63,469 nucleotides of DNA from Gemmatimonadaceae bacterium (GCA_017881585.1 JADGQS010000002.1:1-63469), one strand, 5' to 3'. Counted from the first letter of the stretch, positions 1-63,469 are shown. Notes: generated by a model not told the origin, from the letters alone. Numbers and translations: made by a program.

Positions 1-1
1 A

Positions 2-157
2 CGCCTGTCCGAGCGCCTCGGGATTCCCACGCTCGTGCTCGACGGCGACGTGAACGACCTGCGCTGTTTCTCCGACGAGCAGGCGCGCACGAACATCGAG
101 GGGTTCGTCGAACAACTTTCCGACGCGCGCGGAGTCAGCGGCCGGCGGGAGCATTGA
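2..157 (+). CDS. 2-hydroxyacyl-CoA dehydratase / benzoyl-CoA reductase-type subunit, C-terminal end only
   Basis: This is the last 51 codons of a gene that starts before the window. The frame reads RLSERLGIPTLVLDGDVND and then FSDEQARTNIEGFVEQL, which is the usual C-terminal pattern of the HgdA/HgdB/BcrB/BcrC family (GIP-x-L-x-x-D-x-D followed by SxEQxxTxIExFxE). These subunits hold a [4Fe-4S] cluster and reduce or dehydrate an acyl-CoA after electron delivery by an activase. The stop TGA overlaps the ATG of the next gene, an activase of the same system, by one base (TGATG). Which subunit it is cannot be told from this fragment. Confidence 0.75.
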   Translation, partial: RLSERLGIPTLVLDGDVNDLRCFSDEQARTNIEGFVEQLSDARGVSGRREH

Positions 158-1002
158 TGGGTCGCTACGCCGGCGTCGATAGCGGGTCGTGGAACACGAA
201 GGCCGTGGTGATCGACGAGGGCGGCAACGTGCTCGGCACGAGCGTCGTACGCTCCGGCGCCGACCTGACGGCGGCGGCCGAGCGGGCGTACGACGAGGCG
301 CTCGCGAGCGCCGGGTGCGCGCGGACCGGAGTCACGGCCGTCTGGTCGACCGGTTTCGGTCGAAACGCCGTTCCGTTCGCCAATGGCTCGCGGACGGAAC
401 TCGACTGTCACGGGCGCGGCGCGGCATTCCACGTGAAGGGGCCGCTCGTCGTGATCGATATCGGCGGACAGGACGCCAAGGTGATCCGGCTCGACGCGCA
501 GGGACAGCGGCTGTCGCATCGGATGAACCGGAAGTGCGCCGCGGGCACGGGCAGCTTTCTCGATGAAATCGCGCTCCGCCTCGGCATCGAGACCGCGGCG
601 CTCGACGTCCTCGCCGCGCAAGCCACCGAAGAGCTCGAACTCTCCAGCTTCTGCACGGTCTTCGCCGGCACCGAGCTGCTGACGCTGATCCGGGCCGGAC
701 GGCGCCCCGCCGACCTGGCGATGGCGGCGTATCGCTCGCTGATGAAGCGCGTGATCGCGATGGACGTCTTCGAAGGGCGCGTCGTCGCCACCGGCGGCGT
801 GGTCGCATACCACCCGACGATGGTCGCGCTGCTCTCCGAAGCAGTGCGCGCCGAGGTGATCGTCCCGCCGTATCCGCAGGAGATGGGCGCGTTCGGCGCG
901 GCGCTCGCGGCGCGCGACGGCGCGGTGTCGGTGGGACCGGGGAGCGTCTCCCACCGTGCAGGCACGGCGCCGGCCGCCGAAGGATCCGACGATGACGCCT
1001 GA
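157..1002 (+). CDS. ATP-dependent activase of the BadF/BadG/BcrA/BcrD/HgdC family
   Basis: ASKHA-fold ATPase that drives low-potential electrons into a 2-hydroxyacyl-CoA dehydratase or a class I benzoyl-CoA reductase. The 281 residues match the length of BcrD/BadG and HgdC. Visible motifs are the first phosphate loop GVDSGSWNTKAVVID near the N-terminus, the second phosphate loop DIGGQDAKVI, the cluster cysteine region MNRKCAAGTGSFLDEIA, a second cysteine in SSFCTVFAGTE, and the late VATGGVVAYHP loop. A GCGGGAG Shine-Dalgarno ends five bases before the ATG at 157. The ORF track start at 154 is a TTG one codon upstream and is less likely. The downstream Had-type dehydrogenase favours a benzoyl-CoA reductase role over amino-acid fermentation. 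Confidence 0.85.
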   Translation: MGRYAGVDSGSWNTKAVVIDEGGNVLGTSVVRSGADLTAAAERAYDEALASAGCARTGVTAVWSTGFGRNAVPFANGSRTELDCHGRGAAFHVKGPLVVIDIGGQDAKVIRLDAQGQRLSHRMNRKCAAGTGSFLDEIALRLGIETAALDVLAAQATEELELSSFCTVFAGTELLTLIRAGRRPADLAMAAYRSLMKRVIAMDVFEGRVVATGGVVAYHPTMVALLSEAVRAEVIVPPYPQEMGAFGAALAARDGAVSVGPGSVSHRAGTAPAAEGSDDDA

Positions 1003-2917
1003 ACAAGCGGTGGCCGAACGGCAGCCGATGAGCCACGCGCTCGCCGCCGTTCGCGAAGGCGACAGCATCCGTTCGCGACTCGCGCCCGTGGGCGAGCGCG
1101 AGAGCGTCGGCGCACTGCTCGCTCGCAACGTGGCACGGTTCGGTTCGCACGCCGTCTACAGCGAACGCCGCGACGGTGCGTTCCGCGCCGTATCGTGGGA
1201 AGCGTTCGCCCGCGACGTCGCGTCGTTCGGCGCCTTCCTGTCCGCCGCGGGTATGCGGGCTGGTGCGCGGGTCGCCGTCGTGTCGCCGAACCGCGGCGAG
1301 ATGCTCATGGCCGAGTTCGCGACGATGAGCCTCGGCGGGACGTTCGTGCCGATCTTCGCCGGCTACCCCGCGCACCAGGTGCGGGACCTTCTTCGCCAGG
1401 CCGATCCCACCGTCGTGATCGTGGCCGGGCGCGACCAGCTCGCCGGAGTCCATTTCGGCGAGGCGACGCGCGCGCTGGTCACCCTCGAGCCCGTCGATCC
1501 CGCCACGGTCGAGCCGCTGCTGCGCGGGGCCCGCGTCAGTCACACCACGTTCCGCGACGCGCTCGCGCAGTTCCCCGTCGACCAACCGCGCATCGCCGCG
1601 TTTCTCGACTCGGCGGCACGCATCGATCCCGGCGAGCCCTGCCTGCTGAACTTCACCTCGGGCACGAGCGGCGTGCTGAAGGGCGTCGTGCTGACGCACG
1701 ACAACATCCTCTCCCAGCAGCGCGCGCTGTCGGCGATCTGGTCGGTGACGCACGCGGACCGCTTTCTCTCGTACCTCCCGTGGCACCACAGCTTCGGCGG
1801 GATTTTCGAGAAGTACACCGCGCTGTACAACGGCGCGACGATCCACATCGACGACTCGCGGGGAAAGGACTTCACGGCTCTCCGGCGCAACTGGGTGGAG
1901 GTCCGTCCGACGATCTACTTCAGCGTGCCGCAGGTCTATCAACAGCTCGTCACGCACGTCCAGTCGCGGCCCGAAGACGAAGGCACGATCTTCCATCCCG
2001 GCCTGCGGTTCGTCTTCACCGCGGCCGCGGCGCTCCCGGCGAACGTCTCCGCCTTCTTCGCCGCGAAGCGCGTCCCGGTGCTCGAGGGATGGGGGCTGAC
2101 CGAGACGTCGCCGTGCTGCACGCTCACGGACTTGTCGGAACCGCGCAGCGTCCCCGGCATGGTCGGCTATCCGATTCCCGGCGTCACGATCGGGATCGCA
2201 CCCGATGGCGAGATCCTGGTGCGCGGCCCCAACGTGATGCGGGGCTATGACGCGGATCCCGCGGCAACCGCACGGGCGCTCCCGGGCGACGGCTGGTTCC
2301 ATACGGGAGATCTCGGGGAATTCGTCGGCGCTGCGCTCAAGCTCGTGGCCCGCAAGGACCGCGTTTTCAAGATGCTCAACGCGGAAAAGGTCGTCCCGAC
2401 GGAGATCGAAAACCGGCTGGCGGGGATGAACAGCTTCATCCGTCACGTCATCGTCGCGGGACAGGGCCAGCGGTTCCTCTCCGCCCTCATCTTTCCCGAC
2501 TTCTTCCGCATCGCCGAACAGTTCGGCGCCGACCAGGCCTTGGCCGATCGCGTGGTGAAGGCATCGCTGCGCGACACGCTGCTCGCGTTCAACCTCGAAC
2601 ATCAGGTGAAATACGAGCGGATCCAGGCGTTCGCCGTGATCAGCAAGGAACTGTCGCTCGAGGACGAGGAGCTCACGCCGTCGATGAAGGTGCGGGTGCG
2701 CAACGTCCTCGCCAACGCCGAAGAATACCTCGAGGCCGTGTACGCACCGAGCGAGGACTGCGATTGCCGCTTCCTGCGCAAGGTGATGCGGCTCTCCCCC
2801 GACGACCGGCGCTGCTTCGCGGGCATCGATCGTTCCCTCGATGAATGCCATGCCTGCGGGAGCTTCGTCTTCGGCGACGACCCCGCTGCCGACGAGAAAA
2901 TCCAACCGAGCCACTGA
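992..2917 (+). CDS. AMP-forming acyl-CoA ligase with Cys-rich C-terminal tail
   Basis: Adenylate-forming CoA ligase of 641 residues that would activate a carboxylic acid to its CoA thioester. Motifs are the P-loop NFTSGTSGVLKGVVLTH, GWGLTETSP, the hinge-region GWFHTGDLGE, and RKDRVFKMLNAEKVVPTEIE holding the C-terminal catalytic lysine region. Its body resembles long-chain acyl-CoA synthetases, but its operon suggests an aromatic or alicyclic acid as substrate; that is inference. The last 55 residues are not a normal part of the family and hold cysteines at about 590, 592, 608, 619 and 622 (C-x-C, C, C-x2-C), suggesting a metal site. The start at 992 has AAGGA upstream and overlaps the activase by 11 nt. 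The ORF track start at 956 is a GTG inside the activase. Confidence 0.88.
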   Translation: MTPEQAVAERQPMSHALAAVREGDSIRSRLAPVGERESVGALLARNVARFGSHAVYSERRDGAFRAVSWEAFARDVASFGAFLSAAGMRAGARVAVVSPNRGEMLMAEFATMSLGGTFVPIFAGYPAHQVRDLLRQADPTVVIVAGRDQLAGVHFGEATRALVTLEPVDPATVEPLLRGARVSHTTFRDALAQFPVDQPRIAAFLDSAARIDPGEPCLLNFTSGTSGVLKGVVLTHDNILSQQRALSAIWSVTHADRFLSYLPWHHSFGGIFEKYTALYNGATIHIDDSRGKDFTALRRNWVEVRPTIYFSVPQVYQQLVTHVQSRPEDEGTIFHPGLRFVFTAAAALPANVSAFFAAKRVPVLEGWGLTETSPCCTLTDLSEPRSVPGMVGYPIPGVTIGIAPDGEILVRGPNVMRGYDADPAATARALPGDGWFHTGDLGEFVGAALKLVARKDRVFKMLNAEKVVPTEIENRLAGMNSFIRHVIVAGQGQRFLSALIFPDFFRIAEQFGADQALADRVVKASLRDTLLAFNLEHQVKYERIQAFAVISKELSLEDEELTPSMKVRVRNVLANAEEYLEAVYAPSEDCDCRFLRKVMRLSPDDRRCFAGIDRSLDECHACGSFVFGDDPAADEKIQPSH

Positions 2918-2919
2918 CG

Positions 2920-3996
2920 ATGACGACGAAAACGGACGGAATGTGGGAGGCGTGGATGATGACCGCACCGGGAGCGCCGTTCGAGAGGCGCGACCTGCCG
3001 GCGCGCTCGCCAGAGCCGGGTGAAGTGACGATCGAGGTGGCGGGCTGTGGGGTGTGCCACACCGACCTCTCGTTCCTGTATCACGGGGTGAAGACGCGTG
3101 GCACGCTGCCGCTCGTCCTGGGCCATGAAATCAGCGGCATCGTGCGAGCGGTCGGAGATGGAGTGGACTCGGCGCTCGTCGGGCGTTCCGTCGTGGTGCC
3201 GGCCGTGCTGCCGTGTGGGGAGTGTGAGTTGTGCCGCGCGGGGCACCGCACGATCTGCCGGCGACAGGTGATGCCCGGAAACGACCGGCACGGCGGTTTC
3301 GCGTCGCACGTCGTGGTGCCCGCACTTTTCGTATGTCCCGTCCCCGGGCCGGCGCTCGCCAGGCACGAGCTCTGGGAGCTGAGCGTCGTCTCCGACGCCG
3401 CGTCGACGCCGTTCGAGGCGGTGAAGCGCTCGGGTCTCGCCGCCGGCGACCTCGCGGTCCTCGTCGGCGTGGGCGGCATCGGCGTCTACGGCGTGCAAAT
3501 CGCGGCGGCGACCGGAGCGAAGGTCATCGCCATCGACATCGACGACCGGAAGCTTGAGCAAGCCCTGGCGGCAGGAGCTCATGTGGCGCTCAACGTGAAG
3601 GACATGCAGGTCAAGGAAATCCGCAAGCGCGTGAGGGGCGAAGCCGAGGGCATCGGCGCGCCGCCGCACCTGTGGAAGATCTTCGAAATGTCGGGGACAC
3701 GCGCGGGCCAGGAGACGGCGTTCTCGCTGCTGGGCTTCGGGGCGTCACTCGCGGTGGTCGGCTTCACGACGGACCGCGTCGAGATCGCCCTGTCCAACCT
3801 GATGGCGTACGACGCAGTGGTGCGCGGCAACTGGGGGGCCGACCCGCTGATCTACCCGGAACTTCTCGACTGGGTCGGCGATGGCCGGATCGCGGTGAAG
3901 CCGTACATCGAGAAGCACCCACTTGCGCGCATCAACGAGGTTTTCGAGGAGGCGCACCGAGGCGGGTTCCTCAAGCGCGTCGTGCTCGTTCCGTAG
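2920..3996 (+). CDS. had: 6-hydroxycyclohex-1-ene-1-carbonyl-CoA dehydrogenase (Had-type zinc alcohol dehydrogenase)
   Basis: Zinc- and NAD-dependent MDR dehydrogenase of 358 residues. The text matches remembered Thauera Had closely: WMMTAPGAPFERRDLPA, AGCGVCHTDLSFLYHGVKT, LPLVLGHEISG, VVVPAVLPCGECELCRAG, MPGNDRHGGFASHVVVPA, then a GVGGIGVYGVQIA Rossmann loop and WKIFEMSGTRAGQ. Had oxidises 6-hydroxycyclohex-1-ene-1-carbonyl-CoA during anaerobic benzoyl-CoA degradation, two steps after ring reduction. The catalytic zinc ligands (Cys in GVCHTD, the His-Glu of GHE) and the structural four-cysteine lobe (CGECELC, then C of TICRR) are present. It follows the ligase after 2 nt. I chose ATG 2920 because the ORF track start at 2845 reads shadow sequence of the ligase. 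A different but related acyl-CoA alcohol substrate cannot be excluded. Confidence 0.85.
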   Translation: MTTKTDGMWEAWMMTAPGAPFERRDLPARSPEPGEVTIEVAGCGVCHTDLSFLYHGVKTRGTLPLVLGHEISGIVRAVGDGVDSALVGRSVVVPAVLPCGECELCRAGHRTICRRQVMPGNDRHGGFASHVVVPALFVCPVPGPALARHELWELSVVSDAASTPFEAVKRSGLAAGDLAVLVGVGGIGVYGVQIAAATGAKVIAIDIDDRKLEQALAAGAHVALNVKDMQVKEIRKRVRGEAEGIGAPPHLWKIFEMSGTRAGQETAFSLLGFGASLAVVGFTTDRVEIALSNLMAYDAVVRGNWGADPLIYPELLDWVGDGRIAVKPYIEKHPLARINEVFEEAHRGGFLKRVVLVP

Positions 3997-4019
3997 TCTT
4001 CGGCTTCCGGCTTCCGACT

Positions 4020-4583
4020 TCAGTCGGAGATCGCCCGCGCCTCCCGCTCGAGTTTCGCCGCGAGCGCGTGGAATTTTTCGTGCGCTCCCTCGCCGGTTTC
4101 CTCGCGTTCAACGCGCTCGAACCCCTCCAGGACGCGTTCCTGTCGCGCGGGAGAGAACAGCTCGTCGGCCATCGGGAACAGCATCTCGTCTTCCTTCGCG
4201 ATGTGGTCGCGCAGCAGCGCGACGTAGCCGCGCACGTTCGACACGACCTGCGCGCGCGCCGGGGCGTCGCCGGCCTGGAGCCGGCGCGCGGCATCGCGCA
4301 GCGCACGCGTCAATGCCCGTCCCTGTTCGTGCTCTTCGAGCATCATGTCGATCACGCCACCGCCGGTGGGCACGCCGCTTTCGATCATCGCGCCGAACAG
4401 CACGCCTTCCTCCTTTCGGTGGTGGCAGCCGTCGGCGAAGCCGGCGATGAAGTCGGCAGCCTCGAGAAAGAACGTCGGGGGGACGGAGTGCGAACGCTCC
4501 AGATGACCGGCGGCGATTTCGAGCGCGTCGAGCACGCGCTCGATGAGCCGATGTTCCTGCATGAGAACGTCTATGGCTTTCAT
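4020..4583 (-). CDS. Hemerythrin-domain protein
   Basis: Four-helix-bundle protein of 187 residues with the non-haem di-iron ligand pattern of HHE proteins: MQEHRLIERVL near the start, GCHHRKEEGVLF, LEEHEQGRAL, then LRDHIAKEDEMLFPMADE. Such proteins bind O2 or NO, or sense them, in the cytosol. The ATG at 4583 precedes MKAIDVLMQEH; the ORF track extends upstream into shadow sequence. It lies 25 nt downstream of an alpha/beta hydrolase on the same strand and converges with the Had gene. A link to oxygen protection of the oxygen-sensitive upstream enzymes is possible but only inferred from position. Confidence 0.85.
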   Translation of the reverse strand: MKAIDVLMQEHRLIERVLDALEIAAGHLERSHSVPPTFFLEAADFIAGFADGCHHRKEEGVLFGAMIESGVPTGGGVIDMMLEEHEQGRALTRALRDAARRLQAGDAPARAQVVSNVRGYVALLRDHIAKEDEMLFPMADELFSPARQERVLEGFERVEREETGEGAHEKFHALAAKLEREARAISD

Positions 4584-4608
4584 GGATCCTCTTCGGTGGA
4601 CACGAAAT

Positions 4609-5439
4609 CTACCGCGCGAGAAGCTTTCCGATCGCGCCGGCCACGCGTGCCGGGGCGTCCTCCGGCGAGAAATGCCGCGCGTCGGCAATCAGGTCGAGCG
4701 TGGCGCCGGGAATCGTGTCGCGCAGGCGTTCTCCCACGCGAACGTCGATCCACGGATCGCGCTCGCCCCATACGATCGCCGCTGGTTGCGTGATGCCTCG
4801 GAGCCGCGCTCCGAGTTCAATTACGGTGGGATCGTTCATGGCGCGCAGCTGCGACACGAGCGCGTCCACCCCGAGGCGCATGGTGTAGGCGCGAAGAAAA
4901 TTGTCGAGCGCGTGCCGGCCGGCTTCTTCGTCGGCGAAGCCGTTGAGCAACGAGCCGTGCACGAGTCCGGCGAGGAGCGGCGCGCCGAGCGCGCGTCCCA
5001 CAGGCGTGATGGAGGAGAGCAATCGCGCGAGGCGCGCCGCGCCACGGGGCCAGGCGTCGAACGCCGTGCTGTTCACGAGGCAGAGCCGCGTCACGCGTGA
5101 CGGCGCGTTGAGCGCGAGCGCCTGCGCCACGGCGCCGCCCATCCCGTGACCGACGACACACGCGGAGTCGATGCTCAGGTCGTCCATCAACAGCCGGACG
5201 CGATCGGCGTGCGCGGTCGCTGTGAGCGAGGAGAGTCCGGGCCGGTCGCTTCTGCCGAATCCGAGGAGGTCGACGACGACGAGGCGGTGGCCTTCCGGCA
5301 TTTCTCGCACGACGCCGTGCCAGAGATGTGACGAGGCCGGGAATCCGTGCAGGAAAATGACCGGCTCGCCCGCGCCGCGCGTGCCAGCGGCGTAGTAGTA
5401 GAGTCGCGTGACACCCAGATCCACAAACTCCCCGCGCAT
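4609..5439 (-). CDS. Alpha/beta-fold hydrolase with Gly in place of the nucleophile
   Basis: Alpha/beta hydrolase of 276 residues with the oxyanion motif FLHGFPASSHLW, the strand VVVDLLGFGRSD, the acid region WGERDPWIDV and the late histidine DARHFSPED. The nucleophile elbow reads VVGHGMGGAVA, so the G-x-S-x-G serine (or the Asp or Cys of relatives) is glycine, encoded GGG. A normal ester-hydrolysis mechanism is therefore not expected unless another residue acts. The gene may encode an enzyme of changed chemistry, a non-catalytic binding protein or a decaying gene; the frame is otherwise intact. It is divergent from the next gene, with about 210 nt between them. Confidence 0.8.
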   Translation of the reverse strand: MRGEFVDLGVTRLYYYAAGTRGAGEPVIFLHGFPASSHLWHGVVREMPEGHRLVVVDLLGFGRSDRPGLSSLTATAHADRVRLLMDDLSIDSACVVGHGMGGAVAQALALNAPSRVTRLCLVNSTAFDAWPRGAARLARLLSSITPVGRALGAPLLAGLVHGSLLNGFADEEAGRHALDNFLRAYTMRLGVDALVSQLRAMNDPTVIELGARLRGITQPAAIVWGERDPWIDVRVGERLRDTIPGATLDLIADARHFSPEDAPARVAGAIGKLLAR

Positions 5440-5650
5440 CGCGGCAAGATGGACGGTGTGCGGGGGTGCGACAAGCGCGAAGAAGTGCGGGCAGTGGGGC
5501 GAGTCCGCCTCGGATGGACGGAAAAAAACCGCGAATTCGCCCTAGCGTTCCGTGACGAAAATGGTATCCTTAGCTCTGGGCGCATTGTCACATGCGTCAG
5601 GAGCAGCAGATCGCATTGTTTGACAACGACTTAGCAACGGGCGTCTCAAT

Positions 5651-6799
5651 TTGACTGCACCCAACGTTCCGATCGTTTCGACGTTTCCGCCCCCGCCCCC
5701 GACGCTCTCTGCGGTGAAGTTCCCGCTCGGCTGGTTGCTGGAACATGCGTCAGCACCGATACAGTATCGCGCCACTATCGACGTTGCGAGGCTGGGATCG
5801 CGAGTTTCTCCGGATTTCCAGTTTCTTCCGTATACGTTCAAGCCGTCCATTGAACTCGCGTTGACGCAGTCGGCCGACGGAGTCTGGAACGACTCGATGC
5901 TCGGCGCGCCGTCCCCGCGGTCGGAAGGTTTCGAAGGCGTGGGTACGGTCCACGCGGTTCGCCGCATGCTCGAGTACGGCTGGGACAAGGATTCGCCGCC
6001 GATTTATCAGGCGCGGCGCATGCTGTTTCGCCTGCTCGCCGAGGACGACGATCCGCAGTTGCTCTTCGAGTTCGCGCCGAAGCCCGGGGCGAAGACGAAA
6101 CCGGAAGAGGAAATGCGGCTGATGGCGCGCCAGACGCTGCGTGAAGCCGCGGGTGCCGCGCTCGCGCAGGCCGGCTTCGAATCCGATCCGCGGTTGCGCG
6201 GCGCCGCCCGGCGCACGCTCGACCGCATGATGGGGTTCCTCAAGTCGCCGGTCGGCGCGAAGCCGTGGATTCGCATCGGCAACCGCCAGGTGCTGTCGCC
6301 CGATGCGTTCGCGCCGTCGATCTACGCACTGCAGATGTTCGCGCACATGCCGCTCTTCCGCAGCGAGCACTACGAGGGCATGGAGTTGCTGTACCGCTGG
6401 CTGACCCGCCCGCTGCCTCGCCAGGAACAGATGCAGGTCGTCGGCAGGAAGATCGTGCCGGTGCCGCTGCTGGTGATGGGCGACCGCCTGCCGCATCGCA
6501 ACGCCGTCGAGGATGACGTGCCTGCGGCGCTCGCGTGGATCGAACTGATGGCGCGCTTGGGATTCCTGCGCCGCAATGAAAACTGGTCGAAAATGTTCGA
6601 GCGGTTCGTGGATGACTGTGGCCGCGACGGCGTCTGGCATCCGCACAAGGGACTGGCGATGCCGCGCAGCTCGAATCCGTGGGTCTGGTCCTCGTATCCG
6701 CTCGAGCCGTCTCGCGCGGGCGACGAACGCTGGGCCGACATGACGTTCCGCATCGGCCTCATCGCGCGCTTGAGCGGGCGGCCGATCGACTTGATCTGA
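5651..6799 (+). CDS. Conserved protein of unknown function
   Basis: I do not recognise this 382-residue protein. It has no signal peptide or membrane segment. The first residues are proline-rich (FPPPPPTL). The middle is helical, with repeated R-R-M-L and D-R-M-M stretches. Near the C-terminus, DGVWHPHKGLAMPRSSNPW and a similar DGVWNDS near residue 75 recall the turns of squalene-cyclase-like alpha/alpha barrels, but this is weak. The start is uncertain: TTG 5651 has only a weak ribosome site and GTG 5714 is an alternative. Its stop overlaps the probable CTG start of the next hydrolase (CTGA), so the two are likely translated together. Confidence 0.65.
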   Translation: MTAPNVPIVSTFPPPPPTLSAVKFPLGWLLEHASAPIQYRATIDVARLGSRVSPDFQFLPYTFKPSIELALTQSADGVWNDSMLGAPSPRSEGFEGVGTVHAVRRMLEYGWDKDSPPIYQARRMLFRLLAEDDDPQLLFEFAPKPGAKTKPEEEMRLMARQTLREAAGAALAQAGFESDPRLRGAARRTLDRMMGFLKSPVGAKPWIRIGNRQVLSPDAFAPSIYALQMFAHMPLFRSEHYEGMELLYRWLTRPLPRQEQMQVVGRKIVPVPLLVMGDRLPHRNAVEDDVPAALAWIELMARLGFLRRNENWSKMFERFVDDCGRDGVWHPHKGLAMPRSSNPWVWSSYPLEPSRAGDERWADMTFRIGLIARLSGRPIDLI

Positions 6800-7665
6800 G
6801 CACCAGGCTTCCTACCGATCAGTGGTTTCCCGCCGGTCGCGCCGACATCACGGCGCGGCGGGTGGAGTTGGCGAACGGCCTCGGCCTCCGGGTGCTCGAG
6901 TCGGGACCGCCCGGCGGCACGCCACTGCTGCTCCTCCACGGCTGGGCGATCTCGGCGTACCTCTGGCGCCACAACATCTCCGCTCTCGCGGCCGCTGGAT
7001 ATCGCGTCCACGTGCCGGACCTTCCCGGCCACGGACTCTCCGACGCCCCGCTCGCGAAAGGGAGCTACACCCTCGAGACGCTTGCCGACGACGTCTCGGC
7101 GCTCCTCGACGCGCTCGAACTCGAGCGCGCGGCGGTGGTCGCGCAGTCGATGGGCGCACGTATCGCGCTGGAAATCGCACGCCGCCATCGCGTGACGCGG
7201 CTCGCGCTGTTCGGGCCCGTGGGATTAGGCAAAGTCTCATCGGCACGCGACTTCGCGCCATTTCTTCCGACCATTCCCGGAGCGCTCGCCTCGATGCTGG
7301 TGCCGCGCGAGCTCGTCGAACTCGTGCAGCGACGTGTGTACGGCAAGATCGGCTGGTTCACCGAGCGCGACATCGACGAGTACTGGGCGCCGACGCAGTT
7401 CCCAGCCGTGGTGCAGGCTGCGATGCAGATGCTGCGCGAGTTCGACTGGGCACCGCTCGCACCGACGACGCTCGCGGAGATCTCAACGCCCACGCTCGTC
7501 GTCTTCGGCACGCTCGACGGAACGGTGAAGCCGGTGAACGCGGAGCAGCTCGTGAAGGCGCTCCCGCACGGGCGATTCGAGTGGATCGAGGGCGGAGGGC
7601 ATATCGTCATGGAAGAGGTGCCTGATGCCGTCAACGCGCTGCTCCTAAGTTTCCTCGCGGAGTAG
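6796..7665 (+). CDS. Alpha/beta-fold hydrolase, probable CTG start
   Basis: Alpha/beta hydrolase with oxyanion motif LLLLHGWAISAYLW, strand VPDLPGHGLSD, nucleophile elbow VVAQSMGARIA (Ser present), acid FGTLDGTVKP and histidine GGGHIVMEE. Substrate is unknown. The start is unusual. The fold needs the residues STRLPTDQWFPAGRADITARRVE, yet no ATG, GTG or TTG lies between the upstream stop and GTG 6862. A CTG at 6796 overlaps the upstream TGA as CTGA and gives MSTRLPTDQ. The ORF track start at 6679 lies well inside the upstream gene, and its first 39 residues are shadow sequence. If GTG 6862 were used, 22 residues would be lost. Confidence 0.75.
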   Translation: MSTRLPTDQWFPAGRADITARRVELANGLGLRVLESGPPGGTPLLLLHGWAISAYLWRHNISALAAAGYRVHVPDLPGHGLSDAPLAKGSYTLETLADDVSALLDALELERAAVVAQSMGARIALEIARRHRVTRLALFGPVGLGKVSSARDFAPFLPTIPGALASMLVPRELVELVQRRVYGKIGWFTERDIDEYWAPTQFPAVVQAAMQMLREFDWAPLAPTTLAEISTPTLVVFGTLDGTVKPVNAEQLVKALPHGRFEWIEGGGHIVMEEVPDAVNALLLSFLAE

Positions 7666-7817
7666 CCCGGCTCCCCCGGCCCGATTAGCTTCAAGGTCAG
7701 ACGGGATAGGCCGGCCGGTCGCATGTGTTGGTTTGTGTGCGCCCCGGGTCCCATCGAGCCGATCTTCCGATTCGCGGAGGCATTGGCTCACCGCGGAGCC
7801 AAACCTCACGAATTGAA

Positions 7818-9086
7818 ATGAAGACGAAGAAGGCGGCGAGTCCCGCCGCACGCCGTACGCCGCGCGCAGCAACGGCGGCGCGCGAAGCGGCACCTGTACA
7901 AGCAGTCGCGGCAGCGGCTCCCGGCGGCGAACTCGCCGCGGCGGAAGCCGCGACCATCGACATCACGTTCGCCGACCTCGGCCTCACCGCGCCGATGCTC
8001 GAGGCGCTCTCCGACGCCGGCTACCAGCGCCCGACGCCGATCCAGGCGCAGGCCGTCCCGCTCGCGCTCAAGGGGCGCGACATCATCGGCCTCGCGATGA
8101 CCGGCACTGGCAAGACCGCCGCGTTCGTGATCCCGATCATCGAGCGACTGCTCGGCGGACCGAGGCGCACGCGCGCACTGATCCTCACACCGACGCGTGA
8201 ACTCTGCGTGCAGGTCGAGGAGAGCTTTCGCAAATACGGCAAGCACTCCGGGCTCACCGTCATTCCCGTGTATGGCGGCGTCGGATACGATCCGCAGGTG
8301 AAGGCGCTGCGCGGCGGAGTGGACGTGGTCGTCGCCACGCCGGGACGGCTGCTCGACCATCTCGAAAAGCAGAACGTCGTGCTGGACGAGATCGAAGTGC
8401 TCGTGCTCGACGAAGCGGACCGCATGCTCGACATGGGGTTCGCGCCGCAGATTAACCGGATCGTCGCGCAGCTGCATTCCTACCGCCAGACGCTGCTCTT
8501 CAGCGCCACGATGCCGCCCGAAGTCGAGGCGCTCGCGCGTAAATATCTGCGCAAGCCGGTGGTGGTGCAGGTCGGCCGGCGCTCGGGTGCGGCGACCACC
8601 GTTCAGCACTTCGTCTATCCGTGCCCGAAGGACAAGAAGACGTCGCTGCTCGTCGAACTGCTGAAGAAGGAAAGCCTCGACAGCGTGCTCGTGTTCACGC
8701 GCACCAAGCACGGCGCCGACCGCGTCGTGAAGGCGCTCGAGAAGGCGGGGATCAATGCGGGCGCGATGCACGCGGACAAGACGCAGGGACAGCGCACCAA
8801 GGCGCTCGACGACTTCAAGAAGGCCAAGCTACGCGTGCTCGTCGCGACCGACATCGCGCAGCGCGGGCTCGACATTTCCGGCATCTCGCACGTCATCAAC
8901 TTCGACGTGCCGCAGCAGGCCGAGGACTACGTGCACCGGATCGGGCGCACGGGCCGCGCCGCGGCCACCGGCGACGCCTACACGTTCATGTGCGCCGACG
9001 AGATCGCGATGGTGAAGTCGATTGAGCGGATAGTTGGGCGGCCGATCCCGAGGATCTCCGTCGTGGGGTACGATTTCGGGACCTGA
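7818..9086 (+). CDS. DEAD-box RNA helicase, RhlE-like
   Basis: ATP-dependent RNA helicase of 422 residues. After an Ala-rich N-terminal extension of about 50 residues, the Q-motif region (FADLGLTAPMLEAL, then PTPIQAQAV), Walker A AMTGTGKT, PTREL, GG, TPGRLLDHL, DEADRMLDMGF, SAT, and the C-terminal motifs VLVFTRTKHGA, VATDIAQRGLDI and HRIGRTGRAAATG are all present. The protein stops soon after the second RecA domain, as in short RhlE proteins, without an RNA-binding tail. ATG 7818 is used because the upstream ORF extension is intergenic sequence. It probably has its own promoter in the 152-nt gap upstream, but none is clear. Confidence 0.92.
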   Translation: MKTKKAASPAARRTPRAATAAREAAPVQAVAAAAPGGELAAAEAATIDITFADLGLTAPMLEALSDAGYQRPTPIQAQAVPLALKGRDIIGLAMTGTGKTAAFVIPIIERLLGGPRRTRALILTPTRELCVQVEESFRKYGKHSGLTVIPVYGGVGYDPQVKALRGGVDVVVATPGRLLDHLEKQNVVLDEIEVLVLDEADRMLDMGFAPQINRIVAQLHSYRQTLLFSATMPPEVEALARKYLRKPVVVQVGRRSGAATTVQHFVYPCPKDKKTSLLVELLKKESLDSVLVFTRTKHGADRVVKALEKAGINAGAMHADKTQGQRTKALDDFKKAKLRVLVATDIAQRGLDISGISHVINFDVPQQAEDYVHRIGRTGRAAATGDAYTFMCADEIAMVKSIERIVGRPIPRISVVGYDFGT

Positions 9087-9143
9087 TTAACGAGGTACGC
9101 GCGACGGGTGAGGGGCGATCCAGCGCCGTCTCTCGAGCCATCC

Positions 9144-9578
9144 TCACCACGCCGCCCTCACCCGCCCCAGCCGTGACATCACGACTGTATCGGAACGCGT
9201 CCCCCGGCTCACGATCACCGTCGTATTCGCCGCGCCCCAGCCGAGCCCGCCCGGCGCGAACGTAACGGACTCCCGCGAGGCCTCGAGCCGGACCCCCCGG
9301 GTGTGAAACACGTCGCGCTCGAGCAGCGTTTCGCCCCCGCTCACCACGCGCAGCCGCCCGGTGCGCGGATCGGCGACGAACGACGCATATGCCCCACGCC
9401 GGCTGGCGGCGGCCCTCGCAGCCGCGAGAGTCAGCACGACATCCTGCGCGGCGCCCTTCACGCTGACGCGGTCAAGGAGCGCCGCGGCTCGCGGCACGGC
9501 GATCGACGTGAGCACGCCGAGGACGGCCAGCGTGACCACCAATTCTGCGATCGTCGCACCCCGGCGAACGTGTGACAT
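9144..9578 (-). CDS. Type IV pilin-like / GspH-FimT pseudopilin
   Basis: Protein of 144 residues with a class III signal: basic leader MSHVRRG, cleavage after Gly, then ATIAELVVTLAVLGVLTSIAV with Glu at mature position 5, followed by a hydrophobic stalk helix. The rest is a small beta-rich globular domain (ASFVADPRTGRLRVVSG) typical of minor pseudopilins of the GspH/FimT group. It would be processed by a prepilin peptidase and act in a type II secretion or type IV pilus machine, no other part of which is in this window. It is a lone gene, convergent with the DEAD-box gene and divergent from the lipoprotein gene. Confidence 0.82.
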   Translation of the reverse strand: MSHVRRGATIAELVVTLAVLGVLTSIAVPRAAALLDRVSVKGAAQDVVLTLAAARAAASRRGAYASFVADPRTGRLRVVSGGETLLERDVFHTRGVRLEASRESVTFAPGGLGWGAANTTVIVSRGTRSDTVVMSRLGRVRAAW

Positions 9579-9695
9579 GGGCGGCTCCCGAACGGGTCAC
9601 TGCTGATATACGTTCACGCCGGTGCGGGAGCGTCATCGCGATGCTGCGTGCAGGATCGTTTCAGCCCGCGGCGGCCACACTCGGGAGAACCTCAC

Positions 9696-9953
9696 ATGCC
9701 ATACAAGGTTCGCGCAGGCCACTTCGTTCTGTTGGCGCTCGCCGGCGCGGCAATCGCAGGCTGCGTGGCGAGCCCCGCGTCCGCGGCGCGGCAGGCGCAG
9801 CAGATGACCGACATCGGCGACCAGCTCAACGAGCTCCGCACGGAGAATGCGATGCTCGAAAGCGTCGTGGATTCGCTGCACACCGTGATCGCGAAACACG
9901 ACACGACGCTCGCGCGGCTCGCCAACGCGACCGGCGTCGTCGTGGTGAAGTGA
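9696..9953 (+). CDS. Small coiled-coil lipoprotein
   Basis: Protein of 85 residues. It begins with MPYKVRAG and a hydrophobic stretch ending in the lipobox AIAGC, so it is probably lipid-anchored. The mature part holds a heptad-like stretch (IGDQLNELRTENAMLESVVDSLHTVIAKHDTTLARLA) that should form a coiled coil, as in Lpp-like periplasmic lipoproteins. No peptidoglycan-linking lysine motif is clear, though the last residue is Lys. ATG 9696 is chosen because it gives a clean signal peptide; the ORF track begins 16 codons earlier. It lies 6 nt before the SGNH hydrolase gene. Confidence 0.75.
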   Translation: MPYKVRAGHFVLLALAGAAIAGCVASPASAARQAQQMTDIGDQLNELRTENAMLESVVDSLHTVIAKHDTTLARLANATGVVVVK

Positions 9954-9959
9954 GCGCGT

Positions 9960-10640
9960 ATGCAATGGCAGCACGGAGTGGCACTCGCGGCGGCGCTGAC
10001 GGCTTGCGCTGCCGCCGCTCACGGCCAGGGCGCGAAGGAGGGACCGATGCGATTTCTCGCACTCGGGGACTCGTACACGATCGGCGAGAAGGTCGACTCG
10101 GCGGGACGGTGGCCCGTACAGCTCGCGAAGGCCCTCCGCGGGAGAAAGTTGAGCGTCGGCGACCCCGAAATCGTCGCGCGCACCGGCTGGACGACTGATG
10201 AACTCGCCGCCGGCATCGAAATCGCGGCGCCCGGCGGTCCGTACTCGCTCGTGAGCCTGCTGATCGGCGTCAACAACCAATACCGCGGTCGCGACGCCGA
10301 GAAGTATCGCGCCGAGTTCAAGTCGCTCCTCGCGCAGGCGGTCGAGTTCGCCGGCGGGAAGGCATCGCGGGTGATCGTGCTCTCGATTCCCGACTGGGGC
10401 GTGACACCGTTCGCGGCGGGACGCGACCGGGCGAAGATCGCGTCCGAGATCGATCACTTCAACGCGATCGGACGCGCTGAAACGCTCGCCGCCGGTGCTC
10501 ACTGGGTGGACGTGACGCCCGTGTCGCGTGAGGAACACGGGGGGTGGGTCGGCGCCGACGGGCTCCATCCGACCGCGGCCCAGTACGCGCGCTGGGTCGA
10601 GCTCGCGCTCGATGCCGCCGCCGCCGCGCTGAAGAATTGA
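9960..10640 (+). CDS. Secreted SGNH/GDSL-family hydrolase
   Basis: Exported esterase-like protein of 226 residues. A signal peptide covers about the first 22 residues (ALAAALTACAAAAHG). The catalytic blocks are block I LALGDSYTIGE (Ser), block III LIGVNNQYRG (Gly-x-Asn) and block V DGLHPTAAQYARW (Asp-x-x-His). It probably acts on ester or acetyl groups of periplasmic or extracellular carbohydrates or lipids. It sits 6 nt after the lipoprotein gene and 69 nt before the selenoprotein start, so all may be on one transcript with pfk. Confidence 0.87.
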   Translation: MQWQHGVALAAALTACAAAAHGQGAKEGPMRFLALGDSYTIGEKVDSAGRWPVQLAKALRGRKLSVGDPEIVARTGWTTDELAAGIEIAAPGGPYSLVSLLIGVNNQYRGRDAEKYRAEFKSLLAQAVEFAGGKASRVIVLSIPDWGVTPFAAGRDRAKIASEIDHFNAIGRAETLAAGAHWVDVTPVSREEHGGWVGADGLHPTAAQYARWVELALDAAAAALKN

Positions 10641-10709
10641 GCCGGTTCGGTGCACGGTCGCTTCGGTATATTTGTGAAGCCGATCCCACCGGAATATGCG
10701 GAGGCCTGC

Positions 10710-10943
10710 GTGCGCATCGCGATCGAATATTGTACCGCTTGAAACTACGAACCCCGTGCCGTCAGTCTGGCGGCTGCGATTCGTGAACGCCATCCCAGCG
10801 CCGAGATCACGATGAATCCGTCCGGAGGCGGCCGGTTCGAGGTCATGCTCGACGGCGCGCCGATCTTCGAGAAGTCCAGGCTCGGCCGCCACGCGCAGCC
10901 GGGTGAAGTGCTTCGCCTCATCGACAGCGCTGCGCCCAAATGA
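10710..10943 (+). CDS. SelW/SelT/SelH-type (Rdx family) selenoprotein with in-frame UGA
   Basis: This 77-codon gene is missing from the ORF track because TGA at 10740-10742 is read as a stop. The frame runs RIAIEYCTA-(UGA)-NYEPRAVSLAAAI to PSGGGRFEVMLDGAPIFEKS and a terminal LGRHAQPGEVLRLID. This is the whole Rdx fold, and the UGA falls exactly at the second position of the C-x-x-C/U redox motif. Rdx proteins are thioredoxin-fold oxidoreductases. A GGAGG site at 10700-10704 lies five bases before GTG 10710. A hairpin suited to a bacterial SECIS starts 15 nt after the UGA. The true stop TGA overlaps the pfk ATG (ATGA), supporting translation to the end. No Sec machinery gene is in the window. 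A Cys-to-stop sequencing error would need TGC or TGT misread as TGA. Confidence 0.87.
10755..10778 (+). promoter_or_regulatory. SECIS-like hairpin downstream of the UGA codon
   Basis: By eye, GCCGTC (10758-10763) pairs with GGCGGC (10769-10774), leaving the five-base loop AGUCU, which contains the apical GU seen in many bacterial SECIS elements. CGU at 10755-10757 can extend the stem with GCG at 10776-10778 around one bulged U. The stem begins 12 to 15 nt after the UGA. It would recruit SelB-Sec-tRNA inside the coding sequence. No folding program was run. Confidence 0.6.
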
Positions 10944-12019
10944 GAATCGCGATCTCCACCGGCGGCGGCGACGCGCCCGGGCTCAACGCCGTGATTCGCG
11001 CCGCGGTGCTCACGGCGATCGATCGCGGGTGGCACGTGCTCGGAATCAAGAAGGGGTACGCGGGCCTGCTCGGCGACGACGAGGTCATTCCGCTCACGCG
11101 CGACGAGGTTCGCGGCATCGGACATCTCGGCGGCACCATCCTGCGCACGACGAACCGCGGGAATCCATTCTCGTATCCCGTGCGACAGCCCGACGGGAGC
11201 TTCGTCGAAATGGACCGTTCGGACGAACTGCTCGAGAACGCGCGCAACCTCGGGATCAATGCGCTCATTTCGATCGGTGGCGACGGATCGCTGGCGATCG
11301 CGCAGAAGCTCGCGACGAAGGGCATGCGCGTCGTGTGCGTCCCGAAAACCATCGACAACGACGTGAGCGGCACGCTCAGCACGTTCGGGTTCGACACCGC
11401 CGTGAATACGGCCATGGAGGCCATCGATAAACTCCATACCACGGCTGAAAGTCACGATCGCGTGATCGTGATGGAGGTCATGGGGCGACACGCCGGATTC
11501 ATCGCGTTGCATTCCGGCGTCGCCGGTGCGGCGCACGTGATCCTGATTCCCGAGATCCCGTACGATCTCTCGGTGGTGTGCGAGGCGATCATGACGCGCG
11601 AACGGCGCGGCCGGTTCTTCGACGTCGTCGTTGCTGCCGAGGGGGCGTACCCGAAAGGCGGGACGGAATCGGTGATGGGGGATTCGATGCCCGGTCAGTC
11701 GAGGCGACTGGGCGGGATCGCCGAGCGACTGGCGCAGCAGATTCAGGAAAAGACGGGGAAGGAGTGCCGGTCGCTGGTGCTCGGGCACCTTCAGAGGGGT
11801 GGCATGCCGACGGGGTACGACCGGCTGCTCGCGACCCGGTTCGGCGGGGCGGCAGTGCAGGCGGTGGAAGATGGGAAGTGGGGGCATATGGTGGCGCTGC
11901 AGTCGCCGAACATCGTTACGGTTCCGATCGAGGAGGCGCTGCGGCAGCCGAAGAAGGTCGATTTGGGCCACGATCTGGTGCGGACGGCCCGTCGGCTGGG
12001 TATCAGCTTCGGGGATTAG
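10940..12019 (+). CDS. pfkA: 6-phosphofructokinase, group III-like
   Basis: Glycolytic enzyme of 359 residues that phosphorylates fructose 6-phosphate. It shows the N-terminal GGGDAPGLNAVIRA, the phosphoryl-donor loop IGGDGSLAIA, the catalytic VPKTIDNDVSGT, the substrate region FGFDTAVNTAMEAIDKLHTTAESHDR and MEVMGRHAGFIAL, and VLGHLQRGGMPTGYDR. The Phe-Gly-Phe-Asp and TTAESH text is typical of the group found in Streptomyces and other Actinobacteria. GGDGS is the ATP-type loop, whereas PKTIDND carries the Lys usual in PPi-type enzymes, so the donor (ATP, PPi or both) cannot be settled by eye. The ATG overlaps the stop of the selenoprotein gene as ATGA. Confidence 0.93.
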   Translation: MRIAISTGGGDAPGLNAVIRAAVLTAIDRGWHVLGIKKGYAGLLGDDEVIPLTRDEVRGIGHLGGTILRTTNRGNPFSYPVRQPDGSFVEMDRSDELLENARNLGINALISIGGDGSLAIAQKLATKGMRVVCVPKTIDNDVSGTLSTFGFDTAVNTAMEAIDKLHTTAESHDRVIVMEVMGRHAGFIALHSGVAGAAHVILIPEIPYDLSVVCEAIMTRERRGRFFDVVVAAEGAYPKGGTESVMGDSMPGQSRRLGGIAERLAQQIQEKTGKECRSLVLGHLQRGGMPTGYDRLLATRFGGAAVQAVEDGKWGHMVALQSPNIVTVPIEEALRQPKKVDLGHDLVRTARRLGISFGD

Positions 12020-12227
12020 CCGTGCGATGTGATTTCTCCCAGCTCGCCTCTTGGTTCCACGACCCGCATTCCTCTTCCGCATCCCGCATCGGGTCGACCT
12101 GCCCAGCCTTGAACCCAAAGCCGGTTCAGGGGTATGACGTTCCGAAGCCCGGCCGAGTATGATTGTGGCGGTTCCCAAGGGTGCATCGTCACATTCTCGG
12201 CGCCCACTGAAGAACTTGGAGGTTGTG

Positions 12228-12722
12228 GTGTTCCGTTCGTCGATTCGAGTCCTCTGCCTTGCCGGCTCCTTGGCTTCGCTCGCCGCGCTCCCGCTGGGCG
12301 CGCAAGAGAAGAGCACAAGGGAGACGAAGGCCGCCAGCAATGTGCCGCAGTCGGCTCAGCCGCCTGCGGGGCTCTGCCGCGTATGGCTCGAGAACGTGCC
12401 GGCCGGCCAGCAGCCCGCGCCGACGGACTGTGCTACGGCAATCAAGAACCGGCCGAACAACGCGCGCATCGTCTTCGGAAACCTGAGCGAAGAGGCCGCG
12501 AAGCCGCCGCAGAAGGCAACTTCCGCTCCATCCAACCAGCGCACGAACGGCTGGCCGAACCGTCTGACCGATCCGCCGCGCCGCTTCGACACGTCGCCGG
12601 GAATCCCGGCCCACCCGGCCGAGTCGCGCCAGAACGATGGCGGCGGCGTGCGTCAGGTGAACGCCACCGCGCCGGTGATCCGGCCTCCAACATCGGATAG
12701 CGGGCCCAAGCGCCGTCCGTAG
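12228..12722 (+). CDS. Small secreted protein with PAGQQPAPTDC signature
   Basis: Exported protein of 164 residues with a signal peptide (VLCLAGSLASLAALPLGAQ). The mature part contains PPAGLCRVWLENVPAGQQP and APTDCATAI with two cysteines, then a low-complexity Pro/Asn-rich tail. This short Cys-containing signature recurs in small exported proteins that I associate with Gemmatimonadota and relatives; its function is unknown. GTG 12228 is chosen because GGAGG at 12218-12222 is spaced five bases from it; GTG 12225 is also possible. The ORF track start at 12159 would add residues before the signal peptide. Confidence 0.72.
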   Translation: MFRSSIRVLCLAGSLASLAALPLGAQEKSTRETKAASNVPQSAQPPAGLCRVWLENVPAGQQPAPTDCATAIKNRPNNARIVFGNLSEEAAKPPQKATSAPSNQRTNGWPNRLTDPPRRFDTSPGIPAHPAESRQNDGGGVRQVNATAPVIRPPTSDSGPKRRP

Positions 12723-12798
12723 ATTTAGCGGCATCGACTCCTCAGAAAACCTCCGCCGAGTTCGCGACCCGTACCTCCCGCCCGACCACGACGCGTTC

Positions 12799-15516
12799 GT
12801 GGGTTCGGGCGCGACGCGCCGCCTGATCGTCATCGCGCCCACGCGCGCCGCCTGCGAAACGATCGAACTCGCGTTCGGACTGGATCTCGAGACCACGCTC
12901 TGGCGCACGCACGGCACCGAGCTCACCGCGCTCGCCGAGAGATTTCGCGAGGAGGAAGCGGGATCCGGGCCGGGAAGCCGCAGCGGCGTCCGCCGCGGCT
13001 TCGGAATCGTCGCGGGCACCGGCACGGGCAAGACGCTCTCGATCCGCCCAATCGCGCACACGCTGCTCGGCACGACGGAACTGCGCGTCGGCGTGATCAA
13101 CCGCGAACGCGAGGCCACGCCGGAATCGCCCTCGTGGAACGTCGTGATCGTCACGACCGGAATCGCGCGGCGGTGGTTCCAGGACGGCGACATCCGTCCG
13201 CAGGACGCGCTGGTGGTCGACGAGATCCACCAGACCAGCGCCGAGCTCGAACTCTGCCTTGCGCTCGGCAAGCGCGTGGGATGCCGCTTCATCTGGCTCT
13301 CGGCGACGGTCGATCCTTCCTTTTACGCGCGATATCTCAATGCCGCGAGCGTCATCGAGAGCAGCGCGTTCGATCCGGCGAAGGCCGCGAAGGTCGAAGT
13401 CGTGCGCTCCGATCCGCTGCGATTCCTCGACGACAAATTCCTCACGCAGGTGACGAAGGAGAGGCGCGGTGTCGGCGTCTTCCTCCCGACGCGCGCGGGC
13501 GTCGAGCAGGCTGCGGCGACGGTCGGCGCCCGTTTCCCGAGGATCACGTCGCAGTTCTATCACGGCGGCGAGCCGATTCGCGTGATCCGTCCGTTCCTCG
13601 AGGGCGGCGTGGAGAAGCCATACCTCCTCGCGATGACCGCGGCGGGGCAGAGCGCGCTCAACGTGCAGGGGCTCGACACGGTCGTGATCGACGACACGCG
13701 TTTCGCCAACGTCGTCGATCACGGGCGCAACGTGCTCACACGCGTGCACCTCGGCGCGAATGAGATCCTGCAGATGGCGGGGCGCGTGCACGGCCGCGTG
13801 GCCGGTGGACGGGTGTTCATCCTCTCGGACCGCGACATCCGGTTCGAGTCGCTGCGTCCGACCGCTCCGGAGTTCCAGCTTGCCGGAGAATCCGAGCGCG
13901 TCGCGATGACTTGCGCCGCTCTCGCGGTGCGCGCCGACGAACTCGAGCTGCCCGTGCCGCTCGATCGCGCCAGTTATCGCAACGCGGTCGCGAAGCTCGA
14001 GTCGCGCGGCATCGTCGAGAACGGGGGGCTCACGCGCTACGGCAAGGCCGTCGAGGCGATGCCGGTCGACCGGCCGTGGGCCGAACTGCTCGTGCATTGC
14101 GACGACGGCCTGCTGCCGTACGTCTCGGTGATGAGCGCGGTGGAATCACTGCATCGCATGACGCGCGACGACCGCGACATCGAGGGGCTTATCGTGCGCG
14201 GCAGCGACAACCTCACCGCGTACAACGTGTACGCGGAAGCATTCACGAAATGCGGATACCTGGGCGAGGTGTACGGATTGCCGCGGCACCTGTTCGACCC
14301 GGGCATCGAGCAATGGGCCGAGCGGCGCGGCGTGCTCGTGAAGGCGATCGAAGACGCGGCGCTTGGCATGGCGAGCGTCTTTCGCGCGGTGAAGCTCCAG
14401 CTGCCCGCAGCGATGCCGCAGGTCGGCGACCAGATCGAGCGGCGCTTCGTGGACCTGCTCGCGAAGATCCAGCCGTTCGATCTCGTCATCGACGAGCTCA
14501 CGGCCGACGGACACGAGGCTCGCGTCTCCAAGACGAGCGTCGCGGGAACGTGGGGCGCGGTCAGCGGGACGCTCCGCTATTTCTCGGACGCCTACGGCAA
14601 TCCTCGCGCGGCGATCGAGGGCACGAACGTGCCGATGACGCTCATCAAGCGCTACGCCACCTCGAGCGCGCAGACGCTCGTGTACGATGCGAAGCACAAG
14701 CAGTCGCCGCTCGCGATGGAACGGAAGGTCGACTACTTCGGGTTCGAGCTGGAGCGTGAGCGCGAGGCCGTGCACGAGTTCCCGGCCGGACTGGAACCCG
14801 AGGCGCGGCGTGTGCTCGGCGAGGCGCTGGCGCGCGGCGAGGCGCGGCACGCCGCGGTGATGCGGAACCGGCAGCCGATCGAAGAGGTGCGCGAGGCGTA
14901 CCGCCGCTCGGGCGGCGCGACGCCGCGGCTCGGACAGGCGGAGCTCACCGCGTGGTACGCAGACCAGCTGCGTGATGTGCGCAATCTCCATGAATATCGC
15001 GCGGCGCCGCTGCGATTCGACGCGGATGCGTTCGTGCCGCGAGAAGAGCGCCTCGCGCTGTCCGCGCTCCCCAGCGCGGTGGAGCTTCGCGATCGCACGG
15101 TGCCGATGCACTACGAGATCGAGGACGCGCCCGACGGTCCACTCGGCGTGGTGCGGCTCGTGGTTCCGGAGAAGATCGCGCGTGGCCTGGTGCAGGAGGA
15201 ACTGCCCGAGCTCGACCGCCCCGTGCGCTTCACCGTCACGCGCGGTGGACGCGGATCGGTGAAAGCCGAGTCGCTCGACGGGATCGCCGAGGCGCTCGAA
15301 CGCCCGTACACGGACGAAGAAGCGCGGCGTTCGCAGGAGCGAAGTCAGTACGGATCGCGCAGCCCGAATCCGTCGCGCGGGGGGCGCGACGGTCGCGGCG
15401 GGCGTAACGACCGCAGCGGACCGCCGCAGCATGGCAAGAAGGGCGGACACGACAAGGCATCGCACCGGCCCGGCTCGCCGTCGGGCCGCGGCAAGCGCAG
15501 GGGGAAGCGGGGATAG
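12799..15516 (+). CDS. DEAH-like superfamily 2 helicase with basic RG-rich tail
   Basis: Helicase of 905 residues. The N-terminal RecA domain has PTRAACETI, Walker A VAGTGTGKTLSIRP, Walker B VVDEIHQTSAE (DEIH) and LSATVDPSFYARYL. The second RecA domain has GVFLPTRAGVEQ and motif VI ILQMAGRVHGR. This layout is close to HrpA/HrpB RNA helicases, but the middle and C-terminal parts are divergent. The last 70 residues are rich in Arg, Gly and Ser (SRGGRDGRGGRNDRSG, ending KRRGKRG), a likely RNA-binding tail. GTG 12799 is the first start codon of the frame. RNA remodelling is the likely role; the substrate is unknown. A relic of another gene follows its stop in the same frame. Confidence 0.82.
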   Translation: MGSGATRRLIVIAPTRAACETIELAFGLDLETTLWRTHGTELTALAERFREEEAGSGPGSRSGVRRGFGIVAGTGTGKTLSIRPIAHTLLGTTELRVGVINREREATPESPSWNVVIVTTGIARRWFQDGDIRPQDALVVDEIHQTSAELELCLALGKRVGCRFIWLSATVDPSFYARYLNAASVIESSAFDPAKAAKVEVVRSDPLRFLDDKFLTQVTKERRGVGVFLPTRAGVEQAAATVGARFPRITSQFYHGGEPIRVIRPFLEGGVEKPYLLAMTAAGQSALNVQGLDTVVIDDTRFANVVDHGRNVLTRVHLGANEILQMAGRVHGRVAGGRVFILSDRDIRFESLRPTAPEFQLAGESERVAMTCAALAVRADELELPVPLDRASYRNAVAKLESRGIVENGGLTRYGKAVEAMPVDRPWAELLVHCDDGLLPYVSVMSAVESLHRMTRDDRDIEGLIVRGSDNLTAYNVYAEAFTKCGYLGEVYGLPRHLFDPGIEQWAERRGVLVKAIEDAALGMASVFRAVKLQLPAAMPQVGDQIERRFVDLLAKIQPFDLVIDELTADGHEARVSKTSVAGTWGAVSGTLRYFSDAYGNPRAAIEGTNVPMTLIKRYATSSAQTLVYDAKHKQSPLAMERKVDYFGFELEREREAVHEFPAGLEPEARRVLGEALARGEARHAAVMRNRQPIEEVREAYRRSGGATPRLGQAELTAWYADQLRDVRNLHEYRAAPLRFDADAFVPREERLALSALPSAVELRDRTVPMHYEIEDAPDGPLGVVRLVVPEKIARGLVQEELPELDRPVRFTVTRGGRGSVKAESLDGIAEALERPYTDEEARRSQERSQYGSRSPNPSRGGRDGRGGRNDRSGPPQHGKKGGHDKASHRPGSPSGRGKRRGKRG

Positions 15517-15636
15517 CGGCGGGTGGCGCAGGCCGTGGCGGATAGCGGCTTCACCGGATTCCTTGCGCACGAGTTCGTGCCGCGGCGGGATGCGCTCACG
15601 TCACTCGCACAGGCGTTCGGGATCTGCGATGTCTGA
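15517..15636 (+). pseudogene. 3' relic of a hydroxypyruvate isomerase-like gene
   Basis: Directly after the helicase TAG, the same frame reads RRVAQAVADSGFTGFLAHEF and then VPRRDALTSLAQAFGICDV before a TGA. This matches the C-terminal end of TIM-barrel hydroxypyruvate isomerases (IADTGFxGxxxxEFxPxRDPLxSLxxAxxxCDV). Only about 39 codons remain, and the rest of the gene is absent. A GTG at 15523 could in principle start a 37-residue peptide, but a truncated remnant is far more likely. The remaining 120 nt up to 15756 hold no gene that I can see. Confidence 0.65.
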
Positions 15637-15756
15637 CCGATCGGTCCCGTCGCCTTTGTCTCACAGCCATTCACCGACGGCTATCGTCTGACGTCTTTTG
15701 TTGTGATAGCTGTCAGCTCGCAGCAAGCAGTCGATTGCTCGCCTAAAGAAGTCCGC

Positions 15757-16416
15757 CTACCCACTCAGTTTTTTGCGGTGGCGAGCCGCCTTGGCGCGGT
15801 TGCCACACGTCTTCATGTCGCACCATCTGCGCTTCCCGTTCCGCGATCCGTCGTAGAAGACGCGCGCACACTTCGGATCGGCGCATTTACGAACCCGAAC
15901 CAGCTCGCCCGAGACGAGCCCATCCGCCGCCGACTCGATGACCGGGATCATGAGGCCGGCGAACACATCCCCCGCCGTCACGAAGTTCCGCACGAATCCG
16001 CCGTCCGACCGCGGCTCGACGCGCCGCGTGCCCGCGCTGCGCCCGAGAATGCGGTTGATCTCGGCGATCGCGGTCTGCGTCGCGCGCTCGTGTGGCGCGT
16101 CGCCGCGCTCGGCGAGGGCGCGCAGCACGTTGCGCAGGCGGCGCGCCTCGTGGAGCGCGGCGCTCGAGCCGGTCGGCTGCTGCAGTGCGCGGCGGAGCAG
16201 CGCGGTCGCGCGCTCGTCGTCGAGGAGGCGCGCGGCCGACAGCCAGCCGACGAAGCCCTCGAACGAGTCGAGCGCGTCCGTGCGCGCCTCGCCGCGCGCG
16301 TGCGTGGCGTCGTCGCTGTTCACGAAGTCGAGCCAGAGCCGCTCGCCCACGAACACGAACGACGACGTGCGCGCGACGAGCGCTGGGCTGACCGGAGAGC
16401 GCATGGCGGATGGCAT
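15757..16416 (-). CDS. CGNR zinc-finger / ABATE-domain protein
   Basis: Protein of 219 residues. The N-terminal part has the ABATE signature VGERLWLDFVNSDDA. The C-terminal part is the CGNR zinc finger: VRKCADPKCARVFYDGSRN, then RRWCDMKTCGNRAKAARHRKK, with four zinc-ligand cysteines and a basic end. Members are regarded as transcription factors that may bind stress-related ligands; targets are unknown. ATG 16416 or ATG 16404 may be the start. It is divergent from the YjjX-like gene, sharing the short gap 16417-16479. Confidence 0.85.
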   Translation of the reverse strand: MPSAMRSPVSPALVARTSSFVFVGERLWLDFVNSDDATHARGEARTDALDSFEGFVGWLSAARLLDDERATALLRRALQQPTGSSAALHEARRLRNVLRALAERGDAPHERATQTAIAEINRILGRSAGTRRVEPRSDGGFVRNFVTAGDVFAGLMIPVIESAADGLVSGELVRVRKCADPKCARVFYDGSRNGKRRWCDMKTCGNRAKAARHRKKLSG

Positions 16417-16479
16417 TGGTCGCCAGACTAAGGGCCGGAGAACGGGCGGGCAAGAAGTTCGCGCGTTAAGTTCTCACTA

Positions 16480-17019
16480 ATGTCGCTCGAAACCGTTCGT
16501 CTCGTCGCCATCGGGTCGCTGAATCCCGTGAAGATCGCCGCCGTGCGGGCGGTGATCACGCCACGGGCGCCGCGGGCGACGTTCACCGGAGCGGCCGTCG
16601 CGTCGAGCGTGCCGGACCAGCCGTTCGGCGACGACGACACGATTCGCGGCGCGCGCACGCGGGCCGAGGCGGCCCGCCGCGCGCTCGATGCCGATCTCGG
16701 AGTCGGGATCGAAGGCGGCTGTGTCGATACTCCCGACGGCATGCGGACGTGTGCGTGGGCCGCCGTCGTGGACCGCTCGGGCCGCGTCGGCACCGGCGGC
16801 TCCCTCGCGATGCCGCTGCCCGAGGCGGTCGCCCGGCTCGTCCGCGGCGGTACCGAGCTCGGTCACGCGATGGACGCACTCGTCGGGCAGCACAACACCA
16901 AACAGGGCGCCGGCGCCGTCGGCATCCTCACCGACGGCATCGTCGACCGGCAGCGCGCGTACGAAACGCTCGTCGCCTACGCGCTCGCGCCGTTTCTCAC
17001 GCCGGAGTTCTGGAGATGA
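16480..17019 (+). CDS. Inosine/xanthosine triphosphatase, YjjX (DUF84) family
   Basis: House-cleaning NTPase of 179 residues that hydrolyses non-canonical purine nucleoside triphosphates. The family motifs are IGSLNPVKIAAVRAV near the start, SSVPDQPFGDDDTIRGARTR, and VGIEGGCVDTPDGMRTCAW, followed by the GLGHAMD-type region (ELGHAMDALVGQHNTKQGAG). The stop overlaps the ATG of the thioesterase as ATGA, so the two are probably translated together. Confidence 0.87.
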   Translation: MSLETVRLVAIGSLNPVKIAAVRAVITPRAPRATFTGAAVASSVPDQPFGDDDTIRGARTRAEAARRALDADLGVGIEGGCVDTPDGMRTCAWAAVVDRSGRVGTGGSLAMPLPEAVARLVRGGTELGHAMDALVGQHNTKQGAGAVGILTDGIVDRQRAYETLVAYALAPFLTPEFWR

Positions 17020-17426
17020 AGTTCGAAGTGCTCGAACGGGTCCGCTGGAACGATTGCGACGCGACCGGCATCATCTACTACGGCGCGTACGTGCGTCTCG
17101 TGCAGGTGGCCGAGGAGGAACTCTTCCGGGCGTGCGGCCTGCCGTTCGAGGCCCTGCGGCGTGAGATGGGCGTGTGGATTCCGCGCAAGGCGTTTCATCT
17201 GGAGTTCCACTCGCCCGCGCAGATCGACGAGCAGGTCGCCGTGCAGGTGTACTTCTCGAAGATCGGCACCACCTCGATCACGATGCAGTTCGAGATCTAC
17301 CGTGCGAGCGACCGCATGCACCGCGCGAGCGCGTCGCTCACCGTCGTGGCGGTCGAGAAGCCGACGATGAAGCCGCGGCCGATTCCCGACGAGGTGAGGG
17401 CGAAGCTATCCCTCTACGCGGGGTAG
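17016..17426 (+). CDS. Hotdog-fold acyl-CoA thioesterase, YbgC/4HBT-like
   Basis: Thioesterase of 136 residues. The 4HBT signature WNDCDATGIIYYGAYVRLVQ carries the catalytic Asp, followed by the long central helix (VAEEELFRACGLPFEALRRE) and the later strands of a hotdog fold. It would hydrolyse a short or medium acyl-CoA in the cytosol. The ATG sits directly after GGAG, so translation probably depends on coupling with the upstream gene (ATGA overlap). Its 3' end overlaps the convergent sthA gene by 21 nt. Confidence 0.87.
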   Translation: MKFEVLERVRWNDCDATGIIYYGAYVRLVQVAEEELFRACGLPFEALRREMGVWIPRKAFHLEFHSPAQIDEQVAVQVYFSKIGTTSITMQFEIYRASDRMHRASASLTVVAVEKPTMKPRPIPDEVRAKLSLYAG

Positions 17427-18848
17427 GCCGCCGCTCGCGCCGATGCGCCGCGCGAGCCGCTGCAGCCCGTCGTACGCCGCGTACTTGTAGACGTCGCTCA
17501 GCGTGGGATAGTTGAAGACCGCCTGGATGAAGTAGTCGATCGTTCCTTCGAAGCTCATCACGGCGGCGGCGACGTGGATGAGTTCGCACGCACCCTCGCC
17601 GACGATCGAGCAGCCGAGCAGCCGCTGGTCGTCGCGGCGGAAGATGAGCTTCACGAACCCGTCGAGATCGCCGATGATCTGGCCGCGCATGTTCGAGCGG
17701 AAGCTCGACTTGCCGATCTCGTACGAGATCTCCTTCGCCTTCGCCGTCTCCTCGGTCTCGCCGACCATCGCAATTTCGGGCACGGTCCACACGCCGTACG
17801 GCAGGACGGGAGAGACGCGCTGCTTGTAGTGGAGGTCGAACGCATGGCACATCGCGACGCGCGCCTGCTCCATCGAGATCGAGGCGAGCGCGGGGAATCC
17901 GATCACGTCGCCCGCGGCGAAGATGCTCGGCACGGTCGTGCGGTAGTTCTCGTCGACGAGGATGAACCCGCGCGAATTCATGCGGACGCCGGCCTCCTCG
18001 AGTCCGAGGTCCTCGGTCGCGCCCGATCGCCCGATGCTGTACAGCACGCAGTCGGCCGCGAGCTCGGTGCCGTCCGTGAGCACCACGGTCGCGATGCGAT
18101 TGCCGTCGTTGTCCACGCGAATCTCGCGAACCTCGGAATTCAGCATCACCTGCACGCCGAGCCGGCGCGTCATCTCCGCGCACAGCGCGTCGCTGACTTC
18201 GGCGTCGAGCTGCGTCAGCAGCCGCTCGCGCGCGTTGATCAGCGTCACGCGCACGCCGAGCGCGGCGAAGGTGCCCGCGTATTCGCAGCCGATGACGCCG
18301 CCGCCGACCACGACCATGCGTCCGGGGATCGACGGGAGCGTGAGCAGTGTGTCGCTGTCGACGACGATCTCCCCGTCGAACGGGATGTTCTCGGGCCGGA
18401 CCGGGTGCGAGCCCGTCGCGATCAGGATCACGTCCGCGGTGATCCGGTGCACGTCTTCGCGAAAGCGCGAGACCTCGACCGTGTGCGCGTCGATGATCTT
18501 CGCGTGGCCCTGCACCGTGACGACGCTGTGTTTCGCGAGGTTGTCGTCCACGAGCTTCCACGCCGATTCCACCACGGCGCGCTCCCGGAACATGAAGTCG
18601 CTGATGGTGATGTCGGACTTCACGCGGTACTCCACGCCGTAGAGGCCGCGCTGGCGCAGCCCCGAGAAGTAGAGCGCGGTCTCGCGCAGGGTCTTCGACG
18701 GGAGACCGCCGGTGTTCACCGAGTTGCCGCCCGGCTTGGGCGCGCGCTCCACCAGGCAGACCTTCTTCCCGAAGTAGGCGGCTTGCGCGGCGCCTTTTTC
18801 GCCGGCCGGGCCGGCGCCGATGACGAGGAGATCGAAATGATCGGGCAT
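17406..18848 (-). CDS. sthA: Soluble NAD(P)+ transhydrogenase
   Basis: FAD flavoprotein of 480 residues of the pyridine nucleotide-disulfide oxidoreductase fold that moves hydride between NADPH and NAD+. It has the FAD loop LLVIGAGPAGEKGAAQAAYF, the NAD(P) loop VVVGGGVIGCEYAGTFAALG, the second FAD loop IFAAGDVIGFPALAS and the C-terminal VFNYPTLSDVYKYAAYDGL typical of SthA. The redox-active disulfide of lipoamide dehydrogenases is absent (GGNSVNTGGLPSKTL), as expected for a transhydrogenase. ATG 18848 (MPDHFDLL) is preferred over the GTG two codons upstream. Confidence 0.92.
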   Translation of the reverse strand: MPDHFDLLVIGAGPAGEKGAAQAAYFGKKVCLVERAPKPGGNSVNTGGLPSKTLRETALYFSGLRQRGLYGVEYRVKSDITISDFMFRERAVVESAWKLVDDNLAKHSVVTVQGHAKIIDAHTVEVSRFREDVHRITADVILIATGSHPVRPENIPFDGEIVVDSDTLLTLPSIPGRMVVVGGGVIGCEYAGTFAALGVRVTLINARERLLTQLDAEVSDALCAEMTRRLGVQVMLNSEVREIRVDNDGNRIATVVLTDGTELAADCVLYSIGRSGATEDLGLEEAGVRMNSRGFILVDENYRTTVPSIFAAGDVIGFPALASISMEQARVAMCHAFDLHYKQRVSPVLPYGVWTVPEIAMVGETEETAKAKEISYEIGKSSFRSNMRGQIIGDLDGFVKLIFRRDDQRLLGCSIVGEGACELIHVAAAVMSFEGTIDYFIQAVFNYPTLSDVYKYAAYDGLQRLARRIGASGGLPRVEG

Positions 18849-18916
18849 TGGCACACAACGTTACGGACGGGAGGGAAACTGCACAATCACCGGGGAGGAG
18901 GTAGTTTTCAGCGTAC

Positions 18917-20134
18917 ATGACCACCCCCGAGCAGGTCACCTACTTCCGGAAAGGGTTCGGCCTCAAGACGGAGGTCCAGGAAATCCTGTCCACCGACTAC
19001 ACGGGCCACCTCGTCGACCTGCTCCGCGCTCGGGAGTTCACGCTCTCGGCCGGCGGCGTGACCGTACGGCTCGCGAAGGAGTTCGGCTTCTGCTACGGCG
19101 TGGAGCGCGCGGTGGAGTACGCGTACCAGACCCGGGCGAAGTTTCCCGACCGGCGCATCTTCCTGGCCGGCGAGATCATCCATAATCCGCACGTGAACAC
19201 GAAGCTCCGCGAGATGGGAATCGTCTTCCTCCAGCCGGGCGAGACGGGCTTCGACTACTCCGGCGTGAACCCCGAGGACGTCGTGATCCTCCCCGCGTTC
19301 GGCGTGACGATCGGCGACTTCGAGACGCTGCGCGGCCTCGGCTGCGTGATGGTCGACACGACGTGCGGGTCCGTGCTCAACGTGTGGAAGCGCGTCGAGA
19401 GCTACGCGCGCGACGGGTTCACGTCGCTCATCCACGGCAAGTACTACCACGAGGAGACGCGCGCCACGGCGTCGCAGGTCGCGAAGTACGCGGGCGGCAC
19501 GTACCTCGTGGTGCGCAACATGGAGCAGGGGCGCGACGTCTGCGACTACATCGAGGGGGGGGGGCTCCCCCGTGACACGTTCCTCGAGAAGTACCGCGCG
19601 CAGGCGAGTCCGCACTTCGACCCCGACCGGCACCTCGCGCGGATCGGCGTCGCCAACCAGACCACGATGCTCGCGCGCGAGTCGCTCGCGATCGGCGATG
19701 CCGCCGGGCTGGCGATGGCGAGGGCCAGGGGCGATGCCTATCGCGCCGAGAATTTTCGCACCTTCGACACCATCTGCAGCGCCACCCAGGACCGTCAGGA
19801 CGCGGTGAACGACCTGCTGCGCGAGCCGCTCGACGTGATGCTCGTGATCGGCGGATACAACTCGAGCAATACGATCTCCCTCGCGGCGCTGTGCGACGAA
19901 CGCGTGCCGACGTTCCACGTGTCCGACGCGAGTTGCATCGACGTCGAAGCCGGCTCGGTGCGCCACGTGCGGCCGGGCAGTTCGGAGGAAATCGAGACGG
20001 CGGGCTGGCTTCGCACCGGCGGCGGGTTGCGCGTGGGGATCACGGCCGGCGCGAGTACACCCAATAACAAGATCGGCGAGGCGGTGGCGCGCATCTTCGC
20101 CACACGCGGCGTGGATCCCGCGAGCATCACCTGA
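18917..20134 (+). CDS. ispH: 4-hydroxy-3-methylbut-2-enyl diphosphate reductase
   Basis: Last enzyme of the MEP isoprenoid pathway, a [4Fe-4S] protein that makes IPP and DMAPP. The three cluster cysteines are in FGFCYGVERAV, VDTTCGSVLNVW and TICSATQDRQDA. IHNPHVNTKLREMGI and IGGYNSSNTISLA are also present. At 405 residues it belongs to the longer plant/cyanobacterial-like subgroup with an N-terminal extension of about 50 residues (MTTPEQVTYFRKGFGLKTEV). It heads a run of genes joined by 4-nt overlaps; the first is CTGA with the epimerase. It is divergent from sthA, and the 68-nt gap should hold both promoters. Confidence 0.95.
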   Translation: MTTPEQVTYFRKGFGLKTEVQEILSTDYTGHLVDLLRAREFTLSAGGVTVRLAKEFGFCYGVERAVEYAYQTRAKFPDRRIFLAGEIIHNPHVNTKLREMGIVFLQPGETGFDYSGVNPEDVVILPAFGVTIGDFETLRGLGCVMVDTTCGSVLNVWKRVESYARDGFTSLIHGKYYHEETRATASQVAKYAGGTYLVVRNMEQGRDVCDYIEGGGLPRDTFLEKYRAQASPHFDPDRHLARIGVANQTTMLARESLAIGDAAGLAMARARGDAYRAENFRTFDTICSATQDRQDAVNDLLREPLDVMLVIGGYNSSNTISLAALCDERVPTFHVSDASCIDVEAGSVRHVRPGSSEEIETAGWLRTGGGLRVGITAGASTPNNKIGEAVARIFATRGVDPASIT

Positions 20135-21165
20135 GCGACTCGCCCGGCTTCGCCAGGCTGCAGGGCGGCGATGCGAGTGCCGTGCTCGTGCCGGCGCTCG
20201 GCGGGAAGGTGCGCGAGATGATGCTCGGCGGACGCCAGTGGCTCTGGCACAACCCCGACGTGCCGTTCGCACTGCCTCGCGAGGGCGCGCGCTACGCCGA
20301 GTCCGAAGCGGCCGGCGGATTCGACGAGTGCTTCCCCACCGTGGGATCTTGCCGCCTGCCGTCGTGGGTGGAGGGCGCGCGCCGCGTGAAGCTCCCCGAT
20401 CACGGCGAGCTCTGGGCGCAGCCGCCGGAGATCGCGATCGTCACGGACCAGGAGGGGCATTCCGCGACGTGCACGTGGAGCGGCGGCGCCCTGCCGTACC
20501 TGTTCACGCGCCGCATCACCGTGCATCCCGAGGGGTGGGTCGCCTTCGCCTACTCGGTGACGAACACCGGCGAGCACCGGATCCCGTTTCTCTGGTCGTC
20601 GCATCCGATCTTTCCGCTCACGCCGGGGACGCGGCTGTTCCTTCCCGAGGGCGCACGAACGAAGTTGTGGTCGCAGCGCGGCGTGGACTTCGGCAAGCCG
20701 GGATCCGAGCACCAGTGGCCCCGGCTGAGCGCCAGAGGGATGCCCATCGATCTCTCGCGGCCCTTCAGCGCGCTCGGCGGCGACTACGCGTGCAAGCTGT
20801 TCGTGCAGCTGCCGCGGCGGGAGGTGCTGGTCGCGGTGGAAGAAGGGGACTCACGTCTCGAGATGCTGCTGCACGGACGCGAGATTCCGACCGTTGGTGT
20901 CTCGATCAACCGACGGACCGCGGCTGCTGCGAGTTCGCGGCGCGGGCTCTGGCCGTTCGGCAGGAGGACGCGACCGACGTGCACGGTGTCGATCGAGCCG
21001 TGCCTCGGCGCTCCGGAACGCTTGAGCGATGCGCTTGGGAAATGGGACGATGCGCATTGGCTGGAACCCGGCGGGACGGCGCGATGGGGGATGACGTGGA
21101 GGGGGACGAGGCCGGTGGCAGATGGCGGAGGGCAGTTGAACCGCAGCTCGGGAGACCTATCGTGA
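20131..21165 (+). CDS. Aldose 1-epimerase-like (galactose mutarotase fold) protein, probable CTG start
   Basis: Sugar-mutarotase-fold protein of 344 residues. It shows the N-terminal strand AVLVPALGGKVREMMLGG, the central GGFDECFPTVG, FLWSSHPIFPLTPGTRLFLP with a candidate catalytic His, and VSIEPCLGAPE near the C-terminus. It probably handles a sugar or sugar phosphate; the substrate is unknown. The fold needs sequence upstream of the ORF-track start (GTG 20182), and the only way to include LQGGDASAVLVPALGG is a CTG at 20131 that overlaps the ispH stop as CTGA and reads MSDSPGFARLQGG. Its own stop overlaps the next start as GTGA. Confidence 0.75.
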   Translation: MSDSPGFARLQGGDASAVLVPALGGKVREMMLGGRQWLWHNPDVPFALPREGARYAESEAAGGFDECFPTVGSCRLPSWVEGARRVKLPDHGELWAQPPEIAIVTDQEGHSATCTWSGGALPYLFTRRITVHPEGWVAFAYSVTNTGEHRIPFLWSSHPIFPLTPGTRLFLPEGARTKLWSQRGVDFGKPGSEHQWPRLSARGMPIDLSRPFSALGGDYACKLFVQLPRREVLVAVEEGDSRLEMLLHGREIPTVGVSINRRTAAAASSRRGLWPFGRRTRPTCTVSIEPCLGAPERLSDALGKWDDAHWLEPGGTARWGMTWRGTRPVADGGGQLNRSSGDLS

Positions 21166-23237
21166 AGACCAACGGACTGTTCAAGGCATTCATCGCCGCG
21201 ATCTGCTGCGCCGTGCCGCTCATGGCGCAGCAGAAGCGCGTGATGACGTTCGAGGATTTTTCCGCGGTGCGTGCGGTGTCGGATCCCCAGATCTCGCCGG
21301 ACGGAGCGCTCGTGCTGTATGCCGTCCGCACGACCGACATCGCGGCAAACAAGCGGACCACGCGCACGTATGTCATGCCCGCGGGGGGAGGAACGCCGCG
21401 CGCGTTTCCCGACGATAAAACGACGGCCTCCGAGGCGCGCTGGTCGCCCGACGGGTCGAAAGTCGCGTTCACGGCCGGCGGCCAGCTCTGGATTGCCGAT
21501 GCGAGCGGCGCCAGCGCGCGGGCGCTCACCAGGCTTTCCGGTGGAGCGGGCGGGCCGGTCTGGTCACCGGCCGGCGATCGCATCGCGTTCGTCTCCGGTG
21601 TGTACCCGTCGTGCGCCGCCGACGCGTGCAACGCCTCGAAGCAGAAGGCGGCTGCCGACGGCAAGGTGAAGGCGCACATCGCCGATGAACTGATGTACCG
21701 GCACTGGAACGCCTGGGACGACGCGACGCGCTCGCACCTGTTCGTCGTCAAGCCGGACGGCGGCGAGCTGCACGACCTGATTCCCGGCGCGACGTACGAT
21801 GTGCCGCCGGGTCCGTTCGGCGGGAGCGAGGGATACGCGTTCGCTCCGGATGGCCGGGAGATCGCGTACACCGCGAAGAATCAGGGACGCGCGGACGCGT
21901 GGACGACGGACGTGAATGTGTACGTCGTGCCCGCGACGGGCGGCGCGTCGAGCGTCATTACCGCCTCGAACAAGGGCGCCGACCAGAATCCGGTGTACAC
22001 GCCCGACGGCAAGTGGATCCTGTACGCGTCGCAGAAGCGCGCGGGGTTCGAATCGGATCGCTGGCGGCTCATGGCGTACGACCGGAATGCGCACAGGTCG
22101 CACGAACTTCTCCCCGCGTGGGACCGCAATGCGGGGTCGTACGTGCCGACTTCGGACTCGCGCACGATCATCGTCGGCGCCGACGAGCACGGACGGAACA
22201 AGCTGCTGCGCGTGATGATGGACGCCGCCGGCACGGCGGGCAGGCCGGCCGTGGTCGCCGGCGAGCACAACAACACGGCGCAGTCGATCGCGCGCGACGG
22301 AAGGACCATCGTGTGGGTTCGCGACGCCACGGAGCGCCCGTCCGAAGTGTGGATTGGCGCGCTCGGCGCCCGCGCCATCGACAATGCGCATGCGCTCACG
22401 CACGAGACCGATGCGCTCGTCGCGCAGCTCGCGCTCAACCCGGCCGAGGATTTCTGGTTTACCGGCGCGAACGGCGACAGCGTGCAGGGCTTCGTGGTGA
22501 AGCCGGCGCAGTTCCAGGCGGGGAAGAAGTATCCCGTTCTCCTGCTGATTCACGGAGGGCCGCAGGGCGCGTGGGACGACTCGTGGGGATCGCGATGGGC
22601 GCCGCAGCTGTTCGCGGCGGGCGGCTACGGCCTCGTGTTCATCAATCCGCACGGCTCCACGGGATACGGGCAGAAGTTCGTGGATGCCGTCTCGAAGGAC
22701 TGGGGCGGAAAGCCGTACCAGGATCTCATGACGGGACTGGATGCGGCGCTCGCGACGCATCCGTGGATGGATTCCACGCGCATGGCGGCGGCGGGCGGAT
22801 CGTACGGCGGCTACATGGCGAACTGGATCGAGGGGCACTCGAATCGATTCAAGGCGATCGTGTCGCACGCCGGCGTCTACAACCTCGAGGCGATGGCGGG
22901 AGCGACCGAGGAGCAGTGGTTCACCGACTGGGAGCTCGCCGGCCAGTATTCCAACCCGACGGCGATGGCGGAGCAGTATCGCAAGTATTCGCCGCACCTG
23001 TTCGCCAAGAATTTCAAGACACCGATGCTCGTGATTGCCGGCGAGCTCGACTATCGCATTCCATATTCGGAATCGCTGTCGCTGTTCACGGCGCTCCAGC
23101 GGCAGAACGTGCCGAGCCGTCTGCTGGTCTTTCCCGATGAGGGGCACTGGATACTCAAGCCGCAGAACTCGCAGCTCTGGTGGGCCGAGATGCACAAATG
23201 GCTCGGCGAACATCTCGACACGAAGGCGCGGATGTGA
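21162..23237 (+). CDS. Secreted S9-family prolyl oligopeptidase-like peptidase
   Basis: Exported serine peptidase of 691 residues with a signal peptide (FKAFIAAICCAVPLMAQ). An N-terminal beta-propeller carries WSPDGSKVAFTAGG, WSPAGDRIAFVSG and YTPDGKWILYASQ blades. The C-terminal alpha/beta hydrolase domain has LLIHGGPQGAWDDSWG, the nucleophile AAGGSYGGYMANW, acid GELDYRIPYSES and His PDEGHWIL. It probably trims peptides in the periplasm or outside the cell. GTG 21162 overlaps the epimerase stop as GTGA. The ORF track start at 20238 lies within the epimerase gene and is wrong. Confidence 0.92.
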   Translation: MKTNGLFKAFIAAICCAVPLMAQQKRVMTFEDFSAVRAVSDPQISPDGALVLYAVRTTDIAANKRTTRTYVMPAGGGTPRAFPDDKTTASEARWSPDGSKVAFTAGGQLWIADASGASARALTRLSGGAGGPVWSPAGDRIAFVSGVYPSCAADACNASKQKAAADGKVKAHIADELMYRHWNAWDDATRSHLFVVKPDGGELHDLIPGATYDVPPGPFGGSEGYAFAPDGREIAYTAKNQGRADAWTTDVNVYVVPATGGASSVITASNKGADQNPVYTPDGKWILYASQKRAGFESDRWRLMAYDRNAHRSHELLPAWDRNAGSYVPTSDSRTIIVGADEHGRNKLLRVMMDAAGTAGRPAVVAGEHNNTAQSIARDGRTIVWVRDATERPSEVWIGALGARAIDNAHALTHETDALVAQLALNPAEDFWFTGANGDSVQGFVVKPAQFQAGKKYPVLLLIHGGPQGAWDDSWGSRWAPQLFAAGGYGLVFINPHGSTGYGQKFVDAVSKDWGGKPYQDLMTGLDAALATHPWMDSTRMAAAGGSYGGYMANWIEGHSNRFKAIVSHAGVYNLEAMAGATEEQWFTDWELAGQYSNPTAMAEQYRKYSPHLFAKNFKTPMLVIAGELDYRIPYSESLSLFTALQRQNVPSRLLVFPDEGHWILKPQNSQLWWAEMHKWLGEHLDTKARM

Positions 23238-24148
23238 GTGGGATGACGGAAGACGCACGGCGGCGGCTGCTCGAGGGGCTCGTCGACTACGCCGGGCTGT
23301 TTCCACCGGCGGCGCTGTCGATGGCGGACGCCGTGGCGCGGTACGACGAGTATCGGCGGGGTACGCATGCGTGGGCGCTTGGAAAGTTTGTGGTGCCTGT
23401 CGCGCGTCTTGCGGAGTTCGAGAGTGCCGCGCAGCCGCTGCTCGGCGGCGGTGAGGCCTGGCCGCTCGCGTTGATCGCCGGCGCTGATTTCGGCGCGGAC
23501 ATCCGCGCGATCGGAGAGTTCGTCCGGCGCGTCGCGCCGAAGGCAGTCGTCGGTGCGATCGAAGTGAAGGGATCGACGCGGGATGCGATCGGGATGATTG
23601 CGACGAACGCGGCGCTGCTGCGGGCGCACGTGCCTGACGCGTTCGACCTCTACGTCGAGGTGCCGATCGCAAGTGATCCATCCGTCCTGCTCGAGGCCAT
23701 CGCGTCGCACGGCCTGTGCGCAAAGGTGCGCACGGGCGGCGTGGAAGCGGGCGCATTTCCGACGGCTGACCAGCTCACCCGCTTTCTCGGCGCCTGCTCG
23801 TCGCACGGCGTGACCTTCAAGGCCACCGCCGGACTGCATCATGCGATGCGCGGCACGTATCCGCTCACGTACGACTCCGCGAGCGAGCGCGGCACGATGT
23901 TCGGCTTCCTCAACGTGTTTCTCGCCGCAGTGTTCACGAGCGACGGCCTCGGCCCGGCGGACACGCGTGCGCTCCTGGAAGAGCGCGATGCGAGCAGCTT
24001 CGCATTCAGCTCCTCCGGCGTGGCGTGGCGCGGCCGCGCCGTCACGGCGGCGTCGATTCGCAGCGCCCGCGCCCGCACGGCGACCTCGTTCGGCTCCTGC
24101 TCGTTCGTGGAGCCCGTCGCGGACCTCTCGTCACTCGGACTCCTGTGA
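23234..24148 (+). CDS. Conserved protein of unknown function, fahA neighbour
   Basis: I do not know a function for this 304-residue protein. It begins EDARRRLLEGLVDYAGLFPP AALSMADAVARY and alternates helices and strands (KAVVGAIEVKG, FDLYVEVPIAS, GLCAKVRTGG, THGVTFKATAGLHH-like), which suggests a TIM-barrel-like alpha/beta fold without clear metal ligands except a conserved GLHHAMRG. There is no signal peptide. I recall relatives beside fumarylacetoacetase genes. The start is GTG 23234, overlapping the upstream stop as GTGA, or ATG 23243. The gene in turn overlaps fahA as GTGA, so a role linked to tyrosine or phenylalanine breakdown is possible. Confidence 0.7.
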   Translation: MSGMTEDARRRLLEGLVDYAGLFPPAALSMADAVARYDEYRRGTHAWALGKFVVPVARLAEFESAAQPLLGGGEAWPLALIAGADFGADIRAIGEFVRRVAPKAVVGAIEVKGSTRDAIGMIATNAALLRAHVPDAFDLYVEVPIASDPSVLLEAIASHGLCAKVRTGGVEAGAFPTADQLTRFLGACSSHGVTFKATAGLHHAMRGTYPLTYDSASERGTMFGFLNVFLAAVFTSDGLGPADTRALLEERDASSFAFSSSGVAWRGRAVTAASIRSARARTATSFGSCSFVEPVADLSSLGLL

Positions 24149-25491
24149 ACCCAACGTCGAAGCTGGACGAGTCGCACGATCCCGCGCTTCGCTCGTGGAT
24201 CGGGAGCGCGAACGATTCCGCGGCGGACTTCCCGATCCAGAATCTTCCGTTCGGCGTGTTTCGCCACGACTTCGAGGAGCGGCCGCGCGTCGGCATCGCG
24301 ATCGGCGACCAGGTGCTCGATTGCCTGGCCGCGGCGCGCGCCGGCTGTTTCGCGGCGCTCGGACCGCTGGTCGACGACGCGCTGCAGTCGTGGTCGCTGA
24401 ACGCGCTGCTCGCGCTCGGCCGCGGCGATGCGCGCGCCGTGCGGCTCGCGGCGAGCCGCCTGCTCCGCCGCGGCACGCCCGAGGGACGGCGGGCGCAGAC
24501 CCTGCGTGAGACCATCATCGTGGGCATGGATCACCTCTCGATGCTGGTGCCGGCGGAGATCGGCGACTACACGGACTTCTACGCGTCCCTGTATCACGCG
24601 ACGAATGTGGGCGCGATGTTCCGGCCCGACGCGCCGTTGCTTCCCAACTACAAGTACGTCCCGATCGGCTATCACGGCCGCGCGTCGTCGATCGTCGCGA
24701 ACGGCACACCGGTGCGCCGGCCTCGCGGCCAGACGCGGCCCGATGCGAACGCGCCGCCCGTGTACGGACCGGCGAAGAGCCTCGATTACGAGCTCGAAGT
24801 CGGTGCGTTCGTCTGCGGAGAGAATGCGATCGGCGAGACCGTCCCGATCGCGCGCGCCGAGGAGCGCATCTTCGGCCTGTGCCTGCTGAACGACTGGTCC
24901 GCCCGCGACATGCAGAGCTGGGAGTACCAGCCGCTCGGTCCGTTTCTCGCGAAGAGCTTCGCCACGACGGTCGGCCCCTGGGTCGTGACGCTCGACGCAC
25001 TGGAGCCGTTCCGCACCGCGGCATTCGCACGGCCGATGGGAGATCCGGCGCCGCTTCCGTACCTGAACGACCCGGGTGATCAGTTGCGCGGCGGATTCGG
25101 CATCACGCTCGAGGTGTGGCTGCGCTCCGAGACGATGCGCGCGGCGGAGATTCCCGCCGTTCGCCTGTCCCGGGGGTCGTTCGGGTCGATGTACTGGACA
25201 GTCACCCAACTCCTCACGCACCATTCGAGCAACGGCTGCAATTTGCGGCCGGGCGACTTGCTCGGCAGCGGCACCGTGTCGGGGCCGGAGAAGGGTTCGC
25301 GCGGCTGCCTGCTCGAGCTCGCTTCGCGCGGCGCGGAGCCGGTGCAACTGCCCTCGGGCGAGCAGCGGTCGTTCCTCGCCGACGGCGACGAGGTAATCTT
25401 CCGGGGCTGGTGCGAACGCGACGGCGTCACGCGAATCGGGTTCGGCGAGTGTCGCGGCGAAGTTCGGGCGGCTTCCCCAGGAGTGGAGTGA
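24145..25491 (+). CDS. fahA: Fumarylacetoacetase
   Basis: Last enzyme of tyrosine degradation; it cleaves fumarylacetoacetate to fumarate and acetoacetate. The 448 residues match the full-length enzyme with its N-terminal domain (FPIQNLPFGVFRHDFEERPR). Catalytic and metal motifs are DYTDFYASLYHATNVG, PIGYHGRASSIVANGTPVRR, SLDYELEVGAFV and LNDWSARDMQSWEYQPLGPF, then GDLLGSGTVSGPEKGSRGCL. GTG 24145 overlaps the upstream gene as GTGA; the ORF track start at 24025 reads shadow sequence. No other tyrosine-pathway gene is in the window. Confidence 0.95.
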   Translation: MNPTSKLDESHDPALRSWIGSANDSAADFPIQNLPFGVFRHDFEERPRVGIAIGDQVLDCLAAARAGCFAALGPLVDDALQSWSLNALLALGRGDARAVRLAASRLLRRGTPEGRRAQTLRETIIVGMDHLSMLVPAEIGDYTDFYASLYHATNVGAMFRPDAPLLPNYKYVPIGYHGRASSIVANGTPVRRPRGQTRPDANAPPVYGPAKSLDYELEVGAFVCGENAIGETVPIARAEERIFGLCLLNDWSARDMQSWEYQPLGPFLAKSFATTVGPWVVTLDALEPFRTAAFARPMGDPAPLPYLNDPGDQLRGGFGITLEVWLRSETMRAAEIPAVRLSRGSFGSMYWTVTQLLTHHSSNGCNLRPGDLLGSGTVSGPEKGSRGCLLELASRGAEPVQLPSGEQRSFLADGDEVIFRGWCERDGVTRIGFGECRGEVRAASPGVE

Positions 25492-25496
25492 GCGCA

Positions 25497-26078
25497 ATGG
25501 ATGCGATTTGGCACGACATGATGGTCTCGGGAATTCCGCTCGCGGAGAAAGTGATCCGCACCGTCGCGGTCTACGGATTTCTCATCGCCGGACTGCGGCT
25601 CTTCGGCAAGCGCGAGCTGGGACAGCTGAACCCGCTCGACTTCATCGTGCTGCTCCTGCTCTCCAATACGGTGCAGAACGCCATCATCGGCAACGACAAC
25701 TCGCTCGCGGGCGGCCTGATCGGCGCGGGCGTGCTGTTCGTGATCAACGACGTGCTCGTGCGATATTCGTATCGATATCCGAAACTGCGCCGATTGATAG
25801 AGGGGCGCGCCGAGGATCTCATCAAGGACGGCCACGTGATCGCGGCCGCACTCGGCCACAACCTGATCACTCGCGAGGAACTCCAGACCGCGGCGCGCAA
25901 GCAGGGGATCGAACATTTCAGCGATGTTTCACGCGCGCGGCTCGAGGTGAGCGGCGCCGTGAGTTTCGTGGTCAAGGATCCGACCGAGCTCCAGCGCTTC
26001 CACGCGGACCTGGTCGCGCGGCTCGAATCGATCGAGCGGCGGCTCCCGACGGCGGCGCCTTCGGGCGGAGCGGTCTGA
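25497..26078 (+). CDS. DUF421/YetF-family membrane protein
   Basis: Protein of 193 residues with about three membrane segments in its first 90 residues (VIRTVAVYGFLIAGLRLFG, PLDFIVLLLLSNTVQNAIIG, LIGAGVLFVINDVLV), then a cytosolic YetF domain. The family marks LRLFGKRELGQLNPLDFIV and GNDNSLAGGLIG are clear, and IKDGHVIAAALGHNLITREEL follows. The function of the family is not known. It starts 5 nt after fahA, with ATG 25497 chosen over the much longer ORF-track frame. Confidence 0.87.
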   Translation: MDAIWHDMMVSGIPLAEKVIRTVAVYGFLIAGLRLFGKRELGQLNPLDFIVLLLLSNTVQNAIIGNDNSLAGGLIGAGVLFVINDVLVRYSYRYPKLRRLIEGRAEDLIKDGHVIAAALGHNLITREELQTAARKQGIEHFSDVSRARLEVSGAVSFVVKDPTELQRFHADLVARLESIERRLPTAAPSGGAV

Positions 26079-26112
26079 CGATACCGGCGGTGACCCCCAC
26101 GATTGGAGATCG

Positions 26113-27021
26113 ATGATGCGGAAACGCGATGTGGTGATGGCGGCGGTACTCGCCCTCGTGACGCTCGGCTCGGCTGCCAAGGCCCAGGCGGGCACCGACG
26201 TCTGGATCGTCTCGATGAAGCAGACCGGGATCGCCGTGAGCTTCGGCGATCCACGGAACGCCACCGACCGGCCGGGCTACGACAACCAGCCGTCGTTCAC
26301 CGCGAAGGGCGATGCCGTGCTCTACACATCGACCGACGCGAGCGGGAAGACCGACAGCTGGCGCTTCACGCTCCCCGACGGCAAGCCCACGCGGCTCACG
26401 AACCTGCCGATGAGCCTGTATTCGCCAACGGTCACGCCCGATGGCAAGTCTTTTTCGTTCATTCGAGTGGAGCCCGACTCGACGCAGGGGCTCTGGAAGC
26501 TTCCGCTCGACGGCCAGGGCGCGGCGTCGAAGGTGTTTCAGAACCTCCGGGTCGGTTACCACGTCTGGGTCGGCGACCACACGGCGGTCGTGTACGTGCT
26601 TCCCCCGCGCGATGCCAAGCGCGGGACACCGAGCACGCTGCAGATCGCAGACGATCGCACGGGCAGGGCGGACACCGTCGCGACGAACGTGGGCCGCGCG
26701 CTCGCCAAGGTGCCCGGGCGCGACGCGATCACGTTCCAGCAACTGGTGAAGGACAGCCTTCCGTGGATCACCGACCTTGACCTGAAGACGAGACAGGCGC
26801 GGCCGATGGTGCAGGCGCCGAAGGGCGCCGACTATCACACGTGGGCGCCGAACGGCGCATTGCTCACTGCGGTCGGCTCGCGCCTCTTTCGCTATACCGA
26901 CGACGGGTGGGCACCCGTCGCCGACTTCGCGAAGTTCGGTGTGAAGAACATCTCGCGCATCGCGGTGAGTCCAAAGGGCAACTGGCTGGCGTTCGTCGCG
27001 GAGGACAAAACGTCGCCGTGA
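26113..27021 (+). CDS. Secreted PD40/TolB-like beta-propeller protein
   Basis: Exported protein of 302 residues with signal peptide AAVLALVTLGSAAKAQA. The mature part is made of WD40-like/PD40 blades, for example NQPSFTAKGDAVLYTSTDAS, YSPTVTPDGKSFSFIRVEPD and RIAVSPKGNWLAFVAED. No peptidase domain follows, so it is a propeller alone, perhaps a binding protein. ATG 26113 or 26116 may be used. Its stop overlaps the start of the next gene as GTGA. Confidence 0.8.
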   Translation: MMRKRDVVMAAVLALVTLGSAAKAQAGTDVWIVSMKQTGIAVSFGDPRNATDRPGYDNQPSFTAKGDAVLYTSTDASGKTDSWRFTLPDGKPTRLTNLPMSLYSPTVTPDGKSFSFIRVEPDSTQGLWKLPLDGQGAASKVFQNLRVGYHVWVGDHTAVVYVLPPRDAKRGTPSTLQIADDRTGRADTVATNVGRALAKVPGRDAITFQQLVKDSLPWITDLDLKTRQARPMVQAPKGADYHTWAPNGALLTAVGSRLFRYTDDGWAPVADFAKFGVKNISRIAVSPKGNWLAFVAEDKTSP

Positions 27022-27599
27022 ACCGTCCGCTGACGCCGCCCGGAGAGTTTCACAATTACTTCGGGCCGCAGGCCGGTCGGTATCGAGAGTATCGTCCACG
27101 GTATCCCGAGGCGCTCTTTCACTATCTCGCGGTGGCCGGCGGCGGCACGCGCGTCGCGCAGGCGCTCCATTGGTTCGATCTCGATCCGTTCCTTCGAGAG
27201 GCGCGCCGCGTTCTCGTCCCCGGCGGCGTGCTCGCCGCCTGGTGCTATGCGCGCTGCACGGTGGACTCCGCCGTCGACGAAATCGTCGACCTCTTCTACA
27301 CGGTGACGCTCGGTCCCTTCTGGCTCAAGGAGCGGCGGCTGGTGGACGAGGGCTACCGCACCATCGCGCTTCCGCTCGACGAAATGGCGCCCCCGCCGTT
27401 CGAGATGACCGAGCAGTGGTCGCTCTCCGAGTTCGCGAGCTACATCCGCACCTGGTCCGCCGTGAACAGGTTCATCGAGGTCCGCGGCGAGGAGCCCGTG
27501 TTCGCGTTCGAGGAAGCCCTCGCGGAGATGTGGGGCGACCCACGGCAACGCCGTCGCGTGAAGTGGCCGGTCCACTGCCGCATTGGCGAGATCCGCTGA
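27018..27599 (+). pseudogene. Class I methyltransferase gene lacking the SAM-binding core
   Basis: The frame of 193 codons is open but the protein cannot be a normal methyltransferase. It begins like its relatives (FHNYFGPQAGRYREYRPRYPEALFHYLAV) and then passes from AGGGTR straight into VAQALHWFDLDPFLREARRVLVPGG. In the family about 70 residues with the SAM-binding D-x-G-x-G-x-G loop and the following strands belong between these two parts. An in-frame deletion is the simplest reading. GTG 27018 overlaps the upstream stop as GTGA. It could be expressed as a truncated protein, but methyl transfer is not expected. An assembly error across this point is the alternative. Confidence 0.65.
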
Positions 27600-27658
27600 G
27601 CGGGCTTGTCGGCGCACGGGGCACAGGGCATCGTTCAAGTTCTCCCACCAGCGGTTCG

Positions 27659-28141
27659 ATGACTCCTGCAAAATCCAGTGCGCCGCGCAGCATGCCTTCC
27701 GGTCCTTCAGTCGTGAAGACGCTGACCGACGCAGCGGACGCCCTCTTTCGCTCCGCGGTCGAGGCGTGCCGCCAGCACGAGCGCGTTGCGCGCTGCACCG
27801 CCCGGGGCTGTTCCGACGACGAGTTGAAGGAGATGGCCGAGCTGTGCGAGTTGGGGCACCGACAGCTCGCGGCGCGCACCGCCGCGTGGGAGAACGCGGC
27901 CGTCGAGGGGCAGGGCAAGACCGACGATGCGTTCTGGCACGCCACGAACGCCCTCTGGCACGCGAGCCGCGAGTTCGCGCGGCGCCACCATTCCTGCGAC
28001 GCCCTCACCACGAAGGTCAGCCGTCGCTCGACCGACACGCTTGGCGCGCTCACGCTCGAGTACGAGCTCGAGGCGTCGGCGCTGCTCGCGCTGAGCCACG
28101 CGGTCGCGGGGTACCGGAGGCAGCGCGGCGATGCGGAATAG
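27659..28141 (+). CDS. Small helical protein of unknown function
   Basis: I do not recognise this 160-residue protein. It lacks a signal peptide or membrane segment and is mostly helical, with several histidines and cysteines (RCTARGCSDDELKEMAELCE, WHATNALWHASREFARRHH). The His/Cys-rich middle might bind metal, but no known motif appears. ATG 27659 or ATG 27692 may be the start. The ORF track frame begins far upstream inside the broken methyltransferase gene and is shadow there. Confidence 0.55.
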   Translation: MTPAKSSAPRSMPSGPSVVKTLTDAADALFRSAVEACRQHERVARCTARGCSDDELKEMAELCELGHRQLAARTAAWENAAVEGQGKTDDAFWHATNALWHASREFARRHHSCDALTTKVSRRSTDTLGALTLEYELEASALLALSHAVAGYRRQRGDAE

Positions 28142-28173
28142 CGGTCGCGGCTTCCGAAGTTGTATGGGGAATA

Positions 28174-28212
28174 CCTGACACGTGAACTTTTTCTGAAACT
28201 CGGTGTGTCAGG
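28174..28212. repeat. Inverted repeat with 8-nt arms upstream of membrane-protein gene
   Basis: CCTGACAC at 28174-28181 is the exact reverse complement of GTGTCAGG at 28205-28212, with 23 nt between. It lies 33 nt after one gene and 46 nt before the next start, so it could be a weak terminator or a regulator site. It is not followed by a T-run. Confidence 0.35.
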
Positions 28213-28258
28213 ATGACCAGCACCGCGGCTCCGACCGGGGGCCGCACATGGAGTAACA

Positions 28259-28963
28259 ATGTTTCTCACGTTTGCATTCATCAGCGCACTCGCCGTCGCC
28301 CCCTCAGACACGCTTCCCGCCTCCGTGCCCGTCGCCGCTCCGACGCCGGCGCCCGTCGCCGCTCCGACGCCGGCGCCCGTCGCCGCTCCAACGCCGGCGC
28401 CCGTCGCCGCTCCAACGCCGGCGCCCCTGGCCGGTCCGATAGAACAGCCCGTCGGCATCGGCGCGCCCGCCTTCGACGGTGACACCACGCCGCGGCGACG
28501 CCGCAAAGCAGTCGAAGTCTCGGATGCCTATGCGCTCAGGCTGAAGATCCATTACATCGCCAGCTACGCGACCCTCCCGATTTTCGCGGCACAGGCGGTG
28601 GTCGGCCAGCAACTCTATGTCGCCGAGCAAGCCGGGAACCGGCCGTCGCAGGTCATGAGGGGCACGCACGACGTCATCGCGGTCGCGCTCGACGGGCTGT
28701 TCGCCGTGAACACCGTGACCGGTGCGTGGAACTGGTGGGAGACGCGGAAGAGCGAGGAGGGCCGCACGTGGCGCACGCTGCACTCTGCACTGATGCTGAT
28801 CGCGGACGGCGGCTTCGCGTACACCACGTATCTCGGCCAGGGCGCCCGCTACACCCGTGGCTCGAATGCGGGGCGCAACCTTCACAAGAACTGGGCGATC
28901 GGATCCGCGTCGGTGGCGCTGGCGAGTTACGTCATGATGTGGAAACCCTTCCGGCGTGACTGA
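28259..28963 (+). CDS. Membrane protein with (PVAAPTPA)4 repeat
   Basis: Protein of 234 residues. A short N-terminal hydrophobic stretch is followed by four copies of PVAAPTPA, a Pro/Ala-rich exported linker. The C-terminal half has about four membrane segments (HYIASYATLPIFAAQAVVG, VIAVALDGLFAVNTVTGAW, LHSALMLIADGGFAYTTYL, NWAIGSASVALASYVMM) with several conserved His (IHYIAS, GTHDVI, TLHSAL, NLHKNW), an arrangement reminiscent of b-type haem membrane proteins. The function is unknown. GGAG lies 8 nt before ATG 28259. The 3' end overlaps the convergent ABC-F gene by 32 nt. Confidence 0.7.
   Translation: MFLTFAFISALAVAPSDTLPASVPVAAPTPAPVAAPTPAPVAAPTPAPVAAPTPAPLAGPIEQPVGIGAPAFDGDTTPRRRRKAVEVSDAYALRLKIHYIASYATLPIFAAQAVVGQQLYVAEQAGNRPSQVMRGTHDVIAVALDGLFAVNTVTGAWNWWETRKSEEGRTWRTLHSALMLIADGGFAYTTYLGQGARYTRGSNAGRNLHKNWAIGSASVALASYVMMWKPFRRD
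28328..28423 (+). repeat. Four tandem 24-bp coding repeats
   Basis: The unit cccgtcgccgctccgacg plus ccggcg (24 bp) occurs four times; copies three and four carry one C>A change. In frame they encode the PVAAPTPA units of the membrane protein above. Copy-number change here would stay in frame and change linker length. Confidence 0.9.
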
Positions 28964-30884
28964 CGACCTCCGCCCAGCGCGCGAGCGCATCGTCGAGCGC
29001 GCGCTGGGCGGCGGTGAGCTCCTTGTCGAGCTTTCCCGCCTGTTTCGCCTTCGCGGCGCTGCCGTCGTAGAGATCCGGGTCGTTGAGCGCGCGGCGCAAC
29101 TCGGCGACCTTTCGTTCGAGATCGTGGACCGCGCGCTCGGCATTGTCGGCGGTTTTCTTTGCGGCGCGCCGCGCGGCCTGGTCCTTCTGCTCCGCGGCGG
29201 CATTCCCGCGCGCGCGCAGTTTTTCCTGGCCGCGCCGCGCGTCCGAGGCGATCGCGTCCGCCGCGCGACGGGCGAGCGCCGCGTCGCGCAACTGACGCTC
29301 CCAGTCGACGAACGTGCCGCCAAAATCCACGAGCTGGTCGCCGTCGAACGCCCACACGCGCGTCGCGAGTTCCCGCAGCAGCGCGCGATCGTGGCTGACG
29401 AGCAGCACGGTCCCGTCGTAGTCCTCGATCGCGTCCTCGATCGCCTCGATCGACTCGACGTCGAGGTGGTTCGTGGGCTCGTCGAGCACGAGCAGGTTCG
29501 CGCGCTGCAGCACGATCACGGCGAGCGCGAGCCGCGACCGCTCGCCGCCGGAGAGGGTTCGGGTGGAACGGAACACCTCCTCGCCGGAGAAGCCGAAGCA
29601 GCCGAGGTGGTTCTGGATCGCGCCCCGCGTCCAGAGCGGGCGGAGGTTCTCGATCACCTCGTACAGGCTCGAGTCGAGCGGGAGCTTGTCGTGGTCCTGC
29701 CGGAAATACGCGGGCGTGACGGAGCCGCCGAGCTTCACCGCGCCGCCCTGCGCCTCGCGTTCACCGATCAGCGTCTGGATCAGCGTGGTCTTTCCCGCTC
29801 CGTTCGGTCCGACCAGCGCGATCACGTCGCCGCGATTCGCGGTCGCGGAGAAGTCGCGCACGAGCGTGCGGTTGCCGATCGCGATCGTGAGGGCCTCCAC
29901 GGAGATCACGCGGTCGCCGCCGCGTTCGGAGATCTCGAGACGGAGTTCCATCGTGCCGCCGGAGCCGGGCGGCGGCGTGAGGCGCGGAAGCCGGTCGAGA
30001 CGCTTGCGGCGTCCCTTCGCCTGCGACGTGTTCTGCCCCGCCAGGTTGCGGCGGATGTAGTCCTCTTCTTTCGCGATCATCTTCCGTTGCTGGTCTACCT
30101 GCCGCTCCAGCGCGAGCCGGCGCTCGGCGCGCTGCTGGACGAAGCTGGAGTAACCGCCCCGGTAGGTTTCCGCGGTGCCGCCCTCCAGGTGGAGCACATG
30201 GTCGGCGATCTCGTCGAGGAACGCGCGGTCATGGCTGATCACGATCACCGTCTCGTCGAGCTCGCGAATGTACTCCTGCAGCCACGCTGTCGTCTCGAGG
30301 TCGAGATGGTTTGTGGGTTCGTCGAGCAACAGGAGGTCGGCGGGAGCGACGAGCTGCGCGGCAAGCCCGACGCGGCCGCGCTCGCCGCCGCTCAGCGTGG
30401 CCACTCGGCGCGTCTTCGACTCTTCCGCGTCGAACGCGAGCCCCTGCAGCACGGCGTCGACGCGCGCGTGGAACGTATAGCCGTCCTCGTGCGCGAAGCG
30501 CTCGAGATCGTGCCCGTACTGCTCGAGCAGGGCCGCCGGTGCCCGCTCCCCGAGCTCGGCGAGCTGCGCCGCCTGCTCCGCGAGCGACAGTTCGAGCGCC
30601 ATGACCGGCGCGTAGGGAAGCGCCGCGGCGTCCCATACGCTCACCGCCGCGCCGAAATCACGGTGCTGGTCGAGCAGCGACACGCGCAGCCCCGGCGTGC
30701 GCGCCATCGCGCCGCGCGCGGGCGTCAGGGTGCCGGTGATTATCTTGAACAGCGACGTCTTGCCGCTGCCGTTGCGGCCCACGATACCCCAACGATCACC
30801 CTTCCCGACCGTAAACGTTACGTCGTGAAAGAGGGTCGTTGCGCCGAATTCGACGGCGATGTCGGAAAGCGAGAGCTGGGACAC
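28932..30884 (-). CDS. ABC-F family ATPase (Uup/YdiF-like)
   Basis: Soluble protein of 650 residues with two ABC domains and no membrane segment. Domain 1 has GIVGRNGSGKTSLF, LSGGERGRVGLAAQL and LLLDEPTNHLDLETT; domain 2 has ALVGPNGAGKTTLI, LSGGERSRLALAVIV and LVLDEPTNHLDVESIE. A basic linker lies between them, and a coiled-coil C-terminal region (VHDLERKVAELRRALNDPDLYDG) matches Uup-type DNA- or ribosome-associated members. ABC-F proteins act on the ribosomal E site or in DNA repair rather than transport. It is divergent from the next membrane gene, 45 nt away. Confidence 0.92.
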   Translation of the reverse strand: MSQLSLSDIAVEFGATTLFHDVTFTVGKGDRWGIVGRNGSGKTSLFKIITGTLTPARGAMARTPGLRVSLLDQHRDFGAAVSVWDAAALPYAPVMALELSLAEQAAQLAELGERAPAALLEQYGHDLERFAHEDGYTFHARVDAVLQGLAFDAEESKTRRVATLSGGERGRVGLAAQLVAPADLLLLDEPTNHLDLETTAWLQEYIRELDETVIVISHDRAFLDEIADHVLHLEGGTAETYRGGYSSFVQQRAERRLALERQVDQQRKMIAKEEDYIRRNLAGQNTSQAKGRRKRLDRLPRLTPPPGSGGTMELRLEISERGGDRVISVEALTIAIGNRTLVRDFSATANRGDVIALVGPNGAGKTTLIQTLIGEREAQGGAVKLGGSVTPAYFRQDHDKLPLDSSLYEVIENLRPLWTRGAIQNHLGCFGFSGEEVFRSTRTLSGGERSRLALAVIVLQRANLLVLDEPTNHLDVESIEAIEDAIEDYDGTVLLVSHDRALLRELATRVWAFDGDQLVDFGGTFVDWERQLRDAALARRAADAIASDARRGQEKLRARGNAAAEQKDQAARRAAKKTADNAERAVHDLERKVAELRRALNDPDLYDGSAAKAKQAGKLDKELTAAQRALDDALARWAEVVSHAGRVSTS

Positions 30885-30929
30885 TCACGAAAGATCGCTG
30901 GCGGACACGAACATTTGGAGTGCTGAGCC

Positions 30930-31427
30930 ATGGCAATTGTCGAGACACTTGTAGCGGCGCTGCAACCGTGGGCCGATTTCTACGGTCACAACAAGGCGGT
31001 GCAGGCCGGCGTCGAGTTCCTGCACGTCGGCGCACTGCTCGTTGGCGGCGGATTCGCCATCGCCTCGGATCGGGCGGCGCTTCGGGCGCTCAGCGCGGAT
31101 CTCGAGCAGAAGAAGCACGTGCTGCGCGACTTCTCGTCGATCCACACGCCCGTGCTCATCGCGCTCACTGTGTCCGTCATTTCCGGCGTGACCATGCTCG
31201 CGAGCGACGTGGGGACCTTCCTCGTCTCGCCGGTGTACTGGACGAAGATGACGCTGGTGCTGCTGTTGCTCATCAACGGCTATCTGGTCAAGCGCGCGGA
31301 CGAGAAGCTCAACGCCGACCCCTCCCCCGGCAACCGCGCTTGGAAGCATTTCAAGTTCAGTTCCATCGCCAGCATCACGCTCTGGCTCAGCACGACGCTT
31401 GCCGGCGTCATACTCCTCAATTCCTGA
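30930..31427 (+). CDS. Four-helix membrane protein partnered with a Rieske protein
   Basis: Integral membrane protein of 165 residues with about four hydrophobic segments (FLHVGALLVGGGFAIASD, HTPVLIALTVSVISGVTMLA, YWTKMTLVLLLLINGYLVK, SSIASITLWLSTTLAGVILL). Two histidines near segment starts could bind haem. I do not recognise a named family. It is followed after 4 nt by a Rieske iron-sulfur protein, so the two may form a small membrane redox unit. Confidence 0.7.
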   Translation: MAIVETLVAALQPWADFYGHNKAVQAGVEFLHVGALLVGGGFAIASDRAALRALSADLEQKKHVLRDFSSIHTPVLIALTVSVISGVTMLASDVGTFLVSPVYWTKMTLVLLLLINGYLVKRADEKLNADPSPGNRAWKHFKFSSIASITLWLSTTLAGVILLNS

Positions 31428-31431
31428 TTCG

Positions 31432-31935
31432 ATGACCGAGACGAATTCGTCCGATGATTGTGGAGGCTGCACGCTGCTCGGCCGCCGCGAGTTTCTCCGC
31501 GACGCCGCGTTCGCCGTGGCCGCGCTCGCGGCCGTGGGAGGCACCGCCGGCGCGATGCCCGTGCACTTCATGAACGCGATCGCCGTGCGGGACGAGATGG
31601 CGACCTATCCATTCCCGGCCGTCGACGGTGTCTATATCGACAGCAAGAAGGAAGTCATCGTCTCCCGTTCGGCCGGCCAGGTCTACGCCTTCATGCTCGC
31701 CTGCCCGCACCAGAACACGGCGCTGCGCTGGAACTCCAAGGACCAGAAGTTCCAGTGTCCGAGGCACCATTCACAGTACAAGCCCGACGGCACTTTCATC
31801 GACGGCCGCGCCACGCGCTCGATGGACCGCTTCGCCGTGGCGCATGAGGGCAGCAACCTCGTCGTGAACCTCGACAAGGTCTTCGAGCAGGATCGCGACG
31901 CGACGGGGTGGAAAGCCGCCGCCGTCACGGCCTAG
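31432..31935 (+). CDS. Rieske [2Fe-2S] protein with Tat-type leader
   Basis: Protein of 167 residues. The leader GRREFLRDAAFAVAALAAVGG has a twin-arginine motif and a hydrophobic segment, so it is probably exported folded or anchored. The Rieske ligands are in ACPHQNTALRW (C-x-H) and CPRHHSQYKPDG (C-x2-H), followed by the loop GRATRSMDRFAV. The domain belongs to the small ferredoxin-like Rieske class rather than a full cytochrome bc1 subunit. It forms a two-gene unit with the upstream membrane protein. The ATG at 31432 is used. Confidence 0.87.
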   Translation: MTETNSSDDCGGCTLLGRREFLRDAAFAVAALAAVGGTAGAMPVHFMNAIAVRDEMATYPFPAVDGVYIDSKKEVIVSRSAGQVYAFMLACPHQNTALRWNSKDQKFQCPRHHSQYKPDGTFIDGRATRSMDRFAVAHEGSNLVVNLDKVFEQDRDATGWKAAAVTA

Positions 31936-31988
31936 AATTTCTCTCGTGGGTTGGGCGCGGCGCTCACAAGAAAAGGCGACGGGCGTCG

Positions 31989-33749
31989 TTAGCCGTCCGT
32001 CGGCGTCGGGACCGTGAGTGACCCGCTCTCCAGCGCCCTCTCGGCGAGCGCCTTGAGCCTCGCGTCCTGATTTCGCTCGAGCGCGCGCACGTGGCGGCGC
32101 GCCCGGCGCATCGCCATTGGAATGAAGATGCGCGCGTTATCGAGATCGGCCTCCGCCTGCTTTACGCCGCCCTTGTTCGCGATCGCCCAGCTCGCGCGCG
32201 ACAGCGTGGCCGTCGCCAGATACACGTCGATCGCGACGTTCGCCATTCGCTCCTGCTGGAACTGGTGCTCGATCACGTCCTTGCCGTGCGCGATCAGCAG
32301 CTTCTCGACGCCGACCGCGAGATCGTGAATCACCGTCGCAATCTGATCGGCCTCCTCCTTCAGTGCCGCGTGCGCCTGCGAGAAGACCGGTTTCACCACC
32401 TGCCGCTTCACGCGCCCGCCGAGGAACGATCCGATCGCGCCGATTGAACGGAGCGGGTCGCGGAACGCCTTGCCGATCGCCTTGAGGTGCTCGCCCGGCT
32501 GCTGGAGTCCGGTCAGCGCGATGAGCGCGCGCAGGACCTCGTTGGTGCCCTCGAAGATCATGTTGATGCGCGAATCGCGCAGCGCTTGCTCGTATGGGAA
32601 TTCCTTCGAGTAGCCGATGCCGCCCGCGATCTGCATCGCGTCGCTCGACGAGCGAAACACGAGTTCCGACGCGAACACCTTGCACGCGGCGGTCTCGAGC
32701 GAAAAATCGATCCCGCCCCTGTCCATCATCGAGGCCGTGAGCATCCACGCCGCGTCCGCCGCGTAGCACTCGGCGGCCGCCACCGCGAACTTGCGCTGGA
32801 TCATCTCGAACGAGCCGATGGGCCGACCGAACTGTTCGCGCTGCTTGGCATAGGCGAGCGAGATGTCGAGGATGTGCCTCGCTCCGCGAGCCGACGCGGC
32901 CGCGAGGCCGAGCCGGCCCGTGTTGAGAATCTCGAGTGCGATCTTGAAACCGTGGCCGACGTCGCCGAGCCTGTCCTCGGCCGGAATCTTGACGTTGTCG
33001 AACGTGATCGAGCGCGTGTCGCTGGCCTTGATGCCCATCTTCTCCTCGATCTTGCCGAGCGAAACGCCGCTTGCGTGCGCGTCCACGATGAAGGCCGTCA
33101 CGCGCTGCTTGGGCTTTCCGTCGATCTCGACCGGGACCTTGGCGAACACGGTGAGCACGCCCGCATAGCCTGCGTTCGAGATCCAGATCTTCTGTCCGTT
33201 GAGCGTGTAGCTCTTGCCGTCCGCGCTGGGAACGGCCGTGGTGCGCATCGCCTGCGCATCGGAGCCGGAGCCCGGCTCCGTGAGGCAGAAGGCGGCGATC
33301 AGCTCGCCGCTCGCGCACTTCGTGAGCCAGCGCTTCTTCTGGTCGTCGGTGCCGAAGAGCGTGATTCCCTTGCTGCCGATAGACTGGTGCGCGCCGAAGT
33401 ACACCGCGAGCGCGCCGTCCGTCCCGCCGACTTCGCCGAAGACGCGAGTGAACGTCATCGCGCTCGCGCCGAACCCACCGTACTCCTCCGGGATATTCAG
33501 TCCCATCAGCCCGAGTTCGGCCATTCCGGTGCGGACATTCTCCGGGAAGCGCCCCTCGTGGTCCTGCTTTGCGGTGTCGACATTGTCCTTCGCCCACGAG
33601 CGGAACGAGTCGAGGATCGCGGAGAGGTTCTCCTTCTCCTCCTTGCTCAGCTCGGGAAACGGGAAGACGAGCGATTCGCGGATTTCGCCGAGGAATACGC
33701 CCTTGGTGAACGACGGGTTGTGGTCGGGGTCTGCGAGATGAATGGCCAT
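31989..33749 (-). CDS. Acyl-CoA dehydrogenase, very-long-chain type
   Basis: FAD-dependent acyl-CoA dehydrogenase of 586 residues, longer than the usual 380 because of a C-terminal helical extension, as in VLCAD/ACAD9. Motifs are GLMGLNIPEEYGGFG, AFCLTEPGSGSDA, YTLNGQKIWISNAGYA, LAYAKQREQFGRPIGSFEMIQ and the catalytic-base region INMIFEGTNEVLRALIA (Glu). It performs the first beta-oxidation step. ATG 33749 is used, because the ORF track extends upstream through the neighbouring gene. It lies 2 nt downstream of the PH-like gene, in an operon with it. Confidence 0.92.
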   Translation of the reverse strand: MAIHLADPDHNPSFTKGVFLGEIRESLVFPFPELSKEEKENLSAILDSFRSWAKDNVDTAKQDHEGRFPENVRTGMAELGLMGLNIPEEYGGFGASAMTFTRVFGEVGGTDGALAVYFGAHQSIGSKGITLFGTDDQKKRWLTKCASGELIAAFCLTEPGSGSDAQAMRTTAVPSADGKSYTLNGQKIWISNAGYAGVLTVFAKVPVEIDGKPKQRVTAFIVDAHASGVSLGKIEEKMGIKASDTRSITFDNVKIPAEDRLGDVGHGFKIALEILNTGRLGLAAASARGARHILDISLAYAKQREQFGRPIGSFEMIQRKFAVAAAECYAADAAWMLTASMMDRGGIDFSLETAACKVFASELVFRSSSDAMQIAGGIGYSKEFPYEQALRDSRINMIFEGTNEVLRALIALTGLQQPGEHLKAIGKAFRDPLRSIGAIGSFLGGRVKRQVVKPVFSQAHAALKEEADQIATVIHDLAVGVEKLLIAHGKDVIEHQFQQERMANVAIDVYLATATLSRASWAIANKGGVKQAEADLDNARIFIPMAMRRARRHVRALERNQDARLKALAERALESGSLTVPTPTDG

Positions 33750-33751
33750 GG

Positions 33752-34117
33752 TCAGGCCCGGTTGCTGGTGGCGTCGGTGATGAGCTTCACGGCACCGGCG
33801 GGATCGCGTACCTGGAGGATCAGCGCATCGAAGTTCTCGTGCTTGTCGAGATCGACGACGATCGTCTGCTCGGGCTTGTGCGTGTCGTAGAACACGAGCC
33901 GCCCTTCCGTATAGAAGGTGCCGGCGGTGATCACGCCGGGAATGTCCGCGCCGCCGACCCTCACGCCATGCCACCATCCCTTCGCGGCGGCGTCGTCCAC
34001 GCGAGCGCCCTTGATGTGCGAGAGCGGAATCTGGAGGCGGCTCCGGAGCGCCCAGAGCTTGTCCCACCCTTCCACCTCGAACACGAGGCTGTCGCCCTCT
34101 AGCGTGATGTCGACCAT
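33752..34117 (-). CDS. Small PH-like-domain protein of unknown function
   Basis: Protein of 121 residues, mostly beta-strand: VDITLEGDSLVFEVEGWDKL, IPLSHIKGARVDD, GTFYTEGRLVFYDTH, TIVVDLDKHENFDALILQV. This order of strands followed by a final helix recalls bacterial PH-like domains. There is no signal peptide. Its ATG overlaps the stop of the broken FAD oxidoreductase by one base (TGATG), and it is followed after 2 nt by the acyl-CoA dehydrogenase gene. Function unknown. Confidence 0.7.
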   Translation of the reverse strand: MVDITLEGDSLVFEVEGWDKLWALRSRLQIPLSHIKGARVDDAAAKGWWHGVRVGGADIPGVITAGTFYTEGRLVFYDTHKPEQTIVVDLDKHENFDALILQVRDPAGAVKLITDATSNRA

Positions 34118-34724
34118 CAGTGCGTCTCCGGTGTTCCTGCGTTGACCAGAAGTCTAGCGAATTCGCTGCTGTCGCCGCTGGCGAGCCGCGCCGCGGCCCG
34201 CCCGCAGAGTGCGCCGACCGCGTTGCCCGTTCCACAGTAACCGCCGATTACCCACGTGCCGGGCCGCAATTCGGCCAGTACGGGAAGCCCGTTGAGCGTG
34301 TACGAGACGTTCGCCGCCCAGCGGTGCGTGCTCGTTCGCGGTGGTCCACTCCTCGTCGAACGCCTTGTCGCGTCCGCCGCCGAGCGCGACGGAACCGTCG
34401 GGGAGCTGCTGGTAATAGTCGAATCCGTAACGGGCATACACCGGGCATGGAATGTCGATCTCGCGGGTCGGCGTCGTGATGGAAGTCAACGGTGCCGTCG
34501 AGCAGGAAGCCGCCGTTTCGTCCGGCGGCGCCGGCGGCGACATCGTCGGCGTCGATCCCCACCACGCGGCGGCCGAGGTCGAGCAGCTCACTGACGGCGG
34601 TGAGGCCGGAGCCACCCAATCCGATCACGCACACTTCAGTGCTGAGATCGGAGTCGAGAGGGGCGAGAGTGCGCCACGTCCGGTCGTCCCAAACGGGGAC
34701 GTTGTCGAGCGACTGCGGGTACAC
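34117..34724 (-). pseudogene. Broken FAD-dependent (DAO family) oxidoreductase
   Basis: Three pieces of one protein lie in three frames. The first (34724 to about 34494) starts at a GTG with VYPQSLDNVPVWDD and holds the FAD loop CVIGLGGSGLTAVSELLDLG and AAGRNGGFLLDG. The second (about 34465 to 34325) reads PCPVYARYGFDYYQQLPDGS. The third (34326 to 34117) reads RWAANVSYTLNGLPVLAELR and GGYCGTGNAVGALCG. Relatives have roughly 200 residues between the first and second pieces and a short stretch between the second and third. The gene therefore carries a large internal deletion plus frame changes and is not functional. A heptamer repeat array abuts its 5' end. Confidence 0.82.
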
Positions 34725-34819
34725 GGTCGTTGGTCGTTGGTTATTGGTAATTGGCGGGTTGATGCGAAATATGGTGCCGCGAAGCCCGGCTAAGAACCAA
34801 CAACCAACGACCAATGACC
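34725..34819. repeat. Heptamer inverted-array element R1
   Basis: The left arm is a run of seven-base units GGTCGTT GGTCGTT GGTTATT GGTAATT (34725-34752). The right arm, after the core GCCCGGC at 34784-34790, is AACCAAC AACCAAC GACCAAT GACC, the inverted complement of the left. The core between the arms holds short complementary stretches (GCGGG and CCCG). It lies between the broken oxidoreductase (-) and the MetX-like hydrolase (+), and so overlaps the region where their promoters should be. Confidence 0.8.
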
Positions 34820-34868
34820 GTCTCCTCGTTCTTGACGTAGATTCTCGCCACACCCAGCCGAGCCCAAC

Positions 34869-35927
34869 ATGCGCCGATTCTCACTTCTCCTGACTGCAGT
34901 TCTCGCCACCACCGCCGCCGCCGCCCAGGGCGTCCAGGGCGACTACATCGCCAGGAACTTCAAGTTCGTCTCCGGCGAATCGCTCCCCGAGCTGAGGCTT
35001 CACTACACCACCCTCGGCACCCCCCGCAAAGACGCGCAGGGAACGGTGCGCAATGCCGTAATGGTTCTCCACGGCACCGGCGGAAACGGTCGCGGCTTTC
35101 TTTCCGCGAACTGGTCGGGCGAACTGTTTGGTCCCGGCAAGCTCCTCGACACCGCCCGCTATTTCATCGTGCTGCCCGACGACATCGGGCACGGCGGCTC
35201 GAGCAAGCCGAGCAACGGCCTCCACGCGAAGTTTCCGCACTACGACTACGACGACATGGTGAATGCCGAGCACCTCCTGTTGACGGAGGGACTCCAGGTG
35301 AACCACCTGCGCCTGGTCATGGGCACGTCGATGGGATGCATGCACGCGTGGGTGTGGGGCTACGTGTATCCCACCTTCGCCGACGGACTCGTTCCACTCG
35401 CGTGCGTGCCGGCGCAGATCGCGGGACGCAACCGCATGATCCGCACGATGATCATGGACGACATCACGGAAAGTCCCGACTACAACGGCGGCGAGTACTC
35501 CACCCAGCCGCGCGGACTGCGGGCTGCGATCGGGCAGCTGTTCATCATGTCGAGCGCGCCGCTCGTGCAGCACAGGCAGGCGCCCATGCGCGACAAGGCG
35601 GATTCGGTGATCCGGCGCTACATCGACAACGCGATGAAGACCACCGACGCGAACGACATGCTCTACTACTTCAACTCGTCGCGAAACTACGACCCGTCGT
35701 CGCATCTCGAGCAGATCACCACTCCCGTGCTCGCGATCAACTCCGCCGACGACTTCGTGAATCCACCGGAACTCGGGATCGCCGAGAAGCTGGTCGCGCG
35801 GGTGAAGCACGCCACCTTCGTGATGGTGCCGATCAGTGACCAGACGCACGGCCATGGAACTCACTCCTGGCCCGCGGTGTGGGATAGTCATCTCAAGGAC
35901 TTCCTGGCGACGCTGCCCGAGCGTTGA
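34869..35927 (+). CDS. Secreted MetX-like alpha/beta hydrolase
   Basis: Protein of 352 residues of the homoserine-acetyltransferase-like branch of alpha/beta hydrolases, with an N-terminal signal peptide (FSLLLTAVLATTAAAAQG). Motifs are VMVLHGTGGNGRGF, FIVLPDDIGHGGSSKPS, the nucleophile VMGTSMGCMHAWVWG (Ser), the acid INSADDFVNPPE and the late TH of DQTHGHGTHSWPAVW. Export argues against a role in methionine synthesis and for hydrolysis of an extracellular ester; the substrate is unknown. It is followed after 11 nt by the plug-domain protein. Confidence 0.82.
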   Translation: MRRFSLLLTAVLATTAAAAQGVQGDYIARNFKFVSGESLPELRLHYTTLGTPRKDAQGTVRNAVMVLHGTGGNGRGFLSANWSGELFGPGKLLDTARYFIVLPDDIGHGGSSKPSNGLHAKFPHYDYDDMVNAEHLLLTEGLQVNHLRLVMGTSMGCMHAWVWGYVYPTFADGLVPLACVPAQIAGRNRMIRTMIMDDITESPDYNGGEYSTQPRGLRAAIGQLFIMSSAPLVQHRQAPMRDKADSVIRRYIDNAMKTTDANDMLYYFNSSRNYDPSSHLEQITTPVLAINSADDFVNPPELGIAEKLVARVKHATFVMVPISDQTHGHGTHSWPAVWDSHLKDFLATLPER

Positions 35928-35938
35928 GGAAACACCGC

Positions 35939-36730
35939 ATGCTGATTCCAGCGTTTTCGCGAACGATGCGCCTTCTCGCGGCCGGGCTGCTCGCAGGGAG
36001 TGCCGCTCACGCGCAGGATCGCGTCCTTCGAGTGGTGAGCAGCGACAGCGAGCCCATCGCGTACGCGTTCGTCCAGGCGAACGGCGGTCATGCCCAGCTG
36101 ACCGACGAATCGGGCCGCGTCAGCATCGGCTCGGGCAAGAAACAGATCCTCACGATCGAAGTGCGCCGTATCGGCTACACGCCGTTCTACGGCAAGATCG
36201 ACTTTCCCGACACGGCAATCACGATCCCGGTCGTCTTGCCGCCTCTCGCCCAGCAGCTCGGCTCAGTGAAGGTCACGGCCGGCAAGATCAAGTCGTCACT
36301 CGAACTGAACGGCTTCTACAGGCGCTGGCTCGACGGCCAGAAGGGCGTGACCAGCGCCGTGTTCATCGGGCCGGAGGAGATCGAGAAGAGAAATGCGTCG
36401 CGAGTGAGCGCGATGCTCGGCGGCGTCACCGGCGTCTCCATGTCGCGCACGTCGAACGGCAACACCGTCGTGACGTCGTCCAGCGGCGGCAGCTGTCCGA
36501 TGGCGATCATCATCGACGGCCGGCAGGTCTGTGCCGCGGCCGGCTGCAACGTTCGGGACTACTCGCACGGCCTGACCGACCTGAATGCCGTGCTCATCGA
36601 TCAGGTCATCGACATTGGCTCGGTGGCAGGGATCGAGATCTACAAGCGCGGAGGAAACATGCCGTCGGATTTCCACGTCGACGGCGAGTGCGGCGCGGTC
36701 GCCTTCTGGACCGGAGCCCGCAAACGCTAG
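35939..36730 (+). CDS. Exported carboxypeptidase-like plus TonB-plug domain protein
   Basis: Protein of 263 residues with signal peptide (MRLLAAGLLAGSAAHAQ). Residues from about 30 to 110 form a carboxypeptidase regulatory-like fold (LTDESGRVSIGSGKKQILTI, RRIGYTPFYGKIDFPD). Then comes a plug-like region with IGPEEIEKRNASRVSAMLGG, CPMAIIIDGRQVC and IGSVAGIEIYKRGGNMPSDF. There is no outer-membrane barrel, so it is not a complete TonB receptor. Such short plug proteins are common in Gemmatimonadota-like genomes. ATG 35939 with GAGG upstream is preferred over TTG 35924, which overlaps the upstream stop as TTGA. Confidence 0.8.
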   Translation: MLIPAFSRTMRLLAAGLLAGSAAHAQDRVLRVVSSDSEPIAYAFVQANGGHAQLTDESGRVSIGSGKKQILTIEVRRIGYTPFYGKIDFPDTAITIPVVLPPLAQQLGSVKVTAGKIKSSLELNGFYRRWLDGQKGVTSAVFIGPEEIEKRNASRVSAMLGGVTGVSMSRTSNGNTVVTSSSGGSCPMAIIIDGRQVCAAAGCNVRDYSHGLTDLNAVLIDQVIDIGSVAGIEIYKRGGNMPSDFHVDGECGAVAFWTGARKR

Positions 36731-36751
36731 CCGATCATTCGCCCAGGAATC

Positions 36752-36785
36752 TCGATCTTCCATCTTCCATCTTCGATCTTCCATC
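36752..36785. repeat. ATCTTCC heptamer tandem repeat
   Basis: Between two convergent genes the sequence runs ATCTTCC ATCTTCC ATCTTCG ATCTTCC ATC, a seven-base tandem repeat with one change. A related run of seven-base units, GGCTTCC GGCTTCC GACTTCA, follows the Had gene near 4001-4023. Both are in gaps after gene ends. Confidence 0.7.
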
Positions 36786-36792
36786 GTAGTTC

Positions 36793-38028
36793 CTAATTCT
36801 TCCCGTCGTTCCGGAACACCTTCCCGTCCTTCATCACGAAGCTGACGCGACGCATCGCGGTGATGTCCGTCATGGGGTCGCCGTCCGTGGCGATGATGTC
36901 CGCCTCCATTCCCGGTGCGATCGCGCCGATCTTGTCGCCGAGACGAAGCGACTCCGCGCTCACCGACGTCGCCGAGACGATCGCGTGCATCGGCGACTCG
37001 CCGGCATCTTTCACGCGACAGATGAGATCTTCGGCGTTGCGGCCGTGCGCACCGGCCACCGCGTCGGTGCCATACGTGATTTTCAGCCCTTTCGTCGCGA
37101 GCGCCTTGCGGATGGCCTCGGCCGCGAGCGGGATCGCGCGCTCCATCGCCGCGAATCCCTCGGCGTTGTAGTTACCGATGCCGTCGTACTTCGCCCGGTT
37201 GTCGAGGTAGTTGTGGAACACGAGCGAGCACTGCGGATCGAAGTACACGTTCTTCTGTGCCATCAGGTCGAGCTCGGCCTGCGTGACGAAGATGCCATGC
37301 TCCACCTGGTCGCAGCCGGCGTTCACCGTCGCGCGCACCGATTCGGCGCTGTGCGCGTGCACGAGCGTGCGGAGTCCCTGCGCTTTCGCTTCGCGGCACG
37401 CGGCCAGCAGCTGCTCGTCCGTCATCGACTGCTTGCCGCCGTCGCGAATGCTCGCCGAGGCGAAGATCTTGATGAAGTCCGCGCCCTGCGCCTTTCGCTG
37501 CTGCACGAGGGTGCGAAGCTCGTCGGGTGACCCGTGCGTCAGCGCGTTGAGCGACGTCAGGATGCGAGGGCCCGGGAGCCCCTGCGAGGCGATCCAGTCG
37601 CGCAGGTCCTTGTCTTCCGGCGAACCGGGGCTCTGGATCGTCGTGAATCCCGCCATGAGCGTCGCGTACGCATTCGCGGCCGCGGCCAGGATCGACTGAA
37701 TGGGCGTGTCGCCGTCCCCGTTCGGGCCGCCCGTGTGATAGCGCCCCTTCCGGTTGAAATACCAGGTGAGGTGCGAGTGCACGTCGATCAGGCCCGGCAG
37801 TACCGTCCTGCCGCGCAAGTCGATTTCGCGCGCGCCTTTCGGCACCGCGGCCGCGGGCCCGACGCGCGTGATCCTCCCGTTGACCATGACGATGTCGGCG
37901 TTGGACATCGTCGCCCCCTTTCCGTCGAGCAGTTTCGAGGTGTGAATCACGACAGTCGCGTCCTGCGCGGCAGCCGGCGTGGCGGCGGCGAAGGCGAAGA
38001 GAGCGGCGAACCCGATGAGACGGCGCAT
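36793..38028 (-). CDS. Secreted metal-dependent amidohydrolase (imidazolonepropionase-like)
   Basis: Exported amidohydrolase-superfamily enzyme of 411 residues with signal peptide (FAALFAFAAATPAAAQ). Metal and catalytic residues are in GLIDVHSHLTW (H-x-H), FIKIFASASI (Lys), LVHAHSAESVRA, CDQVEHGIF and YGTDAVAGAHGRNAE (Asp). The close of the protein (GAIAPGMEADIIATDGDP) is the usual second beta-sandwich. Members include exported dipeptidases and prolidases; the substrate is not known. Start ATG 38028 has GGAG upstream; GTG 38037 overlaps the M20 stop as GTGA. It is the third gene of a DinB-M20-amidohydrolase operon. Confidence 0.9.
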   Translation of the reverse strand: MRRLIGFAALFAFAAATPAAAQDATVVIHTSKLLDGKGATMSNADIVMVNGRITRVGPAAAVPKGAREIDLRGRTVLPGLIDVHSHLTWYFNRKGRYHTGGPNGDGDTPIQSILAAAANAYATLMAGFTTIQSPGSPEDKDLRDWIASQGLPGPRILTSLNALTHGSPDELRTLVQQRKAQGADFIKIFASASIRDGGKQSMTDEQLLAACREAKAQGLRTLVHAHSAESVRATVNAGCDQVEHGIFVTQAELDLMAQKNVYFDPQCSLVFHNYLDNRAKYDGIGNYNAEGFAAMERAIPLAAEAIRKALATKGLKITYGTDAVAGAHGRNAEDLICRVKDAGESPMHAIVSATSVSAESLRLGDKIGAIAPGMEADIIATDGDPMTDITAMRRVSFVMKDGKVFRNDGKN

Positions 38029-38033
38029 GGCGA

Positions 38034-39359
38034 TCACTCCGAGGCTGGTTTGCGGGCGAAGCTGGCACTGCTCTGGTGTCCGAGGCGCTCGAGCAGGAGT
38101 GCGGCGCGCTCGGTCTGCATTCTCAAGGCGTTCAGGTTGACGCGCTCTTCCGGCGCATGCGATCCCGTTCCGAGTGCGCCGAGGCCATCAAGGCCGTCGA
38201 TCAGCGGCGCGACAAACGAAATGTCACCCGCGCCGCGGGCGCCCGGATCGAGTGCGCGAACGGGTCCGTATCCGAGCGCCTGGCTCGCCGTGTCGTACGC
38301 CACGAGGATGCGCGCGTTGCCGGCGGTCGGCGACATGGCCGGATACTCATCGAGGAAGGTGATCTTCGCGTCGGTGCCGGGGAGATGTTTCGCGACGATC
38401 TCGCGCATCTTCGCGCGCGTCTTCTTCTTCTGTTCCTCCGAAATGAAACGCAGGTCGCCGTGTGCGACCGCTGCCTTTGCGATGATGTTGAGCTTGCTCG
38501 CCGCCGTGCCCTTGATGCCGACGGTGTCGTACTCGACGTCGGTTCCGCCGAGGATCGTGCCGACGTTGAACGTGAGGTACTGCTCGCCCACGAGCTGCAC
38601 GCGGAACTCGTTCACGATGCGCGCGAGTTCGTAGATCGCGCCGTATCCGGCGCCGCCGAAGACGCCCGCCGAGTGCGCCTGCCGGCCCGTCGCCGTCACA
38701 CGCCACGAGCTGGCGCCGCGGCGCGCGGTGGTGGCGTCGAAGCGATTGCCGCCTTCGAATGCCAATGCGATGTCGGCGCGCTTCGCGGCGTCGATCAGGT
38801 CCTTCCGCGTGACGGAGAGCGGATCGCCGGGATGCTCTTCATCGCCGGTGAACACGACGGTGATGTTCATGTCCTTCAGCGTGCCCGCGGCCTGCAGGGC
38901 CTTGAGCGCGAAGAGGATGATCACGTCGCCGCCCTTCATGTCGCCCGAACCGACACCCCTCGCCATCGAATCGGTGCGCACCCAGTTCGGCCCGCCGGGC
39001 TCGACGACGGTGTCGACATGGCCGATGAGCAGGATGCGAACGGCGCCCGGCTTCCCCTTGTGCTCGGCCACGAGGTGGCCCGCGCGCTGCGTGGCATCGG
39101 GGAGCGTGACCCATTTCGTCGCGAAGCCGAGCGAGTCGAACGACGCGCGGAATGCGGCGCCGACCTTGCGCACGCCCGCGAGGTTGAGCGTGCTGCTCGG
39201 GATGTTCACGACGCGCTCGAGGTACGCGACCTGGTCGTCGTGCGAGCGCTGGACGGTTTCGCGGATCTTCTGTTCGGCGGGCGTGAGCGCCGCCTGAGCA
39301 TTGGCGAGGAGCGGCGCCGCGACGCAGAGCGCGATGAGAAGGCGGGAAGCGCGGGTCAT
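38034..39359 (-). CDS. Secreted M20-family metallopeptidase
   Basis: Exported zinc peptidase of 441 residues with signal peptide (LLIALCVAAPLLANAQA). Zinc and catalytic residues are in ILLIGHVDTVVE (H-x-D), GVGSGDMKGGDVI (Asp), FTGDEEHPG (Glu-Glu) and LGTGSHAPEERVN (His). The inserted dimerisation domain contains TATGRQAHSAGVFGG. It most resembles the glutamate carboxypeptidase/carboxypeptidase G2 branch. Its ATG overlaps the DinB stop as ATGA, and its stop overlaps the possible GTG of the amidohydrolase. Confidence 0.92.
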   Translation of the reverse strand: MTRASRLLIALCVAAPLLANAQAALTPAEQKIRETVQRSHDDQVAYLERVVNIPSSTLNLAGVRKVGAAFRASFDSLGFATKWVTLPDATQRAGHLVAEHKGKPGAVRILLIGHVDTVVEPGGPNWVRTDSMARGVGSGDMKGGDVIILFALKALQAAGTLKDMNITVVFTGDEEHPGDPLSVTRKDLIDAAKRADIALAFEGGNRFDATTARRGASSWRVTATGRQAHSAGVFGGAGYGAIYELARIVNEFRVQLVGEQYLTFNVGTILGGTDVEYDTVGIKGTAASKLNIIAKAAVAHGDLRFISEEQKKKTRAKMREIVAKHLPGTDAKITFLDEYPAMSPTAGNARILVAYDTASQALGYGPVRALDPGARGAGDISFVAPLIDGLDGLGALGTGSHAPEERVNLNALRMQTERAALLLERLGHQSSASFARKPASE

Positions 39360-39853
39360 TTCGTCAGTGCGATCGGCGGGATGGGAATGGCGCCGACCGA
39401 GACGGAGTTTCCCGTCACCACGCGACGATGATAGTCGACCTGGCCCAGATGGTAGGCGAGGTGCGACGCGAGATGCTGGAGGAACATGCCGGTCTGGATC
39501 CGGTTCCCGCCGATTTCGACCGGAAACGGTTTGTCGAGCTGCGCGGCGTCCAGTGTGGTGAGCGTGCGCGTGACTTCGTCGGCCGCGGTCTCGATGCTCT
39601 TCACGATTTCCGCGCGCGGCACCCCGCGCAGTGCGAACTCGGCGTCCCGGTCACGAACGTATCCGGTCGCGCCGAGTTGGGTGCCGATGTAGAAGCGCAG
39701 GTTCCCGACGAGGTGCAGCGCCAGGTTGCCGGCAGAGTTCGGCAGTCCCTTGGGGAGCTGCCAAAGATCGGCTTCGTTGGGGTACGCGAGGAGTTCATCG
39801 CGCAGCGAGGCGAGCTCGCGGTTGATGAGGCGGGAAACGTCTGCGATCGACAT
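39356..39853 (-). CDS. DinB-family four-helix protein
   Basis: Protein of 165 residues of the DinB/YfiT metalloenzyme fold. Helices carry LINRELASLRDELLAYPNE, NLALHLVGNLRFYIG and FLQHLASHLAYHLGQVDYHRR, with a His from helix 2 and two from helix 4 in the metal-binding positions. DinB proteins are thiol-dependent transferases or stress-induced proteins; the substrate is unknown. It is the first gene of an operon with the M20 peptidase and the amidohydrolase (ATGA overlap). Confidence 0.85.
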   Translation of the reverse strand: MSIADVSRLINRELASLRDELLAYPNEADLWQLPKGLPNSAGNLALHLVGNLRFYIGTQLGATGYVRDRDAEFALRGVPRAEIVKSIETAADEVTRTLTTLDAAQLDKPFPVEIGGNRIQTGMFLQHLASHLAYHLGQVDYHRRVVTGNSVSVGAIPIPPIALTK

Positions 39854-39913
39854 GGAGAGTTCGTGTTCGTGTGGGAATTTCTACGCGGTGGAATACTGAA
39901 TCGCACGATGCGA

Positions 39914-40078
39914 TCACTCGTAGCGCCTGGCGATCTTCACGCCGTAATAGATGCCGGGGCCGTAAGCGATGGTGCTGATGATGAAGGCAGTGAAGAAGCT
40001 GCCGCCGAGCGCCGTGACGAGATACCAGACAACGGTGCTCACGACCGTCCCACCGACGAAACCGCCGACCTTTTTCAC
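39914..40078 (-). CDS. Small two-helix membrane protein
   Basis: Protein of 54 residues reading VKKVGGFVGGTVVSTVVWYL, then TALGGSFFTAFIISTIAYGPG and the cytosolic end VKIARRYE. It has two glycine-rich hydrophobic segments. I do not recognise it. GTG 40078 is chosen because GAGGGAG lies five bases upstream. The ORF track start at 40207 would add 43 unlike residues. Function unknown. Confidence 0.6.
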   Translation of the reverse strand: MKKVGGFVGGTVVSTVVWYLVTALGGSFFTAFIISTIAYGPGIYYGVKIARRYE

Positions 40079-40244
40079 GACAGCTCCCTCGAATGAGACG
40101 TGCGCTGCATCTGTATCTAGCTGGCATGGGGCATTCCTGCCACCCGAGGGCAGATGGAGAGCGAGGTCAACCGCGTCAGTTCCCCGGCATCCACTCGCGG
40201 GGTACATTCAGGATCGAATCGCCAGACCCTCACCCGGACACAGC

Positions 40245-41213
40245 GTGCAATCGAAAGACTGGGAAACCCTCTCGAAGGTCGAAGTGCTGGGCGACCTCGA
40301 GCCCGTGGTCGACAAGCTCATGGAGGCGCACGAGTCCAAGCGCGTGCTCTGGTTCCCCTCCGAGCTGCTCGCGCCGCCTGAAGGAGAGGACCCCGAGCGG
40401 CACCGGGCCGCCCTTCGCGAGCGCGCACGCGGGATTCACGATTCCGCGCGCGTAGCCGTGGGCCTCAACCTGCTCACCGAGGAGGGGTTGCCGCATTTCC
40501 ATCGGTTGCTCGCGAAATACCTGGACAAGGACGGCTTCTGGTCGAAGTGGAATTATCTCTGGACAGCCGAAGAGGATCGACACGGCGCGGTGCTGCACGA
40601 CTACGCGCGCGATTCCGACCTGTTCAATCCCCTCGTGATCGAGCAGATGCAGTTCGCCTACATTCGCAACGGATTCGACCCGTCGTGGGACAGCGATCCG
40701 TACCGTGTGTTCGTGTACACCACGCTGCAGGAACGCGCGACGCAGATCTCGCATGCGAACACCGGCAAGCTGTGCGGAGTGCACGAGCCGACCATCGGAA
40801 CCATTCTCCGGAATGTCGCAGCCGAGGAAGCGCGGCACTACACGTTCTATCGCACGATCTTCAAGGAAGTGCTCGCCCGCGATCCCAACCGCGCGCTCGA
40901 GTCCGCGCTGAAGGTCATGCCGGCGATCGACATGCCGGGCGTGAAGATGCCGCATTTCCGCGATCTCGCCGACGTCGTGCGCCGCGTGGGGATCTACGGG
41001 CCGCGCGACTATCTCGAGATCGTGAAGGAACAGCTCAGCTGGTGGAGGATCGAGACGCTCGAGGGTCTCAACGCGATGGGCCGCGCGGCGCAGGAGAAGC
41101 TGATGGAAATCCCCGAGCGGCTGGAGCGGGTCGCCGATGCCATCGAGGCACGTAGCAAGGCCAAGACCTTCTCGTTCGACCTGACGTACGCGCGGGAGTT
41201 CGCGCTCGAGTAG
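40245..41213 (+). CDS. Acyl-[acyl-carrier-protein] desaturase-like di-iron protein
   Basis: Soluble ferritin-like protein of 322 residues of the stearoyl-ACP desaturase (DesA) family, which inserts a double bond in acyl-ACP using O2. The two di-iron motifs are WTAEEDRHGAVLHDY and AAEEARHYTFYRTIF (E-x-x-H each). NLLTEEGLPHFHRLL and QISHANTGKL are also typical. GTG 40245 (VQSKDWETLSKVEVL) is chosen because the upstream frame of the ORF track is not protein-like. It stands alone between divergent and downstream genes. With the membrane desaturase at 61353 it suggests that unsaturated lipid synthesis is oxygen-dependent. Confidence 0.87.
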   Translation: MQSKDWETLSKVEVLGDLEPVVDKLMEAHESKRVLWFPSELLAPPEGEDPERHRAALRERARGIHDSARVAVGLNLLTEEGLPHFHRLLAKYLDKDGFWSKWNYLWTAEEDRHGAVLHDYARDSDLFNPLVIEQMQFAYIRNGFDPSWDSDPYRVFVYTTLQERATQISHANTGKLCGVHEPTIGTILRNVAAEEARHYTFYRTIFKEVLARDPNRALESALKVMPAIDMPGVKMPHFRDLADVVRRVGIYGPRDYLEIVKEQLSWWRIETLEGLNAMGRAAQEKLMEIPERLERVADAIEARSKAKTFSFDLTYAREFALE

Positions 41214-41267
41214 AACTGCCAGGTGGTTGTGGGCTGACAGCGCTGTTCCGCATTCCGGAGAGAACCA

Positions 41268-43538
41268 ATGTCATCAGTCATGCGCACCCTTGCCGTCCCC
41301 GCCGCCGCCCTAGTCCTTCTGACCGCGGCGGCCCGCGAGGACGGCGAGATGCGCGGCTACACGGCCGAATCCGCCAAGATCGAGCGAAACTGGGAGGCCA
41401 AGTTCCGCGCGATCCCGGAGCCCGGCCGGATGCGCGAGGCGCTGCGCCGCCTTTCGGCGCGACCGCATCACGTCGGATCGCCGTACGGCAAGGACAACGC
41501 CGAGTGGCTGCGCGACCAGTTCAGGTCGTACGGATGGGACGCGAACATCGAGGAGTTCCAGGTGCTGTTCCCCACGCCGAAGGAACGCCTCCTCGAGATG
41601 GTCGCGCCGGTGAAGTTCACGGCGAAGCTCGAAGAGCCGCCGCTCCCGCAGGATCCGACGAGCGGCCAGAAAAGCGAGCAGCTTCCGTCCTACAACGCGT
41701 ACTCGGCCGACGGCGACGTCACAGCGCCGCTGGTCTATGCGAACTACGGCGTCCCGGCGGACTACGACGAGCTGGAGCGCCGCGGGATTTCCGTGAAGGG
41801 CGCGATCGTCATCGTGCGCTATGGCGGCTCGTGGCGCGGAATCAAGCCGAAGGTCGCGTACGAGCACGGCGCGGTGGGTTGCCTGATCTATTCCGACCCG
41901 AAGGACGACGGCTACTCGCAGGGAGAGGTCTATCCCAACGGTCCGTTCCGCCCGAAAGACGGCGTGCAGCGCGGCAGCGTGATGGACATGCCCGTCTATC
42001 CCGGCGATCCGCTCACTCCCGGTGTCGGCGCGACGAAGGACGCGGTGCGTCTCGACCGAAAGGACGCCACCACGATCATGAAGATCCCGGTGCTCCCCAT
42101 TTCGTATGGCGACGCACAGCCGCTGCTCGCGGCGATGACCGGACTTGTGGCGCCCGAGGGATGGCGTGGTTCGCTGCCGATCACCTATCGCCTGGGCCCG
42201 GGCCCGGCGCGCGTGCACCTGAAGCTGGCGTTCGACTGGAGTCTCAAGCCGATCTACGACGTGATCGCAAAGATTCCGGGATCGCAGTATCCCGATGAGT
42301 GGGTCGTGCGCGGCAACCATCACGACGGCTGGGTGAACGGCGCGGAAGACCCGCTCTCCGGCCTCGTCCCGGAGCTCGAGGAAGCGCGCGCGATGGGCGA
42401 GCTCATGAAACAGGGATGGAAGCCGAAGCGCACGCTCGTTTACGCCGCGTGGGACGGCGAGGAGCCGGCGCTGCTCGGCTCCACCGAGTGGGTGGAGACG
42501 CATGCGAAGGAGCTCGCGCAAAAGGCGGTGCTCTACTTCAACTCGGATGGAAACGGCCGCGGCTTTTTCGGCGTGGGCGGATCGCACACGCTCGAGCGTT
42601 TCATCGGCGACGTGCAGAAGGACGTCATCGATCCCGAGACGAAGCTCACGGTGTGGAAACGGTCGCAGGCGCAGGCGATCGCGAGCGGAGACCGGAAGGC
42701 ACGCGGCGAGGCGCGCGATCGCGCCGATCTGCGGATCGAAGCACTTGGCTCGGGCTCGGATTTCAGCCCGTTCCTCCAGCATGCCGGGGTTCCGACGCTC
42801 AACGGCGGGTTCGGCGGCGAGGACGGCGGCGGGATCTACCATTCGATCTACGACAGTTTCGCGTGGTACACGCGATTCAGTGATACCTCTTTCGTCTACG
42901 GCCGGGCGCTGGCACAAACGGTCGGATCAACCGTGATGCGGATGGCCGACGCCGACCTGCTCCCGTTCGAGTTCGGCAATCTCGCGGAGACGGTGCAGGG
43001 ATACACCGCGGAGCTCAAGGAGCTTCACGACAACGTTGCGTCGCGGATCGCGGAGACCAACCGTCAGATCGATGACGGCATTTTTGCCGCGACGAACGAT
43101 CCGCAGAATCCGCTCAAGGCGCCGAAGTCGGAGCCGCTCGCGCCGGCGCTGAACTTCGCGCCGCTCGACAACGCCGACGGATCGCTCACCCGCGCGGCGT
43201 CGCGCTACGAGAAGGCGTACGGCGCTGCGATCGCGGCCGGTGCCGATCCGATGACGTTCGCGCGATTCAACGAGATCGTCGCGCGGGCCGATCAGGCGCT
43301 TCTCGACGACAAGGGATTGCCGAAGCGGCCGTGGTACAAACATCTGCTCTACGCGCCCGGGTTGTACACGGGGTACGGCGTAAAGACGATGCCCGGAGCT
43401 CGCGAAGCGATCGAGCAGAAATCGTGGGCGGAGGCGGATATCGAGATCGGAAGAATTGCTGCCGCGGTTCAGCGGGAAACAGAACTCGTCAATCGCGCTA
43501 CTGACGTGCTAGAGAAGAAAGTGCGAGTTCAGCCGTGA
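41268..43538 (+). CDS. Secreted M28-family peptidase, glutamate carboxypeptidase II-like
   Basis: Exported zinc peptidase of 756 residues. The N-terminal peptidase part (RRLSARPHHVGSPYGKDNAEW) is followed by a PA domain (YANYGVPADYDELERRGISVKG, YEHGAVGCLIYSDPKDDGY), then the metal-binding core: VRGNHHDGWVNGAEDPLSG (H and D), AWDGEEPALLGSTEW (Glu-Glu), NSDGNGRG and, late, GGGIYHSIYDSF (His). A C-terminal dimerisation helical domain completes the GCPII layout. Signal peptide covers about 22 residues (ALVLLTAAAREDG is atypical, with no clear cleavage site). It converges with the S9 peptidase gene across a 183-nt gap holding a large palindrome. Confidence 0.92.
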   Translation: MSSVMRTLAVPAAALVLLTAAAREDGEMRGYTAESAKIERNWEAKFRAIPEPGRMREALRRLSARPHHVGSPYGKDNAEWLRDQFRSYGWDANIEEFQVLFPTPKERLLEMVAPVKFTAKLEEPPLPQDPTSGQKSEQLPSYNAYSADGDVTAPLVYANYGVPADYDELERRGISVKGAIVIVRYGGSWRGIKPKVAYEHGAVGCLIYSDPKDDGYSQGEVYPNGPFRPKDGVQRGSVMDMPVYPGDPLTPGVGATKDAVRLDRKDATTIMKIPVLPISYGDAQPLLAAMTGLVAPEGWRGSLPITYRLGPGPARVHLKLAFDWSLKPIYDVIAKIPGSQYPDEWVVRGNHHDGWVNGAEDPLSGLVPELEEARAMGELMKQGWKPKRTLVYAAWDGEEPALLGSTEWVETHAKELAQKAVLYFNSDGNGRGFFGVGGSHTLERFIGDVQKDVIDPETKLTVWKRSQAQAIASGDRKARGEARDRADLRIEALGSGSDFSPFLQHAGVPTLNGGFGGEDGGGIYHSIYDSFAWYTRFSDTSFVYGRALAQTVGSTVMRMADADLLPFEFGNLAETVQGYTAELKELHDNVASRIAETNRQIDDGIFAATNDPQNPLKAPKSEPLAPALNFAPLDNADGSLTRAASRYEKAYGAAIAAGADPMTFARFNEIVARADQALLDDKGLPKRPWYKHLLYAPGLYTGYGVKTMPGAREAIEQKSWAEADIEIGRIAAAVQRETELVNRATDVLEKKVRVQP

Positions 43539-43585
43539 GCTATGAAACAAAGGGAATGAGTTGACGGTTTTCGGAGTGACGGTAG

Positions 43586-43643
43586 TGAACCAACTACGAC
43601 GGGACCGATCGTGCGCACGATCGGTCCCGTCGTAGTTGGTTCA
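43586..43643. repeat. Perfect 58-bp palindrome between convergent genes
   Basis: The arms 43586-43614 and 43615-43643 are exact reverse complements with no spacer; the centre reads CGATCGTGCGCACGATCG. The match continues for four more base pairs on each side with one G-T wobble (43582-43647). It sits between the ends of the M28 (+) and S9 (-) genes, so it may end transcription from both sides, but no T-run follows. Part of each arm (CGACGGGACCGATCG) also occurs at 15638-15652. Confidence 0.85.
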
Positions 43644-43701
43644 TTACTCTACATCCGACGCCCGGTAACCCACACCTTTAGTTGCGATAACCGAAAACCG
43701 A

Positions 43702-43719
43702 AGACTGTCGTTACAGTCT
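43702..43719 (-). terminator. Probable terminator of the S9 peptidase gene
   Basis: On the minus strand AGACTGT pairs with ACAGTCT around the loop AACG, and is followed by TCGGTTTTCGGTT. It begins three bases after the S9 stop. The T-run is short, so efficiency is uncertain. A second hairpin, CTTACTGC/GCAGTAAG around 43721-43739, overlaps the stop codon itself. Confidence 0.5.
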
Positions 43720-43721
43720 CC

Positions 43722-45722
43722 TTACTGCGCCGCAGTAAGGTATTTCGAATACCACGCAATATATCGTTCGAACCGATCCCTCTGAAAACTCGGCCGCCGG
43801 ATCCCATGGTACTCCCCGGGATACACGATCAGCTCCGTCTCGATCCCGAGTGATTTGAGGGCTTCGTACATCTGCTCGCCGCCCAGCACCGGCACGTTCG
43901 CGTCGAGCGCGCCACCGAGGAACAACGTCGGCGTCTTGATCCTGTCCGCGTGGAAGAACGCGGTGGAGATCTTCAGCCACTTGTCGACGTTCTTCCACGG
44001 CTGGCCGAGCTCGAGATCGTACTGCACCACGTACTGGTCGTGTCCGTACATCCCGAACACGTTCGAGACGCCGGCGCCGCTCGTCGCCGCCTTGAAGCGC
44101 GTATCCGAGGCGACGAGACAGTCGGTGAGCACTCCGCCGTAGCTCCAGCCGCCCACGCCGAGATGCTGCTCGTCGGCGACGCCCGACTTCACGAGGGCAT
44201 CGACCATGCCGTGAATGTCGCGCACCTCCTTGTTGCACCAGTCGCCGGCGATCGCGATCGTGTATGCCGCACCGCGTCCCGAGCTGCCGCGATAATTCGG
44301 CGCCACCACCGCCCAGCCGCGTGCCGCGAGCAGCTCCTTCTCGAAATCGAACTGGAATGCGTCCTGCCCCGCGGGACCGCCGTGCACGCGAACTATCATC
44401 GGCAGTTTTCGGCCGGCCACGGCGCCGGCGGGGAGCCGCAGGATTCCGTGCACCTCGGTTAAGTCGTCACTCTTCGAGACCACGGGCTCGACGGTCGAGA
44501 GCGAAACTTCGTCGAGCCACGCGTTGTGATGCGTGAGCTGCCGCGTGGTGCCGTTTGATTCCACCGCGAACAGTTCGCCCGGCTCGCTCGGTGAGGACCC
44601 GAGCGCCGCAATGCCGCCGTCGGCGCCCTCTGAAAAGGCGTTGATCACGGGAACGGAACTCGTGATGCGGTCGACTCCCGATCCGTCCACGCGAACGCGA
44701 ACGAGATACTGGTGCTGGTCGTCCACCACCGTGCCGACGATGCTCTTGCCGTCACGGGACCAGCGCGAACCGCTGACCATGCGGTCGAGCGACGTGGCAA
44801 GCAGGCGCGGCCCGCCGCCGTTGGGCGAAACGACCGCCACCGTGCCGAACCCGCCGCCGTAGCCGAAGTACTTCGGCTCCTGTCCCTGCCGGTACGCGAC
44901 GAGCGAACCGTCGGGGCTCCAGGAGAGCGGTCCCTCGTCGTTCCCCTGGAACGTCGTGAGCCGCCTCGGGTCAGCACCCGCGCGCGCCTCCACGACGTAG
45001 ACATCGCCGTTGTCGTAGCGCTCGGCATCCGGTTCGCGCTGGCTCACGAAGGCGAGCCACTTGCCATCGGGCGACCACGCGGGCGCGCCGTCGTCCGTGT
45101 CGCCGCGCGTGATCTGGTCCGCCTTTCGCGTGGCGAGGTCGAACACGTAGAGATGCGCGCGCTGAGTGCCGATGAAGCCCTGGCCGTCCTGCTTGAAGTG
45201 GTACTTGTCCACGACGATCGGCTTCGGCTTCGCGTTCGCCGAATCCGCGGTGGGGTCCGGATCGCTCACCACGAGCGCGAGACGCTTGCCGTCCGGCGCC
45301 CACGCGAGCGACGACACGCCGCCCTTGATGTCGGAAATGCGCTCGGCCTCACCGCCCGCGCGATTCAGCAGCCAGATCTGCGATCCTTTGGAGCCCTGGC
45401 GCGACGAGAGGAACGCGAGCTGCTTGCCGTCGGGACTCCATCGCGGCGACGTCTCCGATTCGTCGCTGGACGTGATGCGCACCGACGTCGCCCCGTCCCA
45501 GCTCGTCCACCAGATGTCGCTGTCGCCGCGATCCTTCACGGAATCGACGCGCGTCACCGTGTACGCCACCCACGCGCCGTCGGGCGAACGCTGCGGATCG
45601 CCTACCGTTCTCAAGCGGTAGAAGTCCGCGATCTGCAGCGGGCGTTTTGCGGGCGCTTGGGCGAGGGCGGCGCCCGAAACCATCGCCGTTGCGAACGCGG
45701 CGAGAACGAAACGAGGTATCAC
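43722..45722 (-). CDS. Secreted S9-family peptidase (acylaminoacyl-peptidase-like)
   Basis: Exported serine peptidase of 666 residues with signal peptide (VLAAFATAMVSGAALAQ). A beta-propeller is shown by RWSPDGKQLAFLSSRQG, WAPDGKRLALVVSD, WSPDGKWLAFVSQRE and WSPDGSLVAYRQ. The hydrolase domain has VRVHGGPAGQDAFQFDF, VVAPNYRGSSGRG, nucleophile GVGGWSYGGVLTD, acid GGALDANVP and His YPGEYHGIRRP. GTG 45722 overlaps the stop of the BNR propeller gene as GTGA, so the two are translated together. The ORF track start far upstream is shadow. Confidence 0.92.
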   Translation of the reverse strand: MIPRFVLAAFATAMVSGAALAQAPAKRPLQIADFYRLRTVGDPQRSPDGAWVAYTVTRVDSVKDRGDSDIWWTSWDGATSVRITSSDESETSPRWSPDGKQLAFLSSRQGSKGSQIWLLNRAGGEAERISDIKGGVSSLAWAPDGKRLALVVSDPDPTADSANAKPKPIVVDKYHFKQDGQGFIGTQRAHLYVFDLATRKADQITRGDTDDGAPAWSPDGKWLAFVSQREPDAERYDNGDVYVVEARAGADPRRLTTFQGNDEGPLSWSPDGSLVAYRQGQEPKYFGYGGGFGTVAVVSPNGGGPRLLATSLDRMVSGSRWSRDGKSIVGTVVDDQHQYLVRVRVDGSGVDRITSSVPVINAFSEGADGGIAALGSSPSEPGELFAVESNGTTRQLTHHNAWLDEVSLSTVEPVVSKSDDLTEVHGILRLPAGAVAGRKLPMIVRVHGGPAGQDAFQFDFEKELLAARGWAVVAPNYRGSSGRGAAYTIAIAGDWCNKEVRDIHGMVDALVKSGVADEQHLGVGGWSYGGVLTDCLVASDTRFKAATSGAGVSNVFGMYGHDQYVVQYDLELGQPWKNVDKWLKISTAFFHADRIKTPTLFLGGALDANVPVLGGEQMYEALKSLGIETELIVYPGEYHGIRRPSFQRDRFERYIAWYSKYLTAAQ

Positions 45723-48700
45723 GGCGTCACCGGCTGCGCGCCCGCCTTCTTGAGCGCGGCGTTGAGCGCGGGCACGTCGGTGTTCACGATCGCTTCCCAT
45801 CTGGCTTTCAGCGCCGCGTATGTCTTGAGCTTCTCGTTCGCTGCGTTCACCGCTGCTGCCGTGGGCGCTTCGTCCGCTTCCTGGATCGCGTTCAACGGCG
45901 CCGCAAACTCGGCCGTGATGCTGCCGAACGAAGCCGGCGCCGGCGGTCCGCCGCGGCCTCCGCGTCCGCCGCCTCCACCACCACCGCCGCGGCCGCCGCG
46001 TCCGGTGTTCTCCGGTCCGGCGAGCTCCGCGAGTTTCTTGTCGAGCGCGGTGAGCAGGTCGCTCGCCGCGCCGGCCTGCGCCTTGCGATCCGCGAGCTGC
46101 GCGCGAAGAGCGCGCACCTTCGCCGCGTTCGCCGGCGACTCGAACGTCGCATCGTACAGCGCGAGCGAGAGCGAATACTGCTGCTGCATCGCGGCTGCCG
46201 TTGCCTTGATTCGCGGATCCATCCGCACGGTGAACGCCTGCGAATAGCTCTTGCCGTCGACCGTCAGCTTCGCTGTGTACTGGCCCGGATGCGCCCAGAT
46301 CCCCTCGGGTTCGCACTTGGTGTTGTGCGGGGTCGCGGAAATCGGGAGCGAGCATTCGCCGGCCGGCGCGATGAAATGGAGATCCCACGCGTAGCGCTGA
46401 AGGCCGCTCTTCGTCGACAGCACCTGCGGTGCACGGAACCAGTACGATGGCCAGTTGCCGACGTCCTTCACCGGTTCGGCTGCATCGGTGCTCGAGAACC
46501 TGCGCAGCACGCGCCCCGCCGGCGTGAGAATCTCGAGCGAGACCGGCCCGGATGCATCACGCTTCAGGTAGTAGTCGATCACCGCGCCGTCCGGCGGATT
46601 CTCGGCGTACGGCTCGTCGGGCGGCACGGGCGTGTCGGTGTACATGCTGTACCGCACACGCGTCGCCGTCGCCGGTTTGAAGAGCGTGACGTCGCTCCCG
46701 GCCGCGGCCTCACTCCACTGCCGCAGCGCCGAGATGTCGTCCAGGATCCAGAACCCGCGTCCGTGCGTGCCGACCGCCACGTCCTCGTCCTTGATGATGA
46801 GGTCGCGAATCGACGTCGCCGGCATGTTGAGCCGCAGCGAGTGCCAGTGATCGCCGTCGTCGAGCGAGAACCAGACCTGCGTCTCGCTGCCGGCGAAGAG
46901 AAGCCCTTTGCGCTTCGTGTCTTCCCTCACGACGTTGATCGTCGCGCCGCTGTCGATGCCGGTGACGATCTCCTTCCACGTCTTGCCGCCGTCCCTCGTG
47001 CGGAAGATGTGCGGACGCAGGTCGTCGAGATGGAAGGTGTTGATCGCCGCGTACGCGACGTTCGCATCGGAGTGCGACGCGTCCATGATCGAGACCTTCG
47101 CCCACGGGCCGATCTCCGGTGGCGTCACGTTCTTCCAGCTCTTGCCGCCGTCGCGCGTGACCTGAATCAGGCCGTCGTCGGTGCCGGCCCAGAGCGTGTT
47201 GCTGTCCACGGGACTCGGCGCGAGCGTGTAGATCACCCCGCGGCGCGTCACGGCCGCGGCGGGCGTGCCCGCATATTGTCCGACGTTCTTCGGGACCGCC
47301 CACGTCTCGCGGCTCAGATCCGGACTGATGCTTTTCCAATGCGCGCCCGCGTCGGTAGTCTGCCAGACGCGGTTCGTGCCAAGATAGAGCTTGCGTGGAT
47401 TGATAGACGAGAAGAGCACCGGTGCCGTCCGCACGTGGCGGAACAGCGTGTCCGGTCCACCGCCGCCGCCACCGCGTCCAGTGCCGGCACTCGGGCCCAC
47501 CGGCTGCACCTGTCCGGTGAGGCGGTTGAAGCGCGTCACCGACGCGCCGCCGTACACCAGATCCGGGTTGAGCGGATCGGGTGCGGCGTAGCCGTACTCG
47601 TCGACGCCCACCGGATGGAACTCGCGATATCCGATGGTGCCGTCGTTGCCGCGGCTCGACACGCAGCCTGATCCCGAGTCCTGCTGCCCGCTGCAGAGGC
47701 GATAGGGAAACGCATTGTCCGCCGCGACGTGGTAGAACGCCGCCGTCGGCTGGTTGAACCACGAACTCCAGGTGAGCCCGTCGTTCACGGTGATCACGCC
47801 GCCCTGGTCGGAAACGAGCAGCAGGATGTTCGGGTCGTTCGGGTTGATCCAGTAGCGCTGGTAATCGTCGCCGCCGGGCGCGCCGCGATGCGCGGTCCAC
47901 GTCTTGCCGGCGTCGACGGATTTCCACGCGACCGTGTTGGCCACGTAGAGAATGTCCGCATTCTTCGGATTGACCGTGATCGCCGCCTCGTCGTCGGTCT
48001 TGCCCGCGATGCGATTGTCCGTGTTCACGACGTGCCAGTTCTCACCAGCGTCGTCCGAGCGATACAGGGCGGCCGGGCTGGCCGCCACAGCCACGTACAA
48101 CCGCTTCGGCTCGCTTGGACTCACCGCGATCTGGATGCGGCCGAGTCCCTGAGCCACTGACGGCAGGCCGTTGGTCAGCTGCTTCCATGTGACACCCCCA
48201 TCGATGCTCTTGAAGAGTCCACTGTTCGTTCCGCTGAAGGCGCCGTTCTCCCACGGTCCGTACTGGTGCGACCAGAGCGCGGCGTACACGGTGTTCGGGT
48301 CGTTCGGCGCGAGCACGACGTCCGCTCCGCCGGTGTAGTCATCCTTGAACAGCACTTTCTGGAAAGTCTTCCCGCCGTCGGTCGAGCGGAAAATTCCGCG
48401 TTCGGAATTCGGCCCGTACGGATGGCCGAGCGCCGCAACGAACAGGCGTTCAGGATTCGCGGGATCGATCGCGATGCGCGGGATCTGCTGTGTGTCGCGC
48501 AGTCCGAGATGCGTCCACGTCTTGCCGGCGTCCGCGGACTTGTACATGCCGTCGCCCGTCGCGAGATCGGGGCGGTGCAGTCCCTCTCCCGCTCCCACGT
48601 AGATGACGTTCGGATTCGAGATCGAGACGTCGATCGCGCCGATCGAGCCCGACGGCTGCTCGTCGAAGATCGGCGTCCACACGCGGCCGTAGTCGGTGGT

Positions 48701-48928
48701 CTTCCAGACACCGCCGCCCACCATGCCGATGTAGAACACGTTCGGCTGGCTCGGAACTCCGACCGCGGCCTTCGTGCGTCCGCCGCGGAACGGTCCGATG
48801 TTTCGCCAGCGGAGCGCGACATTGCCGGGATCGAAGGTGGACTGCGCCGTGAGTGTGCAGGCGAAGGGGAGCGCCGACGATGCGGCGACGAGCGCGAGGA
48901 GCAGGGCGAAGCGGCGGGGGACGGACAC
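45719..48928 (-). CDS. Large secreted BNR/VPS10-like beta-propeller protein
   Basis: Exported protein of 1069 residues with signal peptide (FALLLALVAASSALPFACTLTAQ). Two large propellers are built of BNR/Asp-box repeats such as GVWKTTDYGRVW, GMYKSADAGKTW, GIFRSTDGGKTF, GLFKSIDGGVTW, LYRSDDAGENW and RTRDGGKTW, as in sortilin/VPS10 or glycosidase-like 'WD40/YVTN' proteins. The C-terminal third has a beta-sandwich (GPVSLEILTPAGRVLRRF), a Gly/Arg linker and a final helical region. No catalytic residues are clear. GTG 48928 has AGAGG upstream. It is coupled (GTGA) to the S9 peptidase, suggesting joint work on extracellular proteins. Confidence 0.87.
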   Translation of the reverse strand: MSVPRRFALLLALVAASSALPFACTLTAQSTFDPGNVALRWRNIGPFRGGRTKAAVGVPSQPNVFYIGMVGGGVWKTTDYGRVWTPIFDEQPSGSIGAIDVSISNPNVIYVGAGEGLHRPDLATGDGMYKSADAGKTWTHLGLRDTQQIPRIAIDPANPERLFVAALGHPYGPNSERGIFRSTDGGKTFQKVLFKDDYTGGADVVLAPNDPNTVYAALWSHQYGPWENGAFSGTNSGLFKSIDGGVTWKQLTNGLPSVAQGLGRIQIAVSPSEPKRLYVAVAASPAALYRSDDAGENWHVVNTDNRIAGKTDDEAAITVNPKNADILYVANTVAWKSVDAGKTWTAHRGAPGGDDYQRYWINPNDPNILLLVSDQGGVITVNDGLTWSSWFNQPTAAFYHVAADNAFPYRLCSGQQDSGSGCVSSRGNDGTIGYREFHPVGVDEYGYAAPDPLNPDLVYGGASVTRFNRLTGQVQPVGPSAGTGRGGGGGGPDTLFRHVRTAPVLFSSINPRKLYLGTNRVWQTTDAGAHWKSISPDLSRETWAVPKNVGQYAGTPAAAVTRRGVIYTLAPSPVDSNTLWAGTDDGLIQVTRDGGKSWKNVTPPEIGPWAKVSIMDASHSDANVAYAAINTFHLDDLRPHIFRTRDGGKTWKEIVTGIDSGATINVVREDTKRKGLLFAGSETQVWFSLDDGDHWHSLRLNMPATSIRDLIIKDEDVAVGTHGRGFWILDDISALRQWSEAAAGSDVTLFKPATATRVRYSMYTDTPVPPDEPYAENPPDGAVIDYYLKRDASGPVSLEILTPAGRVLRRFSSTDAAEPVKDVGNWPSYWFRAPQVLSTKSGLQRYAWDLHFIAPAGECSLPISATPHNTKCEPEGIWAHPGQYTAKLTVDGKSYSQAFTVRMDPRIKATAAAMQQQYSLSLALYDATFESPANAAKVRALRAQLADRKAQAGAASDLLTALDKKLAELAGPENTGRGGRGGGGGGGGRGGRGGPPAPASFGSITAEFAAPLNAIQEADEAPTAAAVNAANEKLKTYAALKARWEAIVNTDVPALNAALKKAGAQPVTP

Positions 48929-48994
48929 GATGACCCTCTGGCAGACGTGAACCCCCAATCTGCATTCGGCGCTCAACCAGAGTAAGTGAACGAT

Positions 48995-49037
48995 GCCCGG
49001 CCTACTACCAACAACCAACGACCAATCACCGATTACC
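48995..49037. repeat. Heptamer element R2 (right half only)
   Basis: GCCCGGC at 48995-49001 is followed by ACCAACA ACCAACG ACCAATC ACCGATT ACC. This matches the right half of R1 (GCCCGGC, then AACCAAC AACCAAC GACCAAT GACC). The left half is absent. The end of the repeat supplies the last codons and stop of the 49026-50531 gene. Confidence 0.75.
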
Positions 49038-50531
49038 CCCCGCACCAACTTCGACGTCGAACGCCGCCGACCGAACCGCGCCCGAGCGCCTGAACTGCAC
49101 CCACACCCGGTACCGCCCCGTTTTCGGAAACGCCCACGGAAACTCGAATTCACCAGGCATCGCGCCAGCCATCACCGGCATCGTCCCAATGGAAGGAGTC
49201 GTTCCCATCGGGTGAAGATGCACGTACACGCCGCCGTCGCTGCGCACCACCACCGCGTGCGCCGCCATCCCCATGTACGGCTCGACGGAGAGCGGCGCGC
49301 CGCTCGCGTCGCGAAGCGTGAAGTGCAGTCCGGCGTCGCCGCCGGCGACGTGTGCTCCGTTCGCACCGTCCCAGGAGAGCGTCGAGCCGTCGTCGAAGCG
49401 CGACGGCGTTCTCACGCCGTTCCCCACGAAGATCGCATCGTCCGCATCGCTGGGCTTCCACGCCATCGCCGGCGCCTCGCTGAGCCTCACCGACTGCACC
49501 ATCGTTTCCGCAAATCCGTTTTCGTGCACGGCGTCGGCGAAGACGAAGTAGTCGCCGGACGGAAGAAAGGGCAGCGCCGCTTCGAACGTGAGCGAGTCGA
49601 TCGCGACCGGATGCAGGTGCGCGAGCGCGCCAAGTCCGTCCTTCTTCACGAGAAAGAGGTGCAGCAGCTTGCCGTGGTCCGGAATCAGCGGAATCCACGA
49701 TCGCTGCGCCGCCACAGCCGGGTCGATCGCGAATCGCAGGATGCGCGTGTGCGGCTCGGTGCGACCGGGCCGGGCCGTGCGGCCGCCACGGGCACTCGTA
49801 TCGTCGCGCACCGTCACGCGGGCAACGGTGGGACGAAACACCGCGGCGGCGTACGCGCGGTCCTCTACCATCCACCAGATGCGCCCGCCCGCGAGGATGA
49901 CGACGATGATCGCCGCGCCGCCCCACCGCACGCGACGCGCACGCCGGCGCACGTCGTCTCCCGGCGCCTCGCCGGGCGACAGCGTCGCCTCTCCCGCGGC
50001 GGCGCCGATGATCGTGAGCATCCCCGCCACGAGAAACACTCCCACAGCGGCGAGCGCGACGGCCATCGTGCGGTTCATCGTGAGCACGCCCTGCGCAACG
50101 GCTGTGTATGGCACCGTGGCCGTGCCGCTTCCGCCGGCTCCGTCGACGTGCACGATCACGGCATAGGATCCCTGCCGCATCACCCAAAGCTGGAGTGTCC
50201 ACAGGGTCGAGTCGCCGGGTACGCGCGTGGCGTCGTCGGGCGGCGGTGCGTTCTTCTCGCCGGCCCCCCACGACCGTGCCGTCGCCGTTACCCGCCGCAC
50301 GCCGCCGCCGGTGACGCGCACGATGATCTCCGCGCGTGCCGGGATCACCGCCGGACTGCGGATGATGACGCGCACGGGATACGGTCCTGCTTTTCCCTCG
50401 AAGTACGCGTCGGGGCTTCCGACGTGCGCGGCGCAGACGATCGAGAGCGCGAGCGCGCCGGAGACTATCAGGGTGCGGCGCGTGACGCTGCGGACGATCG
50501 TTTCCCGAGAGCAGATGCGGCCGGACCGCAT
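49026..50531 (-). CDS. Membrane-anchored protein with two H-x-HP beta domains
   Basis: Protein of 501 residues. An N-terminal hydrophobic segment (LIVSGALALSIVCAAHV) is followed by an exterior beta domain (YFEGKAGPYPVRVIIRSP), then two membrane helices (TMAVALAAVGVFLVAGMLTI and WGGAAIIVVILAGGRIWW). The C-terminal half is outside and holds two similar beta units, each with a His-rich strand followed by a G-x-Y strand: LGALAHLHPVAIDS with PSGDYFVFADAVHEN, and GGVYVHLHPMGTTP with KTGRYRVWVQFRR. HLHP units recur in secreted copper-related proteins, so metal binding is inferred. The ATG 50531 overlaps the stop of the next protein's gene (TGATG). The family is not recognised. Confidence 0.7.
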   Translation of the reverse strand: MRSGRICSRETIVRSVTRRTLIVSGALALSIVCAAHVGSPDAYFEGKAGPYPVRVIIRSPAVIPARAEIIVRVTGGGVRRVTATARSWGAGEKNAPPPDDATRVPGDSTLWTLQLWVMRQGSYAVIVHVDGAGGSGTATVPYTAVAQGVLTMNRTMAVALAAVGVFLVAGMLTIIGAAAGEATLSPGEAPGDDVRRRARRVRWGGAAIIVVILAGGRIWWMVEDRAYAAAVFRPTVARVTVRDDTSARGGRTARPGRTEPHTRILRFAIDPAVAAQRSWIPLIPDHGKLLHLFLVKKDGLGALAHLHPVAIDSLTFEAALPFLPSGDYFVFADAVHENGFAETMVQSVRLSEAPAMAWKPSDADDAIFVGNGVRTPSRFDDGSTLSWDGANGAHVAGGDAGLHFTLRDASGAPLSVEPYMGMAAHAVVVRSDGGVYVHLHPMGTTPSIGTMPVMAGAMPGEFEFPWAFPKTGRYRVWVQFRRSGAVRSAAFDVEVGAGGNR

Positions 50532-51706
50532 CAGCGCCTCACTCGCGACATCCAGCCGCCCCATGCGAGCCCGACGCGACTCGCGATCGTTCCCGCCGCG
50601 ATGGCGATCATGAGACCGGGCACGATCGAAACGAACGGCGGATCGTCGACGCCGGCACTCACGCGCTCGGTGGGCCAGAACCGGTGCTCCCACGGTCCCA
50701 GGCGCGTGGAGTACGGCCATTCATGGCCGTGAAAGAGCCAGTTATGCGAATTGCCGTGCACCATGAACGTCGCCATCGGCCACTGCGCCGCGCAGAGCAG
50801 CACGACGAAGGTGGCGCCGAGCGCGAGCGAGAGGAGCCACGGATCGACGCCGGAGAGCCGCCGCCGCACGAGATCCATGCCGAACGCCGGAATGACGAGC
50901 AGGACCGGAAAGTAGGGCGGCCAGAGATACGTTCGCGGATTCCAGATCGGCGCGAGCCGTGGCACGGCGCTCACGTGCGGAAGGATCTGTCCTATCGCGA
51001 GCCAGAGAAGCATGCACACGAGCGCCGCGGCCGTCGCGGGATACGTGAGCCGTCCGGCGCGCGAATACCCCGCGAGCAGGAGCGGAAAGACGCCCGCCCA
51101 CACGACGTAGAACACCGGAGAGTGCTGTTCGTTGGGCCACGAGTACTCGATCGTCCCGCAGGCGAAAATGAACGCGACGACTCCGCCGGCGCACGCATAG
51201 AGCCATGCGTCGCGCACGGTGTCACGCTTGGCGGACCGGTTCTGCGCCGACGCCGTCAGCGCGAGCGCACCGACGACGATGCCGAGCATCCCCCAGAACA
51301 GCACCATGTGCGGCGGGCTCACGATCTTCACGTCGAGGCCGTACGCGTTGTGCCACCAGTCGTCGAACGGCGCCGATGCGAGCATCGCGAACGTGCCCCA
51401 GATGGTGATCCACGCGCCGATCGGTCCGCGGAATCCCCAGAAGTGCACGCTCGCGGAATCGTCACCGCGGACGAAGGTCGTGTGCAGCACGATGTAGCCG
51501 CAGGCGAGGCCGGCGCAGATCGCGCTTACGTACTCCAGCACGTGCGGTGGCGTCCAGATCGTGTCGCGTCCCACCGTCATGTGCCACGAGATGTCCCACA
51601 GCAGCCCGACGACGATCCCGGCCGCGCACGCCACAATGGTGCCGATGAACCACGTCGGGATCGCGGGTGCGGCCCGTGCCGGGGCATGGGTTATGGTGCC
51701 GCTCAC
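50531..51706 (-). CDS. Polytopic membrane protein with duplicated D-x2-WH...PPH motif
   Basis: Membrane protein of 391 residues with about ten hydrophobic segments. It is not a family I can name. Between segments 1-2 and 3-4 it carries two copies of one motif: WDISWHMTVGRDTIWTPPH (residues 37-55) and FDDWWHNAYGLDVKIVSPPH (114-133), that is D-x2-W-H-x3-G-x-D-x(4,5)-P-P-H. A further His-rich loop, MVHGNSHNWLFHGHEW, follows later. The pattern would suit a metal or haem site at the membrane face. It is followed by its partner gene with a one-base overlap (TGATG). The start GTG 51706 lies directly after three 23-bp repeats. Confidence 0.72.
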   Translation of the reverse strand: MSGTITHAPARAAPAIPTWFIGTIVACAAGIVVGLLWDISWHMTVGRDTIWTPPHVLEYVSAICAGLACGYIVLHTTFVRGDDSASVHFWGFRGPIGAWITIWGTFAMLASAPFDDWWHNAYGLDVKIVSPPHMVLFWGMLGIVVGALALTASAQNRSAKRDTVRDAWLYACAGGVVAFIFACGTIEYSWPNEQHSPVFYVVWAGVFPLLLAGYSRAGRLTYPATAAALVCMLLWLAIGQILPHVSAVPRLAPIWNPRTYLWPPYFPVLLVIPAFGMDLVRRRLSGVDPWLLSLALGATFVVLLCAAQWPMATFMVHGNSHNWLFHGHEWPYSTRLGPWEHRFWPTERVSAGVDDPPFVSIVPGLMIAIAAGTIASRVGLAWGGWMSRVRR

Positions 51707-51707
51707 C

Positions 51708-51776
51708 CGTCGCTCGTCACCGTAGTTCCCCGTCGCTCGTCACCGTAGTTCCCCGTCGCTCGTCACCGTAGTTCCC
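51708..51776. repeat. Three perfect tandem 23-bp repeats
   Basis: The unit CGTCGCTCGTCACCGTAG plus TTCCC occurs three times without change (51708-51730, 51731-51753, 51754-51776). The array fills most of the 105-nt gap upstream of the polytopic membrane protein start at 51706. In the gene's orientation each unit contains ACGGTGACGAGCGACGGG. It may be a regulatory site, a leader element or only a slipped duplication. Confidence 0.92.
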
Positions 51777-51811
51777 CGTTGGAAGTGAGGGCCCGCACCT
51801 CTTCAGCTCTG

Positions 51812-52870
51812 CTACTTCACAAAGATCCGCTTCGGGATCATCACGTGCACGCCCACCGGCCCGTCGACGAGCTGCGTGATGTCCACGTCGCAGGCCGTGC
51901 TGACGAGCATGTACGCGTCGTCCTTGTTCATGCCCTTCATCGTGACGAGAAACTCGATGGCCTGCCGCACCGCGGTCTTGGTCGCGACGACCAGATCCTT
52001 GTCTATTCCCATGGCAATCCAGTGCGTCGGCGTCTCCCCGCGCGGCCAGGTGAGCTTGAGGTCCTTGCGCACGATCAGTTGAAAGCGTCCGATGAGTGAT
52101 GTCTCGAGCGCGGTGATGTCCACCTCGCCGTTCCCCTGACCGGCGTGCCCGTCGCCGATCTCGAGCAGCGCGCCCTTCGTATGCACCGGAATGAAGAGCG
52201 TCGTGCCCGCCACGAGCTCCTTGTTGTCGAGGTTGCCCGCGTAAATGCCTGGCGGCGCGCTCGACACTTTCCCCATTGAGGCCGGCGGCGCGACGCCGAT
52301 CGACCCGAAGAACGGATGCAGCGGGATGTCGATCCCGTCGGCGAAGTGCGCCAGCATGGTCTTCTTGTCGAGCGGGATGATCTTCGTTTTCGCGTAGCCG
52401 TAGTCCTCGGGGATGAATCCGCTGCGTCCGCCGAACGAGTTGTAGGCGTACGGGATCGCGAGGTCGACCTGCCTGATTCGCACCTCGAGCACGTCGCCGG
52501 AGTCGGCGCCCTCCACATAGATCGGTCCCGTGAGAATGTGCCCACCGGGTCCCTTGACCTTCACCGAGTCGGTGATCGCGCGCAGAGCCGGCTCTACGTC
52601 CGCCGGCTTCACGCCGGCCGCCTCGAGTCGCGCCGGACTGGACGTGAGCAGCGTGCTCACTTCCACCAAGTCGCCTGACCGAACGCGGAGCACGGGCGTC
52701 GCCGCGGCGTCGTAGTATCCCCAGGCGACGGTCTTCGGCGACGCCAGCAGCCGGTGCTGCACCTCGATCTTCCCGTACGCCGGTGCTTCGTTCGGAGGCG
52801 CGGCCGGAGCTGACGCGCATGCCATCGCCGCGCACCCGGCGACGGAGAAATAAATCAGGTTGAGTTTCAT
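51812..52870 (-). CDS. Exported acetamidase/formamidase-family protein
   Basis: Protein of 352 residues of the acetamidase/formamidase family, which hydrolyses small amides. Typical stretches are VEVQHRL-like strands (KIEVQHRLLASPKTVAWGYYD), FGGRSGFIPEDYGY, HPFFGSIGVAPPA, IPVHTKGALLEIGDGHAGQGNGEVDIT, and DVDITQLVDGPVGVHVMIPK. The GDGHAGQG core is conserved. The N-terminus MKLNLIYFSVAGCAAMACAS is a signal peptide, perhaps of a lipoprotein, so this member is exported. ATG 52870 overlaps the RDD gene stop as ATGA. Confidence 0.87.
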   Translation of the reverse strand: MKLNLIYFSVAGCAAMACASAPAAPPNEAPAYGKIEVQHRLLASPKTVAWGYYDAAATPVLRVRSGDLVEVSTLLTSSPARLEAAGVKPADVEPALRAITDSVKVKGPGGHILTGPIYVEGADSGDVLEVRIRQVDLAIPYAYNSFGGRSGFIPEDYGYAKTKIIPLDKKTMLAHFADGIDIPLHPFFGSIGVAPPASMGKVSSAPPGIYAGNLDNKELVAGTTLFIPVHTKGALLEIGDGHAGQGNGEVDITALETSLIGRFQLIVRKDLKLTWPRGETPTHWIAMGIDKDLVVATKTAVRQAIEFLVTMKGMNKDDAYMLVSTACDVDITQLVDGPVGVHVMIPKRIFVK

Positions 52871-53841
52871 TTGCCGGTGCACGCCGCTGGCGTGAGTTCG
52901 AGGTCCGCGAGATAAACGGAGGCGGGCCCGGTCGGCCTCGACCCCGGATCGAAAGTCACCATCAAGTCCAGCTCGGCCGCCCGGAACGTGAGCGGCGCCG
53001 CGCGCGCGAGCGTGCACGCGAGCGACTTGCGCAGTTCCTCGGCTTCGTGCTCTGTCATCGGCTTCGCGTGGATCGTGGCCATCGCGGACACGACCCACAC
53101 CGTGTCGGTTCCTTGCACCGCGAATCCCGGCGCGAGGATCAGCTTGCTCGCCTTCCTCGTGGCGAGCGCCACGGCCCGCGCCTTCATGAGTTCCATCGAT
53201 CGCTGGCCAATTACACGGGACCACGGATACACCCGCATGAACCAGAGCGCGATCAGCACACAGAGGAACGCCATCCAGGCGAAGTGCGTTGGGCCGAACG
53301 ATCCGGTTTCGGGAACGGCCCCCGTGTGCTCTCTCCGCACCACGAACGAACCGGCCGCCAAGTCGTGCAGCGACTGATGGCTGATGCGATTCGCGACGAC
53401 GAAGTACGAATCGACGACCACCACGCACAGGATCGGCACGCAGATCGCGAACGCCGGCCCGGTCTGCAACGGAAGCCCGCGCTCGAACCCGATCGCGAGG
53501 AACGCGAGCGGAAGCGCGATGCCGATCGACATGAACCAGCGCACCGCCGCGGCCGACACGGAGAGCGGCTGCCCGAGCGCGTCGACCACGCGGATGCCGA
53601 GCACGAACTTTCCGATCGAGTATCCGTCGCCGGCCCCGGTGTAGCTCACGATGAAGTAGAACGACACGAGTGCCGTGACCACGGCGTCACCGGCGCGGCC
53701 GGGCGCGTTCGCGAGCAGTCGCGAGATGATCAGCGACGGGATCGTGATGACGACGAGATCGAGCATGTTCGCGAGGAACCGCGCCCCGAGCGACGCGAAC
53801 ACTCTCGGGCGTTCGGCTGCAAGATCCCCGGCGCTCGTCAC
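52867..53841 (-). CDS. RDD-family membrane protein
   Basis: Membrane protein of 324 residues. The RDD signature is FASLGARFLANMLDLVVITIP in the first helix, followed by YFIVSYTGAGDGYSIGKFVLG and LGQPLSVSAAAVRWF, with about five hydrophobic segments. The C-terminal 100 residues are a soluble domain (AELDLMVTFDPGSRPTGPAS) that I do not recognise. RDD proteins are poorly understood; some carry ions. It overlaps the acetamidase gene (ATGA) and follows the DinB gene after 4 nt. Confidence 0.82.
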   Translation of the reverse strand: MTSAGDLAAERPRVFASLGARFLANMLDLVVITIPSLIISRLLANAPGRAGDAVVTALVSFYFIVSYTGAGDGYSIGKFVLGIRVVDALGQPLSVSAAAVRWFMSIGIALPLAFLAIGFERGLPLQTGPAFAICVPILCVVVVDSYFVVANRISHQSLHDLAAGSFVVRREHTGAVPETGSFGPTHFAWMAFLCVLIALWFMRVYPWSRVIGQRSMELMKARAVALATRKASKLILAPGFAVQGTDTVWVVSAMATIHAKPMTEHEAEELRKSLACTLARAAPLTFRAAELDLMVTFDPGSRPTGPASVYLADLELTPAACTGK

Positions 53842-53845
53842 GCGG

Positions 53846-54304
53846 TCAGCTCCGCTCGCGGATGAAGAAGATGTAGTCCGTGGCTTGCGGCGCGCCGCCC
53901 TCGCCTCGCACGATGCGCGCCACCTGCCCGCGATGGTACGCGCCGTGCAGCGCGACGTGCAGCAGGATGTCTTCGACCGTGTTCACGAATTCGTCGCCCT
54001 TCGAGTTGCGATAGCGAACCCGTCGTTCGAGTTCATTCGTCGAAAGTGTCTCAGCCAGGAGTGCGAAGCCGGAGTGGTTCTTCGCGCCGAGCGCCGCGCA
54101 CTGGTCGAGGTCGAGTGCGGGCCAGGCGGAGAACTCCGGTTCGCGCTCTTCGATTCGCGAGAGCCACACGTGCTCGGCGGCCAGCAGGTGCCCGTAGAGC
54201 CGGAGCGCATCGAGCGGCGCGGCGTGCATCGCGCGGAGGGCGTTCAGCGTGCGTGCGTCGGCCCACACCATATGGTCGTAGAGCCGCCGGATATGCGCCG
54301 TCAT
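53846..54304 (-). CDS. DinB-family protein
   Basis: Protein of 152 residues of the DinB/YfiT fold. The metal ligands are probably the His of LYGHLLAAEHVWLSRI in helix 2 and the pair in LLHVALHGAYHRGQVARI in helix 4, the diagnostic H-x3-H...R-G-Q motif. The N-terminal LYDHMVWADARTLNAL is also typical. Thiol-dependent transferase or stress roles are known for the family. It is the first gene of a minus-strand run with RDD and acetamidase. Confidence 0.88.
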   Translation of the reverse strand: MTAHIRRLYDHMVWADARTLNALRAMHAAPLDALRLYGHLLAAEHVWLSRIEEREPEFSAWPALDLDQCAALGAKNHSGFALLAETLSTNELERRVRYRNSKGDEFVNTVEDILLHVALHGAYHRGQVARIVRGEGGAPQATDYIFFIRERS

Positions 54305-54376
54305 GACGAGCGACTCTCCTGTGACAAGCTTTACCTATCGGGTCACGGCCAATCTCGCGCGCGCCGCGCGGCCGCG

Positions 54377-56071
54377 CTACGCCCGGTCGCGCCGGACCAC
54401 GAGTTTCTTTCCCTTGATCGACGTCGCGTTGAGCGCGGCGATCACGTGGTCCACGATGTCCTTCGGCACGAGCACCGTCGAATGACGCTCGGCGATCTGG
54501 ATGGATCCGATCGACTCCGGGCTGAGTTTGGCCTCATTGACGATCGCGCCGACGATGTCGCCGGGCCTGATCTTCAGCTTGCGGCCGCCGCCGATGTAAA
54601 TGCCGGCCAGCTCGCCCGGGCGGCTACGCGAGCTCCCCGGCTTCGGAGGGCGCGACCGCTCGAGCGACGCGCGCGGGCCCGCGGAGCGCGCGCTCGATCC
54701 CGGGCGTTCCGCCGCCGAGGGAATCTCCGCTTCCTCTTTCTCGCCCGCTGGCGACTCCGCGCGCTTCACCGCCGCCGCCGCCACGTCCAGCAGGCTGAAT
54801 TCCTCCGCGAGCGACTCGACGATGGCGCGGAACGGGTCGAGTCCGCCCGCGATGATCGCTTCCCGCAGCGCGGCACGCGTCACCTCGAGGCGCCGCTCGC
54901 GCAGGTCGGCCACCGTGGGCACCGCCGCGATTTCGATCTTCTGCTTCGTGAGCAACTCGATGTTGCGGAGCATGCGCTGTTCACGGGGCTCCGCGAAGGT
55001 GATCGCCACACCGGCGCGCCCCGCGCGCCCCGTGCGCCCGATGCGATGCACGTACGACTCGGCAGCGACCGGCACGTCGTAGTTCACCACGTGCGACACG
55101 TGCTGCACGTCGAGGCCGCGCGCGGCGACGTCGGTCGCGATGAGCAGGTCGGTCTTGTTCGCGCGGAACTTCTTCATCACGCGATCGCGCTGCTCCTGGT
55201 TGAGCCCGCCGTGCAGCGCCTCCGCGCGATACCCGTGCGCGTTGAGCGTCTCCGTGAGCTCGTCCACCTCCGTGCGCGTGCGGCAGAAGACGATGGTCGA
55301 AACCGGCTGCTCGACGTCGAGCACGCGGCTGAGCGCCGCCATCTTGTTCGCGCGGGCCACGATGTACGCCACCTGGCGCACCTTCGCGAGCGTTCCCGCC
55401 GCCACGGGCTCTCGCTCGATGCGAATCGTCGTCGGCTTGCGCAGGTGCTTCGCGGCGATCGCGGAGATGCGCGGGGGCAGCGTCGCCGAGAAGAGCGCGG
55501 TCTGCCGCTCGGGCGGTGTGGCGGAAAGAATCGCCTCGAGATCCTCGGCGAACCCCATGTCGAGCATTTCGTCGGCTTCGTCGAGCACGACCATCTTCAC
55601 GGCCGCCAGGTGGAGCGTGCGACGCCGGATGTGGTCGAGCGCGCGGCCCGGCGTGGCCACGACGACGTCCACGCCGCGCTTGAGCGTGCGAATCTGGCCC
55701 TCCATCGACGCACCGCCGTAGATCGGCACTGCGATCACGCCCAGCGGCTTCCCGTACTTGTGGACCGCCTCGGCCACCTGCATCGCGAGCTCGCGCGTCG
55801 GCACGAGAACCAGCGCCGCGGTGCGTTCGCGCGTAGGAGCATTGGGGGCGACGAGATGCAGCAACGGCAGCGCGAACGCGGCGGTCTTTCCCGTTCCCGT
55901 GGCGGCCTGGGCAAGCACATCGTGCCCCTCGAGCAGCAGAGGAATGGCGGCGCGCTGGATGGGCGTCGGCTCTTCGTACCCGAGCGCTGTGAGCGAGGCG
56001 AGGAGCCGTTCGTCGAGTCCGAGAGTCGAGAACCCAGCGGTAGATTGTGAGTTCTCAGTGCGTGGCGTCAT
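54377..56071 (-). CDS. DEAD-box RNA helicase, DeaD/CsdA-like with RNA-binding tail
   Basis: RNA helicase of 564 residues. Motifs are FSTLGLDERLLASLTALGYE, PTPIQ, ATGTGKTAAF, VPTRELAMQ, ATPGRALDHI, DEADEMLDMGF, SAT, IVFCRTRTEVDEL, IATDVAARGLDVQ and HRIGRTGRAGRAG. After a linker rich in Ser, Arg and Pro, the last 75 residues form the DbpA/CsdA RNA-binding fold (AGIYIGGGRKLKIRPGDIVG, IGSIQIAERHSTVLVP). It probably acts in ribosome assembly or cold adaptation. ATG 56071 is used, because the upstream ORF extension lies in the divergent leader. Confidence 0.93.
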   Translation of the reverse strand: MTPRTENSQSTAGFSTLGLDERLLASLTALGYEEPTPIQRAAIPLLLEGHDVLAQAATGTGKTAAFALPLLHLVAPNAPTRERTAALVLVPTRELAMQVAEAVHKYGKPLGVIAVPIYGGASMEGQIRTLKRGVDVVVATPGRALDHIRRRTLHLAAVKMVVLDEADEMLDMGFAEDLEAILSATPPERQTALFSATLPPRISAIAAKHLRKPTTIRIEREPVAAGTLAKVRQVAYIVARANKMAALSRVLDVEQPVSTIVFCRTRTEVDELTETLNAHGYRAEALHGGLNQEQRDRVMKKFRANKTDLLIATDVAARGLDVQHVSHVVNYDVPVAAESYVHRIGRTGRAGRAGVAITFAEPREQRMLRNIELLTKQKIEIAAVPTVADLRERRLEVTRAALREAIIAGGLDPFRAIVESLAEEFSLLDVAAAAVKRAESPAGEKEEAEIPSAAERPGSSARSAGPRASLERSRPPKPGSSRSRPGELAGIYIGGGRKLKIRPGDIVGAIVNEAKLSPESIGSIQIAERHSTVLVPKDIVDHVIAALNATSIKGKKLVVRRDRA

Positions 56072-56172
56072 GCAGGAAACATACCCGATCAGCGGGGTGG
56101 GGCGCTGGCGCACGCCGTTCCCCCACCGCAATTTCGAAATGTCCCGATCCAACCTGTCGCCTGGAGACACCG

Positions 56173-57420
56173 ATGGCCCCCACCTTCCCGTCCGTCGATA
56201 ACGCCACTTTGAAGGCACTGCGCAAAGGTGATACGAGTGCCCTCGAACGCATTCACCGCGCCGCCTATGCCGCCGTCCTCGCCGAGGCCAGCCATCAGAG
56301 CGGCGACACCAGCTTCGGGCCGCCCGTCGCCGAACTCGCGATGCTCACGGTTTGGGAGGCTCGCGCGAACATCGAGAACGCCGAGGAGCTCGAGGACGCG
56401 ATCCATGCCGCCGTGCGCGGCGGCGTGACTCGCGAGCAGCGCCGGCGTGCGGCGCACAAGGACGGGGGAACACCGTCGGCCGCGGGCACGGTGGACTCGA
56501 CCTGGACGCACATCAAGGCCGAGATCGCCAAGATGCCGGCCACTCCGGGAGCCCGGAAGCACTCGGAACCCAAGCATCACGTCGAGAAAGTGAATGCCGA
56601 CGGCGGGCGCGGTGTCATGATCGCGGTCGGCGTCCTGCTGCTCGGCGCGGCGGCGGTCGGCGGCTGGTTCGTGCTGCAATCCGGTGCGCACGGCCAGGCC
56701 ACCTCATCGTACACCCTCCCCGACGCGAAGAACGTGACGGTGACGGTCGGCCAGCGTGGCAACCTTCCGCTCGGCCCGGGCGACACGGCCGCGATCGGAT
56801 CCGACAGCAGGATCACGGTCGGCGGCGATTACGGAACCAAGGTTCGCGCGGTGAGAGTGGATGGGAGCGCCAACTTCCGTGTGTCGACCGGCGTGCACTT
56901 CGAGGTGAACGCGAAGGATGTGTCGATCGGCACGACGAGCGGGTCGTTCGCCGTTCGCGCGTACAAGGACGATCCCGCGATCATCGTGCGCGTGAAGGAA
57001 GGCGACGTGAAGGTCGACAGCCCGAAGGAATCAAAGACGATCTCCGCCGGAAAGTCGATTGCCGTAGCGAAGGACGGCACGATGTCGGAGCCCGCGCCCG
57101 CAGAGGTCGATCAGGCGCTTGGCTGGACGGAGGGCAAGGTCGATTTTACGAACACGCCGCTGAAGGTCGTGATGGCCGAGATGGCGCGCTGGTACGATCT
57201 CCCGGTGACGACGAAGGATACGTCGCTGTACTCGCGGCCGGTCACGATGGCCGTGGCGCTCGACTCGAAGAAGGACGCGATCGCGGCGCTGGAGCAGAGC
57301 GCATCGGTGAAGTTCACCTACGATAAGGATTCGAAGCCGGTGCTGCAGGACGCGCCCAAGAAGGCCGGGAAGCCGGCCAAGGCGGCGAAGGCGGCGCCCG
57401 CGAAGAAGAAGGGGAAGTAG
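56173..57420 (+). CDS. FecR-domain transmembrane protein
   Basis: Protein of 415 residues. A cytosolic N-terminal part (residues 1-145) precedes one membrane helix (GVMIAVGVLLLGAAAVGGWFVL). The periplasmic part has a FecR domain (DGSANFRVSTGVHFEVNAKD, RVKEGDVKVDSPKESKTISAGKSI) and then a DUF4974-like unit (GKVDFTNTPLKVVMAEMARW, LPVTTKDTSLYSRPVTM). It ends in a Lys/Ala-rich tail. FecR proteins usually signal to an ECF sigma factor; none is adjacent, and the N-terminal helix region here may do the job (inference). ATG 56173 has GGAG upstream. Confidence 0.82.
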   Translation: MAPTFPSVDNATLKALRKGDTSALERIHRAAYAAVLAEASHQSGDTSFGPPVAELAMLTVWEARANIENAEELEDAIHAAVRGGVTREQRRRAAHKDGGTPSAAGTVDSTWTHIKAEIAKMPATPGARKHSEPKHHVEKVNADGGRGVMIAVGVLLLGAAAVGGWFVLQSGAHGQATSSYTLPDAKNVTVTVGQRGNLPLGPGDTAAIGSDSRITVGGDYGTKVRAVRVDGSANFRVSTGVHFEVNAKDVSIGTTSGSFAVRAYKDDPAIIVRVKEGDVKVDSPKESKTISAGKSIAVAKDGTMSEPAPAEVDQALGWTEGKVDFTNTPLKVVMAEMARWYDLPVTTKDTSLYSRPVTMAVALDSKKDAIAALEQSASVKFTYDKDSKPVLQDAPKKAGKPAKAAKAAPAKKKGK

Positions 57421-57469
57421 CGTCGGCAAGGAGCGACGAACACGGCCACCGCGAGTTAACGGTTCTTCG

Positions 57470-57580
57470 TGCGTTGGTTGTTGGTTAACGAATTTGCCCT
57501 GACCACGAACCGCGTCGCGCGGCTCCGTGCCAGGGCAAATTCGTTAACTAATGACCAACGACCAATAACAACTAACCCTC
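57470..57580. repeat. Element R3: long hairpin flanked by heptamer arrays
   Basis: The centre is an 18-bp perfect inverted repeat, GTTAACGAATTTGCCCTG (57484-57501) with its complement at 57531-57548. Inside it CACG/CGTG and CCGCG/CGCGG can pair further around TCG. On the left lies TGCGTTG GTTGTTG and on the right ATGACCA ACGACCA ATAACAA CTAACCC. It lies between the convergent FecR and lipoprotein genes. The 337-nt gap 57421-57757 holds this element and the desaturase relic, with nothing else I can see. Confidence 0.8.
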
Positions 57581-57602
57581 AGCATCAGATCAACGAGAAG
57601 TC

Positions 57603-57671
57603 CTACCCCTGCCGCTTTCTCCGCAGATCCCTGAACCGGATCATCTGCCTCTCCTGCTCATCGTTCAGCAG
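57603..57671 (-). pseudogene. 3' relic of a fatty acid desaturase gene
   Basis: On the minus strand the sequence reads LLNDEQERQMIRFRDLRRKR then QG and TAG. This closely matches the end of the intact desaturase at 61353 (YDEQQRHMIRFKDLRRKGR). Weak similarity may continue for a few codons upstream, to about 57695, and then stops. The rest of the gene is missing. The same hairpin and heptamer array follows both copies. Confidence 0.75.
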
Positions 57672-57757
57672 TGGCGTTCTGTGTACAGCTCACGGCGATA
57701 GCCCAGGCCCGGCCCGGCAAGGACGCGAAATGCCTGGCGGAGATGGCGCTCGCTCGT

Positions 57758-58477
57758 CTACTGCACGACATTTACCGAATACGAGTTGTGATATACGCCG
57801 TCCAACACGAGCGAGCCGTTCTTCGCGTAGTGGAACAGGTTCGCGACCCCCGCGTTCGCAACGCCCGTATTGACCGCGATCGTCCAGTTCGTGCAAGAGG
57901 TTCCCGCTGCGGAGTTGCACGTAACCATCGCGCGGCCGGTGCCAGTCCAGTTCGGGCTCATGACGAGTTTGTGTTTCGTCTGGCCGCTCGAGAAATCGAC
58001 GCCGAACGAACAGTTGCCATTCACCGCGCCGACGGCCATCGTCAGCAAACTGACTTGCGCGTTGGCGGCGTTGTAGCAGCCAGTGTACACCTCGACGTTC
58101 GACGAGTAGCTGCCGTCCGGCACGGGGATCCCCTGCGACGCAAGTGTCAGCCGAACCGTTCGCGCCGACTGGCTGCCGAGGTACAGCTGCCAGCCACCGT
58201 CAGCTCCGATGTGGCTCGTGATGTTGTTGACCGCGGTGTAGGTTGCCGACGTCGAACCGTTGAAGTCGTCGCTGCGCGTGAGCAATGCGGCGCCAGACGC
58301 GTCGGCGTCGTACAATATCGAGGTGACGTTCGGGGTCGGAGGCGGTGGCGGCGACGACCTCGACTCCAGAATTGTCCCCGGCGCGACTCGCACGGACGTC
58401 GGGGTGGTGGTCTGGTCGCCGCAGGCGGCGAGGATCAAGGAAGCGGCCAGAACTGCAGTGCAGGCAGAACGCGACAT
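57758..58477 (-). CDS. Exported lipoprotein of unknown function
   Basis: Protein of 239 residues with a lipoprotein signal: AVLAASLILAAC lipobox, then a Thr/Pro-rich linker (RSSPPPPPTPNVTS). The mature domain is beta-rich with many Asn, Ser and Thr (SATYTAVNNITSHIGADGG, VNTGVANAGVANLFHYAKN) and four cysteines (GCYN, NCSFG, TCNS, SCTNW) that may form disulfides. I do not recognise it. ATG 58477 is chosen because it gives the signal peptide directly. It is divergent from the BTAD regulator, 154 nt away, and may be controlled by it. Confidence 0.65.
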   Translation of the reverse strand: MSRSACTAVLAASLILAACGDQTTTPTSVRVAPGTILESRSSPPPPPTPNVTSILYDADASGAALLTRSDDFNGSTSATYTAVNNITSHIGADGGWQLYLGSQSARTVRLTLASQGIPVPDGSYSSNVEVYTGCYNAANAQVSLLTMAVGAVNGNCSFGVDFSSGQTKHKLVMSPNWTGTGRAMVTCNSAAGTSCTNWTIAVNTGVANAGVANLFHYAKNGSLVLDGVYHNSYSVNVVQ

Positions 58478-58631
58478 CGCATGGCTCCAGGAGGGTTGTG
58501 AGGAACGCATTCTACAGGCGCGCGGTCATCGCCCGGTCAGGCACGGTCAAACGCATGCTGCAGAACACGTTGCAGGTCCGTAATCGAGTGGCTGCGAACG
58601 CGCCGCGGAGACGCGGGGGCCGCCGCATTCG

Positions 58632-61235
58632 ATGCCGGCCATGCTGACGCTCATAACGCTCGGCGGGCTGACCGTCCGCGGTGAGAGTGCGCCGCCCGAC
58701 ACGTCACGCGTGCGGAAGCCGCTCGCGCTTCTCGCTGTCGTGGCGGCCGGCACCACTGCCGGCATCAGTCGAGACCGACTCCAGGCGCTCTTCTGGCCGG
58801 AAAGCGATGCGGAACGCGCGCGTGGCGGATTGAAGCAGGCACTCTACGCCATCCGCCAAACGCTCAGCGTCGACCCATTCTCTCCTCACGCCTCGAACGT
58901 CGTCCTCGATCGAGCGGTGTTGTCGGCCGATTTCACGCAGTTCGAGGGCCACGTGCGAGCCGGCGAGCTGGACGCCGCAGTCGCTCTCTACAACGGGCCC
59001 TTTCTCGACGGCGTGTATCTCAAGGATGTTCCCGAATTCGAGCGATGGGTGGAGACCGAGCGCTCGCGACTCGCCGGAATGTGCGGACGGGCGCTGGAAC
59101 TGCTCGCGGCGGGCGCGGCGGAACGGCAGGACTTCTCCGCGGCCGTCGATTGGCGTAGACGACGCGTGGAAATCGACCGGTTGGATGGACGTTCGGAGCT
59201 TCTGTATATGGAGGCGCTCGCCGCGGCCGGCGATCCCGAAACGGCGATTCGTCACGCGAGCATTCACTGCAAACTGGTCCGCGCCGAGCTCGACGAAGAG
59301 CCAGATGAAGAAGTCCTCGAGCTCGCCGAGCAGTTGCGCGTGCTGCCGGCGCGGACGCCGGCCAAGCCGATGACTCGTATGCCGGTCCCGGATGACAACG
59401 CCGCCGCGCCTCCAACGACAACAGGGGAGATCGCGGACGCGCGACTCGCAACGCCACTCGCGGCTCTCCCACGACTGCGTTCGCGCTCCGTCGCGATGGC
59501 GCTGGTCGTAGCCGCTTTAGCGTTTGCCGCCTATGTCGCGATTCGAGTCCGATACCCGCCTGTCATTCCCGGAACGACCGCGCTCGTGGTGCAAGCGCCG
59601 GCGGGCGATACGGCGTTGTCACGCCTCGCCAGCCTGTCTCGCGGTCAGCTGTCGTTGCAGATTTCGCGTTTCGCGCCGATGCTGTTGCTTCGACCGAGCC
59701 CGGATCAGCCGGCGCGCGACGACCGCGATCCGATCTCCCTCGCGCGATCATCTCGCGCGGAGCACGTCGTTCTTGCACGTTTTCGCCGAGCGGGCGAGCG
59801 CGTCGTCGTCGAGCTGCAGTTGCTGGATACTCAAAGCGGTCACGTGTTGCTCCAAGCTGAAATAACGTCGGCTCCAGCAGCGACCGCGGACTCGCTCGTG
59901 GGGTGGTTGCCCGAACGGGCGATCGGCATGGTGAGGGTATTCTCCGACAGCGCCGTCGGTCCGTGGCTTCGCGCGGGCGCGAATCCGCCGACGCTGGCCG
60001 CATTTGAGGAGTTTGCCCGCGGCTTGGACGTTGTCCGTGGCACGAGTCGCGCCGTCCCGGAGTTTGTAGGAAGCGCCGCGGCGTTTCACGGGACGGCGGT
60101 TGGCTGGGAGCAGGAGGTCGCACAGGAAGCCGCGGTCGCCGTCGAACACTTCGCACGCGCGGCGCGACTCGATACCTCGTTTATCGCGGCGAAGATCTGG
60201 TTGATCGATCAGGCCGATCGGCTGCCGAACGGACGAGGGCTCGTCGACTCCGTCGTGTCGGAAGCGATGCGGCAGCGGGGACGACTTTCGGAGTACGACC
60301 GGCTGTATCTGGACAGAGAATTGGCGCATGTACGCGGTGACGTCGATGCGGTGTACGGCCTCTCCAAGCGCCTTCTTGCGCTGGCGCCCGACGCGGCCGA
60401 CGCGCAGGTCGGGTATGTCGACGCAAGCATGGCCGCGCGTCACTACGGTGCGGCGCTCGCCGAACTGCAGGCGATCGATCGTTCGCGCGGCGCTCTCGCC
60501 GGAATCTCCATGCTCGACAAGTGGGAACTCGAGGCGCATCACGTTCGCGGCGAGTTCGACGCGGAGCTGACGGTTTGGCGGGCCATGGCCGCGAAGCATC
60601 CAGACGACTACTTCGTATGCGTGCTCGGCATGGCGCCGTACGCCGCGCGCGGAATGGAGACGCAGGTCGACTCGCTTGCGGATGCCTGCGCGAGGATGGG
60701 TGACGGCCCTGGATTGATTCCACTTCGATCCCTCGTCGATTTTGCGTTGCCGGAGTATCTGGCGCACGGCTATCCGGCGGCGGCCAGGCGTGCGCTGGAG
60801 CGAGTCACGCCTCGGTTCGTCGAGCTGGGAAAGACGCAGGCGCCGAAGCGCATGGCACTCGGCGCCAAGCAGACAGCCATGGCCGATTGGGCGGCAGCGC
60901 GCCGCAGCTACACGCCGCCACCGGGAATGGAGAGCGATTATTTCTTCGTGACGAACGGCGTCATCGCAGTCCACCTTGGTGACACTCTGGCCGTGAATCG
61001 CACGCGCCGCGCGATCGCCGGCTGGGCGCAGACGCGCTACACGCACGGGGCGGACGCTGCCGCCGAAGGGCTTCTGGCGCTGGCGGCGGGAGACACGAGC
61101 TATGCGATCGGTGATCTCCGCGTCGCCATGCGCCTCGGTGCGAGCCCGGAGCGCGACGATTGGTATCACGACATTCGGCTCACGGCGCTGCGCGCAAATC
61201 CACGCTTTAAGGCGATTCTCGCCGAGCAACCATGA
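58632..61235 (+). CDS. Membrane-anchored BTAD-type transcription regulator
   Basis: Protein of 867 residues. The N-terminal winged helix (TLGGLTVRGESAPPD, RKPLALLAVVAA, RDRLQALFWPESDAERARGGLKQ) leads into the bacterial transcriptional activator domain (LSADFTQFEGHVRAGELDAAVALY, FLDGVYLKDVPEFERWVE, about residues 95-245). One membrane helix follows near residue 285 (RSVAMALVVAALAFAAYVAI). The remaining 560 residues would be outside and look like TPR/helical repeats (LSEYDRLYLDRELAHVRGD, YGLSKRLLALAPDAADAQ). This is a SARP-like DNA-binding protein fixed to the membrane with an exterior sensor. ATG 58632 or the ATG three codons later is the start. Confidence 0.82.
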   Translation: MPAMLTLITLGGLTVRGESAPPDTSRVRKPLALLAVVAAGTTAGISRDRLQALFWPESDAERARGGLKQALYAIRQTLSVDPFSPHASNVVLDRAVLSADFTQFEGHVRAGELDAAVALYNGPFLDGVYLKDVPEFERWVETERSRLAGMCGRALELLAAGAAERQDFSAAVDWRRRRVEIDRLDGRSELLYMEALAAAGDPETAIRHASIHCKLVRAELDEEPDEEVLELAEQLRVLPARTPAKPMTRMPVPDDNAAAPPTTTGEIADARLATPLAALPRLRSRSVAMALVVAALAFAAYVAIRVRYPPVIPGTTALVVQAPAGDTALSRLASLSRGQLSLQISRFAPMLLLRPSPDQPARDDRDPISLARSSRAEHVVLARFRRAGERVVVELQLLDTQSGHVLLQAEITSAPAATADSLVGWLPERAIGMVRVFSDSAVGPWLRAGANPPTLAAFEEFARGLDVVRGTSRAVPEFVGSAAAFHGTAVGWEQEVAQEAAVAVEHFARAARLDTSFIAAKIWLIDQADRLPNGRGLVDSVVSEAMRQRGRLSEYDRLYLDRELAHVRGDVDAVYGLSKRLLALAPDAADAQVGYVDASMAARHYGAALAELQAIDRSRGALAGISMLDKWELEAHHVRGEFDAELTVWRAMAAKHPDDYFVCVLGMAPYAARGMETQVDSLADACARMGDGPGLIPLRSLVDFALPEYLAHGYPAAARRALERVTPRFVELGKTQAPKRMALGAKQTAMADWAAARRSYTPPPGMESDYFFVTNGVIAVHLGDTLAVNRTRRAIAGWAQTRYTHGADAAAEGLLALAAGDTSYAIGDLRVAMRLGASPERDDWYHDIRLTALRANPRFKAILAEQP

Positions 61236-61241
61236 CGAACG

Positions 61242-61318
61242 AGCCCTGGCATCGAGCGCATTCGAGCGACTCGTCGCCAGGGCTAATCACCGATTACCAA
61301 TGACCAACGGCCTATTAC
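61242..61318. repeat. Element R4: hairpin plus heptamer array
   Basis: AGCCCTGGC (61242-61250) pairs with GCCAGGGCT (61276-61284), with CGAG/CTCG pairing inside. It is followed by AATCACC GATTACC AATGACC AACGGCC. The hairpin matches that of R3 in base order (GCCCTG ... CAGGGC), and in both places the array leads toward a desaturase 3' end. It lies between the convergent BTAD and desaturase genes and may stop transcription from both. Confidence 0.75.
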
Positions 61319-61352
61319 TCGCCGTATCAGGTCAACAAGAGATCCGTTTCTC

Positions 61353-62396
61353 TTATCTGCCTTTCCGCCTCAGATCCTTGAACCGAATCATGTGCCTCTG
61401 CTGCTCATCGTACAGCGTCAACCCCAGCGCCCGAACCCCCTTCCGGATCGTCATCACCGGCGCCTCGTGGAAGATCGGGTTCTCGTCGTGCGCCCGCTGC
61501 AGCATGTAATTCGGAATGCGCGGCCCGAGATGATGCACGTGGTGCAGTCCGATGCTCCCGGTGAACCACTGGAGCACCCTCGGCAACCGCAGATATGAGC
61601 TCCCCTGGACCGCGGCCGTCGCGTAGTCCCAGTTCTCGTGCGATTCCCAGTACGCGTCCTCGAACTGGTGCTGCACGTAGAACAGCCATACGCCCGCCAT
61701 CGTCGCGAGATAGTACGCCGGCAGGTAGATGACCAGCAGCGACTGCGCGCCCGCGGCGAGTATCAGCGTCGCGATGAGCCCGCCGATTGCCACGTTCGTC
61801 ATCCACACGTTCCAAAGCTGCTTCGTGCCGGTCGCGATCCCGCGTGAGCGGAAGCGCTGCAGCACCATCATGTGCAAGGGTCCAAGCCCGAGCAGGACCG
61901 CCGGATTGCGGAACAGCCGGTAGCGGAACCGCCCCCATCTGTTGAGCGCGAGGTACTCGCGCACGGTGATCGTGGTGACGTCGCCATTGCCGCGCCGGTC
62001 GAGATCGCCCGAGGAGGCGTGGTGCAGGGCGTGCTCCCGCCGCCACTGCGCGTATGGGGTCAGGGTGAGGACGCCGGTGATGAAGCCGACGGTGTCGTTG
62101 ACCTTGGGCCAGGGCAGGAACGACCCGTGCGAGCAGTCGTGCATGATGATGAACGTCCGGATGATGAATCCGGCGGCCGGCAGGATCAGGGCGATCGTCA
62201 CCAATGGCGCCACATGGAGCATCCGGTGCATGGCCACGAGGGTCACTACCAGCAGGCCCAGCGTCGTCACCAATTGAAAGAGCGACCGGCCCACGTGCGA
62301 TCCCTGATAGCGAGCGACTACTTTACGCCAGTCAGAGGCACGGGACTCGGGCCGCCCCGGAACTTCGTCGTTCACCTTCTCCGGTTCAGCACTCAT
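61353..62396 (-). CDS. Membrane fatty acid desaturase
   Basis: Integral membrane di-iron desaturase of 347 residues. The three histidine boxes are IIMHDCSHGSF, REHALHHASSGDLD and GLHHVHHLGPRIPNY, with hydrophobic segments between (VTTLGLLVVTLVAMH, VNDTVGFITGVLTL, LLVIYLPAYYLATMAGVWL). This set fits the omega-6/delta-12 type that acts on lipid-linked acyl chains with O2. It is divergent from cspA and could share cold regulation, which is inference. A relic of a second copy lies at 57603. Confidence 0.92.
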   Translation of the reverse strand: MSAEPEKVNDEVPGRPESRASDWRKVVARYQGSHVGRSLFQLVTTLGLLVVTLVAMHRMLHVAPLVTIALILPAAGFIIRTFIIMHDCSHGSFLPWPKVNDTVGFITGVLTLTPYAQWRREHALHHASSGDLDRRGNGDVTTITVREYLALNRWGRFRYRLFRNPAVLLGLGPLHMMVLQRFRSRGIATGTKQLWNVWMTNVAIGGLIATLILAAGAQSLLVIYLPAYYLATMAGVWLFYVQHQFEDAYWESHENWDYATAAVQGSSYLRLPRVLQWFTGSIGLHHVHHLGPRIPNYMLQRAHDENPIFHEAPVMTIRKGVRALGLTLYDEQQRHMIRFKDLRRKGR

Positions 62397-62543
62397 AGTA
62401 TTCTCCGTATTCTCCAGTTATCTCAATCTACCCCAAAGGGCGGAATTCGGACCGCCGGGGTGGGGAGGTTGCGCTAAGTGGAGGTATGCATTAGGCTTCG
62501 ATCAGGACAATTGCGCATTCGGCGCGCACGTCCGACTGACCAC

Positions 62544-62579
62544 AGGGCCCTGCTCTCGCGGTGGCCCTTTTGTTTTTGT
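62544..62579 (+). terminator. Intrinsic terminator or attenuator in the cspA leader
   Basis: AGGGCC (62544-62549) pairs with GGCCCT (62563-62568) and is followed at once by TTTTGTTTTT. It has the form of a Rho-independent terminator pointing toward cspA and ends about 42 nt before its ATG. The gene upstream faces away, so the hairpin either lies in the cspA leader as an attenuator or ends a small RNA made from 62397-62545. No promoter is clear. Confidence 0.6.
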
Positions 62580-62620
62580 CAGGCACAGCCGACGGTCTAA
62601 CACCAGTAAGGAGTAGCACA

Positions 62621-62833
62621 ATGCGTACGACAGGTACCGTGAAGTGGTTCAACGACGCGAAGGGCTTCGGATTCATCACGCCCGAAGACGGCGCGAAGGA
62701 CTGCTTCGTCCATCATTCGGCCATCCAGGGCCAGGGTTTCAAGTCGCTTGCCGAAGGCGAGCGCGTGGAGTTCGACGTCGTGCAGGGCCAGAAGGGCCCG
62801 GCCGCGGAGAACGTCACCAAGCTCGGCTCGTAA
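62621..62833 (+). CDS. cspA: Cold-shock protein, CspA family
   Basis: Nucleic-acid-binding protein of 70 residues. The RNP motifs [15 protein letters not shown] and DCFVHHSAI are intact, and [17 protein letters not shown] ends the five-stranded barrel. It works as an RNA chaperone in the cytosol. AAGGAG lies eight bases before ATG 62621; the ORF track start at 62561 is in the leader. It is followed after 6 nt by rpsU. A terminator-like hairpin stands in its leader. Confidence 0.95.
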
Positions 62834-62839
62834 GTTCGA

Positions 62840-63031
62840 ATGATCGAAGTCAAGCTTGACGAAGGCGACAAGATCGACTGGGCGCTCAAAGCCTTCAAGA
62901 AGAAGGTGATGAAATCAGGGATCTTGCGTGAACTGCGGCGCAGGCGGCACTACGTGAAGCCGAGCGAGGCTCGGCAGCTCAAGTCCGCTGCGGCTCGCCG
63001 GCGAGGAAAACCGAAGCGTCAGGCTCGATAG
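62840..63031 (+). CDS. rpsU: Small ribosomal subunit protein bS21
   Basis: Basic protein of 63 residues reading VKLDEGDKIDWALKAFKKKV, then GILRELRRRRHYVKPSEARQ and an Arg/Lys-rich end. This is the bS21 pattern, in which the protein binds the 16S platform near the anti-Shine-Dalgarno. It is 6 nt after cspA and probably on the same transcript. Confidence 0.95.
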   Translation: MIEVKLDEGDKIDWALKAFKKKVMKSGILRELRRRRHYVKPSEARQLKSAAARRRGKPKRQAR

Positions 63032-63043
63032 CCAGGAGAGGCA

Positions 63044-63331
63044 ATGATCGGACCGTTCCAGTTCGAAGATGGTGGACGAGCGTATGCGTGCACCGTCGAA
63101 GAACGACGGACGGCGCCTATGGGAAAGTGGTGGTGGTTCGAAGTAAGCGGCGATGGGCAGCGATATGCTCCCTTCGAAGCTGAAACGAAAGACACACAGA
63201 CCTCGGTGAAGTCCCGCGTCATCGCTTTTTACAACGCCCGGCTTGAACGCCTCGCGCAACCCGTCGTGCCCAGGCAACACTGGGCCCGCCGGGACAAACC
63301 GGCAGCTCCCGCTGCGCCCAAGGAAACTTAG
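63044..63331 (+). CDS. Small conserved protein of unknown function
   Basis: Protein of 95 residues: a beta-rich part with GGRAYACTVEERRTAPMGKWWWFEVSGDG in pieces, then a helix (SVKSRVIAFYNARLERLAQ) and a Pro/Ala tail. I do not recognise it. It lies 12 nt after rpsU with AGGAGAGG before the ATG and ends in a strong terminator, so cspA-rpsU and this gene form one transcription unit. Confidence 0.7.
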   Translation: MIGPFQFEDGGRAYACTVEERRTAPMGKWWWFEVSGDGQRYAPFEAETKDTQTSVKSRVIAFYNARLERLAQPVVPRQHWARRDKPAAPAAPKET

Positions 63332-63352
63332 GCTTGCGGAACTGAAAATCAG

Positions 63353-63394
63353 ATGCGCGCGGTCACCTCGGTGGCCGCGCGCATTTGCCTTTTA
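63353..63394 (+). terminator. Strong intrinsic terminator after the cspA-rpsU unit
   Basis: ATGCGCGCGG (63353-63362) pairs with CCGCGCGCAT (63375-63384); inside, CAC/GTG closes the loop CTCG. TTTGCCTTTT follows. This is a stem of about 14 bp with a U-rich tail. Confidence 0.85.
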
Positions 63395-63410
63395 ACGGCG
63401 AGTAATCGGT

Positions 63411-63469
63411 CGTTGGTCATTGGTCGTTGGTTCTTGGCAGTCGCTAATGACCAAGAACCAACGACCAAT
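63411..63469. repeat. Heptamer inverted-array element R5 at the window end
   Basis: The units ATCGGTC GTTGGTC ATTGGTC GTTGGTT CTTGG run into a 13-nt spacer. ATTGGTCGTTGGTTCTTGG (63419-63437) is then matched by its exact reverse complement at 63451-63469, the last base of the window. The window therefore ends at the boundary of a repeat. Confidence 0.85.

Follow-up and report, generated by a model that had tools for sequence, protein, structure and literature searches.

We propose that the first four genes of the window, the 63,469-nucleotide stretch of Gemmatimonadaceae DNA analysed here, are the 3' end of an anaerobic aromatic operon, and that four of the operon's products, FUS, ACT1, HADB and ACT2, probably form a predicted aryl-lactyl-type dehydratase that feeds benzoyl-CoA. 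These four proteins are a second system of the benzoyl-CoA reductase (BCR)/(R)-2-hydroxyacyl-CoA dehydratase (HAD) radical-enzyme family, distinct from the BcrCBAD proteins encoded in the same operon.

Results

The window holds the tail of a 17-gene operon

The window is the whole of contig C218 of a 3.09-Mb assembly in 240 contigs (genome G000). Its bases 1-99 (+) are identical to the last 99 bases of another contig of the same assembly, C144 (80,347 bases), and in a close relative at 97-98% identity (L044, L047; genes mostly 93-99% identical) the run is unbroken on one contig. Given the exact 99-base overlap and the contiguous copy in the relative, the join of C144 to C218 is sound. The window's four genes close a 17-gene operon inside which the contig breaks, and C144 holds the other 13 genes (Table 1). 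Spacing within the operon ranges from small overlaps up to 47 nt; the sequence-only reading had described four tightly packed genes, which all lie on the + strand, and its coordinates, with the two overlaps and the gap, are right to the nucleotide. Because the same gene order occurs in other Gemmatimonadota genomes, with FUS 61-98% identical, the arrangement is not due to chance. Just downstream of Had, on the - strand, lie the gene of a short protein judged hemerythrin-like by eye (window 4020-4583) and an alpha/beta-hydrolase-like gene (4609-5439), neither of them obviously an operon member.

Table 1. Genes of the operon, in operon order, on contig C144 and in the window.
Feature	Location	Strand	Remarks
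BcrC	C144 63176-64378		
BcrB	C144 64378-65652		
BcrA	C144 65649-66917		
BcrD	C144 66917-67771		
Hcr-like FAD subunit	C144 67806-68684 (L010:17806-18684)		292 aa
Hcr-like fused gamma-alpha subunit	C144 68681-71539		
TetR regulator	C144 about 71.4-72.2k		
Thiolase	C144 72237-73454		
BadI/Oah-like crotonase	C144 73485-74444		
SDR	C144 74456-75205		
Dch-like hydratase	C144 75216-75995		
FUS	C144 76027-78327		
ACT1	C144 78355-79152		
HADB, full gene	C144:79152-80347 + window 100-157		417 aa
HADB, 3' end	window 2-157	+	alpha-type subunit, BCR/HAD radical-enzyme family; stop TGA 155-157
ACT2	window 157-1002	+	activase; overlaps HADB by 1 nt
LIG	window 992-2917	+	AMP-forming acyl/aryl-CoA ligase (PF00501); overlaps ACT2 by 11 nt
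Had	window 2920-3996	+	6-hydroxycyclohex-1-ene-1-carbonyl-CoA dehydrogenase; final gene; 2-nt gap after LIG

Contig C60 of the same assembly (L009, 1-16796) carries the operon once more, in diverged form and truncated at either end. This copy shows 79-94% identity to genes of other genera (L036, L037, L041), against 62-92% to C144, and its proteins are closest (85-96%) to those of genus g3 (L037). That the C60 copy is an old paralogue is doubtful, since it resembles other genera more than it does C144; transfer or mis-binning is just as likely an origin.

The upstream genes match a class I benzoyl-CoA reductase

Against the curated NCBIfam equivalogs, the upstream BcrC scores 481 bits (cut-off 421), BcrB 693 (487) and BcrD 337 (313), and BcrA, at 567 bits, lies 11 below its cut-off of 578. 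The three cluster cysteines of BcrB align with Cys95 and Cys128 of BzdO and Cys346 of HadB, and the conserved terminal Cys motif of BcrC, FCDPA, is aligned as well. We therefore assign bcrCBAD, on these profile scores and motifs, as a predicted class I (ATP-dependent) benzoyl-CoA reductase of the Bcr type, as found in Thauera. Had was named correctly from the sequence alone: this zinc dehydrogenase passes its equivalog, TIGR03201, with 432 bits (cut-off 339), and its closest solved relatives are the Had structures 7qul (256 bits) and 7quy (255 bits), the next best, non-Had match scoring 86.

The remaining pathway genes are more diverged. In the four Gemmatimonadota genomes tested, no canonical Dch (TIGR03189) or Oah (TIGR03200) scored above cut-off; the best scores in G000, 146 bits for Dch (cut-off 292) and 185 for Oah (cut-off 464), both fall in the operon, which leaves its Dch-like and BadI-like genes as sole candidates for these two steps. 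The Hcr subunits score below the curated cut-offs (on C60, alpha 939/995 and gamma 165/258 bits; on C144, gamma 169/258 and beta 134/405), and the operon's genes are classed here as Hcr-like only. Thauera HcrB carries an extra [4Fe-4S] insert. The Hcr-like FAD subunit has only four scattered cysteines, which together with its 134/405 bits on HcrB suggests that it probably does without this insert. The best NCBIfam scores of LIG, about 204 bits each for FadD11 and PRK12582, are under the respective cut-offs, and the benzoate-CoA ligase model TIGR02262 is absent from its best 25 NCBIfam matches.

The inference of ATP-driven dearomatisation in this lineage, which had been drawn from the window alone, thus holds through the upstream bcrCBAD genes and a true Had, but not through the window's subunit and activase, which are not the reductase. 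The proposal to look upstream for the missing partners turned up a complete reductase with diverged Dch-like and BadI/Oah-like genes, though no Dch or Oah above cut-off. The genes immediately upstream are of HAD type, which, with the lack of a canonical Dch or Oah, the sequence-only reading had named as evidence against itself; yet the reductase is present and the dehydrogenase is a true Had.

HADB is dehydratase-like, and FUS is its cluster-less paralogue

HADB is an alpha-type PF06050 protein that scores 152 bits with HadB, 99 with MbdO and 67 with BzdO among solved chains. Cluster positions were checked by alignment against BzdO Cys95/Cys128 and HadB Cys346, the BzdO residues, His131 included, being taken from PMC11971306. 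All three [4Fe-4S] cysteines are kept in 24/24 HADB sequences. The motif V-A-W-C-[ST] is as in HadB, where BcrB and MbdO have VYTFV and AYCFI; at the place of BzdO His131, HADB has Val, again as in HadB, and BcrB and MbdO have Phe. The alignment also places the active-site Glu and the PEN motif in HADB. Its AlphaFold model (pLDDT 70) is weaker than that of FUS, and the top fold match is HadB (3o3m). We also considered HADB as a double-cubane protein and rejected this, because it does not match the DCCP model and its three cysteines, of alpha type, have counterparts in BzdO and HadB.

FUS (766 aa) joins a ketopantoate-reductase-family dehydrogenase (residues 1-307) to a paralogue of HADB (residues ~360-760, 43% identical). 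All three alpha-subunit cluster cysteines are lost in 26/26 FUS sequences, and the dehydrogenase motifs are retained in the same 26/26. The AlphaFold model is fair (pLDDT 80), with a disordered linker at 306-349, and its fold matches are best to HadB (3o3o) and include ketopantoate reductases and D-mandelate dehydrogenases. With these enzymes (3hwr, 3wfi) the N-terminal domain shares the fold and the QNG, WxK and TE(V/I)DA(L/I)NG motifs; nearly all sequences have an acidic residue ending beta-2, as expected for NADH. What sets FUS apart from that family is the additional fusion to a BCR/HAD-family domain. No HadC-type beta subunit with its own cluster was found in G000, where all PF06050 genes are accounted for. 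A maximum-likelihood tree unites FUS with HADB in a single clade (100/100) that excludes BcrB, MbdO and BzdO, and within it the FUS and HADB sub-clades each mix Gemmatimonadota sequences with MAGs labelled Myxococcota and Deltaproteobacteria.

ACT1 and ACT2 are sister activases

The activase motifs reported for the window are there: ACT2 has both cluster cysteines (NRKCAAGTG, SSFCTVFA) and GGQDAK, and it scores 160 bits with PF01869 and 193 with TIGR00241 (cut-off 125). ACT1 keeps both cysteines and has lost the GGQDxK nucleotide motif. In the tree the two are sisters (100/98) outside the BcrA/BcrD/MbdP/MbdQ and HgdC/HadI lineages, and the degeneracy of ACT1 arose separately from that of BcrD and MbdP. 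The fused system thus has two unlike activases; beside the unfused HADB of Myxococcota, as in G312, ACT2 stands alone.

FUS accompanies the benzoyl-CoA pathway, and an unfused form lies elsewhere

FUS is carried by relatives named Gemmatimonadetes, Gemmatimonadota, Gemmatimonas and Gemmatimonadaceae. In a sample of 298 genomes from Gemmatimonadota, BcrB exceeds its cut-off in 17 and FUS is present in 16, namely in 15 of the 17 BcrB genomes and in G168, which has a reductase of the 3-methylbenzoyl-CoA reductase (MBR) type; for the co-occurrence of FUS and BcrB Fisher's p is about 3e-22, with relatedness ignored. Outside the sample, a deltaproteobacterial MAG (G298) has FUS, ACT1, HADB, ACT2 and a true Oah, and a Myxococcota MAG (G299) has FUS, ACT1, HADB and a true Oah. 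The class II BamB of G298 scores 814 bits against the solved Geobacter enzyme 4z3w, and by eye G299 has a near-identical protein. As the FUS set is found with Bcr-type, MBR-type (G168) and BamB (G298) enzymes, and so with each class of benzoyl-CoA reductase, it appears to accompany the pathway irrespective of which ring reductase is present. The idea that it is the sole dearomatising enzyme in genomes lacking Bcr was rejected, given BamB in G298 and Oah in both MAGs.

Several related loci were seen along the way. Diverged BcrB-like proteins (~200 bits) are present at L055, L030 and L031 and in about 25 further Gemmatimonadota genomes; those of the three named loci group with MbdO of 3-methylbenzoyl-CoA reductase (100/100), and reductases of the MBR type may be common among Gemmatimonadota that do not belong to the window's family. 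In the two MAGs, L160 (G298:C174) and L164 (G299:C407) each hold a normal alpha-beta dehydratase and activase directly followed by a gene that by eye is serine/threonine-kinase-like. In an Archaeoglobales MAG, HadC-like, HadB-like and activase genes lie in a row (L058:8976-11949) with a ketopantoate-reductase-family gene 2.3 kb downstream; this locus belongs to the family too, as an ordinary alpha-beta HAD.

A HADB orthologue occurs in 14/284 Myxococcota genomes, and in five of these an unfused dehydrogenase gene stands directly before HADB, without FUS or ACT1. The unfused dehydrogenases and the corresponding domain of FUS share only 22-32% identity. ACT2 follows the pair in at least two genomes (G312, G332), and in G332 an ADP-forming CoA ligase comes next. 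In G332, G366 and G497 the dehydrogenase-HADB unit lies beside ketosynthase (KS) and holo-ACP-synthase genes, joined in G366 (C201; L203/L217/L218) by two ACPs, an ApeP-type dehydratase, LolA, an MMPL exporter and a glycosyltransferase. Judged by this gene content, the unit sits in an aryl-polyene-like cluster in all three. Oah was not found in these genomes, and the single aromatic-lyase gene of each is on another contig. The contig of the G366 cluster (G366:C201) carries no aromatic ammonia lyase.

Discussion

Proposed role of the second complex

Because HADB has a dehydratase-like active site and the unit of dehydrogenase, alpha subunit, activase and CoA ligase recurs, we favour a HAD reaction over ring reduction. 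The dehydrogenase domain of FUS would reduce a 2-oxo acid to the (R)-2-hydroxy acid, which LIG would turn into the CoA ester. ACT1 and ACT2 would hand an ATP-boosted electron to the lone cluster of HADB, which would dehydrate the (R)-2-hydroxyacyl-CoA by the ketyl-radical route of HadBC/HadI. With neither a beta (HadC-type) subunit nor a cluster on FUS, the path of this electron is conjecture. The substrate is a guess from context: aryl-pyruvate would pass through aryl-lactate and aryl-lactyl-CoA to (4-hydroxy)cinnamoyl-CoA, whose chain the hydratase, dehydrogenase and thiolase could shorten to give (4-hydroxy)benzoyl-CoA. The Hcr-like enzyme and BcrCBAD would then dearomatise this ester, and Had and the BadI/Oah-like enzyme would process the product. 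Since the steps that follow ring opening likewise call for hydratase, SDR and thiolase, their presence does not single out cinnamoyl-CoA oxidation, and the substrate of this gene set could also be a 2-hydroxyacyl-CoA that is not aromatic. Both genomic settings would be accounted for if the product were an aryl-acryloyl-CoA, as aryl-polyene starter and as benzoyl-CoA precursor.

Alternative explanations

The sequence-only reading had taken the window's subunit and activase for BcrB/C and BcrD of a benzoyl-CoA reductase in an unusual gene order, which is understandable in that they belong to the same protein superfamilies and Had comes next in the same operon. Further upstream, however, that operon encodes all of BcrCBAD in its usual order, which also disposes of a reordered bcr operon; HADB reaches 120 bits on the BcrB model (cut-off 487) and ACT2 88 on the BcrD model (cut-off 313), and the trees place both proteins in separate clades with full support. 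The trees, together with the upstream bcrCBAD, in our view refute this assignment. It is also possible, though unlikely, that FUS, ACT1, HADB and ACT2 make up another ring reductase, permanently heterotetrameric and of a new class I BCR type, for a substituted benzoyl-CoA or for the diene product; the fused dehydrogenase would then work on a compound derived from the ring. In its 2+2 subunit plan the set resembles class I BCRs, having two unlike activases of which one is degenerate like BcrD and MbdP; in the Gemmatimonadota sample the FUS set is found only alongside a BcrB-like gene, and in G298 and G540 it adjoins a Dch-like gene and Had. The active-site residues and scores of HADB are dehydratase-like, however, and FUS-HADB has a single cluster where class I BCRs have one per catalytic subunit (PMC11971306). 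Moreover, the unfused form lies by aryl-polyene-like genes in Myxococcota without Oah, where ring reduction would make no sense.

A HAD reaction need not be aromatic. The nearest solved relative of HADB is 2-hydroxyisocaproyl-CoA dehydratase, and HADB-FUS might dehydrate an (R)-2-hydroxyacyl-CoA without an aromatic ring, such as one derived from branched-chain amino acids, and be merely co-transcribed with the benzoyl-CoA pathway. We consider this quite improbable: the linkage to aromatic-pathway genes is kept in Gemmatimonadota and in proteobacterial and Myxococcota MAGs, the unfused form is linked to aryl-polyene-like genes, and both contexts use aryl-acyl CoA esters. The aryl-lactyl-type dehydratase that we favour has its own counterpoint. 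A HAD activase is a homodimer, and the heterodimeric activase with one degenerate half, together with the permanent gene pairing, is more like class I reductases.

Relation to known systems

The closest comparison is HadBC/HadI of Clostridioides difficile (3o3m, 4eht), with which HADB shares the alpha-type fold, the three cluster cysteines, the active-site Glu and its neighbours, and ACT2 the activase motifs. The operon differs in lacking HadC, HADB being partnered by an alpha-like domain that has no cluster and is joined to a dehydrogenase, and in having two unlike activases. The HadBC/HadI system uses the CoA-transferase HadA, in whose stead the operon has a CoA ligase. FldBC with FldI of Clostridium sporogenes is a phenyllactyl-CoA dehydratase and would have the same reaction and substrate class as we propose, a likeness drawn from description rather than sequence; in subunit make-up FUS-HADB differs from it as it does from HadBC/HadI. 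From class I BCRs (Bcr, and MBR, which is MbdNOPQ, 9gai), with which it has the 2+2 plan and one degenerate activase in common, FUS-HADB-ACT1-ACT2 is set apart by the separate FUS-HADB clade, the missing second cluster and non-BCR active-site residues.

In the open-access papers searched we found no description of a dehydrogenase-BCR/HAD fusion, and searches of them on phenyllactyl-CoA dehydratase with BCR and on aryl-polyene starters gave nothing on the FUS-HADB system. In a 2024 survey of 37 reference genomes from the FCB superphylum, Gemmatimonadota among them, neither bcr nor bam genes turned up (PMC10936416). The present data place in this phylum a complete operon for a class I benzoyl-CoA reductase, and Gemmatimonadota that carry it appear, from their gene content, to break aromatic rings without oxygen.

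Among solved BCR/HAD members the FUS-HADB architecture is unmatched: in place of the beta subunit stands an alpha copy that has no cluster and is fused to a dehydrogenase. We tentatively suggest, as a possibility to which we give somewhat less than even weight, that FUS-HADB and its activases ACT1/ACT2 represent a new kind of radical dehydratase. It would be an alpha-alpha' enzyme holding a single iron-sulfur cluster, the half without a cluster being joined to the very dehydrogenase that supplies the substrate, and it would convert aryl-pyruvate to aryl-acryloyl-CoA free of oxygen and of ammonia lyase, for aromatic breakdown or for aryl-polyene starters depending on the phylum. If the dehydratase reading is true, the system would test how many clusters BCR/HAD chemistry requires, and it would provide an anaerobic route to cinnamoyl-CoA-type compounds.
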